Below are positions 1 to 64,000 of a stretch of DNA of 64,000 nucleotides, piece by piece. Position numbers and translations under genes: made by a program. Source of the stretch: Siccirubricoccus deserti (GTDB taxonomy: Bacteria > Pseudomonadota > Alphaproteobacteria > Acetobacterales > Acetobacteraceae); the NCBI RefSeq assembly GCF_014283215.1, contig NZ_JACOMF010000004.1:186001-250000 (forward strand). The letters are read 5' to 3'. Under the pieces are notes generated by a model. That model worked only from the letters and a program-made list of their open reading frames with translations, had not been told where the DNA came from and ran no database searches. Position 1 is the stretch's first letter. Each line of letters begins with the position of its first letter.

Positions 1-1
1 G

Positions 2-76
2 GGCCATGACTTCATCATCGACCGGCGCCACAATCGGCCGGCGGTCGGCCGCCACATGAGCGTGACCGGCGGCTGA
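2..76 (+). CDS. Possible C-terminal tail of a gene cut by the window edge
   Basis: An open frame runs in from the left edge and stops with TGA at 74-76. About 24 residues are visible, with a basic stretch and ending in Val-Thr-Gly-Gly. The stop lies just before the Shine-Dalgarno of the next gene, so the two could form an operon. The fragment is too short to assign to any family, and an open frame of this length can arise by chance in GC-rich DNA. Confidence 0.25.
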   Translation, partial: GHDFIIDRRHNRPAVGRHMSVTGG

Positions 77-86
77 GGAGATGAGC

Positions 87-473
87 ATGGCGTTGCTGCA
101 AGACCTGGCGACCCGGCTCGCGGTGCCCGGGTTGCCGGAATGGACCGGGCTGCTGGCGCTGCTGGTGTTGCTGCTGGTCGGCCTCGCCTATCTGCTGATG
201 CCCTTCAGCGTCTTCGGCCTGAAGGGCCGGCTCGATTCGCTGGAAGCCCAGCTCGACGACATCCAGAACGAGATCCGCAGCCTGGCACTGCGGCTGCCGG
301 ACGGACCGCGCCGTGCCGCGGCGCAGGACTGGGTCGATCTGCCGGCCCACACCGCCCGCCCGGTGGAGGAGGCGCCGCGCCGCGCCACGCCGCCGGTGCC
401 GCCACCGGCCGCCTGGCCGGAGGATAGCCGCGGCGGCCGATCGGAACCCAGGCTGGACTGGCCACGGCGGTAA
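87..473 (+). CDS. Hypothetical single-pass membrane protein with short coiled coil
   Basis: This small protein of about 128 residues has one strongly hydrophobic segment at roughly residues 17-40, rich in Leu, Val and Ala. A charged stretch at about 45-70 follows and looks like a short coiled coil (LDSLEAQLDDIQNEI). The C-terminal tail is rich in Pro and Arg. An upstream ATG at 81 touches the GAGGAG, whereas ATG 87 sits six bases after it, so 87 is the preferred start. I do not recognise the family. The layout, a membrane anchor followed by a short helix, resembles small envelope or scaffold proteins, but no function can be given. Confidence 0.6.
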   Translation: MALLQDLATRLAVPGLPEWTGLLALLVLLLVGLAYLLMPFSVFGLKGRLDSLEAQLDDIQNEIRSLALRLPDGPRRAAAQDWVDLPAHTARPVEEAPRRATPPVPPPAAWPEDSRGGRSEPRLDWPRR

Positions 474-647
474 ACCCCGGTGCGCCCTTGCCGCCGCCCC
501 TCCGGCGCGGCTTGATGCGGGACCTGGATCGGGCTCCGTTCGCCTCGGCGCGCGGAACCCGCTCCGGCCCTTTGTTTCTTGCGGGCCAATCACGCCGCTC
601 GACCGGGCTTGGCTGAGCGGAGTTTGCCCTTGGTCGGAGTTGGCACG

Positions 648-1493
648 ATGCGCGTCAGCGTCATCCAGATGAACCAGGGTAGCGACAAGGAGGCGAACCT
701 TGCCCAGGCCCGGCGGCTGATCGAGGCGGCGGTGGAGGCCGACCGCCCCGCCCTGGTCAGCCTGCCGGAAACCTGGACCAACCTCGGCGGCGGCCGCGAG
801 AGCCGAATGGCCGCGGCCGAGGTACTGCCGCCCGAGGGCAGCGGCGAGACCGGCGGCCCGGCCTATGAGCTGCTGCGCGACCTCGCCCGCACCCATGGCA
901 TCCATGTCCATGGCGGCAGCCTGGTGGAGAAGGGTGACGAGAAGCTGTTCAACACCACCTTGGTCTTCGGCCCCGAAGGCCGGGAGATCGCCCGCTACCG
1001 CAAGATCCACCTGTTCGACATCACCGGCCCGGATGGCACCGGCTACCGCGAGAGCGCGCTCTACGGCGCTGGCGACCGGCTGGTGACCTTCACCGCCGGC
1101 GGCATCACCTTCGGCTGCACCATCTGCTACGACATGCGCTTCGCCGAGGAATACATCGCGCTCCGCCGCGCTGGCGCCGAGGCGATCCTCGTCCCCTCCA
1201 ACTTCACCCTGCAGACCGGCAAGGACCATTGGGAGGTGCTGCTCAGGGCCCGCGCCATCGAGAGCCAGTGCTGGATTCTCGCCGCCGCCTCCTGGGGCCA
1301 GTACGAGGAGCGTGGGGCACAGCGCTCGGTCTACGGCCATTCGCTGGTCGCCGATCCCTGGGGGCATGTGGTCGCCAAGGTCTCGGACGGGATCGGCTGG
1401 GCGACGGCGCGGATCGACCCTACGGTGACCGCACGGGTGCGGCGCGACATGCCGGTGCTGGCGCATCGCGATGCCCGTCCGCTGGCGCTGTGA
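648..1493 (+). CDS. Carbon-nitrogen hydrolase (nitrilase superfamily, Nit2/omega-amidase-like)
   Basis: This 281-residue protein covers a complete nitrilase-superfamily domain. The Glu-Lys-Cys triad is visible as E41 in LPETW, K119 in YRKIHLFD and C160 in CTICYDMRF. The family hydrolyses C-N bonds of amides. The overall pattern, and in particular KIHLFDI with CYDMRF, best fits the omega-amidase / deaminated-glutathione amidase branch, which removes ammonia from 2-oxoglutaramate-like compounds. No signal peptide is present, so it should be cytoplasmic. ATG 648 has a GGAG eight bases upstream and begins directly with the first beta strand ([10 protein letters not shown]). The open frame extends upstream to 579, but without a ribosome site. 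NAD kinase follows immediately, probably in the same transcript. Confidence 0.88.
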
Positions 1494-2322
1494 CGGCCGC
1501 GTGGACGAATTGATCCCGGCCCCCTTCCCGCAGCCGGTGACGTTGCAGGCGGCGGATTTCGCCGGTCGCATCGGCTTTCTCGCCTCCTCCACCGAAGCCG
1601 CCTGCGCCGCCCGCGCCCGGCTGGTCGCCCGCTACGGCGATGCGCCGCCGGAGACCGCCGTGGCCATCGTCGCCCTCGGCGGCGACGGCTGCATGCTGGA
1701 GACCCAGCATCGGCTGCTCGGCCGCAACATCCCGGTCTACGGGATGAACTGCGGCAGCGTCGGCTTCCTGATGAACGACTACCGCGAGGATCTGCTGCCG
1801 GAACGCCTGGCCGATGCCCAGGCCGCCATGCTGCACCCGCTGCGGATGCGCGCGGTCTCGGCTGATGGCACGGCGCAGGAGGCACTGGCAATCAACGAGG
1901 TGTCGCTGCTGCGCGAGACTCGCCAGGCCGCCAAGATCCGCATCCTGATCGACGGCAAGGAACGGCTGCGGGAGCTGATCTGCGACGGCGTGCTGGTCTC
2001 CACCCCGGCCGGCAGCACCGCTTACAACCTCTCGGCGCATGGGCCAATTGTGCCGCTCGGCGCCAATTTGCTGCCGCTGACGCCGATCTCGGCCTTCCGC
2101 CCGCGGCGCTGGCGCGGTGCGTTGCTGCCGGCTGATGCCGAGGTGGTGTTCGAGATCCTCGAAGGCGACAAGCGCCCGGTCGCCGCCGTGGCCGATTACA
2201 CCGAGGTGCGCGAGGTGCGCCGGGTCGAGGTGCGGGAGGATCGCGGGGTGTCGCTGACCCTGCTGTTCGACCCGGACCATGGCCTCAGCGAGCGGATCAT
2301 CGCGGAACAGTTCACGGTGTGA
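1471..2322 (+). CDS. nadK: NAD kinase
   Basis: NAD kinase phosphorylates NAD to NADP with ATP or polyphosphate in the cytoplasm. The GGDG phosphate-binding motif is near residue 70, followed by [10 protein letters not shown]. The NEVSLLRE segment and the [17 protein letters not shown] substrate-binding loop are intact. Length (283 residues or slightly less) is normal for the ATP-NAD kinase family. The ATG at 1471 overlaps the preceding gene by 23 bases. A GTG at 1501 in the same frame lies just after that gene's stop and is an equally good start, and neither has a clear Shine-Dalgarno. Close packing suggests co-transcription with the amidase. Confidence 0.9.
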
Positions 2323-2790
2323 GACCACCCGCTGCGCCGGCTCGGCCGGGCCGCCCCCCCCATCCGACCGGCGCGTCGCCCTTGGTCAGACCATCGGCTG
2401 AGGCATGCTGTTCTCGGCCTTCTGCCGTTCGGCGCGCCGCAGAAGGCCGGGCTTGGGCTGGCCGCAGGGCAGCCTTCCCCCTCGCAGCCCGGCAGCGTTG
2501 AGCCGGCAGCCAACGGTTCACCCGGACTCCGCGTCACATCGGCGCGAGCGGGTAGACGGCAAGAGCACCGATGGGGTCAGATGCGGCCTCGCCGCCTGAA
2601 GGCAGCGACGTCCGTGCTCGGGAGCCAGACCCGCACGGTGCGAAGGTCCTTTGAAGACCGGCTGGCCGCGTCCCGCACCTGGGATGCCAGTGGAACTGCC
2701 GAACACCGGCCATTGCCGCGGGTCCAGGCGCATCGCGCCATGGGCGCGACGGCTGATCACAACCGCATTTCAAGCAGGAACCAGACCCGG
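2323..2790. other. Intergenic stretch without a recognisable gene
   Basis: This 468-base stretch contains only short overlapping frames of biased composition with no ribosome sites and no recognisable protein. I see no tRNA-like fold and no clear terminator after nadK. The end nearest 2790 must hold the promoter and leader of the phasin-like gene. Confidence 0.5.
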
Positions 2791-3228
2791 ATGTCTCAGG
2801 GAAAATCAGGCTTCGACTTCAGTGAGCCGCAGCGGTTCGGCAGCGCGCTCCTCAACAGCGCGCTGTTCGGGCCGGGGACCGAGGCGGTGCTGGCCGCTCA
2901 GCGAGCCCTCGTCTCCCAGACGGAGACCATGCTGTCGGGCTGGATGTCCCGCCGACAGGAGGCAGTTCAGGATACCCAGCGGCTGGTCACCCGGCTGCGC
3001 GATTGCCGCGACATGCGGGAGGCGATGCAGGCGCAACAGAGCTGGCTGATGGGCGAAATGCGACGGCTGGCTGAGGATGCGACAAGCTGCCAGCAGGCGA
3101 TGCTGGGCGGCGGCATGACCCTGGCTGCGGCCATGCCGCAGGCCGATGCGTTGAACGATGGCGAGGCCGCGCGCCCACTTGCCACGGTACGGCCGAAGCC
3201 GGCGGGGCCGCAGGCCGGAGCAGCCTGA
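2791..3228 (+). CDS. Phasin-like family protein
   Basis: This 145-residue protein is almost all alpha-helical and shows the phasin-type amphipathic pattern between residues 10 and 105. The motif MSGW-like (TMLSGWMSRRQEAVQD) and the repeated Gln/Arg/Glu heptads resemble phasin_2 proteins, which coat polyhydroxyalkanoate granules or act as general helical scaffolds. The tail is rich in Ala and Pro. ATG 2791 is chosen because the helical domain starts there and an AGGA precedes it; the open frame upstream to 2581 has unrelated composition. No PHA synthase gene is in view, so the link to PHA is from family resemblance only. Confidence 0.6.
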   Translation: MSQGKSGFDFSEPQRFGSALLNSALFGPGTEAVLAAQRALVSQTETMLSGWMSRRQEAVQDTQRLVTRLRDCRDMREAMQAQQSWLMGEMRRLAEDATSCQQAMLGGGMTLAAAMPQADALNDGEAARPLATVRPKPAGPQAGAA

Positions 3229-3241
3229 GCCTGCTCCAGGC

Positions 3242-3364
3242 TCAGCGCAGGCGGCTGTCCTCCCGCAGGCTGCCGCCGACCGCGCCGCCGACATAGGGGC
3301 CACTCGCTCCCGTGCCGGCGCAGGCGGCGAGCATCAGCAGCAGCAACAGGACGACGCGCCTCAT
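3242..3364 (-). CDS. 40-residue lipoprotein at the end of the peptide-transport operon
   Basis: This tiny protein has a lipoprotein signal peptide: Met-Arg-Arg, then a run of Leu, then the lipobox LAAC at residues 12-15. The mature part would be about 26 residues, with a Gly-rich stretch (YVGGAVGG) and a charged end. Its ATG overlaps the stop of the upstream ATPase gene as ATGA, like every other junction in this operon, which suggests that it is translated by coupling. The GG-rich core resembles small glycine-zipper lipoproteins, but that is only a visual likeness. Function unknown; it could anchor near the binding protein at the membrane. Confidence 0.55.
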   Translation of the reverse strand: MRRVVLLLLLMLAACAGTGASGPYVGGAVGGSLREDSRLR

Positions 3365-4398
3365 GCCGCGTCGTTCAGGTGGCAGGCGCTGCGGCGGCCG
3401 GGGGCGATCTCGCGCAGCGCCGGGCGCTCGATCCGGCAACGCTCCATCGCATGCGGGCAGCGCGGGTGGAAATGGCAGCCGCTCGGCGGGGCGAGCGGCG
3501 AGGGAATCTCGCCTTTCACCCCGGCGAAGGCGCGCTTGCGGGTGTCGATCCGCGGCACCTCGGAGAGCAGCGCCTGGGTGTAGGGGTGGTTGGCGCTGCG
3601 GAAGACATCCTCGGCCGGCGCCTCCTCGACCACCCGGCCGAGGTACATGATGACGACGCGGTCGCTGAGATGCTCCACCACGCCGAGGTCGTGCGAGATG
3701 AACAGGTAGGTGAGGTCGAGTTCCTGCCGCAGCTTCATGAAGAGGTTCAGGATCTGCGCCTGGATCGAGACATCCAGCGCCGCCACCGCCTCGTCGCACA
3801 CCAGGAATTCCGGCTGCACCGCCAGGGCCCGGGCGATGCCGATGCGTTGCCGCTGGCCGCCGGAGAACTGGTGCGGGTAGCGCTTCTTCAGCCCAGGATC
3901 GAGGCCGGCACGGCGGAATTGCTCATCGACATAGCCGGCGAAATCCTCGCGCCGGACCAGCCCGTGCACCAGCGGCGCCTCGCCGACGATGTCCTCCACC
4001 TTCAGCCGCGGGTTCAGCGAGGCGTAGGGGTCCTGGAAGATCATCTGGGTGCGCAGCTTGGTGCGGCGCGCCTCGACGCCGCTCAGGCTGCGCAGGTCGC
4101 GGCCATGCGACAGGATGCTGCCCTCGGTCGGCGGCATGATGCCGGCGACCATGCGGCCGAGGGTGGATTTGCCGCAGCCGCTCTCGCCGACCAGCCCCAC
4201 CACCTCGCCGCGGCGGATCGACAGGTCAACGCCGTCCACCGCATGCACCACATCCTCGCGCACCGTCACGCCCAACCGCCGCGCCAGCTTCGCGGCGAAG
4301 TCGAGGGAGCGGGAGAAGCGCTTGTAGACGCCGCGGATCTCGACGATCGGCGGCGTGGTGGCCGCGACGGCGTGCGGCGGGTCCATCACCTCGCTCAT
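3361..4398 (-). CDS. Peptide/nickel-type ABC transporter ATPase (DppF-like)
   Basis: This 345-residue ATPase powers uptake of dipeptides or oligopeptides with its partner ATPase. Walker A is GESGCGKST at residues 71-79, the signature is FSGGQRQR near 178-185, and the switch histidine is in LFISHDLG. Walker B reads VCDEAVAALDVS, where the usual DEPTSALD is changed just after the catalytic Glu; this variant is seen in other members of the family. The C-terminal oligopeptide-transporter domain with GCHFHPRCPHA, a Cys-containing motif, is present. The start overlaps the stop of the upstream ATPase gene by four bases. Confidence 0.93.
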   Translation of the reverse strand: MSEVMDPPHAVAATTPPIVEIRGVYKRFSRSLDFAAKLARRLGVTVREDVVHAVDGVDLSIRRGEVVGLVGESGCGKSTLGRMVAGIMPPTEGSILSHGRDLRSLSGVEARRTKLRTQMIFQDPYASLNPRLKVEDIVGEAPLVHGLVRREDFAGYVDEQFRRAGLDPGLKKRYPHQFSGGQRQRIGIARALAVQPEFLVCDEAVAALDVSIQAQILNLFMKLRQELDLTYLFISHDLGVVEHLSDRVVIMYLGRVVEEAPAEDVFRSANHPYTQALLSEVPRIDTRKRAFAGVKGEIPSPLAPPSGCHFHPRCPHAMERCRIERPALREIAPGRRSACHLNDAA

Positions 4399-5402
4399 GC
4401 CCGCACGGCCTCCTCGATATAGGGGTGGATACAGCGGGCGTGGCGGCCGGGCAGGTATTCGGCGAAGGGTGGCGGCTCGGCGCAGCGGGATTCGGCGCGC
4501 GGGCAGCGGGCGCGGAAGGCACAGCCGGCCGGCAGGTTGAGCAGCGAGGGCGTCATGCCGGGAATCTGGCTGAGCGGGGCGCCGCGGCGGTTGCGGCTCG
4601 GCACGCTGCCGATCAGCCCGGCGGTATAGGGGTGCAGCGGCGCATCCAGCACCGCACCCACCTCGCCGCTTTCCACCACCTTGCCGGCGTACATCACCGC
4701 GATGTCGTCGGCGAGGCCGGCGACGACCGAGAGGTCATGGGTGATCCAGATCAGCGCGGTGCCGAATTGCGCGCAGAGCTTCTGCGCCTCGGCCAGGATC
4801 TGGCCCTGGATGGTCACGTCCAGCGCCGTGGTCGGCTCGTCGGCGATGATCAGCTCGGGCTTGTGCAGCAGGGCGATGGCGATGGCGACGCGCTGGCGCA
4901 TGCCGCCGGAGAATTGGTGCGGATAGGCGCGCAGCCGCTCATCCGGGCTCGGGATGCCGACCTGGCCGAGCGCATCGCGGGCCCGTTGCCGGGCTTCCTC
5001 GCGGCTGACCCTGGCATGGGCCTGCACCGTCTCGATCATCTGGGTATCGATGCGCAGAACCGGGTTCAGCGTCATCATCGGGTCCTGGAAGATCATGGCG
5101 ATGCGGTTGCCGCGCAGGTTGCGCATCTCCGCCTCGCTCAGGCTCGCCAGATCGGTGCCCTGGAACAGGACCTGCCCGCCGGTGATGCGCCCGGGCGGAT
5201 CGACCAGGCCGATGATCGAGAAGCCGGTGACCGTCTTGCCCGAGCCGCTCTCGCCGACCAGGCCCATCACCTTGCCGCGCTCGACGGTGAAGGAGACGTC
5301 GTCCACCGCCTTCACCACGCCGGCCCGGGTGAAGAAATGGGTGCGCAGGTTGCGGACTTCCAAAGTCGGCCCGCCCGGTGCCGCCACGGCTGGAAGGCTC
5401 AT
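4395..5402 (-). CDS. Peptide/nickel-type ABC transporter ATPase (DppD-like)
   Basis: This is the first of two ATPases of the peptide importer (335 residues). Walker A is GESGSGKT at residues 50-57, the signature is FSGGMRQRV, Walker B is [13 protein letters not shown], and the switch histidine is in WITHDLSV. The C terminus carries the oligo_HPY-type Cys cluster ([14 protein letters not shown]). It should sit on the inner face of the membrane, bound to the two permeases. It overlaps both neighbours by four bases (ATGA), so the operon is tightly coupled. Confidence 0.94.
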
Positions 5403-6310
5403 TTCTTCAGCCTCGGGTTCAGCACGTCGCGCAGCTGATCGCCGACCAGGTTGATGGAGACGATGGTCACCAGCAGGGCGATGCCGGGGTAGAAGCTGAT
5501 CCAGTATTTGCCGCTGAGCATGTACTCATAGCCATTGGCGATCAGCAGCCCGAGCGAGGGCTCGGTGATCGGCACGCCGAGGCCGAGGAAGCTCAAGGTC
5601 GCCTCCAGCGCGATGGCGCGGGCGATCTGCATGGTGGCGACGACGATCAGCGGCGGCAGGCAATTCGGCAGCAGGTGGCGGAAGATGATTCTCCGGGTTG
5701 GCAGCGCCAGGCACTGCGCCGCCTCGATGTACTCCCTGCGCCGCTCAACCAGCGCCGAGCCGCGGACGGTGCGGGCGTAATAGGCCCATTCCACCACCAC
5801 CAAGGCGATGACGACGTTCAATATGCCCTTGCCGAGGAAGGCAAGGATCATCAGCGCCGCCAGGATGGCGGGGAAGGAGAGTTGCAGGTCGACCAGCCGC
5901 ATGATGGCGCCATCGGTCCGGCCGCCGGCATAAGCCGCGATCATGCCGAGCGAGGCGCCGACAATGCAGGCGATGATTGCCGAGCCGGCGCCCACCAGCA
6001 GCGAGATGCGCAACCCGTACATGATGCCGGACAGCATGTCCCGGCCCTGGTCATCAGTGCCGAGCCAATAGGTGAAGCCGGCGCCACCGACCGTCCCCGG
6101 CTCCATCCGCCCGTCCATGATGTCGAGCTGGGCGAGGTCATAGGGGTTCTGCGGGGCGATGAAGGGCGCCAGGATCGCGATCAGCGCAATGGCGCCGAAA
6201 ACCAGCAGCCCGAACAGCGCCAGCCTGGATTCGGCGAATTCAGAGACGAAGCGTCGGAACGGCGTCTCGACCCGCGGCGCGACCACCGGGGCTGCGGTGG
6301 TGGTGCTCAT
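5399..6310 (-). CDS. Peptide ABC transporter permease (DppC-like)
   Basis: This 303-residue permease has an N-terminal extension (residues 1-30), a first hydrophobic segment at about 33-53, and then the BPD_transp_1 permease core with five further membrane segments. The periplasmic loop includes YWLGTDDQGRDMLS, a hallmark of DppC/OppC proteins. The EAA loop, which contacts the ATPases, is at EAAQCLALPTRRIIFRHLLP. The ATG at 6310 overlaps the stop of the partner permease by four bases, which fixes the start. It pairs with the DppB-like protein to form the translocation pore. Confidence 0.93.
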   Translation of the reverse strand: MSTTTAAPVVAPRVETPFRRFVSEFAESRLALFGLLVFGAIALIAILAPFIAPQNPYDLAQLDIMDGRMEPGTVGGAGFTYWLGTDDQGRDMLSGIMYGLRISLLVGAGSAIIACIVGASLGMIAAYAGGRTDGAIMRLVDLQLSFPAILAALMILAFLGKGILNVVIALVVVEWAYYARTVRGSALVERRREYIEAAQCLALPTRRIIFRHLLPNCLPPLIVVATMQIARAIALEATLSFLGLGVPITEPSLGLLIANGYEYMLSGKYWISFYPGIALLVTIVSINLVGDQLRDVLNPRLKK

Positions 6311-7281
6311 GACTTGCCTTCCAGCCGGACGCGGGGGTCGAGCACCGAATAGGTGATGTCCACCAGCAGGTTGATGGTGATGAACAGCAGCACGATGATC
6401 ATCAGATAGGCCACCATCACCGGCCGATCGAGCACGTTGATGCTGTCGATGATCAGCTTGCCCATGCCTGGCCAGGCGAAGACGCTCTCGGTGACGACGG
6501 AGAAGGCGATGGTCCCGCCGAACTCCAGCCCCACCACCGTCACCACCGGAATCAGGATGTTCTTGAAGACGTGCACGAAGGTGACGCGGGACGGCGAGAG
6601 GCCCTTGGCGCGGGCGAATTTCACGTAGTCCATCAGCATCGTCTCCCGCACCCCGGCGCGGGTCAGGCGGATGACCAGGCTGATCTTGAACAGCGCCAGG
6701 TTCAGCGCCGGCATGGCCATATGCGCGAGGCCATCGCGGGTCAGGAAGCTCCAGCGGGTGCCGAGAATCTCCACCGTCTCGCCCCGTCCCGTGCTCGGCA
6801 GCCAGCCGAGCTGCACGGCGAAGACCATGATCAGCATCAGCCCGACCCAAAAGGTCGGCAGCGAGAAGCCGAGGATGCTGGTCGCCATGATGCCGCGACT
6901 CACCGGCGAGTGCGGCCGCAGCCCGGCATAGAGGCCGAGCGGCAGGCCGATGACCAGCGCGGCAAGGGTGGCGCCGAGCGCGAGTTCCAGGGTCGCCGGC
7001 ATCCGCTGCAGGATGAGCTGCAGCGCCGGCTCGTTGAAGACGAAGCTGCGGCCGAGGTCGCCTTGCAGCGCCTTGCCGAGGAAGACGAGGTATTGCTGCC
7101 ACAGCGGCAGGTCGAGGCCGAGCGCCTTGACCGCCCGCTCACGCTCGATCTGGTCGGCCTCGGGGCTGATCAGGATCTCGACCGGGTCGCCGATGGCGAA
7201 GACGCCGACGAACACCAGCAGCGACATCACCAGGACCACGCCACCAGCCTGCAGCAGCCGGCGGAGCAGGAAAACCGTCAT
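6307..7281 (-). CDS. Peptide ABC transporter permease (DppB-like)
   Basis: This 324-residue permease begins with the family-typical short cytoplasmic start and first membrane helix (FLLRRLLQAGGVVLVMSLLV). A periplasmic domain follows that includes LPLWQQYLVFLGKALQGDLG, and then the permease core. The EAA-type loop reads YVKFARAKGLSPSRVTFVHV. Length and motif order fit DppB/OppB. The gene overlaps the binding-protein gene upstream and the DppC-like gene downstream by four bases each. Confidence 0.93.
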   Translation of the reverse strand: MTVFLLRRLLQAGGVVLVMSLLVFVGVFAIGDPVEILISPEADQIERERAVKALGLDLPLWQQYLVFLGKALQGDLGRSFVFNEPALQLILQRMPATLELALGATLAALVIGLPLGLYAGLRPHSPVSRGIMATSILGFSLPTFWVGLMLIMVFAVQLGWLPSTGRGETVEILGTRWSFLTRDGLAHMAMPALNLALFKISLVIRLTRAGVRETMLMDYVKFARAKGLSPSRVTFVHVFKNILIPVVTVVGLEFGGTIAFSVVTESVFAWPGMGKLIIDSINVLDRPVMVAYLMIIVLLFITINLLVDITYSVLDPRVRLEGKS

Positions 7282-8876
7282 CGGGCAGCGGTTCCGGCGG
7301 TGGCGGCCGGGCGCACATCCTGCGCCCGGGTCAGCTCATCGGCACGGGCGTTATGCGCGAGGCCCCGGCGCATCGCCCAGGTATTCTTCTGGATGTGCAG
7401 CGGCACGATGCCGACATCCTCGAAGGCCACGCGGGTCGCCTGCTGCAGCAGTGCCTCGCGCTTCGCATCGTCCAGCTCACGCATCCCCGCCTCCAGCAGC
7501 CGGTCGACCTCAGGGTTGGAGTAGCGGCCGCGGTTGGAGGCGCCATAGCCCTTGTCGCGGTCGGCGGTGGCGACAAGGTTGCGCAGCGGGTTGGATGCCT
7601 CGCCGGAGGAGGTGCCCCAGCCGACCAGGAAGCTCGACAGCTCCTGCCGCGAGGCGCGGCCGATGAAGGTGGTCCAGGGCAGCGCCTCGACCGAGGTGCG
7701 CACCCCGGCGCGGGTCCACATCTGGCCGATCGCCTGGATGATGCGGCTGTCGTTCGGGTAGCGGTCGTTCGGCCCGTGCAGGGTCAGGCGGAAGCCCTGT
7801 GGGAAGCCGGCCTCGGCCAGCAGCCGCTTCGCCGCCTCGGTGTCGGGGCGCGGCGGCACCAAGCCGGGCACATGGCCGAAGGCGCCGTCCGGCAGGAATT
7901 GGCCGGAGGGGATGGCGGCGCCCTCCATCACCCGCTCGACGATCGCCGCGCGGTCGATCGCCATCGACAGCGCCCGCCGCACCCGCACATCCTTCAGCGG
8001 GTTCTGCGGAATCGGCTTGCCATCGTTGTCGGTGACGAAGGGCGAAGCCTCGGTGCGGGAATGGTCGAAGCCGAGGAAGATCAGCCTGAGGCCGGTGACT
8101 TCCGAGAGCGCCAGCCGCTGGTCGACGCGCAGCTTGCCGAGGTCGCTGGTCGGCACCTGGTCGATGATCTCGACATCGCCGGCAAGCAGCGCCGCGGTGC
8201 GCGCCGCATCATTGGTGATCATCCGGTAGGTGACCCGCTGCCAATGCGGGCGGGTGCCCCAGTAGGCGTCGTTGCGCTCGAACTCGATGCGGTCGCCGTT
8301 GCGGTGGCTGGCCATGCGGAAGGGCCCGGTGCCGACCGCCATCGGGCCGGCGTTGAAGCCCTCGGTGGTGGCGCTGCCATGGGTCTCGCGGTCGAGGATC
8401 ATGATATTGGCGAGATCGGTCGGCATCAGCGGATAGGGCACCGCGGTGCGCAGCCGGAGAGTGTGGCTGTCGACAATCTCCACCTGGCGGATCGGCCGTG
8501 TGTAGATGGCGTAGGAAGAAGGCGAGTTCGGCACGTTGGGGACGCGCTGGAAGGTGAAGGCGACGTCCTCGGCGGTAAACTCGCTGCCGTTATGGAAGCG
8601 TACGCCCTGGCGCAGCTTGAACTCCCAGGTGGTCTCGTCCACCGCACGCCAGCTTTCGGCAAGGTTGGCCACCACCCGGGCGCTGCCGTCGGTGCCGGTC
8701 AGGCCGCCGAAGATCATCTGCGCCACCGCCGTGTTCGGCGACAGCTGGTGGTAGTGCGGGTCGAGCGAGGTGACCGGCGCACCCACCCCCATGGTCAGGG
8801 TCTGTGCCGCGGCGGCGCCCGCGAGCAGAAACGCCAAAGACGCGGCGGCGGCAGCCGCTTGCAGACCCTTTGTCAT
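7278..8876 (-). CDS. Peptide ABC transporter substrate-binding protein, operon copy
   Basis: This 532-residue periplasmic binding protein opens the peptide-transport operon. A signal peptide of about 25 residues ends in AGAAAAQ. The SBP_bac_5 fold is complete, with LDPHYHQLSPN near the mature start, LAESWRAVDETTWEFKLRQGVRF, and GTGPFRM. It captures the substrate and delivers it to the DppB/DppC-like pore; the exact substrate (peptide, nickel chelate, opine or glutathione) cannot be read from sequence. The ATG at 8876 is chosen because the signal peptide starts there. Its close paralogue lies divergently just across the intergenic region. Confidence 0.92.
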   Translation of the reverse strand: MTKGLQAAAAAASLAFLLAGAAAAQTLTMGVGAPVTSLDPHYHQLSPNTAVAQMIFGGLTGTDGSARVVANLAESWRAVDETTWEFKLRQGVRFHNGSEFTAEDVAFTFQRVPNVPNSPSSYAIYTRPIRQVEIVDSHTLRLRTAVPYPLMPTDLANIMILDRETHGSATTEGFNAGPMAVGTGPFRMASHRNGDRIEFERNDAYWGTRPHWQRVTYRMITNDAARTAALLAGDVEIIDQVPTSDLGKLRVDQRLALSEVTGLRLIFLGFDHSRTEASPFVTDNDGKPIPQNPLKDVRVRRALSMAIDRAAIVERVMEGAAIPSGQFLPDGAFGHVPGLVPPRPDTEAAKRLLAEAGFPQGFRLTLHGPNDRYPNDSRIIQAIGQMWTRAGVRTSVEALPWTTFIGRASRQELSSFLVGWGTSSGEASNPLRNLVATADRDKGYGASNRGRYSNPEVDRLLEAGMRELDDAKREALLQQATRVAFEDVGIVPLHIQKNTWAMRRGLAHNARADELTRAQDVRPAATAGTAAR

Positions 8877-9181
8877 TGTATACCCCGGAAGCCCCAGCCA
8901 CCGCGACTGTAGCAGCGCCCCCAACCTGCCGCCAGCACCGCCGCGTCCGCCGCACGGCGAGGCAGCCTGGCCGTGGCGCGGGCACCGCCGCGCCGTCCCG
9001 CTGCCGGCTTCCTCAGCATGCCCGCGGTTCCGTGCTGCCCACGACCTGCAACACAGGGTGGATGCCAACATCGCCGCCGAGACGCGCGGTCCCGCAACCC
9101 GCAGGTCAGGCAGCGGCCCGGCTACATCGTATTGCTGCGATCAGGCTGCTAAAGCGCCCTGGAACCCATTCGGAGACGCCG
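8877..9181. promoter_or_regulatory. Divergent intergenic region between two paralogous binding-protein genes
   Basis: These 305 bases separate two divergent binding-protein genes and must contain both promoters. A CGGAG lies six to ten bases before the rightward ATG and is its ribosome site. I could not pick out convincing -35/-10 pairs or an operator, because the region is GC-rich. No gene is visible inside. Confidence 0.45.
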
Positions 9182-10783
9182 ATGCGCCGACCTGCCCTCG
9201 CCACAGCATCCGCCCTTGGCCTGCTGCTCGCCGCCTTCGCCTCGGCCCATGCCCAGACCGCCAATGGCCCTGCCGCCGGCGCCACGCTCAACATCGGCAT
9301 CGGCGGCTCGGTCACCTCGCTCGACCCGCATTTCTACAATGCCACGCCGAACAACAGCCTGGCGATGCACCTGTTCGACCGACTGGTGGAGCGCGACGAG
9401 CGGGCACAGCCCTATCCGGGCCTCGCTGAAAGCTGGCGCGTAATCTCGGACACGGTGTGGGAGTTCAAGCTGCGGCCGGGCGTCACCTGGCACGACGGCC
9501 GCGCCTTCACCGCCGAGGATGTCGCCTTCACCATCCAGCGCGCGCCCAGCGTGCCGGGCAGCCCAGGCGGATTCGGCGGCTTCCTCCGCGCCATCCAGCG
9601 AGTGGAGGTGGTGGACCCGCTGACCATCCGCATCCACACCCCGCAGGCGCACCCGCTGCTGCCGACCGAGCTGGCCTCGGTGGCGGTGATCTCGCGCCAT
9701 GTCGGCGAAGGCGCCTCGACCGAGGATTACAACAGCGGCAAAGCGGCGATCGGTACGGGCCCCTACCGCTTCGCCGGCTACCGCGCCGGCGACCGCACCG
9801 AACTGGTCCGCAACGAGAACTACTTCCGCGGCGCCGAGCCCTGGGCCCGGGTGAACTACCGCTTCATCGGCAATGACGCCGGCCGCACTGCGGCGCTGCT
9901 GGCGGGCGACGTGGACGTGATCGACCAGGTGCCGCCCACCGACATGCCGCGACTGCGACGGGACCAGCGGATCACGCTGTCCGAGATCCAGGGCGTGCGG
10001 CTGATCTATGTGGTGCTGGACCGCTCGCGCCGCAGCGGCGTGCCCTTCGTCACCGACAACGACGGCAAGCCGCTCGACACCAATCCCTTCGACGACCTGC
10101 GGGTGCGCCGCGCCCTGTCGATGGCGATCAACCGCCAGGCGCTGGCCGACCGGGTGATGGAGGGCACCGCCCAGCCGACCGGGCAATGGCTGCCGGACGG
10201 CACCTTCGGCTACAACCCGGAGGTGAAGCCGCCGGCCTTCGACCCGGACGGCGCCAAGCGGCTGCTGGCCGAGGCCGGCTATCCGCAGGGCTTCCGGATC
10301 ACCTTCCATACCCCCAACGACCGCTATCCGAATGACGCCAAGGCTTCCCAGGCGCTGGCGCAGATGTGGACCCGCATCGGCATCCGCACCGAGGTGGAGG
10401 CGGCGCCCTGGGCCACCTTCTCGGTGCGCTCGAACCGCCAGGAATACGGGCTGCGGCTTGGCGGCTGGGGCAGCACCACTGGCGAGGCGAGCTACGCGCT
10501 GGTCAACATCCTCGGCACCTATGACCGGGAGAAGCGGACCGGCGCCAGCAACAACGGGCGCTATTCCAACCCGGAGCTGGATGCGCTGACCGCCCGCGCC
10601 GCCGCCACCATCGACGACCCGACCCGCGCCGCGCTGCTGCGCGAGGGGGTGCGGATGGCGATGGAGGATGTGGCGCTCATCCCGCTGTTCCAGTTGGTGA
10701 ACACCTGGGCGCTGAAGCGTGGCCTCAGCTACGCGGCGCGGATGGATGAGCGGACCTTAGCGATGGCGGTGCGCCGGCAGTAG
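9182..10783 (+). CDS. Peptide ABC transporter substrate-binding protein, divergent paralogue
   Basis: This 533-residue periplasmic protein is clearly a duplicate of the binding protein encoded by 7278-8876. The two align through most of their length, sharing SVTSLDPH-like, LAESWR, TAEDVAFT, NDAGRTAALLAGDV-like and YPQGFR segments, with the same insertions. A signal peptide of about 24 residues ends in AHAQ. No permease or ATPase genes follow it, so it probably uses the facing operon's membrane complex, giving that transporter two specificities. ATG 9182 is preceded by GGAG at suitable spacing. An open frame extends upstream to 8804 but without signal peptide or ribosome site. Confidence 0.92.
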   Translation: MRRPALATASALGLLLAAFASAHAQTANGPAAGATLNIGIGGSVTSLDPHFYNATPNNSLAMHLFDRLVERDERAQPYPGLAESWRVISDTVWEFKLRPGVTWHDGRAFTAEDVAFTIQRAPSVPGSPGGFGGFLRAIQRVEVVDPLTIRIHTPQAHPLLPTELASVAVISRHVGEGASTEDYNSGKAAIGTGPYRFAGYRAGDRTELVRNENYFRGAEPWARVNYRFIGNDAGRTAALLAGDVDVIDQVPPTDMPRLRRDQRITLSEIQGVRLIYVVLDRSRRSGVPFVTDNDGKPLDTNPFDDLRVRRALSMAINRQALADRVMEGTAQPTGQWLPDGTFGYNPEVKPPAFDPDGAKRLLAEAGYPQGFRITFHTPNDRYPNDAKASQALAQMWTRIGIRTEVEAAPWATFSVRSNRQEYGLRLGGWGSTTGEASYALVNILGTYDREKRTGASNNGRYSNPELDALTARAAATIDDPTRAALLREGVRMAMEDVALIPLFQLVNTWALKRGLSYAARMDERTLAMAVRRQ

Positions 10784-10814
10784 CCGGGGCGACGTAGCGG
10801 CCGGTCCGGGTGGC

Positions 10815-11282
10815 CTACTCTTCCGGATCGGCCGGCGCGACGGGGAGGATGGACGTTTCCTTCACCGTCGCGATGGCCAGCAGCGTCCCCACCCGCTGCA
10901 CCCCGGACTGGGCCCGCAGCTCGTCGTTGAGAAAGGCGTCGAGCGCCGGCAGGTCGGCCAGCCGGACCTTCAGCAGATAAGTCCAGTCGCCGGTGATGGC
11001 GTGGCATTCCAGCACCGCCGCCTGGCGGCGCATCGCCTTGCGGAAGGCGGCTTCGTCCTTGCCCGGCGCCACGGTGACCAGGATATGCACCAGCAACGGG
11101 CAGCCCGCGGCGACGGGGTCGAGATCGGCGCGCCAGGCGCGGATCACCCCCCGCTCCTCCAGCCGCTTCACCCGTTCGGCGGTGGCGGAGACTGAAAGCC
11201 CGGCGACCTTCGCAAGCTCCGCCAGCCCGGCACTGCCATCGAGTTGCAGGGCGACGGTGATGTTCCGGTCAATTTCATCCAT
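10815..11282 (-). CDS. Lrp/AsnC family transcriptional regulator
   Basis: This 155-residue regulator has an N-terminal winged helix-turn-helix (residues 3-60, with LAGLAELAKVAGLSVSATAERVKRLEERG-type spacing) and a C-terminal RAM/AsnC ligand-binding domain (about 65-145, with CHAITGDWTYLLKV). Family members bind DNA as octamers and sense amino acids. It lies downstream of ornithine decarboxylase on the same strand, separated by about 100 bases and a terminator-like hairpin. It might sense ornithine or a polyamine-linked amino acid, but that is inference from position. Confidence 0.9.
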   Translation of the reverse strand: MDEIDRNITVALQLDGSAGLAELAKVAGLSVSATAERVKRLEERGVIRAWRADLDPVAAGCPLLVHILVTVAPGKDEAAFRKAMRRQAAVLECHAITGDWTYLLKVRLADLPALDAFLNDELRAQSGVQRVGTLLAIATVKETSILPVAPADPEE

Positions 11283-11335
11283 CGGGCGAGACTATGCGCC
11301 TCATCGCCTCTTGGAAACGGAAAATTTTAGCTGGT

Positions 11336-11362
11336 GCGGCCCGCCAGTTGAAGGCGGGCCGC
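11336..11362 (-). terminator. Terminator-like hairpin after ornithine decarboxylase
   Basis: A perfect 10-base inverted repeat (GCGGCCCGCC and its complement) encloses a 7-base loop, 24 bases past the ornithine decarboxylase stop. An A/T-rich tract (TAAAATTTT) follows about seven bases later in the direction of transcription. The T run is not directly attached, so strength is uncertain; it could let some read-through reach the AsnC gene. Confidence 0.5.
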
Positions 11363-11385
11363 GCCGGCGGCCCGCCCATCGAGCG

Positions 11386-12516
11386 TCAAACGTAGTGTTC
11401 GGCCAGCGGCGCGAAGCCGTTGAAGCGCTGGCTGGCGTAGGTGGTGACATAGGCACCGGTCGCCAGCAGCTCCACCCGGTCACCGCTGTCGAGTGCCAGC
11501 GGCAGGCGGTAGTTGGATTTCTCGTACAGCGTGTCGGTGCTGTCGCAGGTCGGGCCGGCGATGGTCACCGGGCCTTCGGCGCCGCCGTCATGCGGCGTGC
11601 GGAAGGCGTATTTGATCGCCTCGCCCTCGGTCTCGGCCAGGCCGCCGAAGCGGCCGATGTCGAGGTAGACCCAGCGCACCGGGTCATCCTTCGCCTTGCG
11701 CGAGACCAGAACCACCTCGGCGCTGACCACCCCGGCATCGCCGACGATGAAGCGGCCCGGCTCGATGACGATCTCCGGCAGGGCATTGCCGAAATGCTTG
11801 GTCATGGCCCCCATGATGGCGGCGCCGAAATCGTCGATCTCCGGCACTTCCTGGCGGTAGCGCACCGGATAGCCGCCGCCGAGATTGACCATGCGAACAT
11901 TCACGCCCGCATCCCGCAGGTCGGTGAACAGCATCGCCACCTTGGCGATCGCCGCCTCGTAGGCGACGGTCTTGGTCTGCTGGCTGCCGACATGGAAGGA
12001 CAGGCCGAAGGGGTCGAGGCCGAGTTCGCCGGCCAGCACCATCAGCTCCTTCGCCATCTCCAGCTCGCAGCCGAATTTGCGGCTCAGCGGCCATTCGGCG
12101 CCGTCGTTGCCGACCAGGATGCGGCAATAGACCCGCGCACCGGGGGCGCTGCGCGCCAGCTTGCGCAGCTCGGCCTCGCTGTCGAAGGCGAACATCCGCA
12201 CGCCGCGGGCGAAGGCGGCGCGGATGGCGCTCTCCTTCTTGATGGTGTTGCCGTAGCTGATCGCCTCCGGATGCGCGCCGGCGTCGAGGCAAGCCGCAAC
12301 CTCCTCGAAGCTGGCCGCATCGAAGGAGGAGTCGAGCGTCACCAGACGCTGCAGGACCGGCGCGGCCGGGTTCGCCTTCACGGCATAGTAGATGCGAGCC
12401 TGCGGCAGCGCCGCAGCCAGCCGGCGATAGTTTTCCTCGACCCGGTCCACATCCAGGACCAGGCACGGGGTCGCCGGCATGGAATCGCGCAGATAGCGAG
12501 CGACCTTGGGGGTCAT
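11386..12516 (-). CDS. speF: Ornithine/lysine decarboxylase, alanine-racemase fold (group IV)
   Basis: This 376-residue PLP enzyme decarboxylates ornithine (possibly also lysine) to make putrescine (or cadaverine), the first step of polyamine synthesis. The PLP lysine is K47 in YAVKANP. The glycine-rich phosphate loop is NLGGGYPV, EPGRF is present, and the second-subunit active-site cysteine is C324 in GPTCDSTD. Length and motifs match the eukaryotic-type decarboxylases common in alphaproteobacteria. The symbol follows usage for this gene in that class. An AGAGGG lies eight bases before the ATG. The gene has a long leader with structure, see the separate entry. Confidence 0.92.
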   Translation of the reverse strand: MTPKVARYLRDSMPATPCLVLDVDRVEENYRRLAAALPQARIYYAVKANPAAPVLQRLVTLDSSFDAASFEEVAACLDAGAHPEAISYGNTIKKESAIRAAFARGVRMFAFDSEAELRKLARSAPGARVYCRILVGNDGAEWPLSRKFGCELEMAKELMVLAGELGLDPFGLSFHVGSQQTKTVAYEAAIAKVAMLFTDLRDAGVNVRMVNLGGGYPVRYRQEVPEIDDFGAAIMGAMTKHFGNALPEIVIEPGRFIVGDAGVVSAEVVLVSRKAKDDPVRWVYLDIGRFGGLAETEGEAIKYAFRTPHDGGAEGPVTIAGPTCDSTDTLYEKSNYRLPLALDSGDRVELLATGAYVTTYASQRFNGFAPLAEHYV

Positions 12517-12860
12517 CGCACCACCCTCTCACAAACAAAGAGGACCAACCCCCTGCCGGGTGGCGGCCCCAGATTGACGAAACGGTCGAACGAACCAGCG
12601 ACCAGAGTGACCGCACGGCCTGCGCCGTGCGGGGTGCCAGAACGCTTGACGTCGTTGCGTAAACCTTGCGCCGCGGTGATCCGGCAGATGGCGCCTTGAT
12701 GGAGGGGCACCTGGATTCCGTGGGCCTGGGGCCAGAGGCACGTGCGTACTGCGTCTGGCGCGGCATATAGGCCGCCCACCCACCCCTGCAAAGCGGAAAA
12801 TGCGCAAGTCCCGGATTATTTTCGACCGCCCCGTGGGGAAGGCCGGAAACTCCTATGGCA
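12517..12860 (-). promoter_or_regulatory. Long structured 5' leader of ornithine decarboxylase (candidate speF RNA)
   Basis: About 410 bases separate the decarboxylase start from soxZ upstream, with no convincing gene. The leader has a perfect 9-base stem with a 4-base loop at 12611-12632 and several G/C-rich complementary stretches nearer the ATG. Alphaproteobacterial ornithine decarboxylase genes are known to carry a conserved roughly 400-nt leader RNA, the speF motif, and position and length fit that. I could not match its consensus by eye. A TTG-started frame of 92 codons (12513-12791) spans the leader and ends in an ATGA overlap with the decarboxylase start; it lacks a ribosome site and may be accidental. 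Confidence 0.45.
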
Positions 12861-12929
12861 CCCCCCGCTCCGCTCCGGGTGTTCCGGGCGCCAGCCGGCG
12901 AATCGGCCGGGAAACCACCGGTGACGCGG

Positions 12930-13256
12930 CTATGCCACCACCACCCGCGCGGTGGCCCGGGCGGTGCGGCCGCGCTCGTCGGTCCAGAGGAACTCCAGCT
13001 CCGCCGTCCGCTCCATCCGCAGGTGGAAGACATGATAGGGATTGGCCGAGGTGCCATTGCCGAGGTCGGCGGTGAACACCGTCTCGCCATCCCGCCGCAC
13101 CTGCAGCCGGGTGAGCATGTCGTGCGGCACCACGCCCGCGACGCCGCCGCGGATGCCGTTTTCCATCGGATGCTCGATCAGGGTGCGGATCTCGATCACC
13201 TCGCCGGGGCGGGCGGTGCGGGGGATGCGGATGCGAGGCTGGGCAAGGCCGGTCAT
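12930..13256 (-). CDS. soxZ: Thiosulfate/sulfide oxidation carrier subunit SoxZ
   Basis: SoxZ forms a heterodimer with SoxY and supports the sulfur-carrying cysteine arm in the periplasm. The 108-residue protein has the Ig-like SoxZ fold, recognisable from the start PRIRIPRTARPGEVIEIRTLIEHPMENG and from MLTRLQVRRDGETVF and GNGTSANPY. SoxZ has no signal peptide of its own, as here, because it is exported with SoxY. It is the last gene of the fcc-sox run, 30 bases after soxY. Confidence 0.93.
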   Translation of the reverse strand: MTGLAQPRIRIPRTARPGEVIEIRTLIEHPMENGIRGGVAGVVPHDMLTRLQVRRDGETVFTADLGNGTSANPYHVFHLRMERTAELEFLWTDERGRTARATARVVVA

Positions 13257-13286
13257 TGCATCATTCCACCTATTATGCAGCCGCGG

Positions 13287-13715
13287 TCACGCGATGCAGC
13301 CGCCGGTGACCACGCGGGTTTCGGCGATAGCGCGCCGCACCCGGCCGTCCGACAGCACCGCCAGCGCCAACACCTGCTGGTCCTCGGCCAGGCGGATGCG
13401 AGTCTGCACCTCGGCCCGGCCCAGCGCCGGGGTCAGGTGGAAGCTGGCGATCCCTGGGGTCGGGTTGCGGGTCGCCAGCAGATGGATGGCGCTGACATGC
13501 TCGGCCGCGGTCATCGGGCTGTCGACGCTGACGGTGACCGACACCTGGGCGCCGTTCTCGGCCAGAGCCGGCAAGCGAAGGGCCATGCCGCCATCCTCCG
13601 GCCGTGCCTCGCCGATCAGCCGGCGCATCGCCGCCTCCAGCGCTGGATTTGCCCGGGCGGTCCCGCCAAGCGGGAGCATCGCGAGCGTCAACAGCAGGGG
13701 GCGACGGGACAGCAT
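13287..13715 (-). CDS. soxY: Sulfur carrier protein SoxY
   Basis: SoxY carries sulfur intermediates on a C-terminal cysteine in the periplasm. The 142-residue protein starts with MLSRRPLLLTLAMLPLGG, a Tat-like signal peptide, and keeps the SoxY Ig-like core (HVSAIHLLATRNPTPGIASF). The carrier arm ends GGCIA rather than the classical GGCGG, so the cysteine is kept but the two terminal glycines are replaced. The ATG shares one base with the stop of the flavocytochrome gene (TGATG). It works with SoxZ and probably accepts sulfur during sulfide oxidation by the neighbouring flavocytochrome. Confidence 0.9.
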   Translation of the reverse strand: MLSRRPLLLTLAMLPLGGTARANPALEAAMRRLIGEARPEDGGMALRLPALAENGAQVSVTVSVDSPMTAAEHVSAIHLLATRNPTPGIASFHLTPALGRAEVQTRIRLAEDQQVLALAVLSDGRVRRAIAETRVVTGGCIA

Positions 13716-15004
13716 CAGCCGAACATGTCGCGGGTGATGCTGGCGTACCAGGCATCGGCGTAGAGCGCCTCCAACCGGCGCTGCTCCGGCAAGTCGCCGC
13801 GCGGCGAGACGCCGCCGGAGTTCGGCACCTCGACGAAGCCGTTCGGGCCGGCGCGGAAGATGTTGACGACGCTGATGCCGTACTCCTCCCCGACATGGCT
13901 GTAGCAGGTGTTGAAATAGACCGCTTCCGGGGGCGCGGCCCCGCGCAGCGCGGCGACGGCGCTGGCCACCGCCTGCTTCGCCGTGTTGTTGGCGATGAAG
14001 CCGGATTTCGGCATCGGCGCTGCGTTGTTGGCGTCGCCGATGATGTGGATGTCCGGCGCCACCCTGGAGGCCAGCGTGGTGGGGTCCACCTGCGCCCAGC
14101 CGGTCTGATCGGCGAGGCCGCTGTCGATGACGATGCGCGCCGCCGATTGCGGCGGGATGACATTTCCCACCGCCAGCTTGTGGCGCACCCCGAATTCGGA
14201 TTCGAAGGTTTTCTCCGCCGGATCGACCCGGATCACCTTGCCGTCGCTGCTGGCCGGCACCCATTCCACCATCGGGCCGTAGAGCGCCTTCCAGCCATCC
14301 TGGAACAGCCCCTGCTTGCTGAAAGCCTCCTTGGCATCCAGCGCCAGCACCTTGGAGCGCGGCTTGTGGCGCTTGAGATAGGCCGCGATCATGCTGATCC
14401 GCTCATAGGGGCCAGGCGGGCAGCGGAAGGGGTTGGCCGGGATGGCGATGCCGACCACGCCGCCATCCGGCATGGCTTCCAGCTGCCGGCGCAGCAGCCG
14501 GGTCTGGCTGCCGTCGCCCGGCACCCAGGCATGCGGGAAGACCTCCGCCGCCGCCTCGTCATAGCCCGGCAGCGCGCCGTAGCGGAGGGCGATGCCGGGC
14601 GAGAGGATCAGCTTGTCATAGGCCAGGGTCTCGCCGCCGCGCAGCCGCACGGTCTTCGCCGCGGGATCGATGGCGGCAGCCCAGTCGTGCAGGATGCGCA
14701 CGCCCTGCGCCCGCAGCCCATCGTAGGAATGGGTGATGTCGCCGATCTGCCTGTACCCGCCCAGCAGCAGGTTGCCGTAGGGGCAGGTGACGAAGCGGGT
14801 CAGCGGCTCGACCAGCGTCACCTGGATGTCGGGGTAGGTGGCGCGGGCGAAGCGGGCGGCGGAGGCGCCGCCGAAGCCGCCGCCCACCACCACCAGCCGC
14901 GCCGCGGTCTGCGCCCGCAGCGCCTGGGGGGCGGCCAGCAGGCCAAGGGCGGCACCAAGCGAAGCGCGGCGGGTCAGGGTCCGGAGCATGGCGCGTTCCC
15001 TCAA
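13715..15004 (-). CDS. fccB: Flavocytochrome c sulfide dehydrogenase, FAD subunit
   Basis: This 429-residue periplasmic flavoprotein oxidises sulfide and passes electrons to its cytochrome partner. A Tat-type signal (TRRASLG followed by a hydrophobic stretch, cleaved near ALRAQ) precedes the FAD-binding motif VVVGGGFGG near residue 38. Cysteines expected for FAD attachment and the redox disulfide appear in TCPYGN, RCPPGPYER and FNTCYSH. The second dinucleotide-type motif HIIGDANNA and the C-terminal FCSD domain are present. The gene is also called soxF in Sox clusters. It overlaps the cytochrome gene by four bases (ATGA), consistent with a tight two-subunit complex. Confidence 0.92.
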   Translation of the reverse strand: MRERAMLRTLTRRASLGAALGLLAAPQALRAQTAARLVVVGGGFGGASAARFARATYPDIQVTLVEPLTRFVTCPYGNLLLGGYRQIGDITHSYDGLRAQGVRILHDWAAAIDPAAKTVRLRGGETLAYDKLILSPGIALRYGALPGYDEAAAEVFPHAWVPGDGSQTRLLRRQLEAMPDGGVVGIAIPANPFRCPPGPYERISMIAAYLKRHKPRSKVLALDAKEAFSKQGLFQDGWKALYGPMVEWVPASSDGKVIRVDPAEKTFESEFGVRHKLAVGNVIPPQSAARIVIDSGLADQTGWAQVDPTTLASRVAPDIHIIGDANNAAPMPKSGFIANNTAKQAVASAVAALRGAAPPEAVYFNTCYSHVGEEYGISVVNIFRAGPNGFVEVPNSGGVSPRGDLPEQRRLEALYADAWYASITRDMFG

Positions 15005-15300
15005 CGGATTGCCGCAAAATAGGCGGCGACCGCGGTGATTTCTGCATCGGTGTACCCGCGGGCAATGCGCGGCATGATGGTACCCGGCCGCTCATTGGCG
15101 CGGTAGGCCCGGAGGATCGCCTCCAGTTCCCCGGCATCGCGGCCGGAAAGCCTGGCGCCAGCCGCGATGCCGCCACCGTTCGGGCCGTGGCATCCAACGC
15201 AGCCCTGGGCCGCCAGGGGCGCCGGCCCGGCGGCGACGGCCGGGGCGGGGAGCAGGGCCGCGGCGAGGACCGCGGCGGCCAGAAATCCGGTCGGCTGCAT
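15001..15300 (-). CDS. fccA: Monoheme cytochrome c, flavocytochrome c partner
   Basis: This 99-residue protein has a signal peptide ending near AVAAG, one heme site CVGCH at residues 34-38 and a likely methionine ligand in GTIMPRIA. After cleavage only about 75 residues remain, fitting a small class I cytochrome c. It is coupled to the FAD subunit gene by ATGA and should take electrons from it and pass them to the respiratory chain. SoxE is an alternative name for such partners in Sox clusters. A GGAGG lies 11 bases before the ATG. Confidence 0.88.
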   Translation of the reverse strand: MQPTGFLAAAVLAAALLPAPAVAAGPAPLAAQGCVGCHGPNGGGIAAGARLSGRDAGELEAILRAYRANERPGTIMPRIARGYTDAEITAVAAYFAAIR

Positions 15301-15354
15301 CTTGGTTCGTCCTCCCCAGCCTGCCGCTTTGGCGGCGACACGCGTCGTTCCGAT

Positions 15355-15426
15355 CCACCAGGGAGATATTCCACACCTGATAGAAGCGCAATAAAAATAA
15401 ATATGTGATATATCTTGTAGAATTAC
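15355..15426 (-). promoter_or_regulatory. AT-rich promoter region of the fcc-sox operon
   Basis: Within this GC-rich genome, 15380-15425 is strikingly AT-rich. On the minus strand TTGCGC (15386-15391) and TATCTC (15363-15368) are separated by 17 bases and could be -35 and -10 boxes, placing the start about 55 bases before fccA. Just upstream, ATATGTGATAT (15401-15411) is an inverted repeat with a three-base centre, a candidate operator for a sulfide-responsive ArsR-type repressor or an UP-like element. Assignment is by eye only. Confidence 0.45.
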
Positions 15427-16586
15427 AGCGCCGTTCCTCGCGCCTGTGCCATGCTGAAAGCCGGCCGCAGCCGCAGCCCGACCCAGTTGCCGAGCAGCCC
15501 GGGCAGGATCCAGGCCCAGCCATGCAGGCTGCCGGAGGCGATGCCGGAAAAATAGGCGCTGACGTTACAGCCGAAGGCCAGCACCGCACCGATGCCGAGC
15601 AGCAGCCCGCCGACCACCGCCCCCGCCGCCTCTCCGGCCGGGATCCGCCAGACCGGCCGCAACCGTCCGGCCAGTGCCGCCGCCAGCGCCGCCCCGGCAA
15701 TCAGGCCGAGGTTCATCACCGTGGTCCGGTCGGTGGCAAGCGGGCGGAGCAGCGCCTCGACCCGCGTCGGCTCCTCCCAATAGGACCAGAAGACCAGGTC
15801 ATCCCAGCCCAACGCCTCAACCGCCAGCGCCCCCCAGAGCGGCAGCGCGGCGGTGATCGCCCAGGGCCGGCCAGCCAGCGCCAGGGTGGCGAAATTCAGC
15901 CCGGCCAGCGCCAGCGCCCCCCAAGCGAGCGGCCAGGGTCCGGCCAGCAGGGCCCGCCTGCCCGACCCGGCGGCGAAGATGGGCTCGACCCCGCCGTGCC
16001 GTCGCCGCTCCAGCACCGCACTCGCCCGGGCGACCAGGGCGAAGGCGCCGAGCGCCAGGGCGATGGCGGGCCAGAGCCCGAGCCTCTCCGGCAGCGAAAC
16101 CGCCGGCAACGCCGGTAACTCCTGCCACAGCTCGGCCTGCCAGGCGGCGAGGGTGGCGCCGGCGATGAAGCAGGCCAGGGTCAGCAGGCTGCGCCCGCTG
16201 GCGCCGCCGACCGCGTAAAGCGTGCCGGAGGCGCAGCCGCCGCCAAGCTGCATGCCGATGCCGAAGAGGAAGGCGCCGAGCGCCAGCGCCAGCCCAACCG
16301 GGAAGACGAAGCCGCGCACCGGCTGGCCGAGGAACTCGCCGCCCGCCAGCACCGGCTGGAACAGCAGCACCGCGATGGCCAGCATCAGCATCTGCGCCCG
16401 CAGCCCGGCGCCGCGGCGCTCCGCCAGCAGCGCGCGGAAGGCACCGGCGAATCCGAAGGTGGCGTGATAGAGCGAGAGCCCGAGCGCTGCGCCAACCAGC
16501 CAGAGCGCCGCCTGCCGCCAGCCCTGGCCGGCACCGAGCCAGATGGCCCCGGCCACCAGCACTGCCCCGGCCGCCACGAGCCGCAT
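15423..16586 (-). CDS. YeeE/YedE family membrane protein, likely thiosulfate/sulfur transporter
   Basis: This 387-residue integral membrane protein has about nine to ten hydrophobic segments and duplicated Cys-containing motifs: GGGCASGTLY near residue 117 and GAVLAFGCNVSAYFSG near 345. These match the YeeE/YedE (sulf_transp, TsuA) family, in which conserved cysteines relay thiosulfate through the membrane. It precedes fccAB-soxYZ on the same strand, with an AT-rich promoter in between, and follows thiG by 36 bases. It may bring in reduced sulfur for biosynthesis or export sulfur products of sulfide oxidation. Confidence 0.88.
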   Translation of the reverse strand: MRLVAAGAVLVAGAIWLGAGQGWRQAALWLVGAALGLSLYHATFGFAGAFRALLAERRGAGLRAQMLMLAIAVLLFQPVLAGGEFLGQPVRGFVFPVGLALALGAFLFGIGMQLGGGCASGTLYAVGGASGRSLLTLACFIAGATLAAWQAELWQELPALPAVSLPERLGLWPAIALALGAFALVARASAVLERRRHGGVEPIFAAGSGRRALLAGPWPLAWGALALAGLNFATLALAGRPWAITAALPLWGALAVEALGWDDLVFWSYWEEPTRVEALLRPLATDRTTVMNLGLIAGAALAAALAGRLRPVWRIPAGEAAGAVVGGLLLGIGAVLAFGCNVSAYFSGIASGSLHGWAWILPGLLGNWVGLRLRPAFSMAQARGTAL

Positions 16587-16622
16587 CCGCGCTCCGAGGC
16601 CGCGTTCGCGGCGCCGTCCGGG

Positions 16623-17438
16623 CTAGCGGATCAGCCCGCCCAGCGGGCTCGACGGATCGGCCACGTATTGCCGCGGCATCCGCCCGGCGAGGAAGGCCTG
16701 CCGTCCCGCCTCCACCGCCGCCTTCATGGCGCGGGCCATGCGGACGGGGTCCTTGGCATGGGCGATGGCGCTGTTCATCAGCACCGCATCGCAACCGAGT
16801 TCCATCGCCTGGCTGGCGTCGCTGGCGGTGCCGACGCCGGCATCGACCAGCACCGGGACCTTGGCGTTCTCGATGATCGCCCGGATCATCACCGGGTTCT
16901 GGATACCAAGGCCGCTGCCGATCGGCGCGCCGAGCGGCATCACCGCCACCGCCCCCATCTCCTCCAGCCGCTTCGCCGCGATCGGGTCGTCGCTGCAGTA
17001 GACCATGACCTGGAAGCCGTCCTTCAGCAGCGCCTCCAGCGCCTCGAAGGTCGCCCGCATGTCGGGGTAGAGGAAGGGCGGCGGGCCGAGGACCTCCAGC
17101 TTCACCAGGTTCCAGCCGCCGGCCTCGCGGGCCAGCCGCAGGGTGCGCACCGCATCCTGGGCGGTGAAGCAGCCGGCGGTGTTCGGCAGGTAGGTGTAGC
17201 GCTTGGGATCGACGTAGTCCTGCAGCATCGGCGCCTTCGGGTCGCCGAGGTTCACCCGCCGCACCGCGACGGTGACGATCTCGGCGCCGCTCGCGTCGAT
17301 GGCGCGGCCGGTCTCCTCCAGATCCTTGTAGCGCCCGGTGCCAACGATGAGGCGGGAGCGGAAGCGCAACCCGGCGACCTCCCAGCCATCGTCGTCGAGG
17401 GCGGGCGGGGCCACCGCGGCGTTGGGAATTCCGTCCAT
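16623..17438 (-). CDS. thiG: Thiazole synthase
   Basis: ThiG builds the thiazole phosphate of thiamine from 1-deoxyxylulose 5-phosphate, dehydroglycine and sulfur from ThiS thiocarboxylate. The 271-residue TIM-barrel protein keeps the Schiff-base lysine K113 in NLVKLEVLG, the phosphate loops ([11 protein letters not shown] and [10 protein letters not shown]) and the start [10 protein letters not shown]. The ATG at 17438 lies four bases after thiS, so the pair should be coupled. An earlier in-frame start region to 17531 overlaps thiS and has foreign composition. No thiO, thiE or thiC is in view. Confidence 0.94.
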
Positions 17439-17442
17439 GGCG

Positions 17443-17655
17443 TCAGCCTCCACCGATGAAATGCACGATCTCCAGCCGGTCGCCGGCGGCCAGCGCGGTC
17501 GCGGCGTAGGTGGAGCGGGGCACGATCTCAAGGTTGCGTTCGACCGCCACCTTGCGCGTGTCGAGCCCGATCCGCGTCAGCAGATCGGCGATGGTGGCGG
17601 GGGCGGGGATGTCGCGCGCCTCGCCGTTCACGGTGATCTCGATCGTATCCTCCAT
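17443..17655 (-). CDS. thiS: Sulfur carrier protein ThiS
   Basis: This 70-residue ubiquitin-fold protein carries sulfur as a C-terminal thiocarboxylate for thiazole formation. It starts [13 protein letters not shown], contains [13 protein letters not shown], and ends HFIGGG, providing the required terminal Gly-Gly. The start at 17655 gives the normal family length. Upstream I see no TPP riboswitch, which is notable for a thi operon but may reflect a promoter elsewhere. Coupled to thiG. Confidence 0.92.
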
Positions 17656-17808
17656 GTCCCGGAATGTGGCGAAGCCGGGCGCCGGGGGCAAGGCGGGGCC
17701 TGCGCATGGCAGCCACGGACGCCCGGCGGACCGCCATCCGGCCAAACGCTTGCCCGGGCAAAGCCGCCCATGCTAGCCCACCCCCCCGCTCCGGATCGGA
17801 TACCGCCC

Positions 17809-18273
17809 GTGAATCCGCCTTTGATCACCGTGCTGAACGGCCCGAACCTCAACCTGCTCGGCATCCGCGAGCCGGAGAAATACGGCCATTCGACATTGGA
17901 CGACGTGGAATCGCTCTGCGCCGAGGTGGCGGAGGGGCTCGGCCTCGCCATCGACTTCCGCCAGACCAACGGCGAGGGCGAGCTGATCACCTGGGTGCAG
18001 GAATGCCGCGGCCGGGCGGCCGGGATCATCATCAACCCGGCGGGCTATACCACCACCTCGATCGGGCTGCTGGATGCGCTGCTCGCCTCCGACCTGCCGG
18101 TCATCGAGGTGCACATCACCAATATCCACCGGCGGGAGGAATTCCGGCACCACTCCTTCGTCTCGAAGGCCGCCACCGGGGTGATCGCCGGGCTCGGCGT
18201 GCAGGGCTATGCGCTGGCGCTGCGCGCCATGGCCCAGCTGGTTGCCCCGGCCGATGCGGATGACGAGGGATGA
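17809..18273 (+). CDS. aroQ: 3-dehydroquinate dehydratase, type II
   Basis: AroQ converts 3-dehydroquinate to 3-dehydroshikimate in the shikimate pathway, as a cytoplasmic dodecamer. The N-terminal NGPNLNLLG, the flexible loop with catalytic Arg and Tyr (near residues 20-30), [10 protein letters not shown], and [17 protein letters not shown] with the catalytic histidine are all present. GTG 17809 gives 154 residues, normal for the family, with a GGAT just upstream. An ATG at 17770 in the same frame would add 13 residues and has no ribosome site. accB follows 22 bases downstream. Confidence 0.93.
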
Positions 18274-18295
18274 GCGCCCGATCGGAGACAATTGC

Positions 18296-18769
18296 ATGAG
18301 CGCGGTGAAATTCGACCCGGAGGCGATTCGCGCCCTGGCACAGATCCTGCGGGACACCGACCTCACCGAGATCGAGCTGGTGGAGAAGGACAGCCGCCTC
18401 CGCGTGGTGCGCACACCGCCGGCGGTGATGGCCCCACCGCCGATGGGCTGGGCCGCCGCGCCCGCCGCCGCCGCGCCGGTCGCCGTGGCGCCGGCCACGG
18501 CGCAGGCCGAGGCGGTTCCGGATGTGACCAAGCACCCCGGCGTGGTCACCTCCCCCATGGTCGGCGTGGCCTATCTGTCGCCGGAGCCGGGCCAGCCGCC
18601 CTTCGTCGCCGTCGGCGCCAAGGTCGTCCAGGGCCAGACCCTGCTGCTGATCGAGGCGATGAAGACCTTCAACCAGATCCGCGCGCCCAAGGCCGGCACC
18701 GTCACCCGCATCCTGATCGAGACCGGGATGCCGGTGGAATACGGCGAGCCGCTGCTGATCATCGAATGA
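18296..18769 (+). CDS. accB: Biotin carboxyl carrier protein of acetyl-CoA carboxylase
   Basis: This 157-residue protein carries biotin for acetyl-CoA carboxylase. The N-terminal region is helical and charged, a linker rich in Ala and Pro spans about residues 43-73, and the biotinyl domain follows with the target lysine K123 in EAMKTFN. The start has GGAG eight bases upstream. Its stop overlaps the accC start as ATGA, the classic accBC arrangement. The order aroQ-accB-accC is common in proteobacteria. Confidence 0.95.
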   Translation: MSAVKFDPEAIRALAQILRDTDLTEIELVEKDSRLRVVRTPPAVMAPPPMGWAAAPAAAAPVAVAPATAQAEAVPDVTKHPGVVTSPMVGVAYLSPEPGQPPFVAVGAKVVQGQTLLLIEAMKTFNQIRAPKAGTVTRILIETGMPVEYGEPLLIIE

Positions 18770-20124
18770 TCCTCGGCAAGGTCCTGATCGCCAACCGCGG
18801 CGAGATCGCGCTTCGCATCCACCGTGCCTGCCAGGAGATGGGCATCCGCACCGTCGCGGTGCACTCCACCGCCGATGCCTCGGCCATGCATGTGCGGCTG
18901 GCGGATGAGAGCGTCTGCATCGGCCCGCCGGCGGCGCGCGACAGCTACCTGAACGTCGCCGCCATCCTCTCCGCCGCCGCCATCACCGGCGCCGATGCGG
19001 TCCATCCCGGCTACGGCTTCCTTTCGGAGAACGCCAATTTCGCCGAGATGGTGGAGGCGCACGGCCTCGCCTTCGTCGGCCCCTCGCCCGGGCACATCCG
19101 GATGATGGGCGACAAGATCGCGGCGAAGGATGCGATGCGTCGGCTTGGCGTACCGCTGGTACCCGGCAGCCTCGGCGCGCTGAACTCGCTGGAGGAAGCC
19201 CGCAGCGTCGCCGCCGAGGTGAAGTACCCGGTGCTGATCAAGGCCGCCGCCGGCGGTGGCGGGCGCGGCATGAAGGTGGCGCGCTCCGAGGAGGAACTCG
19301 AGGAAGCCTGGCGCGTCGCCCGCACCGAGGCCAAGGCCGCCTTCGGCAATGACGAGGTCTATCTGGAGAAATACCTCGACCGGCCGCGCCACATCGAGTT
19401 GCAGGTGATGGCCGATGCGCATGGCGGCGTGGTGCATTTCGGCGAGCGCGACTGCTCGCTGCAGCGCCGCCACCAGAAGCTGGTCGAGGAGGCCGGCTCC
19501 CCGGTGCTGAGCGCGACCGAGCGCGACGCGCTCGGCGCCCAGGTGACCCGGGCGCTGCGCGAGCTCGGCTACCGCAACGCCGGCACGCTGGAGTTCCTCT
19601 GGCAGGACGGGCAATTCGCCTTCATCGAGATGAACACCCGGCTGCAGGTCGAGCATCCGGTGACCGAGATGGTCTGCGGCATCGACTTGGTGAAGGAACA
19701 GCTCCGCGTCGCCGCCGGCGAGCCGCTGGGCTACGGCCAGTCCGACATCCGCTTCCATGGCCATGCCATCGAATGCCGGATCACCGCGGAGAATCCCGAC
19801 ACCTTCGCCCCTTCCCCCGGCCGGGTGCACACCTATCACGCGCCGGGCGGCCTCGGCGTGCGGGTGGATAGCGCGCTCTATTCCGGCTATGCGGTGCCGC
19901 CGCATTACGACAGCCTGGTGGCCAAGCTGGTGGTGCATGGCGCAACTCGCGCCGAGGCCATTGCCCGGCTGCGGCGCTCGCTGGACGAGATGGTGGTGGA
20001 CGGTATCGACACCACCCTGCCGCTGCACCGGGCGATCGTCGAGGCCCCCGAATTCCAGGCCGGCGACTACAACATCCATTGGCTGGAACGCTTCGTGGCA
20101 CGGCGGCAGGAAGGCCGCAGCTGA
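18766..20124 (+). CDS. accC: Biotin carboxylase subunit of acetyl-CoA carboxylase
   Basis: AccC carboxylates the biotin on AccB using ATP and bicarbonate, starting fatty acid synthesis. The 452-residue protein begins MILGKVLIANRGEIALRI. The ATP-grasp glycine loop is AAAGGGGRGMK, and ERDCSLQRRHQK and EMNTRLQVEHPVTEM form the active site. All expected domains (N-terminal, ATP-grasp, C-terminal) are present at normal length. The ATGA overlap with accB fixes the start. Confidence 0.96.
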   Translation: MILGKVLIANRGEIALRIHRACQEMGIRTVAVHSTADASAMHVRLADESVCIGPPAARDSYLNVAAILSAAAITGADAVHPGYGFLSENANFAEMVEAHGLAFVGPSPGHIRMMGDKIAAKDAMRRLGVPLVPGSLGALNSLEEARSVAAEVKYPVLIKAAAGGGGRGMKVARSEEELEEAWRVARTEAKAAFGNDEVYLEKYLDRPRHIELQVMADAHGGVVHFGERDCSLQRRHQKLVEEAGSPVLSATERDALGAQVTRALRELGYRNAGTLEFLWQDGQFAFIEMNTRLQVEHPVTEMVCGIDLVKEQLRVAAGEPLGYGQSDIRFHGHAIECRITAENPDTFAPSPGRVHTYHAPGGLGVRVDSALYSGYAVPPHYDSLVAKLVVHGATRAEAIARLRRSLDEMVVDGIDTTLPLHRAIVEAPEFQAGDYNIHWLERFVARRQEGRS

Positions 20125-20388
20125 AGCCGCGGCGGCCGGCCATGCCCCACGGGGACGGGACCGCCCGCCGCCGCATGGCAATGGTATTCGGGTCGGCCGC
20201 TGCCTATAGTCGGGGCATGTCAAGCCGCAGCCTCGCCTGGGTGCAACGCCGCTGGCCCGATGCCGCCCGCGGTGTCTCGTCGTGGTCTGGCCGCCGCTGT
20301 GCCCCGGGTTGCGGCACGTGATATTCCGCCGCGGCGCCGGGCTGGTGTCGCCGGGCCCGGCGAAGGCGCCTGCCGGCGGCGCCCCGCG

Positions 20389-21057
20389 ATGAGCCGACGG
20401 CATATCGACATCACGCCGGAGCTGATGCTGCGGGCCTATCGCGCCGGGTTGTTCCCGATGGCCGAGAGCCGGCGCGGCGACCGGCTCTACTGGCTCGACC
20501 CGGAACGCCGCGGCATCATTCCGCTCGACGGCGGCTTCCACCTGCCGAAGCGGCTGCGCCGCACCGTCCTCTCCGGCCCCTACCGGGTGACCGCCGATGC
20601 GGATTTCGCCACCGCCATCGCCGGCTGCGCCGCCCCCGCCCCGGGCCGCGAGGACACCTGGATCAATCCGGAGATCGAGGACCTCTTCCTCTCGCTGCAC
20701 CGCCAGGGCCACGCCCATTCGGTCGAGGTGTGGGAGGGCGCGACGATGGTCGGCGGCCTCTACGGCGTGGTGCTGGGCGGCGCCTTCTTCGGCGAGAGCA
20801 TGTTCAGCCGGGCCCGCGATGCCTCCAAGGTGGCGCTGGTGCATCTGGTGGCGCGGCTCAGGCTTGGCGGCTTCACCCTGCTGGATGCGCAATTCCTGAC
20901 CGAGCACCTCAGCCAGTTCGGCGCGCATGAGATCCCCCGCGCCGACTACAAGCGGCGGCTGGCCAACGCCATCCTGGCCGAGGCGAACTGGCTGCCCACG
21001 CCCGACCCCGCCACCCTCGAAGCCGAGATCCGCAACCTGCGGTCGCCGCCGGCGTGA
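20389..21057 (+). CDS. aat: Leucyl/phenylalanyl-tRNA--protein transferase
   Basis: Aat adds Leu or Phe from charged tRNA to N-terminal Arg or Lys of proteins, marking them for ClpS-ClpAP in the N-end rule pathway. The 222-residue protein contains [15 protein letters not shown], the [13 protein letters not shown] segment, and [19 protein letters not shown] with [14 protein letters not shown] 20389 is chosen because homology starts at once; an earlier frame from 20260 is Arg/Pro-rich and not protein-like. Its stop overlaps the start of a DNA methyltransferase gene by four bases. Confidence 0.93.
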
Positions 21058-21851
21058 GCGAGGAAATAGCCGCGCCGCAGCCCGCCGCCCCGGCGAAGCG
21101 GGTGCAGGGCGGCGTCGCCACGGCGGATGTCGTGCTCTCGGCCCATGCCGGCCGCAATGCGGAGCTCTTCCCGCGCATCCTGGCACTGCATGTCCCGCCC
21201 GGCGCCATCATCGCCGATGTCACCTATGGCCAGGGGGTCTTCTGGCAGCAGGTGCCACCCGGCCGCTACCGGCTGCTGCCGAGCGACCTTGCCACCGGCA
21301 CCGATTGCCGCGCCCTGCCCCATGCCGATGCCTCGATCGACGCGCTGGTGCTCGACCCGCCCTACATGGAAGGGCTGCTGCGGGAGAAGGCGGAGACCCG
21401 CGGCGGCCTGGGCAGCCATGTCGGGCTGCGGGCCTATTACGCCGCCGGCGGCGAGACCCCCTCCGCCCCGGGCGCCGGCCGCTGGCACCAGGCGGTGCTC
21501 GACCTCTACCTCGCCGCCGCGGCCGAGGCCCGGCGGGTGCTGCGCGACCATGGCATCCTCATCGTCAAATGCCAGGATGAGGTCAGCGCCAACCGGCAGG
21601 AGCTGACCCATGTGCAGATCGTCACCGGGCTGGCCGCGCTGGGCTTCTACGCCCGCGACCTGTTCGTGCTGCTGCGGGCCAACCGGCCCGGCGTGGCGCG
21701 GCTGAAGCGCCAGGTGCATGCGCGGAAGAACCACAGCTATTTCCTGGTCTTCCAGAAGGTTCCGGACGGCCAGGAGGTGGCCCGCTACCGGACCCGCGTG
21801 CTGGTGCCGGGCGCCGCGCCGGCGGGCGACCCGGCGGATCGTTCCGGCTGA
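21054..21851 (+). CDS. Orphan SAM-dependent DNA methyltransferase-like protein
   Basis: This 265-residue protein has the SAM-binding motif [11 protein letters not shown] near residue 54 and the catalytic motif DPPY near 102, the order of beta/gamma-type amino-methyltransferases acting on adenine-N6 or cytosine-N4. Another conserved-looking block, [11 protein letters not shown], follows, and the C terminus is basic ([16 protein letters not shown]). No restriction endonuclease gene lies nearby. It starts with GTG overlapping the aat stop (GTGA), so it is likely co-translated with a protein-turnover enzyme. An RNA or protein target is possible, since DPPY alone does not prove a DNA substrate. 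Confidence 0.75.
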
Positions 21852-21985
21852 CGCCATGATGCCGGGGCGGGCCGGATCGCCCTGAACACGGGCGGTGCGA
21901 TCGCGGTTCAGCCGCCGAACTGGACAAGCCGGGGGCAAGGTCGCAAGTAGCGCCCCCGCCCGACCGGGACCTGCCGGAGCACCGC

Positions 21986-23233
21986 ATGTCAGACCTCATC
22001 TCCCTGCCCAAGGACCGCATCCGGATCCTGCTGCTGGAAGGCATTTCCGACAGCGCGGTCGAACTGCTGTCCGCCGCCGGCTACCGGAACGTCACCCGCG
22101 TCGCCAAGGCGCTGGACGGGCCGGCGCTGGCCGAGGCGCTGCAGGGCGTGCATATCCTCGGCATCCGCTCCCGCACCCAGCTGCATGGCCCGGCGCTGGC
22201 GGCGGCGGACCGGTTGATCACCGTCGGCTGCTTCTGCATCGGCACCAATCAGGTCGACCTCGACACCACCCGCCTGCGCGGCATCCCGGTGTTCAACGCC
22301 CCCTTCAGCAACACCCGCAGCGTGGCGGAGCTGGTGATGGGCGAGGTGGTGATGCTGCTGCGAAGCATCCCCGACCGCTCCCGCGCCGCGCATCAGGGCG
22401 GCTGGAACAAATCCGCCGAGGGCAGCTACGAGGTGCGCGGCCGGACCCTCGGCATCGTCGGCTACGGCAATATCGGCAGCCAGCTTTCCGTGCTCGCCGA
22501 GGCCTTCGGGCTGCGGGTCATCTATTTCGACCACACCACCAAGCTGCCGCACGGCAATGCCCAGCCCTGCGCCACCCTCGGCGAGCTGCTGGCGGAAGCC
22601 GACATCGTCACCCTGCATGTGCCGGAGACGCCCGAGACCATCGGCATGATCGGCCGGGCCGAGATCGCGGCGATGAAGCGCGGCAGCATCCTGATCAACA
22701 ACGCCCGCGGCAGCCTGGTGGACCTGGAGGCGGCGGCGGATGCGCTGCGCGCCGGCCACCTGATGGGCCTCGCGGCGGATGTCTTCCCGGAGGAGCCGGC
22801 GCGCAACGGCGAACGCTTCGCTAGCCCGCTGCAGGGCCTGCCGAACGTGATCCTCACCCCGCATATCGGCGGCAGCACCATGGAGGCGCAGTCCCGCATC
22901 GGCCAGGAAGTGGCCCGCAAGCTGGTGGAGTACAGCGACACCGGGGCGACCCTCGGGGCGGTGAATTTCCCCCAGGTGCAACTGCCGCCGCGGCCGACCG
23001 GGGCACGCTGGACCCATGTGCACCGCGACGCGCCCGGCGTGCTGTCCCGCATCAACGAGGCCTTCGGCCGGCGCGGCCTCAACATCACGGCGCAATACTA
23101 CCAGACGCATGCCGACCTGGGTTACGTCGTGGTCGAAAGCGTCGAGGCGCGGGATGCGGCGGAAGCGATCCTGCAGGAGCTGCGCGGCCTGCAGGGCACC
23201 ATCCGGGCACGGCTGATCTACGAGCGGGAGTAG
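21986..23233 (+). CDS. serA: D-3-phosphoglycerate dehydrogenase, short ACT-type
   Basis: This 415-residue NAD enzyme oxidises 3-phosphoglycerate, the first step of serine synthesis. It has the size and layout of the E. coli type: substrate domain, NAD domain with GIVGYGNIGSQ near 153-163, catalytic Arg in NNARGSLVD, His in LTPHIGGST, and a single C-terminal ACT domain (HRDAPGVLSRINEAF). A second, longer phosphoglycerate dehydrogenase is encoded at 47246-48832 with serC. This copy stands alone. It may be a differently regulated isoform, or use another 2-hydroxyacid such as 2-hydroxyglutarate, as E. coli SerA also does. Confidence 0.9.
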   Translation: MSDLISLPKDRIRILLLEGISDSAVELLSAAGYRNVTRVAKALDGPALAEALQGVHILGIRSRTQLHGPALAAADRLITVGCFCIGTNQVDLDTTRLRGIPVFNAPFSNTRSVAELVMGEVVMLLRSIPDRSRAAHQGGWNKSAEGSYEVRGRTLGIVGYGNIGSQLSVLAEAFGLRVIYFDHTTKLPHGNAQPCATLGELLAEADIVTLHVPETPETIGMIGRAEIAAMKRGSILINNARGSLVDLEAAADALRAGHLMGLAADVFPEEPARNGERFASPLQGLPNVILTPHIGGSTMEAQSRIGQEVARKLVEYSDTGATLGAVNFPQVQLPPRPTGARWTHVHRDAPGVLSRINEAFGRRGLNITAQYYQTHADLGYVVVESVEARDAAEAILQELRGLQGTIRARLIYERE

Positions 23234-23275
23234 CCCCCCCCCGCCCCACCGGGCGCCTCCTGGTCGGGCGCTACG

Positions 23276-23671
23276 CTAGGCTGCCTGGCGTTCGCGGCGG
23301 CCGGCTTCGGCGGCGCGGCGGCGCGACTGGGCCTGCAACCGCGCCAGATCGGCGGGCGGCAAATCGAAACCCTCCAGCACCGCGTAGCAGCGATGGGTTT
23401 CGGTCATGTGCTGGAAGAAGCCGCGGATGTCGCCGCAGCGGCGGGCGCAGGCGGCGCCGGCCTCGGCCGCTTCGTATTCGGCGAGCGCCGCGCGGAAGGC
23501 TGCCTGCAGCTTGGCGTCGCCATGCAGCCGTGGTCCAGGGCCGCGGCGTGGCCATTCCAGCCGCAGCGGCTCGGGCGCAGCAGGGTCGCGGGGGGGTGCG
23601 AAGAAGTCGGTTGGCAGACCAACCAGCGCCAGCGGCCGCAGCCCGCCGACGGTCGTCATACGGCGTTCCAT
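23276..23671 (-). CDS. Hypothetical protein
   Basis: This 131-residue protein has no signal peptide or membrane segment. It contains two close cysteines in GAACARRCGDIRGFF and a third in THRCYAVLEG, spaced in a way that might bind a metal, and ends with an Arg/Ala-rich helix. A second ATG at 23659 (MTTVGGLRPL) may be the true start. I do not recognise the family. It is convergent with the short serA gene. Confidence 0.5.
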   Translation of the reverse strand: MERRMTTVGGLRPLALVGLPTDFFAPPRDPAAPEPLRLEWPRRGPGPRLHGDAKLQAAFRAALAEYEAAEAGAACARRCGDIRGFFQHMTETHRCYAVLEGFDLPPADLARLQAQSRRRAAEAGRRERQAA

Positions 23672-23880
23672 CCCACATTCTCGCTTGTTGCAGCGGTTAG
23701 AGGCCGAGGGGCGCCTCGATACAAACTGTAACCCGAATTGGCCCCGCTGGCGAGGCAGGGAATGAATTCAATGCTAAATCGGAATTTTTGGCTGACTTGA
23801 GCTTAATCGGGTCCCGTCACGGCAAGATTTGAAACACGACACAGGCCGCAGCCGCAAAATCCGGAAAGTCCGGATACCAG

Positions 23881-24190
23881 CATTTGCACGCGCGCGACCT
23901 GATGACGAGAAACCTGATCGTCATTCCGCCGGAGATGCCGGTGGTGGCGCCGAGGGCCAGTCGCCCGGCATCGCCGCCAAGAGCGACCTGATCCGCCACC
24001 TGCCGATAAGCCGCTGGGGCCGCTCGGATGTTCCCTAACCTGTTCCGCAGCGCGCAGCCGCTGGTCCAGCAATACCTGACCTGAAGGTGCATGAAGCCTC
24101 GGCCGAGGAGGTCGCCCGGCTGGTGGAACAACCCCACATCCGCCGCGTGCCGGCCAGCTGATCGGCGTGGTCAGCCGCGCCGGCCCGTAG
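23881..24190 (+). pseudogene. Remnant of a CBS-domain protein
   Basis: Three different frames carry pieces of a typical CBS-domain pair. At 23896 the frame reads DLMTRNLIVIPPEMPV, then runs to a stop. At 24093 another frame reads EASAEEVARLVEQPHIRRVP, then stops. At 24155 a third gives QLIGVVSRAGP and then TAG. Together these match the start and end of CBS motifs (DVMTR..VxVxPxxPV and RLMEQHxIRRxPV..GxLVGVVSRADL). Deletions and at least two frameshifts have broken the gene. CBS modules bind adenosine nucleotides; nothing remains to show a partner domain. Confidence 0.6.
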
Positions 24191-24224
24191 CCGCGATGAT
24201 GACGAGGCTGCGGTGGCGCCGCAC

Positions 24225-25151
24225 TTATCGGTTGCCGATGCACCGCAACCAGTCGCAGGCCTCGGCCATTGCCGGCGCGGCACCATCCACCTTGCCGACC
24301 CAGAACAGGAAGCCGTGGTTCATCCCGGCCCAACGAGTGACCTGCACCGGCACGCCGGCCGCGCGCAACCGATCCGCGTAAAGCTCCGCCTCATCGCGCA
24401 GCGGGTCGTATTCCGCGCTCTGGATCAGCGCCGGCGGCAGGCGGGAGAGGTCGGGCGCGCGCAATGGCGCGGCGTGCGGATGCACGGCATCCCCGGGCCG
24501 CGCCAGGTAGTGGTCCCAGAACCATTCCATCGTCGCGCGGGTCAGGCCGTAGCCCTCGGCGTTCTCGGCGTAGCTCGGCGTGCCGGGGGTGTGGAAATCA
24601 GTGACGGGGTAGAGCAGCAGCTGGCCGATCAGCTTCGGCCCGCCCTCGTCGCGGATCCGCAGCGCGGTGACCGCAGCGAGGTTACCGCCGGCGCTGTCGC
24701 CGCCGACCAGCACCCGGGCCGGATCGGCGCCGAGTTCGGCCGCATGCTCGGCGCACCAGCGCGTCGCTACCAGGCAATCCTCGGTCGGACCGGGGAATTT
24801 CGTCTCCGGCGCAAGCCGGTAGTCCACCGAGGCGACGACGCAGCCGCCGCCGGCGCAGAGATTGCGGCAGATGCCGTCATGCGTGTCGAGGCTGCACAGC
24901 ACGAAGCCGCTGCCGTGGAAGAAGACCAGCAGCGGATGCGGCCCCTCGCCCTCCGGCGTGTAGAGCCGGATGCGCAGCGCGCCGCCCGGTCTGTCGATGG
25001 CGAATTCGCGCGTGGCGAGCTGCGGCCCGGGCGCCATCAGGGCGATGCGCGCCTCGTACTGCGCCCGCGCCTCCGGCACCGGCAGGGTCTGCGTCGCCGG
25101 GACGCCGGCCCCCTTGTCGAGCAGCGCCTGGATCTGCGGATCGACCGGCAT
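24225..25151 (-). CDS. Alpha/beta hydrolase, hormone-sensitive-lipase family esterase
   Basis: This 308-residue esterase has the HSL/family IV layout: the oxyanion motif HGSG (for HGGG) near residue 85, the nucleophile Ser in GGDSAGGN, Asp in AEYDPLRDE and His in GMNHGF near the end. It lacks a signal peptide, so it acts in the cytoplasm on short-chain esters or an activated metabolite. The ATG shares one base with the stop of the LLM flavoenzyme gene (TGATG), so the two are co-translated and probably act in one degradation route. The exact substrate is unknown. Confidence 0.88.
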   Translation of the reverse strand: MPVDPQIQALLDKGAGVPATQTLPVPEARAQYEARIALMAPGPQLATREFAIDRPGGALRIRLYTPEGEGPHPLLVFFHGSGFVLCSLDTHDGICRNLCAGGGCVVASVDYRLAPETKFPGPTEDCLVATRWCAEHAAELGADPARVLVGGDSAGGNLAAVTALRIRDEGGPKLIGQLLLYPVTDFHTPGTPSYAENAEGYGLTRATMEWFWDHYLARPGDAVHPHAAPLRAPDLSRLPPALIQSAEYDPLRDEAELYADRLRAAGVPVQVTRWAGMNHGFLFWVGKVDGAAPAMAEACDWLRCIGNR

Positions 25152-26218
25152 CAGCGGAACGCCTGCATGATGCGGCCCCAATCTTCGATCGCCTGTTCCT
25201 GGCCGGGGATGATCTGCACGGTGAACCCGGTGTAGCCGGCGTCGCGCAGGTCGCCGATGCGGCGCTTCAGCTCGGCCTCGGTCGCGGTGAAGCTGGTGAT
25301 GCGGATCATCTCACCGGTGACGAAGGGCTTCTCCTCCGGCTTCAGGAACATCAGATGGCCGCGGTGGTTCTGCAGATACGGCGCATCCTTCGGCTCGAAG
25401 CTGCGGGCCAGGGCGACATAGCCCTCGACCTCCCGCCGCACGCTCTCGGGCAAGGGAGAGATGTTGGGCAGGCCGGACAGCGCCTCATCGGCCGCGCGAT
25501 GCAGCAGCACCGCGGCGCGGGGGCCGGCCTGGGCGATGGCGCGCGGACTGTCATAGGGCTCGCCCTCCTCCAGCACGCAGCCGAGGACGAAGGCGGTGGC
25601 CTCCAGCGCCTTGGTCTGGCCGGCCTGGCCCCAGGCCTGCTGCATCTCGCCGAGCATCGCCACCGCAGCCGGGACATCCGAGAAGAAATTGATCCAGCCG
25701 GCGCCGAGCCTCGCGGTCAGCGCCCGCGCCCGCGGCCCGGCGGCGGCCAGGTGCAGCCGCATCGGCGTCCGCGTGTCGATCAGCCCAAGCTCCGGGTTCA
25801 GCAGCCGGATTTTTCTCCGGGCGCCCTCGATGTCCGTCTCGACGGTTTCCTCCCGCAGAAGAGCCATCATGACGCGGATGTATTCCTCGAAATCCTTCAG
25901 CTTCATCGCGCCGAGGCCCATGGCGCGCCGCCCGGTGAAGCCGGTGCCGATGCCGATATCCACCCGCCCCGGCGCCAGCTTGTTCAGCGAAGCGAAGGCA
26001 TTGGCGGTGACCGCAGCAAGGCGGTTGGAGGGGATCAGCACCCCGGTGCCGAGCCGGATGCGGCTGGTCTTCACCGCCGCGGCACCCATGGCGACGAAGC
26101 AATCGGCCGAGAGCATCTGGGTGTCGTAGAACCAGGCACTACGAAAGCCGAGTTCCTCGGCGCGGGCGGCGAGCTTCCAACTGGCGGCGTCCGTCGCCAT
26201 GGCGATGCCGAATTCCAT
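25151..26218 (-). CDS. LLM-class (luciferase-like) flavin-dependent oxidoreductase
   Basis: This 355-residue protein shows the bacterial-luciferase TIM-barrel pattern of F420- or FMN-dependent enzymes: MEFGIAM, ARAEELGFRSAWFYDTQ, RIRLGTGVLIPSNR, and GRVDIGIGTGFTGRRAMG. It may be a monooxygenase or a reductase. ATG 26218 has GGAAGGACA directly upstream, whereas the frame's earlier extension does not. Coupled to the esterase downstream, it suggests that an oxidised, Baeyer-Villiger-like ester product could be hydrolysed by that enzyme; this is inference from the pairing. Confidence 0.86.
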   Translation of the reverse strand: MEFGIAMATDAASWKLAARAEELGFRSAWFYDTQMLSADCFVAMGAAAVKTSRIRLGTGVLIPSNRLAAVTANAFASLNKLAPGRVDIGIGTGFTGRRAMGLGAMKLKDFEEYIRVMMALLREETVETDIEGARRKIRLLNPELGLIDTRTPMRLHLAAAGPRARALTARLGAGWINFFSDVPAAVAMLGEMQQAWGQAGQTKALEATAFVLGCVLEEGEPYDSPRAIAQAGPRAAVLLHRAADEALSGLPNISPLPESVRREVEGYVALARSFEPKDAPYLQNHRGHLMFLKPEEKPFVTGEMIRITSFTATEAELKRRIGDLRDAGYTGFTVQIIPGQEQAIEDWGRIMQAFR

Positions 26219-26355
26219 TGTCCTTCCTCCCGATGCTGGACGCAGCCAAGCGCGTTGCGCGGGGCGGAGCAAGCCGGCGCCGTGAATGAGGGTGAGGATG
26301 GGCTACCGGTGGCGCTGGCGATGGCGCGGCCCGTGGCAACCGGTATGGTGCAGCG

Positions 26356-27297
26356 GTGCTGTCCTTCCTCTCGCTCTGCGCCCCGATCTTCGCCATCATC
26401 GGCCTGGGCTGGGCGGCCGCGCGCTTCCGGATGGTGCAGCCGGCGATGGTGGATGCGGTCGGCACCTTCTCCTTCCACTTCGCCCTTCCGGCCTTGCTGC
26501 TGCGGCTGATGGGCTCCCAACCCCTGGGTCACAGCTTCGAGCCGGTCTTCTTCGCCGGCTACCTGGCGGTCTGCCTGAGCATCTTCTTCGCCACCATGCT
26601 GCTGGCACTGCCCTGGCGCCGGCGTGGCCCGGCGGCGGCGCTGGGGGCGGCGGCGGCGATGGGCAATGTCGGCTACCTCGGCCCACCGCTGCTGCTGCCG
26701 CTGCTGGGCGAGCGCGGCGCCGGGCCGATCGCCATGGCCATCATGTCCGAGGTGGCGGTGGTGCTGGCGCTGGGCTCGCTGCTGATGGCGCCGGCGATGC
26801 CGGGGGCGGGGCTGCGGGCGATGGGACGGGCGCTGCGGGCGCTGCTGGTCAACCCGGTGCTGCTGGCGATCGCCGGCGGGGCGCTGCTGGGGGCGGCGGC
26901 CATCCCATTGCCGGGGCCGGTGGACCGCTTCCTCGGCTTCCTCGGGGGCGCGGCGGGGCCGACGGCGCTGTTCGCCCTGGGCGGCACGCTGGGACGGTTG
27001 GCGGTCAGCCGGAAGCTGCTGGCGGTGGCAGGCGGGCTGTCGCTGGCAAAGCTGGCGCTCTACCCGCTGCTGGTCTGGCTGCTGCTGGGGGTGATGCTGC
27101 AACGCGACGGGTTCTGGGTGCAGGCGGGGGTAATGCTGGCGGCGATGCCCACGGCGAGCAACGCCTTCATCATGGCCCAGCGCAACATGGCGGCGGCGGA
27201 GGAGGTCTCCGCCACCGTGCTGCTCTCGACGCTGCTGGCGGCAGCCTGCTTCCCACTGACCGCCTGGCTGGTGACGGGGCCGTTGGCGGTGCCCTGA
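26356..27297 (+). CDS. AEC family transporter (auxin efflux carrier-like)
   Basis: This 313-residue membrane protein has about ten hydrophobic helices in two five-helix halves, typical of the AEC/BART superfamily. Diagnostic segments are APIFAIIGLGW at the start, GNVGYLGPPL near residue 103, and MPTASNAFIMAQR near 261. Family members move dicarboxylates, malonate or other organic acids. It starts with GTG at 26356, and the region before it is the divergent promoter shared with the LLM-esterase pair. Substrate not predictable. Confidence 0.85.
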   Translation: MLSFLSLCAPIFAIIGLGWAAARFRMVQPAMVDAVGTFSFHFALPALLLRLMGSQPLGHSFEPVFFAGYLAVCLSIFFATMLLALPWRRRGPAAALGAAAAMGNVGYLGPPLLLPLLGERGAGPIAMAIMSEVAVVLALGSLLMAPAMPGAGLRAMGRALRALLVNPVLLAIAGGALLGAAAIPLPGPVDRFLGFLGGAAGPTALFALGGTLGRLAVSRKLLAVAGGLSLAKLALYPLLVWLLLGVMLQRDGFWVQAGVMLAAMPTASNAFIMAQRNMAAAEEVSATVLLSTLLAAACFPLTAWLVTGPLAVP

Positions 27298-27544
27298 AGG
27301 GCTGGTGCGTCGGCGCCATCCAGGCGTTCGGGCGATACACACGCCGCCATGAAGGCCCGGAACTTTCAGCCTCCGGGACGCTTGCTTGGGCGTGATCGGA
27401 CCCCGCGCTTGGCGGCGCCTCCGCCGGCCGGAACGGGCCCCTCAGGACATACCCTACGCTGCTCCGTTGCCTCGGCCGTGCCTTTGGGCCATCCCTGTCC
27501 GTCCCGGACGAGGCTTCGTTCGGCACCGTCATCCGGAGGAATTT

Positions 27545-28522
27545 GTGCGCTTGTCGAATGTCATACGATCTGGCCGCCGCGCTGTTCTCGCGGCCGCCCT
27601 CGGCACCCCCGCACTCGTCCATGCCCAGGGCTCCGGCTTTCCGACCAGGCCGGTCAGCCTGATCGTCCCCTTCCCGCCCGGCGGCACCACCGACATCTCG
27701 ATGCGCGCCCTGGCCGAGGCCGCATCCCGCCATCTGCCGCACCCGGTCATCATCGAGAACAAGCCTGGCGCCGCCAATACCCTCGGCGCCGCACAGGTGG
27801 CGCGGGCGCGGCCGGACGGCTACCTGCTGACGCAATTCCCGGCCTCCGCCATCCGCGTGCAGATGCAGCAGCGGCTCAGCTACGACCCGCTGCGCGACTT
27901 CACGCCGATCCTCTGCGTCACCGGCTACCCCTTCGTCGTCGCCGCGAAGGCCGGCCGCTTCCCCAATGGCTGGGCGGGCTTCGTCGAGGAGGCGCGCCGC
28001 AATCCCGGCAAACTCTCCTATGGCAGCACCGGGGCGAATGGCACGCCGCATGTCCACCTGGCCGACCTGCTGCAGCGGGAGAAGCTTGAGCTCACGCATA
28101 TTCCCTTCCGCGGCGACGCGGACGGCTCGCAGGCCATGCTGGGGGGGCACATCGAGCTGATGGCCGGCTCCACCAGCATCGGCGGGCTGGTGGATGGCGG
28201 TCAGGCCGAGTTCCTCAATGTCTGGACCGCACAACGCCTGCGCCGCTGGCCCAATGCGCCAACGCTGCACGACCTGGGCTACAACAAGACGGTGACGACG
28301 CCCTTCGGCATCGTGGGGCCGGCACGGCTCGACCCCGCCGTCACCCGGACCCTGCACGACGCTTTCGCCGCAGCCATGAGGGATCCCCAGTTCATGACGG
28401 TGCTCGACCGCTACGACATGGTGTCGGAATACCGCGACAGCGCCGCCTATGCCGCCTTCCTGAAGGAGATGGTGCAGGAGGAGGCCGACCTCATCCGGCG
28501 GCTGAATCTCACCGCCGCCTGA
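27545..28522 (+). CDS. Bug family tripartite tricarboxylate transporter binding protein
   Basis: This 325-residue periplasmic protein has a signal peptide with a twin Arg (SGRRAVLAAALG, cleaved near VHAQ) and the Bug hallmarks VSLIVPFPPGGTTDISMRALAEA near the mature start and VIIENKPGAANTLGAAQVARARPDGY. Bug proteins bind carboxylates or aromatic acids and are often solitary, without TctAB membrane partners, as here. The GTG start has a strong GGAGG five bases upstream, which decides it; the frame further upstream is unrelated. Confidence 0.92.
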   Translation: MRLSNVIRSGRRAVLAAALGTPALVHAQGSGFPTRPVSLIVPFPPGGTTDISMRALAEAASRHLPHPVIIENKPGAANTLGAAQVARARPDGYLLTQFPASAIRVQMQQRLSYDPLRDFTPILCVTGYPFVVAAKAGRFPNGWAGFVEEARRNPGKLSYGSTGANGTPHVHLADLLQREKLELTHIPFRGDADGSQAMLGGHIELMAGSTSIGGLVDGGQAEFLNVWTAQRLRRWPNAPTLHDLGYNKTVTTPFGIVGPARLDPAVTRTLHDAFAAAMRDPQFMTVLDRYDMVSEYRDSAAYAAFLKEMVQEEADLIRRLNLTAA

Positions 28523-28531
28523 CGCGGCGGT
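28511..28531. terminator. Hairpin between convergent binding-protein genes
   Basis: An 8-base perfect inverted repeat (ACCGCCGC and its complement) with a 5-base loop spans the stop codon of the Bug-type gene, 12 bases before the end of the convergent amino-acid binding-protein gene. No T run follows on either side, so it may be a weak bidirectional terminator. Confidence 0.4.
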
Positions 28532-28542
28532 CCGGCGCGCCC

Positions 28543-29568
28543 CTAGCGGATCGGGGGCGCGTACATCAGCCCGCCACGAGTCCAGAGGTCGTTCATCCCG
28601 CGCCGCAGCTTGATCTGGCTGCCCTGGCCCAGGTTGCGCTCAAAGATCTCGCCGTAATTCCCGGCCGCCTTGATGGCGTTGTAGGCCCAGTTCCGGTCGA
28701 GCCCCATCAGCGGCCCATGGTCGCCGGACAGGCCGAGCAGCCGGCGGATCTCCGGATTCTGGCTTTTGAGGAAGCTGTCGACATTGGCCTGGGTGATGCC
28801 GAGTTCCTCGGCGGTCAGCAGCGCGAAGAAGGTCCAGCGGATGATATCGAACCACTGGTCGTCGCCGTGCCGGACCACCGGGGAATGCGGTTCCTTGCTG
28901 ATGATCTCCGGCAGGATCACGTGCTCCTCCGGATTTGGGTAGGAGGCACGCAGCCCGGCGAGCTGGCTCGCATCGGTCGTATAGGCGTCGCAGCGGCCGG
29001 CCAGGTAGCTGCGGCGGGCTTCGTCATTCTGCTCGAAAACCACCGGACTGTACCGGATGTTGTTGGTCCGCGCCCAATCCGCCAGATTGAGCTCATTGGT
29101 GGATCCGGCGACGACGCAGATCGAGGCGCCGGCCAGATCGGTTGCCTTGGTCACGCCGAGCGATTTGCGCAGCATGAAGCCCTGCCCGTCGAAGAAGCTG
29201 ACGGCGGTGAAGTTCAGCCCGTTGGCGGTGTCGCGCCCCTGGGTCCAGGTGACGGTGCGGATCAGCAGGTCGATCTGGCCGGATTGCAATGCCGGCAGCC
29301 GCGCCGTGGTGGTCAGCGGCACCCAGCGGATCTTCGTCGCATCGCCGAGGACGGCGCCGGCGATGGCGCGGCAGAGGTCGTTGTCGAGGCCGCGGTACTC
29401 GCCGCGGCTGTCCGGCAGGGAGAAGCCGGCAGCGCCGGTGGAGGTGCCGCAGACCAGCAGGTCGCGCGCCTTCACCGCCGCCAGGGTCGGCCCGGCAGGT
29501 TGCGTCTGGGCGCCAGCCGGCAGGGCCAGGACTGCCGCGAAGACGGCGGTGAGGAAAGGAATACGCAT
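28543..29568 (-). CDS. General amino acid ABC transporter substrate-binding protein (AapJ-like)
   Basis: This 341-residue periplasmic protein has a signal peptide ending in PAGAQ and the SBP_bac_3 fold of the AapJ/BztA type: VKARDLLVCGTSTGAAGFS, GLDNDLCRAIAGAVLGD, IDLLIRTVTWTQGRD and the C-terminal NWAYNAIKAAGNYGEIFERNLG. These proteins bind a broad range of L-amino acids. No permease or ATPase genes adjoin it, so it must rely on a transporter elsewhere or be a sensor-type remnant. Confidence 0.9.
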   Translation of the reverse strand: MRIPFLTAVFAAVLALPAGAQTQPAGPTLAAVKARDLLVCGTSTGAAGFSLPDSRGEYRGLDNDLCRAIAGAVLGDATKIRWVPLTTTARLPALQSGQIDLLIRTVTWTQGRDTANGLNFTAVSFFDGQGFMLRKSLGVTKATDLAGASICVVAGSTNELNLADWARTNNIRYSPVVFEQNDEARRSYLAGRCDAYTTDASQLAGLRASYPNPEEHVILPEIISKEPHSPVVRHGDDQWFDIIRWTFFALLTAEELGITQANVDSFLKSQNPEIRRLLGLSGDHGPLMGLDRNWAYNAIKAAGNYGEIFERNLGQGSQIKLRRGMNDLWTRGGLMYAPPIR

Positions 29569-29759
29569 CAGATCATGGCTCCAGACTTTCCCGCATGATG
29601 TACGGGTGACGACGACGCCGCCAGAACAAATGCCGCCAGGCGTGGAGGCTGTTCGGCGGTGATTGCCCGGACGCAAGCATCGGACCGCGGCGCCGGGCTT
29701 GCGCCGGAAAGATGCGATTCGTCGCGGCCACATGACGGGCTGGGCGTTACCCTGTGACC

Positions 29760-30239
29760 ATGCTCCGCCGCACGCTGCTGCTCGCCGCCCTGCTGCCGGT
29801 GCCCGTCCGTGCCCAGCGCCTCGTGGTGCCCGAGGGCGAGCATCTGCGCATCGTCGCGCGGCAATGGGGCTGGACCGTGCTGCGCGACGTCACCGCACCG
29901 GCCGATGCGGCGGAGACCGCGCTGGTGCTGATCCGGCCGCAACGCCCGGTGCCGCCGGAAGCCCGCGCCGGCCACCTTGCCGCGACGCTGCGCAACCTAC
30001 GCCCCTTCCGCTTCGGCCCGCTGCCGGCCGAGACGGAGGTGCGGATCGGCGGCCTGCCGGCCACGGTGATCGAGACCACCGCGACCGGCGCCCGCAGCGG
30101 CCAGATATTGCGCCTGCGGGCGGAAAGCCGCTTCGCGCCGGAGCGAAGCTGGCTGCTGGTCGCCGCCGCGCCCCCTGCCGCCTGGGATGCGCTGGGACCG
30201 GAGATGCTTGCGATTTTGCAAGATTTTCATTCTGGCTGA
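29760..30239 (+). CDS. Hypothetical exported protein
   Basis: This protein of about 159 residues has a signal peptide (MLRRTLLLAALLPVPVRAQ) and a mature part without further membrane segments or cysteines. It contains paired Val/Leu/Ile beta-strand-like runs (EVRIGGLPATVIETTATGA). A GTG six bases earlier (29754) is an alternative start. I do not recognise the family. It stands alone, downstream of a divergent promoter shared with the AapJ-like gene. Confidence 0.6.
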   Translation: MLRRTLLLAALLPVPVRAQRLVVPEGEHLRIVARQWGWTVLRDVTAPADAAETALVLIRPQRPVPPEARAGHLAATLRNLRPFRFGPLPAETEVRIGGLPATVIETTATGARSGQILRLRAESRFAPERSWLLVAAAPPAAWDALGPEMLAILQDFHSG

Positions 30240-30310
30240 GTTGAAAAGCCCTTGGCCAGCGCCCAGGCGCCGTGGCATTGTCACCGGCCGGGCAGCTGCC
30301 CGAATGGGGA

Positions 30311-30574
30311 ATGACGTCCATGCCAATGCGGGCCTTGCGGGCAACCACCGCCGTTGCCAGTGGTCACATCACGAAGAACCTCTGGCGCTCGACCGCGATC
30401 TGCGCCGTGCTTGCCGTGATCGCGGCGCTGCTGATGAGTGTGCGGGCGCTTGGCCTGGTCGCTCTCTGGGCCGATGCCTTCGCCTTCTTCGTTTGCACCG
30501 CCGGCATCCTGGTCATGCTGCAGAGCCAGGTCGGCTACGTCTCGCCCCACGCCCCGCCGCCCGAAGAGGTCTGA
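30311..30574 (+). CDS. Small two-helix membrane protein
   Basis: This protein of about 87 residues has two hydrophobic segments (around STAICAVLAVIAALLM and ALWADAFAFFVCTAGILVML) separated by a short loop, with a Pro-rich tail. Several ATGs (30311, 30320, 30326) are possible, and the GGGGA upstream best fits 30320. Function unknown; it may be a small envelope protein. Confidence 0.5.
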   Translation: MTSMPMRALRATTAVASGHITKNLWRSTAICAVLAVIAALLMSVRALGLVALWADAFAFFVCTAGILVMLQSQVGYVSPHAPPPEEV

Positions 30575-30591
30575 TCCCGCCTGGTACGGCG

Positions 30592-30624
30592 TGACCTGAT
30601 CCGGACGTTGGCCGGATCAGGTCA
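30592..30624. terminator. Bidirectional terminator hairpin overlapping the pdxY stop
   Basis: A perfect 13-base inverted repeat (TGACCTGATCCGG and its complement) with a 7-base loop lies between convergent genes. Its right arm contains the pdxY stop codon. No T run follows, so it may act as a roadblock or mRNA-end stabiliser rather than a classical intrinsic terminator. Confidence 0.6.
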
Positions 30625-31473
30625 GCAGGGCTCGGCCACGAAGCGGCGAGTGGGCGTGACGATCTCCTCCTGCGCCGCGACCAGCAGCAGCTCCTTCGAT
30701 CCCGCCGCCGCGGTGCGGCGCAGCACGCCATGGATCGAGGAGGCCGCGGCGGAAAGCGCCGCCGGCGCCTCGCGGCGCAGCCGGTGGAACAGGAACAGCG
30801 CGGCGATGGCGTCGCCCGCGCCGTTGAAGCCCTGCGGCAGCAGCGGCGTCCGCAGCCGCCAAAAGCCGCCGCCCTCCCCGGTCAGCAATTCCACCGCATC
30901 GGCGGGTGTATCCGCCAGCCGCAGGCTGGTTGTCAGCACGCAGCGCGGGCCGCGCGCCTGCAGGGCGGCGATCGCCGCCTTCGCCTCGGCCAGCGTCGTC
31001 ACCGCCGTGCCGGCCAGGTATTCCAACTCGAATTGATTGGGGGTGGCGATGTCCGCCAGCGGCAGCGCCATGTCGCGCAGCAGCGCCGGAATGCCCTCCC
31101 CCACATAGATCCGGCCGGCGTCGCCGATCACCGGGTCGCAGCAATAGAGCGCGCGCGGATTGGCCGATTTCACCTGCCGCACCGCATCCACCACCGCGCC
31201 GCCGATGCCCGCCTCACCGATATAGCCGGAGAGCACGGCATCGCATTGCGGCAGCACGCCACGCTCGGCGATGCCCTGGACACAGTCGCGGACCAGCCCG
31301 CCGGAGAACACCTGGCCGCGGAAGCCGCCATGACCGGGGTGGTTGGAGAATTGCACGGTATTCACCGCCCAGACCTCGGCGCCGAGCCGCTGCAGCGGGA
31401 ACACGGCGCTGGCATTGCCGACATGGCCATAGGCGACCCAGGACTGGATCGAGAGGATGTTCACGGCCGACAA
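30622..31473 (-). CDS. pdxY: Pyridoxal kinase
   Basis: PdxY phosphorylates pyridoxal (and related vitamers) to make PLP by salvage. The 283-residue ribokinase-fold protein has ILSIQSWVAYGHVGNASAVFP at the start, which is characteristic, CDPVIGDAGRIYV, ATPNQFELEYL, and the anion-hole motif GFNGAGDAIAALFL near residue 218. Normal length. PLP serves many enzymes in the window (ornithine decarboxylase, SerC), but no regulatory link is visible. Confidence 0.93.
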   Translation of the reverse strand: MSAVNILSIQSWVAYGHVGNASAVFPLQRLGAEVWAVNTVQFSNHPGHGGFRGQVFSGGLVRDCVQGIAERGVLPQCDAVLSGYIGEAGIGGAVVDAVRQVKSANPRALYCCDPVIGDAGRIYVGEGIPALLRDMALPLADIATPNQFELEYLAGTAVTTLAEAKAAIAALQARGPRCVLTTSLRLADTPADAVELLTGEGGGFWRLRTPLLPQGFNGAGDAIAALFLFHRLRREAPAALSAAASSIHGVLRRTAAAGSKELLLVAAQEEIVTPTRRFVAEPC

Positions 31474-31673
31474 GGCTAGAGCAAACCCCGCCCGGATGGA
31501 ATCATCCGGCCGGCGTAATCTACCGTGAGAGCAAGCGGCTGGGGCAGGTTCCGCGTGCCGCTCCGGCTGAAGGCCCTGCTCAGAGGGGCGTAAGCCTGCC
31601 CCTTCACACCTCTGCCCGGCATCGGCATGCTGTAACCAACCGGGGATACGCCGGGAATAGGGAGACGAACTGC

Positions 31674-32987
31674 ATGACCCACGCGCTCACCCGCCGGCAG
31701 GCGATCCTCGGCGCCGCCACCTCCGGCAGCCTGCTCTTCGCTGGCGGCAATGCCGGGGCGCAGCAGAAGCCGGCCGAGCTCAAGGTCGGCATCTGCACAT
31801 TCCTCTCCGGCTCCGCCTCGGTCTTCGGCGTGCCGGCAAAGCAGGCCGCGGAGATGCTGTTCGAGGAGATCAACAAGGCGGGGGGCATCGGCGGGGTGCC
31901 GGTCAGGCCCTATTTCGTCGATGAGGCACCGGGCACGGACCATCTGGTCGGCGAATATCGCCGCCTGGTGCAGAACGAGGGCGTGCACATCATCTTCGCC
32001 GCCATCTCCTCCGGCTCCTGCCTCGCCTGCACCCCGCTGTCCGATGAGATGAAGAAGACGACGCTGCTGTGGGATTGCGGCACCCAGCGAATCTTCGAGG
32101 AAGGCAACCACCCCTATGCCTTCCGCACCCAGGGCTACGGCGCGCCGGAAGTGCTCGCCCCGCTGCTGTATCTGCTGAAGCACAAGCCGGATTTCCGCTC
32201 CCTGGCCGTCATCAACCAGGATTACGCCTGGGGGCGCGACAGCTGGGAGATGTGGAAGGCCGGGATGGATGCGCTGAAGCCCGGCGTGCGGGTGGTGGCG
32301 GAGTTGTTCCCCCGCCTCGGCGCCACCGACTACAGCACCGAGGTCACGCGCCTGCTGGCCTCGCGCCCGGATGTGATCCTATCCACCAGCTGGGGCGGCG
32401 ACCTCGTCACCTTCGTCCGCCAGGCGTCGGAGCGGCGGCTGTTCGAGCGCTCGACCTTCGTGCTGCCGGTGGCGGAGGCGTCGCTGCAGATGCTCGGCCG
32501 CACCATGGCCGCCGGCCACGTCATCGGCGCCCGCGGCGACCACTGGAACAACCACCCGCGGCCGAAGGACCCGGCGCGGCTGGCGAAATTCGTCGCCGAC
32601 TACCGGGCGCGGTTCAACGAATACCCGATCTATCCCTGCCACCACATGGCGCAGGCGATCTCGGCCATGCAGGCCGGCTTCGCCAAGGCCATCGCGGCCA
32701 AGGGCGGCGGCTGGCCGAATGACGAGGAACTCGCCAACGCTTTCCGTGGCCTGACTTTCGACACGCCCACCTCCTCCATCACCCTGCGGGAGGACGGCCA
32801 GGGGCTGGAGGACCAGATCGTCGGCCTCAGCACCTTCACCGACCGCTTCCCCTTCGCCGTACCGAAGGACATGGTGATCTTCCCGGCGGCGATGGTGAGC
32901 ACTCCGGTCGGGCAGAAGAGCGTCGAGTGGATGAAGACGCTGAAACCGGACATCCTGGCGCAGATGCCGGCGGCGATCGCCGGCTGA
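31674..32987 (+). CDS. Branched-chain amino acid/urea-type ABC transporter binding protein
   Basis: This 437-residue periplasmic protein opens a complete five-gene HAAT-type ABC operon. A Tat-like signal (TRRQAILGAATSGSLLFAGG) precedes the Peripla_BP_6 fold, with LKVGICTFLSGSASVFGVP, EMLFEEINKAGGIGG and IFAAISSGSCLACTPLSDE. The substrate could be a branched-chain amino acid, urea, an amide or an aromatic acid. ATG 31674 has AGGGAG about ten bases upstream. The pairing with livHMGF-like genes is clear from order and spacing. Confidence 0.92.
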   Translation: MTHALTRRQAILGAATSGSLLFAGGNAGAQQKPAELKVGICTFLSGSASVFGVPAKQAAEMLFEEINKAGGIGGVPVRPYFVDEAPGTDHLVGEYRRLVQNEGVHIIFAAISSGSCLACTPLSDEMKKTTLLWDCGTQRIFEEGNHPYAFRTQGYGAPEVLAPLLYLLKHKPDFRSLAVINQDYAWGRDSWEMWKAGMDALKPGVRVVAELFPRLGATDYSTEVTRLLASRPDVILSTSWGGDLVTFVRQASERRLFERSTFVLPVAEASLQMLGRTMAAGHVIGARGDHWNNHPRPKDPARLAKFVADYRARFNEYPIYPCHHMAQAISAMQAGFAKAIAAKGGGWPNDEELANAFRGLTFDTPTSSITLREDGQGLEDQIVGLSTFTDRFPFAVPKDMVIFPAAMVSTPVGQKSVEWMKTLKPDILAQMPAAIAG

Positions 32988-32994
32988 AGCCCGC

Positions 32995-33930
32995 ATGACC
33001 GCCTGGTTCACCGACAACGGGCTGCTGCTCGGCCTCGCCCTGCTGGACGGCCTTGCCTATGCGGCACTGGTCTTCATGGTGGCGGTGGGGCTGAACCTGG
33101 TGTTCGGCGTGCTGCGCATCGTCAACGTGGCGCATGGCAGCCTGTTCGCCATCGGCGCCTACACCGCCGCCTCCATCGGCCTGTTCCTCGCCGCGCACGG
33201 CCTGCCGCCAGTCGCCAGCTACGGTGCCCTGCTGCTGGCCGCGGTGCTGGTCGGCGCCGTACTCGGGCCGCCGATCGAGCGGCTGGTGCTGCGCCGGGTC
33301 TATGGGCATGAGGATGCGTTGCAGCTGCTGGTCACCTTCGCCCTGTTCATGATCCTCGAGGATGTGCAGAAGCTGGTCTGGGGCGTGCAGCCGGTCGCCA
33401 ATGACGCGCCGATGAAATACCTCGGCACGGTCGACGTGCCCTTCGGCGAGGACGTGATCCCCTTCACCGCCTACCAGCTCTTCGTGCTGCCCGGGCTGGC
33501 GGTGCTGACCCTGGCGGGCCTCGCCTGGTTCCTGCGGCGGACCCTGACGGGGCGCGTCATCGTCGCCGTCACCACCGACAAGGAGGCGGCGATGGCGATG
33601 GGCATCGACGCCACAAGGGTCACGCTGCTGACCTTCACCTTCGGCGCCGCACTGGCCGCCTTCGGCGGGGCGCTCGCCTCGCCCACCACCTCGCTCGTGC
33701 CGGGGGTGGGGGCGCAGACCATCGTGCTGTCCTTCGCGGTGGTGGCGACGGCCGGGCTCGGGCAGATCGAGGGTGCGGCGGTCAGCGCTCTGCTGATCGG
33801 CCTCGGCCGCAGCGTCGCCGTCTACTTCGCCCCGGAGTTCGAGGTGGTGGTGCCCTACATCATCATGGTGGCGGTGCTGCTGGTGCGGCCGCAGGGGCTG
33901 TTCGGCGTGCCGGAGACGCGACGGGTATGA
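32995..33930 (+). CDS. Branched-chain amino acid-type ABC permease (LivH-like)
   Basis: This 311-residue permease has about eight hydrophobic segments and the LivH hallmarks: AVGLNLVFGVLRIVNVAHGSLFAIGAY-type segment near residues 30-56 and AAMAMGIDATRVTLLTFTFGAALAAFGGALA near 195-225. It forms half of the pore of the importer. It begins seven bases after the binding-protein gene and overlaps the next permease by four bases (ATGA). Confidence 0.92.
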   Translation: MTAWFTDNGLLLGLALLDGLAYAALVFMVAVGLNLVFGVLRIVNVAHGSLFAIGAYTAASIGLFLAAHGLPPVASYGALLLAAVLVGAVLGPPIERLVLRRVYGHEDALQLLVTFALFMILEDVQKLVWGVQPVANDAPMKYLGTVDVPFGEDVIPFTAYQLFVLPGLAVLTLAGLAWFLRRTLTGRVIVAVTTDKEAAMAMGIDATRVTLLTFTFGAALAAFGGALASPTTSLVPGVGAQTIVLSFAVVATAGLGQIEGAAVSALLIGLGRSVAVYFAPEFEVVVPYIIMVAVLLVRPQGLFGVPETRRV

Positions 33931-34862
33931 ACCGCCCTCTCGAAGCCGGGCTGGCGGTGCTCGGCGCCGCCGCGCTGGTGCTGGTCGCCTGGGCCGCGCC
34001 CTGGCTGAAATTCGTCCTGACCCTGGCGCTGGCCAAGGGCATCGCCGTGCTCGGCATCCTGCTGCTGCTGCGCGCCGGCCAGGTCAGCTTCGGCCATGCC
34101 ATGTTCCTGGCGACCGGCGCCTATACCGTCGCCTTCCTGGCGCCGGAGATGCCGGAGGCGTTGCTGCTGCTGCCGCTCGGCGCGCTGTTCGGCACGGCCC
34201 TCGGGCTGGTCGTCGGGCTGTTCGTGGCGCGCTACCGCGACATCTTCTTCGGCATGCTGAACCTCGCCCTCTCGATGGTGCTCTATTCGCTGCTGGAAAA
34301 GCTCTACGCCCTGACCAAGGGCACCGACGGCATTCGCGTCGCCGGCCTGACCTTCGCCGGCGCGCAGCCGGCGCGGGAGATCCAAGAATGGATTATGTTC
34401 GCCCTCGCCCTCGGCCTCGCCCTCGGCTTCGGGCTGCTGGTCAGGGCTTATCTCGGCTCGCCGATGGGACAGGCGCTGGCGGGGATCAAGACGCGGGAGA
34501 CACGGCTGGAGTTCATGGGCGTCCCGGCGCGGCGGGTGCTGCTGTTCGCCTATGTGCTCTCGGCCTGCATGGGCGGCACCGCCGGGGCGCTGGTGGCGAT
34601 GACCAGCCGCCATGTGACGCCGCAGCTGGCCTATTGGACCTCCTCCGGCGAGCTGGTGTTCATCGCCATCCTCGGTGGCGCGGGCAGCGCCCTCGGCCCC
34701 TTCCTCGGCGCCGTCGCCTTCGAGCTGGTGCGGGTCTATGCGGCGGCGCAGGTGGCGGATGCCTGGCAGATGATTTTGGGAGGAGTGCTGCTGGCGGTGA
34801 TCCTGTTCGCGCCGGGGGGGGTCTGGGGCATCCTGGCCGCCCGCTTCAAGGCCCGCGCATGA
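33927..34862 (+). CDS. Branched-chain amino acid-type ABC permease (LivM-like)
   Basis: This 311-residue permease is the second pore half. It has about nine hydrophobic segments, with LLLRAGQVSFGHAMFLATGAY near residue 47 and the TRETRLEFMGVPARRVLLFAYVLSACMGGTAGA-type coupling region near 190-220. Both ends overlap neighbouring genes by four bases, so translation of the operon is tightly linked. Confidence 0.92.
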   Translation: MNRPLEAGLAVLGAAALVLVAWAAPWLKFVLTLALAKGIAVLGILLLLRAGQVSFGHAMFLATGAYTVAFLAPEMPEALLLLPLGALFGTALGLVVGLFVARYRDIFFGMLNLALSMVLYSLLEKLYALTKGTDGIRVAGLTFAGAQPAREIQEWIMFALALGLALGFGLLVRAYLGSPMGQALAGIKTRETRLEFMGVPARRVLLFAYVLSACMGGTAGALVAMTSRHVTPQLAYWTSSGELVFIAILGGAGSALGPFLGAVAFELVRVYAAAQVADAWQMILGGVLLAVILFAPGGVWGILAARFKARA

Positions 34863-35629
34863 GCGCGACCGCCCCCCTCCGGCCGCTGCTCTCGGCCCGG
34901 AGCCTCCGCCTCGCCTTCGGCGGCGTGAAGGCGGCCGATGGCATCGACCTTGACGTGATGCCCGGCGAGTTCCTGGCGATCATCGGCCCGAATGGCGCCG
35001 GCAAGACCACCTTCATCAACATGACCACCGGCTACCTCAGGCCGCAGGGCGGCAGCATCGACTACGAAGGCCGCTCGCTGCTCGGCCTCCGCCCGCGCGC
35101 CATCGTCCGGCGCGGGATCGGCCGCAGCTTCCAGCTCCCGCAGCTCTTCACCGAACATACGGTGCTGGAGAACGCCGCCCTCGCCATCGCCGCCCGCGCC
35201 GGGCTGTGGTCGCCGCTGACGCCGCTGCTGCGGCCCGGCTGGCGGGCTGAGGCCGAGGCGCTGCTGGACCGCTTCGGCCTCGGCGCCGTGGCCGGGGCCC
35301 GGGCCGATGCGCTGAACGAGGGCGCCCGCAAGCTGGCCGACATCGCCATGGCCGTCGCGCTGAACCCCCGGCTGCTGCTGATGGACGAGCCCACCAGCGG
35401 CGTCGCCGCGTCCGAGAAGATGGGCGTGGTCGAGACATTGGTGCGGGTGCTGCGCCAGGCCGGTGTCACCGCGGTCTTCGTCGAGCATGACATGGACGTG
35501 GTCGCCCGCTTCGCCGATCGTGTCGCGGTCTGGAGCCAGGGCCGCATCGTCGCCCTCGGCCCGCCGCAGCAGGTGCTGGCGGATCCGGTGGTGCGGCGCG
35601 AGGTGATTGGCATCGAAGCCCATGCTTGA
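34859..35629 (+). CDS. Branched-chain amino acid-type ABC ATPase (LivG-like)
   Basis: This 256-residue ATPase has Walker A GPNGAGKTT near residues 41-50, Walker B LLLMDEPTSGV, and the switch histidine in FVEHDMDVV. The ABC signature, LSxGxxR in most LivG proteins, reads LNEGARK, a departure at the conserved serine. The N-terminal strand (SARSLRLAFGGVKAADGIDL) is typical. It pairs with the LivF-like ATPase downstream, which it overlaps by eight bases. Confidence 0.9.
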   Translation: MSATAPLRPLLSARSLRLAFGGVKAADGIDLDVMPGEFLAIIGPNGAGKTTFINMTTGYLRPQGGSIDYEGRSLLGLRPRAIVRRGIGRSFQLPQLFTEHTVLENAALAIAARAGLWSPLTPLLRPGWRAEAEALLDRFGLGAVAGARADALNEGARKLADIAMAVALNPRLLLMDEPTSGVAASEKMGVVETLVRVLRQAGVTAVFVEHDMDVVARFADRVAVWSQGRIVALGPPQQVLADPVVRREVIGIEAHA

Positions 35630-36278
35630 ATTGCACGACCTCTCGGTCGACATCGCCGGCGTGCCGGTGCTGCGCCGGGTGCACCTCAACGTCCCGCCTG
35701 GCGGGCGGGTAGCGCTGATCGGCCGCAACGGCGCCGGCAAGACGACCACGCTGCGCGCCCTGATGGGCCTGTTGCCGGTGCGGGAGGGCCGCATCACCAT
35801 CGACGGGCGGGACGCCACCGCGCTGCCGGCGCATCATCGCCCACGGCTCGGCATCGGCTACGCGCCGGAGGAACGCCGGCTGTTCGGCAGCTTCTCGGTG
35901 CGGGAGAACATGCTGCTGCCGGCCCAGGTGCTGAAGCTGCCGGCGGCCGAAATCGCCCGCCGGCTGGACGCCGTCTTCACCCTGCTGCCGGAACTGCAGG
36001 ACCTCGCTCCCCGCCGCGCCGCCGGGCTGTCGGGTGGCCAGGGCAAGATGGTGGCGCTCGGCCGGGCGCTGATGGTCGGCACCAGGGCGGTGCTACTGGA
36101 CGAGCCTTTCCAGGGCCTCGCCCCTGCCCTCGCCCAGCGCTATGCGGAGGCGCTGGCCCGACTGCACCAGGCCCTGCCCGAGGTCGCCATCCTGATCACC
36201 GAGAGCAACCCGGAACTGCTCCGCTCCCTGGTCGAGCGAAGCTTCGCGATCGAACGCGGGGAAATCCTGCCTGCGTAA
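35622..36278 (+). CDS. Branched-chain amino acid-type ABC ATPase (LivF-like)
   Basis: This 218-residue ATPase completes the importer. Walker A is GRNGAGKTTT near residues 34-43, the signature is LSGGQGKMVALGRAL, Walker B is AVLLDEPFQGLAP, and the LivF-type Q-loop/regulatory segment is IGYAPEERRLFGSFSVREN. The usual switch histidine position reads ITESNPELLR, with no His, which is common in LivF subunits. ATG 35622 lies inside the end of livG; a TTG at 35607 is possible. Confidence 0.9.
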   Translation: MLELHDLSVDIAGVPVLRRVHLNVPPGGRVALIGRNGAGKTTTLRALMGLLPVREGRITIDGRDATALPAHHRPRLGIGYAPEERRLFGSFSVRENMLLPAQVLKLPAAEIARRLDAVFTLLPELQDLAPRRAAGLSGGQGKMVALGRALMVGTRAVLLDEPFQGLAPALAQRYAEALARLHQALPEVAILITESNPELLRSLVERSFAIERGEILPA

Positions 36279-36328
36279 CGGGATGCCGGTATAGGTGGGC
36301 ATCGACACGCCGAATGGGCGGCATTCCG

Positions 36329-36614
36329 ATGCGCAGGGTGCTGCTGGCGACGCTGGCGATCTGCCTCCCAGGCCGCGAGACCGGCCAGGTCGCGCCGCCG
36401 CTGCCGGACCTGGCGGCGATGGCTGCGCATGAGGGGAGATCACGGCCCGCCCTGGGTCCCAGGGGAACTCCCCTGGGTGGCGCCGCCGGTCGGTTATGCA
36501 CTGCCCGGACCCGGCCACTACTATGCCCCTTGGCCCCGGTACTGGGAGCCTTGGCCGGCATCGGCCTTGGGGTCCGGTGCGGCACTGGTGAAGTGGCATC
36601 GCGGGCGCCGCTGA
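36329..36614 (+). pseudogene. Possible frameshifted small exported Pro/Tyr/Trp-rich protein
   Basis: One frame gives a short signal-peptide-like start at 36329 (MRRVLLATLAICLP). A second frame from 36429 encodes a Pro/Trp/Tyr-rich stretch (GPPWVPGELPWVAPPVGYAL and GHYYAPWPRYWEPW) ending at 36614. Such compositions are usual in short exported proteins of this group of bacteria, and the two halves would make one protein if a frameshift lies between about 36390 and 36430. I cannot identify a family; chance open frames remain possible. Confidence 0.3.
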
Positions 36615-36730
36615 CGCGCTGGCGCACCCTGCCCCGGGCGGGCGCGGTTGCGCCCTCTGACCCCTTCCCTTATACGGCCCCCTTCCTGCGGCCGGTCGGT
36701 ATCGGCGGCACTTGAACGCACGAGCACGCC

Positions 36731-36958
36731 ATGAAGTCCGACATCCATCCCGAGTACCACGAGATCAACGTCGTGATGACCGACGGCACCACGTACAAGA
36801 CGCGGTCCTGCTACGGCAAGGCGGGCGATACAATCCGCCTCGATATCGATCCGAAGTCGCATCCGGCCTGGACCGGCGTGCAGCGGGTGATGGACACCGG
36901 CGGCCAGGTGGCCAAGTTCAACAAGAAATTCGCCGGCATCGGCGCCCGCAAGAAGTAG
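36731..36958 (+). CDS. rpmE: 50S ribosomal protein L31
   Basis: This 75-residue ribosomal protein keeps the family signature: [19 protein letters not shown], then [30 protein letters not shown]. It is the zinc-independent (C-minus) form, because the CxxC pairs of the zinc-binding form are missing; a single Cys is left in [11 protein letters not shown] strong terminator follows it, and the heat-shock gene hsp20 comes next. Confidence 0.95.
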
Positions 36959-37002
36959 CCTGGCGACCGCTTCGCCGTCGCCCTATCGGTGTTTTTCGGC
37001 AG

Positions 37003-37034
37003 CGCCGCCCCTCTTGAACCGGGGGGCGGCGTTT
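37003..37034 (+). terminator. rpmE terminator
   Basis: A 9-base perfect stem (CGCCGCCCC and its complement at 37003-37011 and 37023-37031) with an 11-base loop is followed by TTT. It lies 44 bases after rpmE. The loop contains the -35 box of a candidate heat-shock promoter for hsp20. Confidence 0.7.
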
Positions 37035-37041
37035 GCCAATT
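37013..37041 (+). promoter_or_regulatory. Candidate RpoH (sigma-32) promoter of hsp20
   Basis: CTTGAA at 37013-37018 and CCAATT at 37036-37041 are separated by exactly 17 bases, the pattern reported for alphaproteobacterial RpoH promoters (CTTGAA, about 17, CCnnAT-like). The -35 box is inside the loop of the rpmE terminator. Transcription would start near 37048, giving a leader of about 125 bases before hsp20. Confidence 0.6.
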
Positions 37042-37047
37042 TCGCCC

Positions 37048-37171
37048 TGTCAGGAATGCCCGCTCGGGGTTCCTGGCGCGGTTCCCGCCGCCATCCGGTG
37101 CCCGCATGGGGCCGACTGGCGAGGAGCCGCCGGATCAATCGGACCTTGCTCCCGTCAGGAGGTTCCAGACC
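37048..37171 (+). promoter_or_regulatory. ROSE-like RNA thermometer in the hsp20 leader
   Basis: The final hairpin at 37141-37166 pairs the Shine-Dalgarno AGGAGG (37157-37162) with TTGCTCC (37146-37152), leaving a bulged G. The U(U/C)GCU element opposite AGGA is the defining feature of ROSE thermometers, which melt near heat-shock temperature to free the ribosome site of small heat-shock genes. Upstream complementary GC blocks (around GGCGCGG/CCGCC) could form the earlier hairpins. Position, gene and core motif all agree with the ROSE family; the full fold was not computed. Confidence 0.7.
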
Positions 37172-37666
37172 ATGAATGCTCTCGATTTCTCGCCCCTGTT
37201 CCGCACTGCAATCGGCTTCGACCGGTTGGCCCGTGTGCTGGAGACGGCGCGCACCTCCACCGAAAACCAGGGCTACCCCCCCTACAACATCGAGAAGACC
37301 GGTGAGGACACCTATGTCCTGACCATGGCTGTTGCCGGCTTCGGCGAGGCCGACCTCGATATCGTGGCGCGGGACAATGTCCTGACCATCACCGGCCGCG
37401 CCCCGCAGCCGGAGGAGGGCCGCAGCTTCCTGCACCGTGGAATCGCCGGCCGCGCCTTCGAGCGGCGCTTCGTTCTCGCCGACCATATCGTGGTCGATGG
37501 CGCCCAGCTCGAGAACGGGCTGTTGCAGCTCGGCCTCAAGCGGGTGGTGCCGGAAGCGCTGAAGCCGCGCCGGATCGAGGTGCAGAGCCGCCGGCCGGCG
37601 CTGGCGAACGATGCCCCGGCGCCGCAGGCGGACAACACCCAGGCGCCGCAGGCCGCGGCCGCCTGA
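37172..37666 (+). CDS. hsp20: Small heat-shock protein, Hsp20/IbpA type
   Basis: This 164-residue chaperone holds unfolding proteins to prevent aggregation. It has the class A bacterial start SPLFRTAIGFDRLARVLE, the alpha-crystallin domain (about residues 33-125; YNIEKTGEDTYVLTMAVAGF and HRGIAGRAFERRFVLADHI), and a Pro/Ala-rich tail without a clear IxI motif. AGGAGG sits nine bases before ATG 37172. Regulation is likely by an RpoH promoter plus a ROSE-type thermometer, see neighbouring entries. Confidence 0.93.
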   Translation: MNALDFSPLFRTAIGFDRLARVLETARTSTENQGYPPYNIEKTGEDTYVLTMAVAGFGEADLDIVARDNVLTITGRAPQPEEGRSFLHRGIAGRAFERRFVLADHIVVDGAQLENGLLQLGLKRVVPEALKPRRIEVQSRRPALANDAPAPQADNTQAPQAAAA

Positions 37667-37705
37667 GCTGAGCGATTGGTGCCCGGTCACGACGGGCGCC
37701 GACCC

Positions 37706-37734
37706 GGCCGGCGGGTCATCCCGCCGGCCTTTTT
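37706..37734 (+). terminator. Strong intrinsic terminator after hsp20
   Basis: A perfect 10-base stem (GGCCGGCGGG and its complement) with a TCAT loop is followed by TTTTT, 39 bases after the hsp20 stop. This is a textbook intrinsic terminator for rightward transcription. Confidence 0.9.
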
Positions 37735-37743
37735 CTGCCTCCG

Positions 37744-37941
37744 TCAGCCAGCGCCGGGCGGCCGGCGGAACAGCGCATCCACCGCGCCCCGATGCGCCTC
37801 CCGCGTCGCAATCGCCGCTTCGGCCCGGGCGATCTCCGCCTGCAGCCGGGCGATGTAATCGCGCAATTCTGCCACACCCCAACTGTCCAGCACCGCGGGT
37901 GTGAAGCCGGTGACCGGCCGTGGGCGTTCCTCCTCGATCAT
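37744..37941 (-). CDS. DUF1192 family protein
   Basis: This 65-residue protein matches DUF1192: a short Pro/Arg N terminus, a SWGVAELRDYIARLQAEIARAE helix and a second helix with basic and acidic heptads. The family is alphaproteobacterial, small and probably coiled-coil; its function is unknown. GGGAGGA is followed directly by one ATG and then, six bases later, by ATG 37941, which therefore is the likely start. Convergent with hsp20. Confidence 0.8.
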   Translation of the reverse strand: MIEEERPRPVTGFTPAVLDSWGVAELRDYIARLQAEIARAEAAIATREAHRGAVDALFRRPPGAG

Positions 37942-38079
37942 GCGCATTCCTCCCTCACGCGCCAGGACGGGCAATTCCTTTTCCGTTGCGGGCTTTGACC
38001 CGGTCCGGCACCGCCTCTATATGCCACGCCATTGCCGCGGCGCGGCTGCCTGCCCCGCGCCTTCCGGAAGGTTCATTCC

Positions 38080-38658
38080 ATGACCCAGCCTCTGATGCCG
38101 AAGGCCACCGCCGTGTGGCTGATCGAAAAGACTTCCCTGACCTTCGAGCAGGTTGCGGATTTCGTCGGCATGCACCCGCTCGAGGTACAGGCCATCGCCG
38201 ACGGCGAGGTGGCTCAGGGCATCATTGGTTACGACCCGGTTCTCAACGGCCAGGTCACGCGCGAGGAGATCGCCCGCTGCGAGGCCGATCCGAACGCCCG
38301 GCTGCACCTCTCCACGACGGCCCTGCCGACGCCCAAGGCCCGCGGCAAGGGGGCCAAATATACCCCGGTTTCCAAGCGCAACGACCGGCCGGACGCCATC
38401 GCCTGGGTACTGCGGAACCATCCGCAGCTGACCGATGTGGCAATCGGCAAGCTGCTCGGCACCACCAAGGAAACGATCGCCAAGGTGCGCGACAGGACCC
38501 ATTGGAACAGCGCCAACATCAAGCCGCGCGACCCGGTGATCCTTGGCCTCTGCAGTCAGTCCGACCTGAACGCGGCGCTGATCGCCGCCGGCGATCGCGC
38601 GCCGGATACCGCGCCCCCCCCGGCCTACCCGGACCCGGCCGAGGAGAACGCGGCCTGA
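38080..38658 (+). CDS. trcR: DUF1013 family protein, cell-cycle regulator TrcR
   Basis: This 192-residue protein belongs to the conserved alphaproteobacterial DUF1013 family, named TrcR for a cell-cycle transcriptional regulator. Clear markers are MPKATAVWLIEKTSLTFEQVADFV at the N terminus, with a helix-turn-helix feel, GYDPVLNGQVTREEI, and the second HTH-like segment LTDVAIGKLLGTTKETIAKVRDRTHWN. The C terminus is Pro/Ala-rich. GGAAGG precedes ATG 38080. Probably a DNA-associated regulator; direct targets are not known from this window. Confidence 0.9.
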   Translation: MTQPLMPKATAVWLIEKTSLTFEQVADFVGMHPLEVQAIADGEVAQGIIGYDPVLNGQVTREEIARCEADPNARLHLSTTALPTPKARGKGAKYTPVSKRNDRPDAIAWVLRNHPQLTDVAIGKLLGTTKETIAKVRDRTHWNSANIKPRDPVILGLCSQSDLNAALIAAGDRAPDTAPPPAYPDPAEENAA

Positions 38659-38674
38659 AGCCAGGCGTGTCGGG

Positions 38675-38845
38675 TCAGTCGCTGCGGCGAAGCCGTTCGA
38701 TCTCCTCCTTCAGTCGCAATTTTTCGAGTTTCAGCCGGGTGAGCATCGTCTCATCCGGTTTAGGCCGGGCATCCTCCTCGCCGATTTGCCGTTCAAGCAC
38801 CGCGTGCCGTTGCTCAAGTGAGCGGAGCCTCGGACCTTCGTGCAT
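38675..38845 (-). CDS. YdcH-like DUF465 small protein
   Basis: This 56-residue protein shows the DUF465/YdcH helical hairpin: LRSLEQRHAVLERQIGEE, a short turn, then LTRLKLEKLRLKEEIERLRR. Such proteins are small, basic coiled-coil proteins of unknown function. AAAGGAGG lies at optimal spacing before the ATG. It is convergent with trcR and divergent from a second copy at 39003. Confidence 0.8.
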   Translation of the reverse strand: MHEGPRLRSLEQRHAVLERQIGEEDARPKPDETMLTRLKLEKLRLKEEIERLRRSD

Positions 38846-39002
38846 GCGGCAACCTCCTTTGCAGTTGTATCGCTGGGCAGTTCTGGATTGGCATGGCCGT
38901 TGGCAGAGGGCGATGGCGCACTGTTGCGCCCGCGCCGGGGCATGGTAATGGCGGCCTCCATCGGATTGCACCCTTTCCTTCAGCGCCCGAGCCCCCGCCC
39001 CG

Positions 39003-39203
39003 ATGCTCGATGATCGTGAATCCTTGCTGCGCCGCCTACACGAGATGCGGAGCGAGCATCGCGACCTGGACACCGTCATCGCCCGGCTGGAAGGCGCCCG
39101 ATCGGATCAGCTGCAGTTGCAGCGGCTGAAGAAGCGCAAGCTGAAGCTGAAGGATGAGATCACCTGGCTGGAGAGCCGGCTTGTCCCTGACATCATCGCC
39201 TGA
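39003..39203 (+). CDS. YdcH-like DUF465 small protein, second copy
   Basis: This 66-residue protein is another DUF465 helical hairpin: [22 protein letters not shown], then [21 protein letters not shown]. It shares the family pattern with the neighbouring divergent copy but is closer to the canonical form. It overlaps the start of purE by about 20 bases, so it is likely co-transcribed with purE and purK. Confidence 0.82.
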
Positions 39204-39693
39204 GTCCGGCCTGGCCACCCCCGTGGTCGGCATCATTATGGGCAGCCGCTCCGATTGGGAGACGATGCGCCATGCCGCCGAGACGCTGGAAAAGCTGGGC
39301 GTTCCGCATGAAACCCGGGTCGTCTCGGCCCACCGCACCCCGGCGCGGTTGGTGGAATACGCCAGCGGCGCCCGCGACCGCGGCCTCCGGGTGATCATTG
39401 CCGGGGCCGGCGGGGCGGCGCACCTGCCGGGCATGGCGGCGGCGATGACCCCGCTGCCGGTGCTCGGCGTGCCGGTGGAAAGCCATGCTCTGAAGGGCAT
39501 GGACAGCCTGCTGTCGATCGTCCAGATGCCGGGCGGCGTACCGGTCGGGACACTGGCCATCGGCCGCGCCGGCGCTATCAACGCGGCACTGCTGGCGGCG
39601 GCGATCCTGGCACTCTCGGATCCCGCGCTGGCGCAGCGGCTGGATGAATGGCGGGTGGCGCAGACCGCTGGCGTGCCGGACGAGCCGGCATGA
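39181..39693 (+). CDS. purE: N5-carboxyaminoimidazole ribonucleotide mutase
   Basis: PurE moves the carboxyl group of N5-CAIR to make CAIR in purine synthesis. The core [21 protein letters not shown], the catalytic-histidine segment [14 protein letters not shown], and [25 protein letters not shown] are complete. The start is unclear: ATG 39154 lies deep in the ydcH-like gene, while TTG 39181 has GGAG eight bases upstream and gives 170 residues, the usual length. The gene overlaps purK by four bases. Confidence 0.93.
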
Positions 39694-40826
39694 GCCAGGC
39701 CGCGGGCTCCTTCCCATTGCCGCCGGGCAGCACCATCGGCATCCTCGGCGGCGGCCAGCTCGGCCGGATGTCGGCGATGGCGGCGGCCCAGCTCGGCTAC
39801 CGCTGCCACGTCTTCGCGCCGGACGCCGACAGCCCTGGCATGCAGGTGGCCGCCGCCGCCACCGTCGCGGCCTATGAGGATGCCGCCGCCCTGGCGCGCT
39901 TCGCCGCCGCGGTGGATGTGGTGACCTTCGAATTCGAGAATGTCCCGGCCGAGACCCTGGCGGCGCTGGAACCCCTCGCCCCCTGCCGCCCCGGCGTCGG
40001 GGTGCTTCGGGTCTGCCAGGACCGGCTGGCCGAGAAATCCTTCCTGGAACGCGCCGGGGTACCGGTTGCCTCCTGGCGCGGGGTCGAGTCGGAGGCCGGG
40101 CTGGCCGAGGCCATCGCCACCGTCGGCCTGCCGGCGGTGCTGAAGACCACCCGCCTCGGCTACGACGGCCGCGGCCAGGCGGTCGTCCGCACCCCGGCGG
40201 AAGCCGCCGAGGCTTTCGCCAGGCTGGCGCCGAAGCCGTTGATCCTGGAAGCCTTCGTGCCCTTCGTGGCGGAGCTCTCGGCGATCGTCGCCCGTGGCGC
40301 CGATGGCGCGGTCGCGGTCTATGACGCGGTGGAGAACCGTCATCGCAACCATATCCTCGATCTCAGCTTCGCCCCGGCGCGGGTGCCAGCGGCGGTAGCG
40401 GAACAGGCACGTGGCCATGCCGCTTCGGTGGCGACGGAACTCGGCCTGGTCGGCGTGCTGGCGCTGGAGCTCTTCCTGCTTGCGGACGGCAGGCTGCTGG
40501 GCAACGAGATCGCGCCGCGGCCGCACAACTCCGGCCACTGGACCATGGACGGCTGCGCCACCAGCCAGTTCGGCCAGCATATCCGCGCAGTCGCCGGGTT
40601 GCCTCTGGCATCGCCGGCTCGTCATCACGACGTGGTGATGAAGAACCTGGTCGGGACCGAGGGGCTGGCGCTATGGCCCGCGCTGCTGGCTGAACCGGAT
40701 GTGGTGCCGCACCTCTACGGCAAGGCGGAGGCCCGGCCCGGCCGCAAGCTGGGTCATGCAAACCGGCTTTTTCCTTACGAATCGATGGCGACGCAGGACG
40801 AAGCGGAGCTTCTGTCCAGGCTGTGA
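39690..40826 (+). CDS. purK: N5-carboxyaminoimidazole ribonucleotide synthase
   Basis: PurK carboxylates AIR with ATP and bicarbonate to N5-CAIR, which PurE then uses. The 378-residue ATP-grasp protein has [33 protein letters not shown], the [11 protein letters not shown] loop, and [18 protein letters not shown]. It starts with ATG overlapping the purE stop (ATGA), so PurE and PurK are made together. Confidence 0.95.
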
Positions 40827-41003
40827 CGAATTTGCCATGACCGCCTGTGGCATCAGCGCCACATCGATCCGGATTTGGTCGTTCCCCGGGTGCCACGGAT
40901 CGCTTCCGATGCTAGGTTGTAATCGATGCAGCGTTGCGACCCGACCTTGATGCGGTACGGCGCAGTGGCTGTCAGCCTCTATGAATCCGAGGAGAATGTG
41001 AGG

Positions 41004-42041
41004 ATGAACCTCAAGAAGGCCCTTCTGGCCGCTACGGTGCTGGCGCTGCCGGTGGCCGCGCAGGCCCAGCCCGTCACGGGCCTCTACGTCGGCGCCGGCG
41101 CTGGCCTGAACTTCCACCAGGATTCCAACGACAGCGGCACCCGCGTGCGCTACGAGGATGTCGGCGGCGTCGGCCTGGCCTCCATCGGCTGGGGCTTCGG
41201 CAACGGTCTCCGCGCCGAGGTCGAGGGCAACTACCGCCAGAACGCGGTCGACCGCGTCACGGTCAGCGGCGTCCGCGCCGGCTCCAGCGGCTACCTCAAC
41301 AACTACGGCGTGATGGTCAACGCGCTGTATGACTTCAACATGGGCGCCCTGTCCCCCTACGTCGGCGTCGGCGTCGGCTACGGCTGGGTCGAGGCGAAGA
41401 ACGTCCGCCTCGCCGGTCCGGGTGGCGTGACGGGTCGGGTCGACGACACCGACAGCCAGTTCGCCTACCAGGGCATCGCCGGCGTGTCCTACAACCTCAC
41501 CCGCATGGTGCCCGGCCTGGCGGCGACCGCCGAGTACCGCTTCTACGGCACGCTGGACCCTGAGTTCCGGGTGACCAGCAACATCGGCTCCACCACCGTG
41601 AAGCCGACCAACTACAACCACAGCGTGCTGATCGGCCTGCGCTACGCCTTCAACACCCCGGCCCCGGCGCCGGTCGTGGCCCCGGCCCCGGTTGCGCCGG
41701 AGCCCGCCATCGCCCGCACCTATCTGGTGTTCTTCGATTGGGATCGGGCCGACCTGACCGACCGCGCCCGGCAGATCGTCGCCGAGGCCGCCTCCGCCGC
41801 GCCGCGGGTGCAGTCCACCCGCATCGAAGTGGCCGGGCACGCCGACCGCTCCGGCACGCCGCAGTACAACCAGCGCCTGTCGCAGCGCCGCGCCGATGCG
41901 GTGGCGGCCGAGCTGGTCCGCCGCGGCGTTGCCCGCACCGCCATCACCGTCACCGCCTTCGGCGAGAGCCGCCCGCTGGTGCCGACCGCCGATGGCGTGC
42001 GCGAGCCGCAGAACCGCCGCGTCGAGATCGTTCTGCGCTAA
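41004..42041 (+). CDS. OmpA family outer-membrane protein, copy 1
   Basis: This 345-residue protein has a signal peptide (ending AQAQ), an OmpA-type eight-strand beta-barrel (about residues 25-220; GLYVGAGAGLNF, SIGWGFGNGLRAEVEGNYR), a Pro/Ala/Val linker, and a C-terminal peptidoglycan-binding OmpA_C domain (YLVFFDWDRADLT, HADRSGTPQYNQRLSQRRA). It ties the outer membrane to the cell wall. AGGAG precedes ATG 41004, and a perfect terminator follows. A paralogue lies 480 bases downstream. Confidence 0.93.
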   Translation: MNLKKALLAATVLALPVAAQAQPVTGLYVGAGAGLNFHQDSNDSGTRVRYEDVGGVGLASIGWGFGNGLRAEVEGNYRQNAVDRVTVSGVRAGSSGYLNNYGVMVNALYDFNMGALSPYVGVGVGYGWVEAKNVRLAGPGGVTGRVDDTDSQFAYQGIAGVSYNLTRMVPGLAATAEYRFYGTLDPEFRVTSNIGSTTVKPTNYNHSVLIGLRYAFNTPAPAPVVAPAPVAPEPAIARTYLVFFDWDRADLTDRARQIVAEAASAAPRVQSTRIEVAGHADRSGTPQYNQRLSQRRADAVAAELVRRGVARTAITVTAFGESRPLVPTADGVREPQNRRVEIVLR

Positions 42042-42074
42042 GCCGCAGACCGACCTCTTCGCATTGACCGGAAA

Positions 42075-42099
42075 GGGGCGCCTCGCGGCGCCCCTTTTT
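42075..42099 (+). terminator. Intrinsic terminator after OmpA copy 1
   Basis: GGGGCGCC and its complement form an 8-base stem with a TCGC loop, followed by TTTTT, 33 bases after the stop. Confidence 0.9.
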
Positions 42100-42523
42100 G
42101 CGTCAAGGGTGCAGCGCATCACGTTCAGCACTGCCGCAGTCCGGACAGCAGCAGCGCCGGCCGCATCGCGGCGGCTTTGGCCCAACGGTGGTCATCAACG
42201 TTTCGCGCGCAGCGAACTCTCGATCCAGGGACGTCGGGCGGCCAAGCCCGCCGCCCTCGCAATCCAAAATTGCGACCGTAGGTTATGGCAACGGCAGGCA
42301 ATTTAATGCTGCGCGACAAAATCACCCGCATTGCCGGCGCCGTGTACTGCACCTTACGCCGGCCGGCGCTGGACTCTGTGGCTTGGCGGCAACAGGCGGC
42401 AGCGATGCATCAGCCCCGGCGAACCCGGAGCGGCCAGCTTCATTGAGGTAGCGACCGCATACTGTTGGAGCACCGGTTTCCCGCTTCGCCCTGGCAGTTG
42501 CGTCGTTGCAACGGAGATGACCA
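42100..42523. other. Intergenic region between the two OmpA genes
   Basis: These 424 bases hold no recognisable gene. The sequence is less GC-rich in the middle (about 42255-42345), where the promoter of copy 2 may lie, but I cannot fix -35/-10 boxes. A long leader for copy 2 is possible. GGAGATGACCA lies directly before its ATG. Confidence 0.4.
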
Positions 42524-43681
42524 ATGAACTTTAAAAGGGCCCTGCTGGCTACAGCGCTGCTGTCGGTGCCGGCCCTGGCGAATGCCCAGCCAGTCACCGG
42601 CCTCTACATCGGCGCTGGCGCCGGCGTGAACTGGATCAACAATCCGGAACGGTGGGACATTTCCGGCAATACCGTCGCCGGTAACTTCGGGCTGCCGCCG
42701 GGCGTCCAGATCAACAATGCCGGCAAAGCCAATTTCGAGACTGGCTGGGCCGGCGTGGTCAGCATCGGCTGGGGCTTCGGCAATGGCGTCCGAGCGGAAG
42801 TCGAAGGCAATTACCGCAGCAACGAGGTCGACAGCATCCGCGGCTTCGGCCTGGCGCCGGTCGGTCGCACCGGCGGGTTCCAGCAAAGCTACGGCGTCAT
42901 GGTGAACGCCTTCTATGACTTCGACTTCGCCAACTTCGGCCTGGGCCAGAGCATCTTCCAGCCTTATGTCGGCGCGGGCGTCGGCTATGTCTGGACCGAT
43001 TTCCGCAACATGCGTGGCGTGAGCGCAGCCAACGGCCTGGTCTTCAACGCCAACGACACCGATGGGCAATTCGCCTATCAAGCCATTGCCGGCGTCGCCA
43101 CCCCGCTCACCTGGCTTGGCATCACCGGCCTGACCCTGACCGCCGAATACCGGTTCATGGGCACCCTGCAGCCGGAGATCTTCACGACGGTCAGCAACCC
43201 TGCCACCGGCAACGCAGTGGCAGCCGGCACGATCGAGGTGGAGAAGTACAACCACTCGGTCATGCTTGGCCTGCGCTACGCGCTGTTCCAGCCGCCGGCG
43301 CCACCGCCGCCGGTCGCCCAGGCCCCGGCGGTTGCCCCGGCTCCGGCGCCGGCCCGGACCTACCTGGTGTTCTTTGACTGGGACCGTGCCGACCTGACCG
43401 CCCGTGCCCGCGAGATCATCGGCGAGGCGGCGACCAACTCGCGTCGGGTGCAGTCCACCCGCATCGAAGTGGCCGGCCACGCCGACCGTTCCGGCACGCC
43501 GCAGTACAACCAGCGCCTGTCACAGCGCCGCGCCGATGCGGTGGCCGGCGAGCTGGTGGCCCGCGGCATCAGCCGGAACGAGATCACCGTCACCGCCTTC
43601 GGCGAGAGCCGGCCGCTGGTGCCGACCGCCGATGGCGTGCGCGAGCCGCAGAACCGGCGTGTGGAGATCGTCCTGCGCTGA
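42524..43681 (+). CDS. OmpA family outer-membrane protein, copy 2
   Basis: This 385-residue paralogue of the previous gene has the same layout: signal peptide (ending ANAQ), beta-barrel with two longer loops (around residues 35-60 and 140-160), Pro/Ala linker and OmpA_C domain (YLVFFDWDRADLTARA). The last roughly 230 bases are nearly identical in DNA to copy 1, while the barrels differ a lot. It has GGAG seven bases before ATG 42524 and its own terminator. Confidence 0.93.
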   Translation: MNFKRALLATALLSVPALANAQPVTGLYIGAGAGVNWINNPERWDISGNTVAGNFGLPPGVQINNAGKANFETGWAGVVSIGWGFGNGVRAEVEGNYRSNEVDSIRGFGLAPVGRTGGFQQSYGVMVNAFYDFDFANFGLGQSIFQPYVGAGVGYVWTDFRNMRGVSAANGLVFNANDTDGQFAYQAIAGVATPLTWLGITGLTLTAEYRFMGTLQPEIFTTVSNPATGNAVAAGTIEVEKYNHSVMLGLRYALFQPPAPPPPVAQAPAVAPAPAPARTYLVFFDWDRADLTARAREIIGEAATNSRRVQSTRIEVAGHADRSGTPQYNQRLSQRRADAVAGELVARGISRNEITVTAFGESRPLVPTADGVREPQNRRVEIVLR

Positions 43682-43711
43682 GCAGGACGCGTCGAAGCAC
43701 TGCCGTGAAGG

Positions 43712-43740
43712 GGGGGCGCCGCAAGGCGCCCCCTGTTCAA
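43712..43740 (+). terminator. Terminator after OmpA copy 2
   Basis: A 9-base stem (GGGGGCGCC and its complement) with a GCAA tetraloop is followed by a T-containing tract, 30 bases after the stop. Confidence 0.75.
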
Positions 43741-43888
43741 TTCGCATCCCGGCGCGCAACCTCGGAGCGGTCGCCAGAAGGACTTCGAGGCGCGTGGCGC
43801 AACGCGCCTGGGTCAGCCGCCAGCCATAGGTGCCGGGACGCCCCCGATCTGCCGGTGCAGCCCTCGGCGGCGCTGCGCCTGGCTCGGA

Positions 43889-43966
43889 TTAGAGAACGTT
43901 GAACAGATAAAGCAGGATGATGATTGGAATGGGGAGACCGAGAAGCCAAAGCAGGATGCCGCGCAT
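43889..43966 (-). CDS. 25-residue conserved-type membrane microprotein
   Basis: A tiny gene of 26 codons encodes MRGILLWLLGLPIPIIILLY and five more residues (LFNVL). It is a single hydrophobic helix with a Gly-Leu-Pro-Ile-Pro kink. GGAAGG sits six bases before the ATG and the frame ends with TAA. Very similar microproteins (MRxILLWLLGxPIPIIILL) are common in proteobacteria and usually lack annotation; that statement is from memory. It stands alone between OmpA copy 2 and a lipoprotein gene. Function unknown, probably inner-membrane. Confidence 0.7.
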   Translation of the reverse strand: MRGILLWLLGLPIPIIILLYLFNVL

Positions 43967-44032
43967 GGGTGCCTTCCGTTGCGTTTCGATCAGGACCGAA
44001 CGCCGCCCGCCCCGTTACGTACCTAGGCTCCC

Positions 44033-44578
44033 GTGTTCGTGACAGCATTGTCCCGGCGGCGCACTTTGGCGGCACTGCTCGCGCTCGGCGGCTGCGCCAG
44101 CGACCCAACAGCGGATTACCTGTTCGGCATCGGCGATCCAGTGCGTGGCGCTGCGCTATACGCGCCGCGCAATCTCGGCGACACCAGCCGCTGGAACGGC
44201 CGTCCGGCCGAGGCTGCGGTGGCCGTTGAACAGCTCGAATTCCTGGCCAATGAGCTGGCCACCAGCCCGCGCTACGCGCCGGAGGTCAGCCCCTCGGTAT
44301 TGCAGCAATTGCAGATGGCGCGGGCGGAGATGCGAGGCTTCCTCGGCATCGCCGACACCGCCGCGCCGCCGCTGGTCATCGAGGCGATGCGTCGCACCGC
44401 CGAGGCCTTGCGGCGTGGCAGCCGGGCGGCGGCGGAGGCGGCGCTCAGCGGCCAGGCCTTCACCGCCGGACCGACCGTGACCCTCGCCCGGCTCGGCGCC
44501 ATGCCGCGACTGCCGCGTACATCCGAGGCAGCGGGGGCGGTGGCGGCCGAGCTCGACCGGCTCGATCGCCGCCGCTGA
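44033..44578 (+). CDS. Hypothetical lipoprotein
   Basis: This 181-residue protein has a twin-Arg, hydrophobic signal and a lipobox LGGC near residues 18-21 (TLAALLALGGCASDP). The mature protein is helical and Ala-rich, with YLFGIGDPVRGAALYAPRNLGDTSRW near its start. A second GTG two codons later is an alternative start. I do not recognise the family. It likely sits in the inner or outer membrane. Confidence 0.6.
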   Translation: MFVTALSRRRTLAALLALGGCASDPTADYLFGIGDPVRGAALYAPRNLGDTSRWNGRPAEAAVAVEQLEFLANELATSPRYAPEVSPSVLQQLQMARAEMRGFLGIADTAAPPLVIEAMRRTAEALRRGSRAAAEAALSGQAFTAGPTVTLARLGAMPRLPRTSEAAGAVAAELDRLDRRR

Positions 44579-44656
44579 TCCATCGCATTCACGCCAAAGG
44601 GCTGGTTCCTGATCGGCCCGAGCGCGCTTTTGCGTACCTTGTCAGATCGCGGGGCG

Positions 44657-44681
44657 CTTGCGGGTAACCTGAACCCGCAAG
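44657..44681. terminator. Hairpin between convergent lipoprotein and alcohol dehydrogenase genes
   Basis: CTTGCGGGT and its complement form a perfect 9-base stem with a 7-base loop, between two convergent genes. No T run follows. It may end transcripts from both sides. Confidence 0.45.
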
Positions 44682-44697
44682 GGCCAGGCCGCGGCTG

Positions 44698-45780
44698 TCA
44701 GAAGGCAATCAACTGCCGCACCACATGGCCGCCCTTCAACCGGGCGAAGCCCTCGTTGATCTCCGCCAGCCTGAGCTGGCCGCTGATCAGGTGGTCGAGG
44801 TGCAGCCGCCCCTGCTGCCACAGGGTCAGCAGCCGCGGCATGTCGGTGCGGAAGTGGTTGGAGCCCATGGAGGAGCCCTGGATCCTCCGCTCGCGCAGGA
44901 AATCGTAGCCATGCAGCTCGATCTTGGTGCCGAAGGGGACCATGCCGATGATCGTCGCGGTGCCGCCCGGGCGCAGCATGGCGAAGCTCTGCTCGGCGGT
45001 CTTCTTCAGGCCCAGCGCCTCGAAGCTGTAGTGGACGCCGCCGCCGGTCAGCTCCCTTACCGCCAGCACCGGGTCGTCATTGCCGACCAGCACGGTGTCG
45101 GTGGCGCCCATGGTCTTCGCCAGTTCCAGCTTCTCCGGCAGGGTATCGAGGGCGATGATGCGGGAGGCGCCGGCCAGCGCCGCGCCGTTGATGGCGGACA
45201 GCCCGACGCCGCCGCAGCCGATGACCGCGACGGTCGAGCCCGCCTCGATCCGCGCTGTGTTGATCACCGCACCGACCCCGGTGATGACGCCGCAGCCGAC
45301 CAGGGTGGCACGGTCCAGCGGCACCTCCGGGTCGATCCTCACCAGCGCATTCTCATGCACCAGCATCTGCTCGGCGAAGGCCGAGAGGTTGAGGAATTGG
45401 TGCATCACCTCGCCGTCCTTCCAGGACAGGCGGCGCGACTGGCCGGGCACCATCTTCACCTCGGTGTTCTCGCACAGCACCGTCCGGCCGGAGGTGCATT
45501 GCGCGCAGGCACCGCAGAACACCGACAGGCAGCCGATCACATGGTCGCCGGGCTTGAGGTAGGTGACATCGGCGCCGACCTGCTCGACCACCCCGGCGAC
45601 CTCATGGCCAGGGACGGTGGGCATCGGGTGGGGGTAGAGCCCCTCGATGAAATGCAGGTCGCTGTGGCAGAGCCCGGCAAAGGCGGTGCGCACCAGCACC
45701 TCCCGCGCCTTGGGCTTCTGCAGCGTGACCTCTTCCACGGTCAGCGGCTGGTTGACCTCGTGCAGCACGGCGGCCTTCAT
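44698..45780 (-). CDS. Zinc-dependent alcohol dehydrogenase
   Basis: This 360-residue MDR-family enzyme oxidises an alcohol with NAD or a similar cofactor. The catalytic zinc ligands start at GLCHSD near residues 37-42 with GHE near 61-63; the structural zinc site has four cysteines in CGACAQCTSGRTVLC; the cofactor motif is GCGGVGLSAING. The pattern, including VGCGVITGVGAVINTA, fits class III or Rxyl-type dehydrogenases. GGGGGAG precedes the ATG at 45780. Divergent from an enoyl-CoA hydratase gene, whose product may share its pathway. Confidence 0.92.
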   Translation of the reverse strand: MKAAVLHEVNQPLTVEEVTLQKPKAREVLVRTAFAGLCHSDLHFIEGLYPHPMPTVPGHEVAGVVEQVGADVTYLKPGDHVIGCLSVFCGACAQCTSGRTVLCENTEVKMVPGQSRRLSWKDGEVMHQFLNLSAFAEQMLVHENALVRIDPEVPLDRATLVGCGVITGVGAVINTARIEAGSTVAVIGCGGVGLSAINGAALAGASRIIALDTLPEKLELAKTMGATDTVLVGNDDPVLAVRELTGGGVHYSFEALGLKKTAEQSFAMLRPGGTATIIGMVPFGTKIELHGYDFLRERRIQGSSMGSNHFRTDMPRLLTLWQQGRLHLDHLISGQLRLAEINEGFARLKGGHVVRQLIAF

Positions 45781-45904
45781 GGCGGCTCTCCCCCCTCTTG
45801 TGTGTCGTCCGGCCGCGTTACGCGCCACAATCGGACCGGGTCCGGTGGAGCCTAGCACGGCGTCCCGGTATAGATTCCAGAACGGGATCAGACGGAGGAA
45901 CACC

Positions 45905-46699
45905 ATGGCACCCGAGCTGCTGCAGGAGCGCACCGAGGGCGTGCTGCTGCTGACGATGAACCGGCCCGAGGTGCTGAACGCGCTCGGCGGCCGGATGATG
46001 TGGGATTTGCTGGAAGCCCTGCAGGGTGCCGCGACCGACCCCGAGATCGGCTGCGTGGTGCTGACCGGGGCCGGGCGTGGCTTCTCGGCGGGCGGCGACA
46101 TGAAGGCCCGGGCCAGCGGCGCCAAGCCGCCGCCGGTTACGCCCGAGGCTGGCGCCGATGAGCTGCGCAGCCGCATGGAATGCTCCCGCCTGCTGCATGA
46201 GATGCCGAAGCCGACCATCGCCATGCTGAACGGCGTCGCCGCCGGCGCCGGGATGTCGCTGGCGCTGGCCTGCGACATGCGCATCGCCGGCACCAGCGCG
46301 CGAATGACCACCGCCTTCGCCAACATGGGCTTCTCCGGCGATTTCGGCGGCCACTACTTCCTGGCCAAGCTGCTCGGCCCGGCCAAGGCGCGGGAGCTGT
46401 ACTTCACCAGCGCCAAGCTGGATTGCGAGGCGCTGGAGAAGCTCGGCCTGGTCAACCGCGTGGTGCCCGACGCCGAGCTGCGGGAGGCGACCATGGCGCT
46501 CGCGACCCAGCTCGGCCGAGGCCCGCGCGTCGCCTGGCGCTACATGAAGCGCAACATGAAGGTGGCCGAGGAAGGCACGCTGGCCGAGGCGCTGGACGCC
46601 GAAGCGATCGGCATGATGCGCACCCGCGAGACCGAGGACCACAAGGAAGCCCTCCGCGCCTTCGTCGAGAAGCGCCCGCCGGTGTTCAAGGGGCGCTGA
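45905..46699 (+). CDS. Enoyl-CoA hydratase/isomerase family protein
   Basis: This 264-residue crotonase-fold protein contains the CoA/oxyanion motifs GRGFSAGGDMKAR near residue 60 and NGVAAGAGMSLALACD near 105, followed by ANMGFSGDFGGHYFLAKLLG. The second catalytic Glu of classical hydratases is replaced by Asp in SGDFGG, so the reaction could be hydration, isomerisation or another acyl-CoA step. GGAGGAA precedes ATG 45905. A 13-base inverted repeat (CGGACC-G-GGTCCG at 45832-45844) upstream might be an operator. Confidence 0.9.
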   Translation: MAPELLQERTEGVLLLTMNRPEVLNALGGRMMWDLLEALQGAATDPEIGCVVLTGAGRGFSAGGDMKARASGAKPPPVTPEAGADELRSRMECSRLLHEMPKPTIAMLNGVAAGAGMSLALACDMRIAGTSARMTTAFANMGFSGDFGGHYFLAKLLGPAKARELYFTSAKLDCEALEKLGLVNRVVPDAELREATMALATQLGRGPRVAWRYMKRNMKVAEEGTLAEALDAEAIGMMRTRETEDHKEALRAFVEKRPPVFKGR

Positions 46700-46800
46700 G
46701 CCGCTGCCCCTTACTGTATGATGCGTTCGGGATCGCCCGGCGGCCATCAGGCTGCCGGGCTCGCCGCCGGCCCGGACGGCGGATCAGCTTGCCGTGCCGG

Positions 46801-47172
46801 TCAGGCGTCCATGTTCCAGCAATCGACGTCCCACTTCCACGCATCGCCCTCCCGCTTCCAGAGAACGACATATTTCAGCGATACGGGCGCGGCGCCCGGG
46901 GCAGTGAAGATCTCGGCGCGGCCGACTTCCGCGGCACGGTCTCCGGTCACGGTCAGCTCCAGCGAATGCAGCTTCGCCCCCGTCACGCCCAGCCCGGCGA
47001 CGGCCGAACTCCAGTATTCCCGGATGCCTGCCAAGCCGGTGATCGCCGGGACACCGGGCGACAGCAGCCGGGCATTGGCGGTGTAGACCTGGTCCAGGGC
47101 GCCGAACTCGCGGCGGGCAATGACCGCCTCCTCGAAGATGCGATTGGTCCTGCCGAATGCCTCGTTGGACAT
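46801..47172 (-). CDS. NTF2-like (SnoaL/DUF4440-type) protein
   Basis: This 123-residue protein has the cone-shaped NTF2-like fold pattern: RIFEEAVIARREFGALDQVYTANARLLSPG at the start, ITGLAGIREYWSSAV in the middle, and alternating strands ending WKREGDAWKWDVDCWNMD. Such proteins act as ligand-binding or minor enzymatic domains, and the exact role cannot be told. GGAGG lies right after a long hairpin (47181-47216) and six bases before ATG 47172. Confidence 0.8.
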   Translation of the reverse strand: MSNEAFGRTNRIFEEAVIARREFGALDQVYTANARLLSPGVPAITGLAGIREYWSSAVAGLGVTGAKLHSLELTVTGDRAAEVGRAEIFTAPGAAPVSLKYVVLWKREGDAWKWDVDCWNMDA

Positions 47173-47180
47173 GTGCGCCT

Positions 47181-47216
47181 CCATCCTGCCGTTGCAGGTT
47201 TGCACCGGCAGGATGG
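47181..47216 (-). promoter_or_regulatory. 11-base-stem hairpin between serA and the NTF2-like gene
   Basis: CCATCCTGCCG and its complement form a perfect 11-base stem around a 14-base loop, 29 bases after serA ends and touching the GGAGG of the NTF2-like gene. It may be the serA terminator, although no T run follows, or may limit ribosome access to the next gene. Confidence 0.5.
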
Positions 47217-47245
47217 GCCGCGGCATCACACCCGGGTGACGTCGC

Positions 47246-48832
47246 TCAGAACCGCAGCGGCACCGCCTGCACCACCAGCGGCAGGGCGCGGACCTCGGCC
47301 AGCACCGGCTCGGGGATCGGCCCGTCCAGCGAGACCAGGCAAATGGCATCACCGCCCTGCGCCGCGCGGCCCAGGTGGAAGGTGGCGATGTTGATGCCGG
47401 CATTCGCCAGCACCATGCCGAAGCGGCCGATGAAGCCTGGCCGGTCGTGGTTGGTGACGTAGAGCATGTCGGCGGCGAAATCCGCCTCCACCGCAATGCC
47501 CTTGATCTCGACAAGACGCGGCTTGGCCTCGCCCACCAGCGTGCCGGCGACGCTGCGTTCGTAGCGGTCGGTCACCACCGTGACCCGCAGCAGGCTGGCG
47601 TAGTCGCCGCGGCGCTCGTGTACGGTCTCGGCCACCGAGATGCCGCGCTCCTTCGCCACCACTGGGGCGTTGACCATGTTGACGGCGCCGAGCAGCGGGC
47701 CGAGCACGCCGGCCAGCCCCGCCGCGGTCAGCGGCCGGCGGTTCAGCTCGGCGACATGGCCCTCGTATTCGACCCGGATCGCCTTCAGCGCGCCATCCTG
47801 CGCCTGGGTCAGCTGCCCGGCCATGGCGCCCAGCAGCCGCGCCAGCTCCATGTAGGGCTTGAGGCGCGGCGCCTCCTCGGCGGTCACGCTCGGCATGTTG
47901 ATGGCGTTGGAGACCGCGCCGCTCAGCAGGTAGTCGGCCATCTGGTCGGCGACCTGCAGCGCCACATTCTCCTGCGCCTCGGCCGTCGCGGCGCCAAGGT
48001 GCGGGGTGCAGACCACGTTCTCCAGCGTGAACAACGGGCTGTCGGTCGCCGGCTCGGTTTCGAACACGTCGAGCGCGGCGCCGGCGACGTGGCCGGATTT
48101 CAGCGCGTCATACAGCGCCGCTTCATCCACCAGCCCGCCGCGGGCGCAGTTGATGATGCGGACGCCCTTCTTCAGCTTCGCCAGATTGGCACGGCTGAGG
48201 ATGTTGCGGGTCTGGTCGGTCAGCGGCGTGTGCAGGGTGATGAAATCGGCCCGCTCCAGCAGCTCGTTCAGCTCGACCTTCTCGACGCCCAGCTCGACCG
48301 CGCGCTTCTCCGACAGGAAGGGGTCAAAGGCGACGACCTTCATGTGCAGCCCGACCGCGCGATCGGCGACGATGGAGCCGATGTTGCCGCAGCCGATCAG
48401 CCCGAGCGTCTTGCCGAACAGCTCGACGCCCATGAAGCGGTTCTTCTCCCACTTCCCGGCCTTGGTGCTGGCGCTGGCCTCCGGCAACTGCCGGGCCAGC
48501 GCGAACATCATGGCGATCGCATGCTCGGCGGTGGTGATGGCGTTGCCGTAGGGGGTGTTCATCACCACCACGCCGCGGGCGGTGGCGCTGGTGACATCCA
48601 CATTGTCGACGCCGATGCCGGCGCGGCCGACCACCTTCAGATTCGGCGCCGCCTCCATCAGCTCGCGGGTGACCTTGGTGGCGCTGCGCACCGCGAGGCC
48701 GTCAAAGGGGCCGATGATGGCGCGCAGCTCGGCCGGGGAGAGGCCGGGGCGGAACTCCACCTCTATGCCGCGGCGGCGGAAGATCTCAACCGCGGCGGGG
48801 GAGAGCTTGTCGGAGATGAGGACCTTCGGCAT
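47246..48832 (-). CDS. serA: D-3-phosphoglycerate dehydrogenase, long type with ASB and ACT domains
   Basis: This 528-residue enzyme makes 3-phosphohydroxypyruvate for serine synthesis. It has the substrate domain, the NAD domain ([18 protein letters not shown] near 145), [11 protein letters not shown] and [17 protein letters not shown], then the allosteric substrate-binding and ACT domains ([27 protein letters not shown]). This long form is common in alphaproteobacteria. ATG 48832 overlaps the serC stop by one base (TGATG), and a GTG one codon earlier is possible. With serC it covers two steps of serine synthesis; a short SerA also occurs at 21986-23233. Confidence 0.93.
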
Positions 48833-50007
48833 CACGCGGCCACCTTCGCGGCTTCGGCTTCAACCTGGGCGAAGGCCCAGTCCAGCCAGGGCAGCAGCGC
48901 CTGGATGTCGGCGGTCTCCACCGTGGCGCCGCCCCAGATGCGAAGGCCGGGCGGGGCATCGCGATAGGCACCGGCGTCGAGGGCGACGCCCTCCTTCTCC
49001 AGCAGCGTGGCGAGTTTCTTGGCTGTCGCGGACTGCGCCTCGGCGTCCAGCACCTGGAACCAGGGTGCGACGATCTTCAGGCAGATCGAAGTGCAGGAGC
49101 GCGTGGCCGGATCCTCGGCGAGGAAATCCACCCAGGGCGTCTTCGCCACCCAGCCGGCGATGGCGGCAAGGTTGGCTTCCGACCGCGCGATCAGCCTTTT
49201 GAGGCCGCCGACGCTCTCGGCCCAGCGCAGCCCGTCCACCGCATCCTCCACCGCGAGCATGGAGGGGGTGTTGATCGTCTCCCCCTTGAAGATGCCCTCG
49301 TTGAGGCGGCCAGCCTTGGTCATGCGGAAGATCTTCGGCATCGGCCAGGATGGGGTGTAGCTCTCCAACCGGGCGACGGCCCGCGGCGACAGCGCCAGCA
49401 TGCCATGCGCCGCCTCGCCGCCCAGCACCTTCTGCCAGGACCAGGTGACGACATCGAGCTTGTGCCAGGGCAGGTCCATGGCGAAGGCGGCGCTGGTGGC
49501 ATCGCAGATCGCCAGCCCCTCGCGCGCATCCGGGATGAAATCGGCGTTCGGCAGGCGGACGCCGCTGGTGGTGCCGTTCCAGACGAAGACCAGGTCGCGC
49601 GTGCCATCGGCCGCCAGCGCCGGCAGCCTTCCGTAGGGCGCCTCGATCAGCCGGACATCCGCCAGCTTCAATTGCTTCAGGATGTCGGTCGCCCAATCCT
49701 TGGAGAAGCTCTCCCAGGCCAGCACGTCGACGCCGCGGGCGCCGAGCAGGGACCACAGCGCCATCTCCACCGCGCCGGTATCGGAGGCGGGGACGATGCC
49801 GAGCCGCCAGCCTTCGGGCAGGCCGAGCAGCGCCTTGCTGCGCTCGATCACCTCGGCGAGCCGGGCCTTGGGGTCCTTGGCGCGATGGCTACGGCCGAGG
49901 AAGGCGCCCGAGAGCGCATCCAGCGTCCAACCGGGACGCTTGGCACAGGGGCCGGAGGAGAATTTCGGATTGGCCGGACGCAGGTCCGGCTTGGTGGCGA
50001 TCGCCAT
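48832..50007 (-). CDS. serC: Phosphoserine aminotransferase
   Basis: SerC converts 3-phosphohydroxypyruvate to phosphoserine with PLP and glutamate, and can also serve pyridoxine synthesis. The 391-residue protein is of the long, alphaproteobacterial class, with [15 protein letters not shown] at the start, [20 protein letters not shown], and the PLP lysine K193 in [17 protein letters not shown] 50007 is preceded by GGAAGGGAG. The stop overlaps serA, so the two products are made together. Confidence 0.94.
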
Positions 50008-50100
50008 ATGCGGCTCCCTTCCAGAAGCGAATGCGCCCCGGTGGGGGGGCGTGGCCCGGGGCGGGAGGTACGCCTCGGCCGGCGATGACGCAAGCGTTCC
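50008..50100 (-). promoter_or_regulatory. serC leader with an 8-base-stem hairpin
   Basis: CGCCCCGG and CCGGGGCG (50034-50041 and 50056-50063) can pair around a 14-base loop, 27 to 56 bases before the serC start. Alphaproteobacterial serC genes are known to have a conserved leader RNA, the serC motif, in this position. I could not confirm its consensus. Confidence 0.35.
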
Positions 50101-50125
50101 GTGCGACCGGAGGCCCGCTGCCGGC

Positions 50126-50962
50126 TCAGGCCAGCAATGACAGCAGCGGGCTGCTGGCGCCGCCGCCCTCATTGGCCTTGGCCATGACGTAGCGCTGGGC
50201 GATCTGCTGCAATTTCCTCGGGTCGTTCAGATCCGCCAGCTTGAGCCGGGCGGTGATGGCCCGTGCCTGGGTTTCGACCGATTGCACCGCCATGGCATCC
50301 GGCAGCCCGAGCGCCTTGGTCACCACCCGGCGCATCACCGAGTTGCCGAGGATATTGTAGACGTCCGTCGCGCCCGGGGCATTCTTAATGAAATAGAGCG
50401 CGTCGGAGAGGCCAGCGTTCTTCTCGTCCAGCCCGCGCTGATACTGGTACTGCAGGTAGCCCTCGGTCAGCGTCTTCTGGAAGGCCGGGTCCTTCAGCGC
50501 ATCCAGCCCCTTGGTGCGCAGGTCGAGCGAGGTGGCCGCCGCCTTGAAGCGGCTGTCGAGTTTGGCGAGCAGCCCCTTGCTGTCGGCCGGATCGGCCATC
50601 AACGCCTTCTGCACCAGCCCGGGATACTGCAACTGGTCGCTCAGCCCGAGCGAGGGCAGCAGCACGGCCAGGATGCGCGGATCGCGCAGCGCCGAGTTCA
50701 CATCCTTGGCCTTGTCCAGCGCCTTCTGGAATTGCTGGAGCGCGGTGATGGTGACGGGATCCTTGCGCTCCGCGGCGACACCCCGGGCCTCGGCATCCTT
50801 CGCCTGCGCCGCCTTCAGCGCCAGCACGGCGGAGGCGGCATCGCCGGTGGTGGCCGCAGCCGGCGTCCCGCCGAACAGGCTGGATAGCAGGGCCGCGCTC
50901 AACGCCATGGCGGCGATGCTGTCAGGGGAGGTGACGACGGGCGCATTCGGGGTGCCGGGCAT
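50126..50962 (-). CDS. DUF1217 family protein, flagellum-associated type
   Basis: This 278-residue, helical, Ala/Lys-rich protein matches DUF1217: [37 protein letters not shown], then [19 protein letters not shown], and [38 protein letters not shown]. In other alphaproteobacteria the family occurs in flagellar gene clusters, but no flagellar genes are near here. A second Met at position 19 (50908) is a possible start. Its role is unknown; it lies between serC and a nucleoid-type gene. Confidence 0.82.
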
Positions 50963-51064
50963 CCACGGGAGGACCGTCGGAGCATGGTCCCAACCTGCTG
51001 AAGCCTCGGTTAACGCACGGCAGCGGGCCGGGAAGGCGCCCCCTTCCCGGCCCGCCCCGTTGCG

Positions 51065-52513
51065 TCACCCGCGCGGACGACGGCGCGCGCCGGTGCCGCG
51101 ACTGCTGGAGGCAGCACGCCCGCCCTTGGCTGCCGCGGGAGTGCGGCCTGCCGCGCCCTTCGAGGCGCCGCGCTTCGTCGCCGCGCCGTTGGCGCGCTTG
51201 GCAGCCGCACCGGCCGCAGGCTTCGTTGCCGCGCCAGTGGCGCGCTTCGCCGCCGTGCCAGTGGCACGCTTCGCCGTCGTGCCGGTCGCGCGCTTCGCCG
51301 CCGTGCCGGTCGCACGCTTCGTAGCCGTGCCAGTGGCACGCTTCGCCGTCGTGCCAGTGGTACGCTTCGCCGTCGTGCCGGTCGCGCGCTTCGTAGCCGT
51401 GCCGGTCGCGCGCTTCGAGGCGCCGCTGGCCCGCCCGCCCTTGGCGGCCGCCGCGGTGCGCCCGGCGGCTCCCTTGGCGGTGGAACGCCGCGTCGCCGCC
51501 GCTCCGGTGGCGCGCTTCGCGGTCGCGGCAGTGCCGCGCTTCGCCGTCGTGCCAGTGGCACGCTTCGCCGTCGTGCCAGTGGCACGCTTCGTCGCCGTGC
51601 CGGTCGCGCGCTTCGAGGCGCCGCTGGCCCGCCCACCCTTGGCGGCCGCCGCGGTGCGCCCGGCGGCTCCCTTGGCGGTGGAACGCCGCGTCGTTGCCGT
51701 CCCCGCCCGCTTGGCCGTGCCGGCGCTGGCCCGACCGCCCTTGGCCGCCGCCGCGGTGCGCCCGGCGGCACCGGTTGCCCGCTTGGCGGGGGTCCGGGCG
51801 GCGCCGGCAGCGGTGCGGGTCGTACGCTTCGCCGCGCCAGCCCGCGCCGCGCTCTTCGCGCCGGTGCCGCGGGTCGCGGATGCCTTGCGTGCCGCGCCGG
51901 CGCCACCGGCCTCGCGGCCGGCCTCGGCCTGCGCCGAACGTGTCGCGGTGCGGCGGGTCGGCTTGCGGACGGCTGCCGGGGTGCCGCCCTCCTCGGCCGT
52001 GGAACTGGTGCGGCGGCTGCGACGCGGCGCCGCCTCCGTCTCCGCACCATCCGCACGACGGCGCGGCGCGGCGCGGCGGCGCTTCGGCGCCGGCTCTGCC
52101 GGCATCTCGGAAGCCGGCGCCTCGGACCCGGCCTGCGGACCGTTCTCCTCGCCTTCGGCGGGCTGCGTGTCGTTGTCCTGCATCATGGCCTCCTGTTGCT
52201 GGGGGTCGTGCCCCCAATTCATCAGCGAGTAGCGCCAACGCGTCGCCGCGATGTCGCCCTCCGGTCGCTGCGCCAGATGGCGACGGATGTAGCCCACCAC
52301 CACGCGCAGGAAGTCCTCCTCCGCCTCGCCGCCTTCGAGGATCTCGAGGATGCGGCGGCCGGATTGGTGGCCCACCGCCTCATCCTCGCCTGTCGGGGTG
52401 AAGCCGACGGAGCGGCTTTCCTCGGTCTCCAGCCAGCGCCGCAACTCGGCGGCGGGGATGTTCACCAGGGCGCGGAAATCCGCGGCGATGCCCTGCGGCT
52501 CGTCCTGTTCCAT
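51065..52513 (-). CDS. DUF3140 protein with a long histone-H1-like Lys/Ala/Thr repeat tail
   Basis: This 482-residue protein has an N-terminal DUF3140 domain (about residues 5-110: FRALVNIPAAELRRWLETEE, GHQSGRRILEILEG, VVVGYIRRHLAQRPEGDIAATRWRYSLMNWGHDP) and a very long basic tail. After an acidic linker (residues 110-140) the tail consists of KRATGTTA-type octapeptide repeats and AAGRTAAAAKGGRASGASKR blocks, like histone H1 or AlgP. It probably binds DNA through the tail and compacts the nucleoid. ATG 52513 has AGAGGGAT upstream. The reading frame stays open upstream to 52666, into the DUF5872 gene's end. Repeat number may vary. Confidence 0.85.
   Translation of the reverse strand: MEQDEPQGIAADFRALVNIPAAELRRWLETEESRSVGFTPTGEDEAVGHQSGRRILEILEGGEAEEDFLRVVVGYIRRHLAQRPEGDIAATRWRYSLMNWGHDPQQQEAMMQDNDTQPAEGEENGPQAGSEAPASEMPAEPAPKRRRAAPRRRADGAETEAAPRRSRRTSSTAEEGGTPAAVRKPTRRTATRSAQAEAGREAGGAGAARKASATRGTGAKSAARAGAAKRTTRTAAGAARTPAKRATGAAGRTAAAAKGGRASAGTAKRAGTATTRRSTAKGAAGRTAAAAKGGRASGASKRATGTATKRATGTTAKRATGTTAKRGTAATAKRATGAAATRRSTAKGAAGRTAAAAKGGRASGASKRATGTATKRATGTTAKRTTGTTAKRATGTATKRATGTAAKRATGTTAKRATGTAAKRATGAATKPAAGAAAKRANGAATKRGASKGAAGRTPAAAKGGRAASSSRGTGARRRPRG
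51240..51775. repeat. Direct repeats inside the H1-like tail: 24-base units and a 198-base duplication
   Basis: A 24-base unit, roughly GTGCCAGTGGCACGCTTCGCC plus three bases, repeats many times between about 51240 and 51610 and encodes KRATGTTA on the minus strand. Two copies of a nearly identical 100-base segment, 51396-51495 and 51594-51693, are offset by 198 bases (66 codons); one difference is seen (G/A). A partial third copy starts near 51722. All periods are multiples of three, so the frame is kept. Confidence 0.85.
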
Positions 52514-52929
52514 GCGATCCCTCTGCTCCCTTGCCTTTGGGTGCCGCGCCGCTGCGGCCTTTGCCGCGACATCGGGCGGCTGGGCGGAGAACTGCCGCCC
52601 GGCGGCCTTGTCGCGCCGCTTGGCGGCGGTGCTCCGGTGTATTCCTCCTTGGCCGGCGCCTCGCACGCGGCGCGTGGGAGGTAGCGCTTACCGATCTCGC
52701 CCGATGCCTTGCCGGAGCGCGTGCCCCACGCCTCCCGCGCCCAGCGGTCGAGGTGATTGCCAGGGGCTTTCGGCCCGGCATAGCCACCGCCGCGTCGCTG
52801 GTATTCCGGCGGCGAGTTGCGCCTTGCGGGCGGAGCACTGGCCGGGCGCACCGCCGTTGTCCGCGCGGTGACCTGCGCCTTCACCGCTTCCCAAAGTGCG
52901 GGGTTGGTCTTCCGCGCAGTGCCTGGCAT
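52462..52929 (-). CDS. DUF5872-type protein with an apparent C-terminal frameshift
   Basis: The first 95 residues match DUF5872: KTNPALWEAVKAQVTA at the start and DRWAREAWGTRSGKASGEIG followed by KRYLPRAACEAPAKEEYT. After that point the family normally continues with a basic stretch ending in a KGKQFxxQPKxIAxKTA block, but here the frame turns Pro/Arg-rich to 52462. The missing end (TAAKRRDKAAGRQFSAQP) is instead found in the frame of the DUF3140 gene, upstream of its ATG. So a frameshift near 52640 has joined or split the two genes. The GGGAGGGG before ATG 52929 is good. Role unknown; likely nucleoid- or stress-related with its neighbour. Confidence 0.65.
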   Translation of the reverse strand: MPGTARKTNPALWEAVKAQVTARTTAVRPASAPPARRNSPPEYQRRGGGYAGPKAPGNHLDRWAREAWGTRSGKASGEIGKRYLPRAACEAPAKEEYTGAPPPSGATRPPGGSSPPSRPMSRQRPQRRGTQRQGSRGIAWNRTSRRASPRISAPW

Positions 52930-53055
52930 GTGCGCTGTGCCCCTCCCTGCAGGTCGTGTTGAATCTCGCAACGTCACGCCACGGCAAGCGTTCCCGCGCG
53001 CCGCATCGCGCGGCGCATTTCACCGCCGATTGCGCGCGACATGTGACCAGAGGGC

Positions 53056-53922
53056 TCAGCGCGTCGCGGTCAGGCGCAACCGCGCATCCAGCGACTCGCC
53101 CGGCAGCAGCATCGTCATCGGTCCGAAGGTGGCGAGCGCCGGGCGGTTCGGCGCATCCGGCAGATGACTCACCGGCTCGATGCAGAGCACCTTGCCGCCG
53201 GCTGGGGCGAAGAGCTGGAGGTTGTGCGCCCAGGCGCCGCTGGCTTCGATTCGCAGCGCGCAATCGGGCCGGATGATCGTCGCCACGCCATCCCAGCCGG
53301 CGAAATGCGTGTCCAGCCCCTCATAGGCGGCCTCGTCGCCATCGATGCCGGCCGTGGGCTGCGCCGCCACCGGCAGGGTCCGCGCGTCGCGGGCGAACAG
53401 CGTCGTGGCGTGCAGGTGCAGCCGCGTCCCCGGCGGCCGCAGGAAGAAGGGGTGCCAGCCGAGACCGAAGGGAAACGGCTGCGCGCCGTCATTCACCAGC
53501 CGCAGCGCGAGCGTCGCCGCGCCGCCGGCCAGCTGCAATTCGAGTCGTGTGGTGAAACGCCAGGGGATGCCGAGCGGTGCGGTATCCATCGCCTGGGTCA
53601 GCACCACATGCGCCGGCGTCGCCTGTTCCACCTGCCAGTGCGCATCGCGCACCAGGCCATGGATGGCGGTGCCATCGGCCGGGCGGTTCACCGGCAGGTG
53701 GTAGGTGGTGCCGGCAACCGGCAGCATCCCGCCATCCAGGCGATTGGCCCAGGGCGCCATGGTGAAGGCGCCACAGAAGCTGGTATTGGGGTCGGCACCA
53801 GCGGGCAGCGGCATCAGCAGGTCGATCCCGCGCCAGGTGAGCGCGGCGAAGGCGCCGCCCTGCGCCGGCAACAGCGCCGCCGACCATTCACCGGCTTCCA
53901 GCGCGACTCGGTCAGCCGCCAT
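53056..53922 (-). CDS. Aldose 1-epimerase family protein (mutarotase)
   Basis: This 288-residue protein has the galactose mutarotase beta-sandwich: FCGAFTMAPWANRLDGG near residue 50, the catalytic histidine in AIHGLVRDAHW near 90, GLGWHPFFLRPPG with a second histidine near 155, and a Glu in LCIEPVSHLPDAPN near the end. It interconverts sugar anomers. It follows a uronate dehydrogenase-like gene by three bases, so it may prepare the beta-anomer of a uronate or sugar lactone for that enzyme. Confidence 0.88.
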   Translation of the reverse strand: MAADRVALEAGEWSAALLPAQGGAFAALTWRGIDLLMPLPAGADPNTSFCGAFTMAPWANRLDGGMLPVAGTTYHLPVNRPADGTAIHGLVRDAHWQVEQATPAHVVLTQAMDTAPLGIPWRFTTRLELQLAGGAATLALRLVNDGAQPFPFGLGWHPFFLRPPGTRLHLHATTLFARDARTLPVAAQPTAGIDGDEAAYEGLDTHFAGWDGVATIIRPDCALRIEASGAWAHNLQLFAPAGGKVLCIEPVSHLPDAPNRPALATFGPMTMLLPGESLDARLRLTATR

Positions 53923-53925
53923 CGA

Positions 53926-54783
53926 TCAATCGAGCGCGAAAGCATCGCGCGGCGAGGGCGCGCTGCGGGAATACCCGATGCTGGCGTAGCCGCCGCCCTG
54001 GTAGCGTTCCTCGACCGGATCGCCCGAGACAATGTGGCCGACCTCCGCCCGATATGCCTCGGCGCTGTCCTGCGGCTGCCAGCCGATGCGGTCGCGGTGG
54101 TCCTTGCCCCAAAAACTGGCCGGGTTGTCGGAACACGCCCAGATGACGCAATGCCCGCTGCGCGGCGCCAGCACCGCCGCGGTCGCCAGCCTGATCAGGT
54201 CGCCGAAAGACAGCCAGGTGGAGAGCATTCGCGCATTCACCGGCTTCGGGAAGCAGGAGCCGATCCGGCAGTTGACGTTCTCGACGCCATGCTTGTCCCA
54301 ATACGTGCGGCCCATCAACTCGCCATAGGCCTTGGACAGGCCGTAATAGCCATCCGGGCGCAAGGCGCAATCGACGTCGAGCTTCGGAGCATTGCCCTGC
54401 GGTCCAGAGGCGTCCGGCCGCTCGTGGAATCCGATCGCGTGGTTCGAGGAGGCGAACAGGACCCGTGCGCCCTCTCGCCGGGCCGCCTCATACACATGAT
54501 ACAGGCCGCGCAGGTTGGGCCCGAGCACGGTCTCGAAGGGCTGCTCCACGCTGATGCCGCCGAAATGCAGGATGGCTCCGCACCCTTCCGCCTGGCGCAG
54601 CAGCGCGACGCCGTCATTGAGGTCCGCCTGCACGAAGCGGGCGCGCGGCGGCAGCGGGTCCGGGAAGGGGGCGATGTCGGTCAGCCGCAGGGTCCAGCCC
54701 TGTGCTGCCAACCCCTGCGCCAGCACCCTGCCGAGATTGCCGGAAGCACCGGTGAGCAGGACGGGTTTCTGCGGGTGGGCCAT
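53926..54783 (-). CDS. NAD-dependent epimerase/dehydratase, likely uronate dehydrogenase
   Basis: This 285-residue extended SDR protein has the NAD motif LLTGASGNLGR near residues 9-19 and the catalytic YxxxK in YYGLSKAYGE near 140. The sequence follows uronate dehydrogenase closely: LHFGGISVEQPFE, FASSNHAIGFHER, NCRIGSCFPKP and CSDNPASFWGKD. That enzyme oxidises galacturonate or glucuronate to the aldarolactone. The tight spacing with a mutarotase gene supports a uronic acid pathway. Confidence 0.88.
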   Translation of the reverse strand: MAHPQKPVLLTGASGNLGRVLAQGLAAQGWTLRLTDIAPFPDPLPPRARFVQADLNDGVALLRQAEGCGAILHFGGISVEQPFETVLGPNLRGLYHVYEAARREGARVLFASSNHAIGFHERPDASGPQGNAPKLDVDCALRPDGYYGLSKAYGELMGRTYWDKHGVENVNCRIGSCFPKPVNARMLSTWLSFGDLIRLATAAVLAPRSGHCVIWACSDNPASFWGKDHRDRIGWQPQDSAEAYRAEVGHIVSGDPVEERYQGGGYASIGYSRSAPSPRDAFALD

Positions 54784-54985
54784 GGTGCGGACACCTCTTG
54801 CCGGGACGTAGGGCGGCATTCTGCGGCGGCGTGGCGGCCGATGCCACCGCGGCGCGACGCCCCGGCCACATCGGCCGGGCAGCGTGGCCGCCGTGCCGCC
54901 CCGGCGACGCCGGCGCGAGCGGCCGCGGGGCAAGGCCCGCCGAGGGGTGTTTCCTCCCCGATGGGGTTTGCTCTAGCGTCAGGCG

Positions 54986-56410
54986 GTGCGCGACACCCCG
55001 GACGTCATCCCCCCTCGCCCCGGCTTCACGCAGCGCGAGGTGCGTACCATCGTCCTCGGGCTGACCCTGGCGCTGTTCCTGTCGAGTCTCGATCAGACCA
55101 TCGTGGCGACGGCGCTCTCCTCCATCGCCGGAGATCTCGGCGGCTGGGATCTGATGCCCTGGGTGGTCTCGGCCTATCTCATCGCCTCCACGGTGACGAC
55201 GCCGATCTACGGGCGGCTGTCCGACCTCTATGGCAGGAGACCGGTGCTGCTGGTCTCGGTGACGGTCTTCGTGGTCGGCGCGGTGCTCTCGGCGCTGGCG
55301 CCGACCATGCTGGCACTGATCGCGGCACGGGTGGTGCAGGGGCTCGGCGGCGGCGGGCTCAGGGCCATCGCCCTGGCCGTGGTCGGCGACATCCTGCCGC
55401 CGCGGGAACGCGGCAAGGTGCAGGGCTACCTCTCCGCGACCTTCGCCACCGCCAACATCATCGGCCCGGTGCTGGGCGGGCTGTTCGTCGAGTACCTGTC
55501 CTGGCACTGGATCTTCTGGGTGAACCTGCCGCTCGGCGCCGCGGCGTTCGCCGCGACGTATTTCCAGCTGCGCAGGCTGCCGCTGCCGGGCAAGCGGCCG
55601 AAGATCGACTGGCTGGGGGCGGCGCTGATCGTGTTGTCCTGCACGCCGATGCTGCTCGGCATCACCTTCGTCCAGCGCGCCGGCTCCTGGCTGGCGCCGG
55701 AGGCGCTGCTGTGCTTCGGGCTGGGGCTGGCCTTCCTGGTGGCGCTGATCCTGCAGGAGAGGGTCGCATCGCAGCCGATGCTGCCGCTGCACCTCTTCGC
55801 CAACCGGATCTTCACCGCCGCCATCTGCATCACCGCCCTGGCATCGATGGTGATGATGGCGCTGGTGATCCTGGTGCCGCTGCACTACCAGCTGGTCGGC
55901 GGGCTTTCCGCCAAGGATGCCGGCCTCCGGATGATAGCGATGACGCTCGGCAACGTCATCGGCAGCTTCCTGGCCGGCCAGGCGGTAAGCGCGACCGGGC
56001 GCTACCGCTTCCTATCCCTGCTCGGCAGCAGCGTCGCGGTGGGGATGTGCCTGGTCATCGCCTGGCTCGGCCTCGGCCATTCACTGGTGCAGGACAGCGT
56101 GGTGACGCTGCTGCTGGGGCTGTCCTTCGGCTGCCAATTCTCGCCCATCACCATCACCATCCAGAATGCGCTGGAGCCGCGGGACGGCGGCATCGGCATC
56201 GCCTGCATGATGTTCTTCCGGCTGATGGGCGGCGCCTTCGGGGTGGCCTTCCTTTCCTCCCTGCTGCTCGGCGCGCTGCCGGCCGGGGCGACCGGCGCGG
56301 CGGCGGAGCCGGCCTTCGCCATGGTGTTCGAGGCGGCGGCGGTGGTCGCCGGGCTGTCGCTGCTGGCCGGGCTGGCGCTGAAGGAGATTCCGTTGCGCGG
56401 GCGGGATTAG
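54986..56410 (+). CDS. MFS multidrug exporter, DHA2 (EmrB/QacA) family
   Basis: This 474-residue inner-membrane protein has 14 hydrophobic segments, the DHA2 layout. Family motifs include LDQTIVATALSSIAGDL in helix 1, the loop 2-3 motif GRLSDLYGRRPVLL, and motif C-like GPVLGGLFVEYLSWHWIFWVNLPLG in helices 5-6. It should export hydrophobic or cationic compounds using the proton gradient. It starts with GTG at 54986 in a GC-rich region without a strong ribosome site. No regulator is adjacent. Confidence 0.92.
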   Translation: MRDTPDVIPPRPGFTQREVRTIVLGLTLALFLSSLDQTIVATALSSIAGDLGGWDLMPWVVSAYLIASTVTTPIYGRLSDLYGRRPVLLVSVTVFVVGAVLSALAPTMLALIAARVVQGLGGGGLRAIALAVVGDILPPRERGKVQGYLSATFATANIIGPVLGGLFVEYLSWHWIFWVNLPLGAAAFAATYFQLRRLPLPGKRPKIDWLGAALIVLSCTPMLLGITFVQRAGSWLAPEALLCFGLGLAFLVALILQERVASQPMLPLHLFANRIFTAAICITALASMVMMALVILVPLHYQLVGGLSAKDAGLRMIAMTLGNVIGSFLAGQAVSATGRYRFLSLLGSSVAVGMCLVIAWLGLGHSLVQDSVVTLLLGLSFGCQFSPITITIQNALEPRDGGIGIACMMFFRLMGGAFGVAFLSSLLLGALPAGATGAAAEPAFAMVFEAAAVVAGLSLLAGLALKEIPLRGRD

Positions 56411-56586
56411 ATCGCCCGCAGGAACCGGCCGCTGATCGCTCTCGATCGGCGCCTCGGCACGCCTTCCGCGGCGAATCACAGGCGCTCCTGCCTTCAGCGT
56501 ACCGGCTGGGGCAGATACGACCCTCCGCCTTCACCGCGACAACCTGATAGCACCGCCTGCGAGGGCGATGCTCCCTCCCGTAGGCG

Positions 56587-57659
56587 CTACGCCGCCGTGA
56601 CCCGCGCGCCGCTCGGCGGGCGGAAGGCCGGAATCACCCGCTCGGCGAAGAGCTGCAGGCTGCGGGTAATCTTCGCGGCGCCGTAATAGGGCGGGTAGTG
56701 CAGCAGCAGGCTGGTCATGCCGGTCTTCGCCTGCAGCGCCCGCAGCTTGGCGATGATGGTCTCGGCTGAGCCATGCAGCAGGGTGGTCTCCAGCAGATCC
56801 TCGTAGCGCAGCTCCTGTCCTTTCTCCGAGACGCTGCCGAGATAGCCGCCGGTGCCGCTGCCGCCGAAATGCGTGATGTGACGAAGGATGTGCTCCTCGG
56901 TGTCGGCGCGCGCCGCGGCGTCGGTCTCCGCCACATAGACGTAGCGGGCGATGTCCACATCGCCAGCCGCCGGGTTGGTGCGGAGCTGCGCCGGCGCCTC
57001 GGCCAGGGCAGCGCGGTAGATGGCGATCTGCCGCGCCAGGGTCTCGGCCGAGGGCAGGGTCGAGAGCATCAGCCCGAAGCCGTGGCGCCCGGCATAGCCG
57101 ATGGAGCGGTCGGTGCCGCCGGCCATGTAGAGCGGCGGATGCGGCGCCTGCACCGGCACCGGCAGCATCTCATACGGACCTTCGACGGTGCCGCGGTAAT
57201 GCCTGCCTTCATGGGTCCAGCGGCGGCGGTGGAAGGCCTCGAACATCAGCCCGACGGCTTCCTCCACCTGGTCGCGCCGGCTGTCGAAATCGCGGCCAAG
57301 CCCGGTGAACTCATAAGGCCGGTAGCCCGAGCCGATGCCGAGCCGCAGCCGTCCGTTCGAGAGCACGTCGACGAAGGAGGCATTCTCCACCACCCGGATC
57401 GGGTCGTAGAGCGGCAGGGTGATGACCCCGGCTGCCAACTGATGCGTGAGGTACGGGCCGCGAGATAGGCCAGGTAGGCGAAGCAATCCGGCATGATGCC
57501 GTAGCCGGTGGAGAAATGATGCTCGGCGATCCAGGCGGTGTCGAAGCCAAGCCGTTCCGCCGCCTCGACCTCTGCCGTGGTGCGGGCGTGCACGCCGTGA
57601 TGGGGGTAGGGCTCTTCCTGCGGATTGGGGTGGGAGGTGAAGAGGACGCCGAATTCCAT
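56587..57659 (-). pseudogene. LLM-class flavin-dependent oxidoreductase with a frameshift
   Basis: The N-terminal part is in one frame from ATG 57659 (MEFGVLFTSHPNPQEEPYP to DCFAYLAYLAARTSRI). The rest, LAAGVITLPLYDPIRVVENA through the C terminus at 56587, is in another. The two join smoothly at about 57439-57440 if one base is added, and together give a full-length luciferase-like protein of about 355 residues. So either a single-base loss inactivated the gene or the sequence has an error. The family includes FMN- and F420-dependent monooxygenases; a second, intact member lies at 25151-26218. Confidence 0.75.
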
Positions 57660-57731
57660 GACCATTTCCCCGGACGCTTTTGTCCGGCAGTCTAGATCAG
57701 GTCATTCGTCCGTCCACCCCTTGGCCGCTCC

Positions 57732-58583
57732 TCATGCCGCCAGCGGCAAGCCCGGCGCCTCCAGCCGCATCATCGCCTCGCGGAAGCGGTCGCGGCGCCA
57801 GCACAGCAGCCGCCAGGCGCCGCGTGCCGCGATACCCGAAAGCCGGCCGCGCGGCTCAAGGCCCACCGCCTTGAAGACCATGCCCATGCTGCGCTCGATG
57901 TGCCGATAGCGGTAGAATCCCATGGCGCGGCCCATGTAGCCGGCGGAGCAGCGGGTGTGGTCATAGGCCATCGACAACGGCTCGTTCGCGCAGTGGAAGG
58001 CGAAGGCCAGCTCGTCATCCTCGGTCTCGCCGATCCGCCCGGCGGCGACACGCAGGCGCTGCAGGAAGGAGAGGTCCTCCCGCGCCAGGTAGCGCTTCAT
58101 GTGGTCGTAGAAGAGCTTGAAATGCCGGTACTCATCGGCGGCGATCTGCTTGCAGACCTGCCGCAGCACCGGCTCCTCGGTCGCCTCGGCCAGGGCGGTG
58201 TAGTAGCTGCTGGTCCCGGTTTCGACCATGCAGCGGGCGATCAGCTCCCCGGTGCGGGAGCCGCGGATCGAGGCATCGGCGGAGGTGTCGATCTTGTAGC
58301 CGGCGCGATATCGGGCGAAGGCCGCGGCATAATCCCAGCCCGGGTCGGCCAGCGAAGCCCAGCGGCCAAGCGCGTCGCCGTGCTGAATCTCCTCCTCGGC
58401 CCAATTCTCCGCGGCTCGGCGGAAATCCGGATCGTCGTGGAAGACACCCTTGAGGTACAGCGCGTAGTCGTCGCCGTTGCGCTCCACCATGGCAGCAGCC
58501 TTCACCAGCGGCACGATCTCCGGATCGACCTTCGCGGCATCGAAGAGATCCCAGGACAGCTGGTCGACACGCCAGTGCTTCAT
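57732..58583 (-). CDS. Ferritin-like diiron-type protein
   Basis: This 283-residue helical protein shows the spaced carboxylate/His pattern of a ferritin-like four-helix bundle: MVERNGDDYALYL near 33, WAEEEIQHGDALGRW near 62, ETGTSSYYTALAEATEE near 120, and AADEYRHFKLFYDHM near 147. Two ExxH-type pairs (EEIQH and DEYRH) could bind two irons. The C-terminal third is basic and less conserved. The family is often annotated only as ferritin-like or rubrerythrin-like; an oxidase or desaturase role is possible. Confidence 0.75.
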   Translation of the reverse strand: MKHWRVDQLSWDLFDAAKVDPEIVPLVKAAAMVERNGDDYALYLKGVFHDDPDFRRAAENWAEEEIQHGDALGRWASLADPGWDYAAAFARYRAGYKIDTSADASIRGSRTGELIARCMVETGTSSYYTALAEATEEPVLRQVCKQIAADEYRHFKLFYDHMKRYLAREDLSFLQRLRVAAGRIGETEDDELAFAFHCANEPLSMAYDHTRCSAGYMGRAMGFYRYRHIERSMGMVFKAVGLEPRGRLSGIAARGAWRLLCWRRDRFREAMMRLEAPGLPLAA

Positions 58584-58777
58584 GGCTTTACCGCGGCCTA
58601 TCGCAGGCCATCCCCATCCCCGACAGCGGACAACGCCGCCTCGCCCGCAATGTTCTCAGGTGCCGGTGCCGTTTCAAGATTTATGGCGGCAGGGCCACGG
58701 CAGTGATGGCAAATTTTCCGTAATGTTGCAGCCATGCCCCAGGGGAAGTCCAGGAGTAGCGCCGCCGTCCCAGGCGA

Positions 58778-59191
58778 TCAGGCCGCCTGGGCGGCCTCCA
58801 CGGCGGTGCGCATCGCCAGCACCCGGGCCAGCGCGGCGTCGCGCTTCGCTTCCGGATCGCTGGTCTGCACCTCGCGCAGAGCCGCCTCGGCCTCGGCCAG
58901 CCGCCGCTCGGAAGCGGCGCGGGAGAGGCTGGCGAGCGGCGTCGCCTCATCAGCCAGCACGGTCACCCGTTCCGGCGACACCTCGGCGAAGCCGCCGCCG
59001 ACGAACAGCGTCTCGGTCTCGGCGCCATTCTCGCGCACCCGGATGATGCCACCGCGCAGCGCGACGATCATCGGCGCATGGCCGGGCAGCACGCCCATCT
59101 CGCCCTCGGCGGCGGGGATGGTCGCCATCTCGACCTGGCGGGAGAGCAGCAGCTTCTCCGGCGAGACGAGTTCGAACTGGAAGGTGGCCAT
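58778..59191 (-). CDS. atpC: F1F0 ATP synthase epsilon subunit
   Basis: The 137-residue epsilon subunit links the rotor to the catalytic head and inhibits ATP hydrolysis. It has the N-terminal beta-sandwich (FQFELVSPEKLLLSRQVEMATIPAAEGEMGVLPGHAPM) and C-terminal helices (about residues 85-137). It is the last gene of the F1 operon, 86 bases after atpD. Confidence 0.95.
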   Translation of the reverse strand: MATFQFELVSPEKLLLSRQVEMATIPAAEGEMGVLPGHAPMIVALRGGIIRVRENGAETETLFVGGGFAEVSPERVTVLADEATPLASLSRAASERRLAEAEAALREVQTSDPEAKRDAALARVLAMRTAVEAAQAA

Positions 59192-59277
59192 GTCTCGATC
59201 CTTACTCGCCTACCGTCCCGCCGGGGCACGCTAGCAGCGTGCACCCGGGGAAGCGGCGCCTGGTGCAGACTGCCTGC

Positions 59278-61603
<2,326 letters not shown>

Positions 61604-61629
61604 CGGCCCTTATCCCCTATGCCGAGGCG

Positions 61630-63770
<2,141 letters not shown>

Positions 63771-63962
63771 GAGCAGTCCCGGTCCTGTTCCTTGTTGGTG
63801 CGCAAGCGCAGATCCGCACCGGCGGCAACCGGCGTGGCGGCGCGGCTTTACCATGGGGTTCACAGCCCCGCAATCCAGCCGTCACCCGACAATTCGTTCC
63901 CCGGCGAAGTTGTGGAAGCCGGCTTTCGGCTAAGCTCCACGAGGGATAGGTCCGGAAGCGAC

Positions 63963-64000
63963 ATGGCACGAGGGTTCTTCGGCTGGCAGGTGGTCGCGGC
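63963..64000 (+). CDS. Start of a possible MFS transporter, cut by the window edge
   Basis: An ATG at 63963 with GGAAG six to nine bases upstream begins MARGFFGWQVVA and runs off the edge. FFGWxVVA is a common start of MFS transporters of the monocarboxylate/oxalate type. Only 12 residues are visible, so the call rests on that motif. It is divergent from atpH. Confidence 0.45.
   Translation, partial: MARGFFGWQVVA

Follow-up and report, generated by a model that had tools for sequence, protein, structure and literature searches.

We consider it likely that the 64,000-nucleotide stretch of Siccirubricoccus deserti DNA analyzed here (the window) carries an eroded Roseomonadaceae fusion gene, probably one of the general stress response, whose DUF5872 half has decayed and whose remaining part, a DUF3140 domain with a long basic tail, is a predicted EcfG-induced DNA binder. 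The ancestor of this gene would have encoded a single protein in which DUF5872 was followed by DUF3140 and by a long unstructured K/R/A/G/T tail. In the literature searched, DUF3140 is named in no paper, DUF5872 is named in one, on an algal virus, and no description of the fusion family was found. The locus is worth reporting for its architecture, its putative stress promoter and its natural range of copies, from intact through eroded to lost. Two domains with almost no literature are linked here to this promoter as well as a basic H1-like tail, which gives them a testable role, and the occurrence of all three versions within one clade provides a natural experiment for separating the role of DUF5872 from that of the DUF3140-tail part.

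Table 1 Features of the locus, in window positions
Feature	Position	Strand	Basis or content
EcfG-type (general stress) promoter motif GGAAC-N16-CGTT	52970..52994	(-)	strict match, conserved in relatives
DUF5872 remnant, piece 1, frame of the ATG at 52929	52867..52929	(-)	residues 1-21 of intact relatives
DUF5872 remnant, piece 2, shifted frame (that of the tail)	52808..52861	(-)	DNGGAPGQCSARKAQLAA, residues 24-41; six-frame score
DUF5872 remnant, piece 3, frame of piece 1 again	52642..52806	(-)	EYQRRGGGY..KEE, residues 43-97
DUF5872 remnant, piece 4, frame of DUF3140 and tail	52540..52636	(-)	RSTAAKRRDKAAGRQFSAQP.., residues 99-130
Predicted start of the surviving protein (Shine-Dalgarno-like run 52532-52518, ATG 52513-52511)	52511..52532	(-)	start codon conservation
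Surviving open frame, DUF3140 plus basic tail, 482 aa	51065..52513	(-)	ORF calling and domain match
DUF3140 domain (PF11338)	52220..52480	(-)	profile match above cut-off
Basic low-complexity H1-like tail, 378 aa	51065..52201	(-)	composition

The surviving frame and its surroundings

A first-pass annotation of this DNA had placed the start of a DUF5872 protein at 52929 and a block belonging to it, TAAKRRDKAAGRQFSAQP, in a different frame that runs open via the ATG at 52513 as far as the stop codon at 51065; both observations hold on the minus strand. The DUF3140 domain is matched over the full profile with 85.7-85.9 bits (Pfam cut-off 25), and none of its 48 clade-invariant columns is broken in the alignment with relatives. 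The 378-aa tail comprises 22% K+R, 66% A+G+T+S and 1% hydrophobic residues, with a net charge of +69, and thereby combines the features of H1-like or AlgP-type tails, being long, basic, of low complexity, poor in hydrophobic residues and built of repeats. A 24-bp array runs within its coding sequence at 51169-51615, and over this array a 198-bp unit is tandemly duplicated at 51291-51693 with 91% identity, so that tail length is probably variable. In several relatives, contigs break within the tail.

The flanking genes at 53056-53922 and 50126-50962 are an aldose-1-epimerase gene and a DUF1217 gene. Epimerase-like sequence also lies upstream of the locus in G232, G023 and G113, and in the same-genus genome G001 the two flanking genes adjoin each other, with the fusion missing.

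Probable decay of the DUF5872 half

Comparison of the three frames with intact relatives resolved the DUF5872 region into four pieces separated by three frame changes (Table 1). The second piece is the top scorer against the family among 127,894 six-frame window positions (65.7 vs 31.8 for the runner-up), and the ATG's own frame scores -4.6 at the same segment. In addition, a TAG interrupts the frame of the tail at about 52690, still within the DUF5872 region. The single frameshift near 52640 proposed by the first-pass annotation therefore gives way to a more complex picture, in which one slip or one error cannot restore the fusion here. A single-slip model was ruled out by the two further frame changes.

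The pieces have also diverged at conserved residues. When the window's DUF5872 pieces were aligned with 42 intact sequences, six of the 51 columns conserved to 95% or more in those sequences were broken (D9N, W32C, D58G, E82K, R90C and L93P), the highest number among the 43 sequences and above that of every intact one; all six positions are invariant in a 26-sequence alignment. Against the Pfam DUF5872 model (PF19197), the broken frame reaches 13.1 bits, below the cut-off of 27.5. The fused relatives L009 (14.8 bits) and L010 (not listed) likewise fall under this cut-off, and the two-gene relative L003 exceeds it with 30.7 bits. A profile built from intact homologues gives 96.9 and 35.9 bits for the pieces in the window. 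We take this to mean that the pieces are homologous to the family but have decayed, and that they diverge from the Pfam model.

Decay of the DUF5872 half in this genome, which the first-pass annotation had listed as the plain alternative, is the favoured and best reading because three frame changes coincide with six substitutions at invariant residues, and on this reading the frameshift amounts to ordinary decay. When the 64 kb were decoded with a codon model, the DUF5872 region fell into the non-coding state; the other frame changes inspected, by eye, fit gene borders.

Two other explanations would leave a full fusion product in the living strain, and the absence of any homopolymer of at least four bases at the three frame junctions speaks against both. 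The first is that sequencing or assembly introduced several indel and substitution errors within DUF5872 of a gene that is in fact intact. This would fit a draft assembly of 275 contigs and the unbroken frame of the same-genus relative G002, yet we judge it unlikely: the three frame changes fall within about 230 bases and are accompanied by the six substitutions, no damage is seen in DUF3140 or in either flanking gene, inspection by eye left no other break in the 64-kb decoding unassignable to a gene border, and erosion arose independently in relatives. The second is programmed ribosomal frameshifting, to which the DUF3140-tail frame, open upstream as far as about 52690, would lend itself. Such a mechanism calls for a slippery site at which a single defined slip yields a fused product, a pattern that the window gene lacks; three shifts would be required, the intact relatives require none, and invariant DUF5872 residues would be missing from the product. 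The ribosomal slip envisaged in the first-pass annotation is thus hardly credible.

Distribution and origin of the fusion

The first-pass annotation had also envisaged a single protein of roughly 620 residues with DUF5872, DUF3140 and an H1-like tail. No such product is encoded as one frame in the window's genome, but the architecture is real in its relatives: twelve Roseomonadaceae genomes carry DUF5872-DUF3140-basic tail as one open frame, namely G002 (same genus), G026, G342, G268, G196, G146, G321, G298, G236, G190 (matching Roseicella aerolata), G294 (matching Paracraurococcus) and G062 (matching Belnapia mucosa). Those that are complete measure 574-642 aa from the ATG; in G002, G342, G268 and G236 the contig ends inside the tail. 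In the DUF3140 tree, a clade of 17 rows (support 96/93) holds all 12 tail-bearing fusions, together with four eroded loci (the window, G137, G232 and G113) and G023, which has no DUF5872.

Relatives with two separate intact genes, which the first-pass annotation had named as evidence against a genuine fusion, do exist among more distant family members (L003, L007 and others), where DUF5872 and DUF3140 are adjacent; the closest relatives, however, are fused. This two-gene form (PF19197 then PF11338 in L003 and L007) has the same domains in the same order as the window's clade. In L003, the stop of DUF5872 and the start of DUF3140 overlap, and a Rho_N/SAP-like segment forms the end of DUF5872. 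The window's clade, by comparison, carries the genes in fused form, without the Rho_N/SAP-like end and with a basic tail behind DUF3140. The ancestor of the fusion would accordingly resemble the distant relatives, with adjacent genes for DUF5872 and then DUF3140; fusion would have cost DUF5872 its stop and its Rho_N/SAP-like end but left the original start of DUF3140 in place. Elsewhere in the family, other genera have a basic tail on DUF3140 beside a separate DUF5872 gene (L064, L067, L068, L071, L073 and L115), so the tail would be older than, or independent of, the fusion.

A thirteenth fusion, L081 (G301), joins DUF5872 to DUF3140 without a tail and sits on a long branch outside the main clade; it is possibly an independent fusion. 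In G271 (L107), a relative of G301, both domains are degraded.

Repeated loss of the DUF5872 half

Within the clade, erosion or loss of the DUF5872 half has recurred several times besides the window gene, in G137, G232, G113 and G023. G137 and G113 retain degraded DUF5872 remnants, G232 keeps a short relic only, and DUF5872 is absent from the locus in G023; in all four, the DUF3140-tail frame is open as far as the contig reaches. Eroded loci adjoin intact ones in the DUF3140 tree, G137 lying by G026 and G232 by Paracraurococcus. Profile searches found no second DUF5872 copy in the window's genome, and no other intact DUF5872 in that genome or in G137, G113 and G023. G232, whose fused copy lost DUF5872, encodes a separate DUF5872 with a Rho_N/SAP-like end (L134, G232:C133). 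The recurring loss suggests that DUF5872 is an accessory module.

The window's own genus forms a graded series, with G002 intact, the front half of the window gene decayed, and both gene and promoter absent from G001, where 353 bp separate the flanking matches at the syntenic site. The state of G001, and the accelerated change of the intact G002 copy itself (9 of 65 clade-invariant columns), would agree with a locus that is on its way out altogether, DUF3140-tail included, with nothing useful made in this genus. We regard such wholesale loss as improbable in view of the unbroken clade-invariant DUF3140 columns of the window, its 482-codon frame, which is still open, and its perfect promoter motif.

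Promoter and predicted stress regulation

The GGAAC-N16-CGTT motif is the sole strict match in the 64 kb on both strands. It is located 65 bases upstream of the DUF5872 start in the window and 54-72 bases upstream in all 12 tail-bearing fusions, and it is also kept in the eroded loci G232, G137, G113 and G023; the GGAAC-N16/17-CGTT pattern of the EcfG regulon is therefore found upstream of the gene in the 12 fusions, the window and these four loci. All nine motif letters are invariant in 16 aligned loci, against a mean of 87% in the spacer and 57-62% in the flanks. Genome-wide, the EcfG motif shows no enrichment (38 sites vs 46 for the reversed control), and the promoter argument therefore rests on conservation at this one site.

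The window's genome encodes candidate regulators, with a PhyR protein (PhyR_sigma2 and a Response_reg receiver domain) beside two ECF sigma genes, and PhyR-family matches were obtained in 7/7 relatives tested. In Sphingomonas melonis, the EcfG motif is GGAAC-N17-20-GTT, and Ku and topoisomerase IB are listed among the EcfG-dependent genes (PMC6599016). The window gene resembles members of the EcfG/PhyR general stress regulon of Alphaproteobacteria in its perfect upstream motif and in the PhyR and ECF sigma genes of its genome. From motif conservation at this site we infer transcription by EcfG; the gene probably belongs to the general stress response, which apparently also switches on the fusion in relatives.

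A probable internal start ahead of DUF3140

Despite a variable linker, an ATG (11) or GTG (1) is positioned 2-14 codons ahead of DUF3140 in 12/12 tail-bearing fusions. At the internal start of the window, the Shine-Dalgarno energy is -6.9 (synonymous-shuffle p 0.05). In 8/12 fusions this energy beats synonymous recodings (p<0.05), five of the eight being close relatives; the signal is not significant in L002, L010, L013 and L102, and is absent in L002. The comparison supports a retained start codon and moderately supports a full initiation site. Because the fusions keep the ATG or GTG, usually behind a Shine-Dalgarno-like run, the DUF3140-tail part can probably be produced alone, and use of the internal start appears plausible from its conservation. 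In the window lineage, the product still expressed would most likely be the DUF3140-tail protein from the ATG at 52513. A broader proposal is that one gene yields a stress-induced nucleoid protein in two nested forms, a long DUF5872-DUF3140-tail protein and a short DUF3140-tail protein, and that the front has been lost repeatedly because the short form suffices; we offer it tentatively, as somewhat short of an even chance.

Predicted function and related systems

By analogy, the surviving protein would most likely be a stress-induced, DNA-binding, nucleoid-coating protein of the AlgP/H1-like style. AlgP of Pseudomonas aeruginosa is an H1-like KPAA-repeat protein whose tail is reported to bind DNA (PMC9239181), and on this analogy the tail of the window protein probably binds DNA non-specifically. 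The two proteins are alike in layout: in AlgP, the N-terminal part is helical, and behind it comes a long, disordered repeat tail rich in lysine and alanine. They differ in that the repeats of the window protein are of the AAGRTAAAAKGGRA and AKRATGT types, and in that its tail draws charge from R as well as K. In the nucleoid role proposed for the DUF3140-tail part, the tail would coat or bridge DNA non-specifically, DUF3140 would add a specific function, and stress induction would increase the amount of tail protein when DNA needs protection.

Predicted models of both domains are helical (DUF3140, pLDDT 90; DUF5872, pLDDT 84 and pTM 0.51). Searches of these models against the PDB returned no usable fold match, a result that does not in itself make them new folds; a sequence search of solved structures gave no match, nor did NCBIfam.

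Nocardioides and Variovorax also have DUF3140, there as a small protein of its own whose gene adjoins that of a partner. The partner there is a TUDOR domain protein rather than DUF5872, and the tail is absent. The gene directly upstream of DUF3140 in these genera encodes Hva1_TUDOR (PF11160; L018:2744-2965 and L035:2697-2957), which suggests a second DUF3140 partner.
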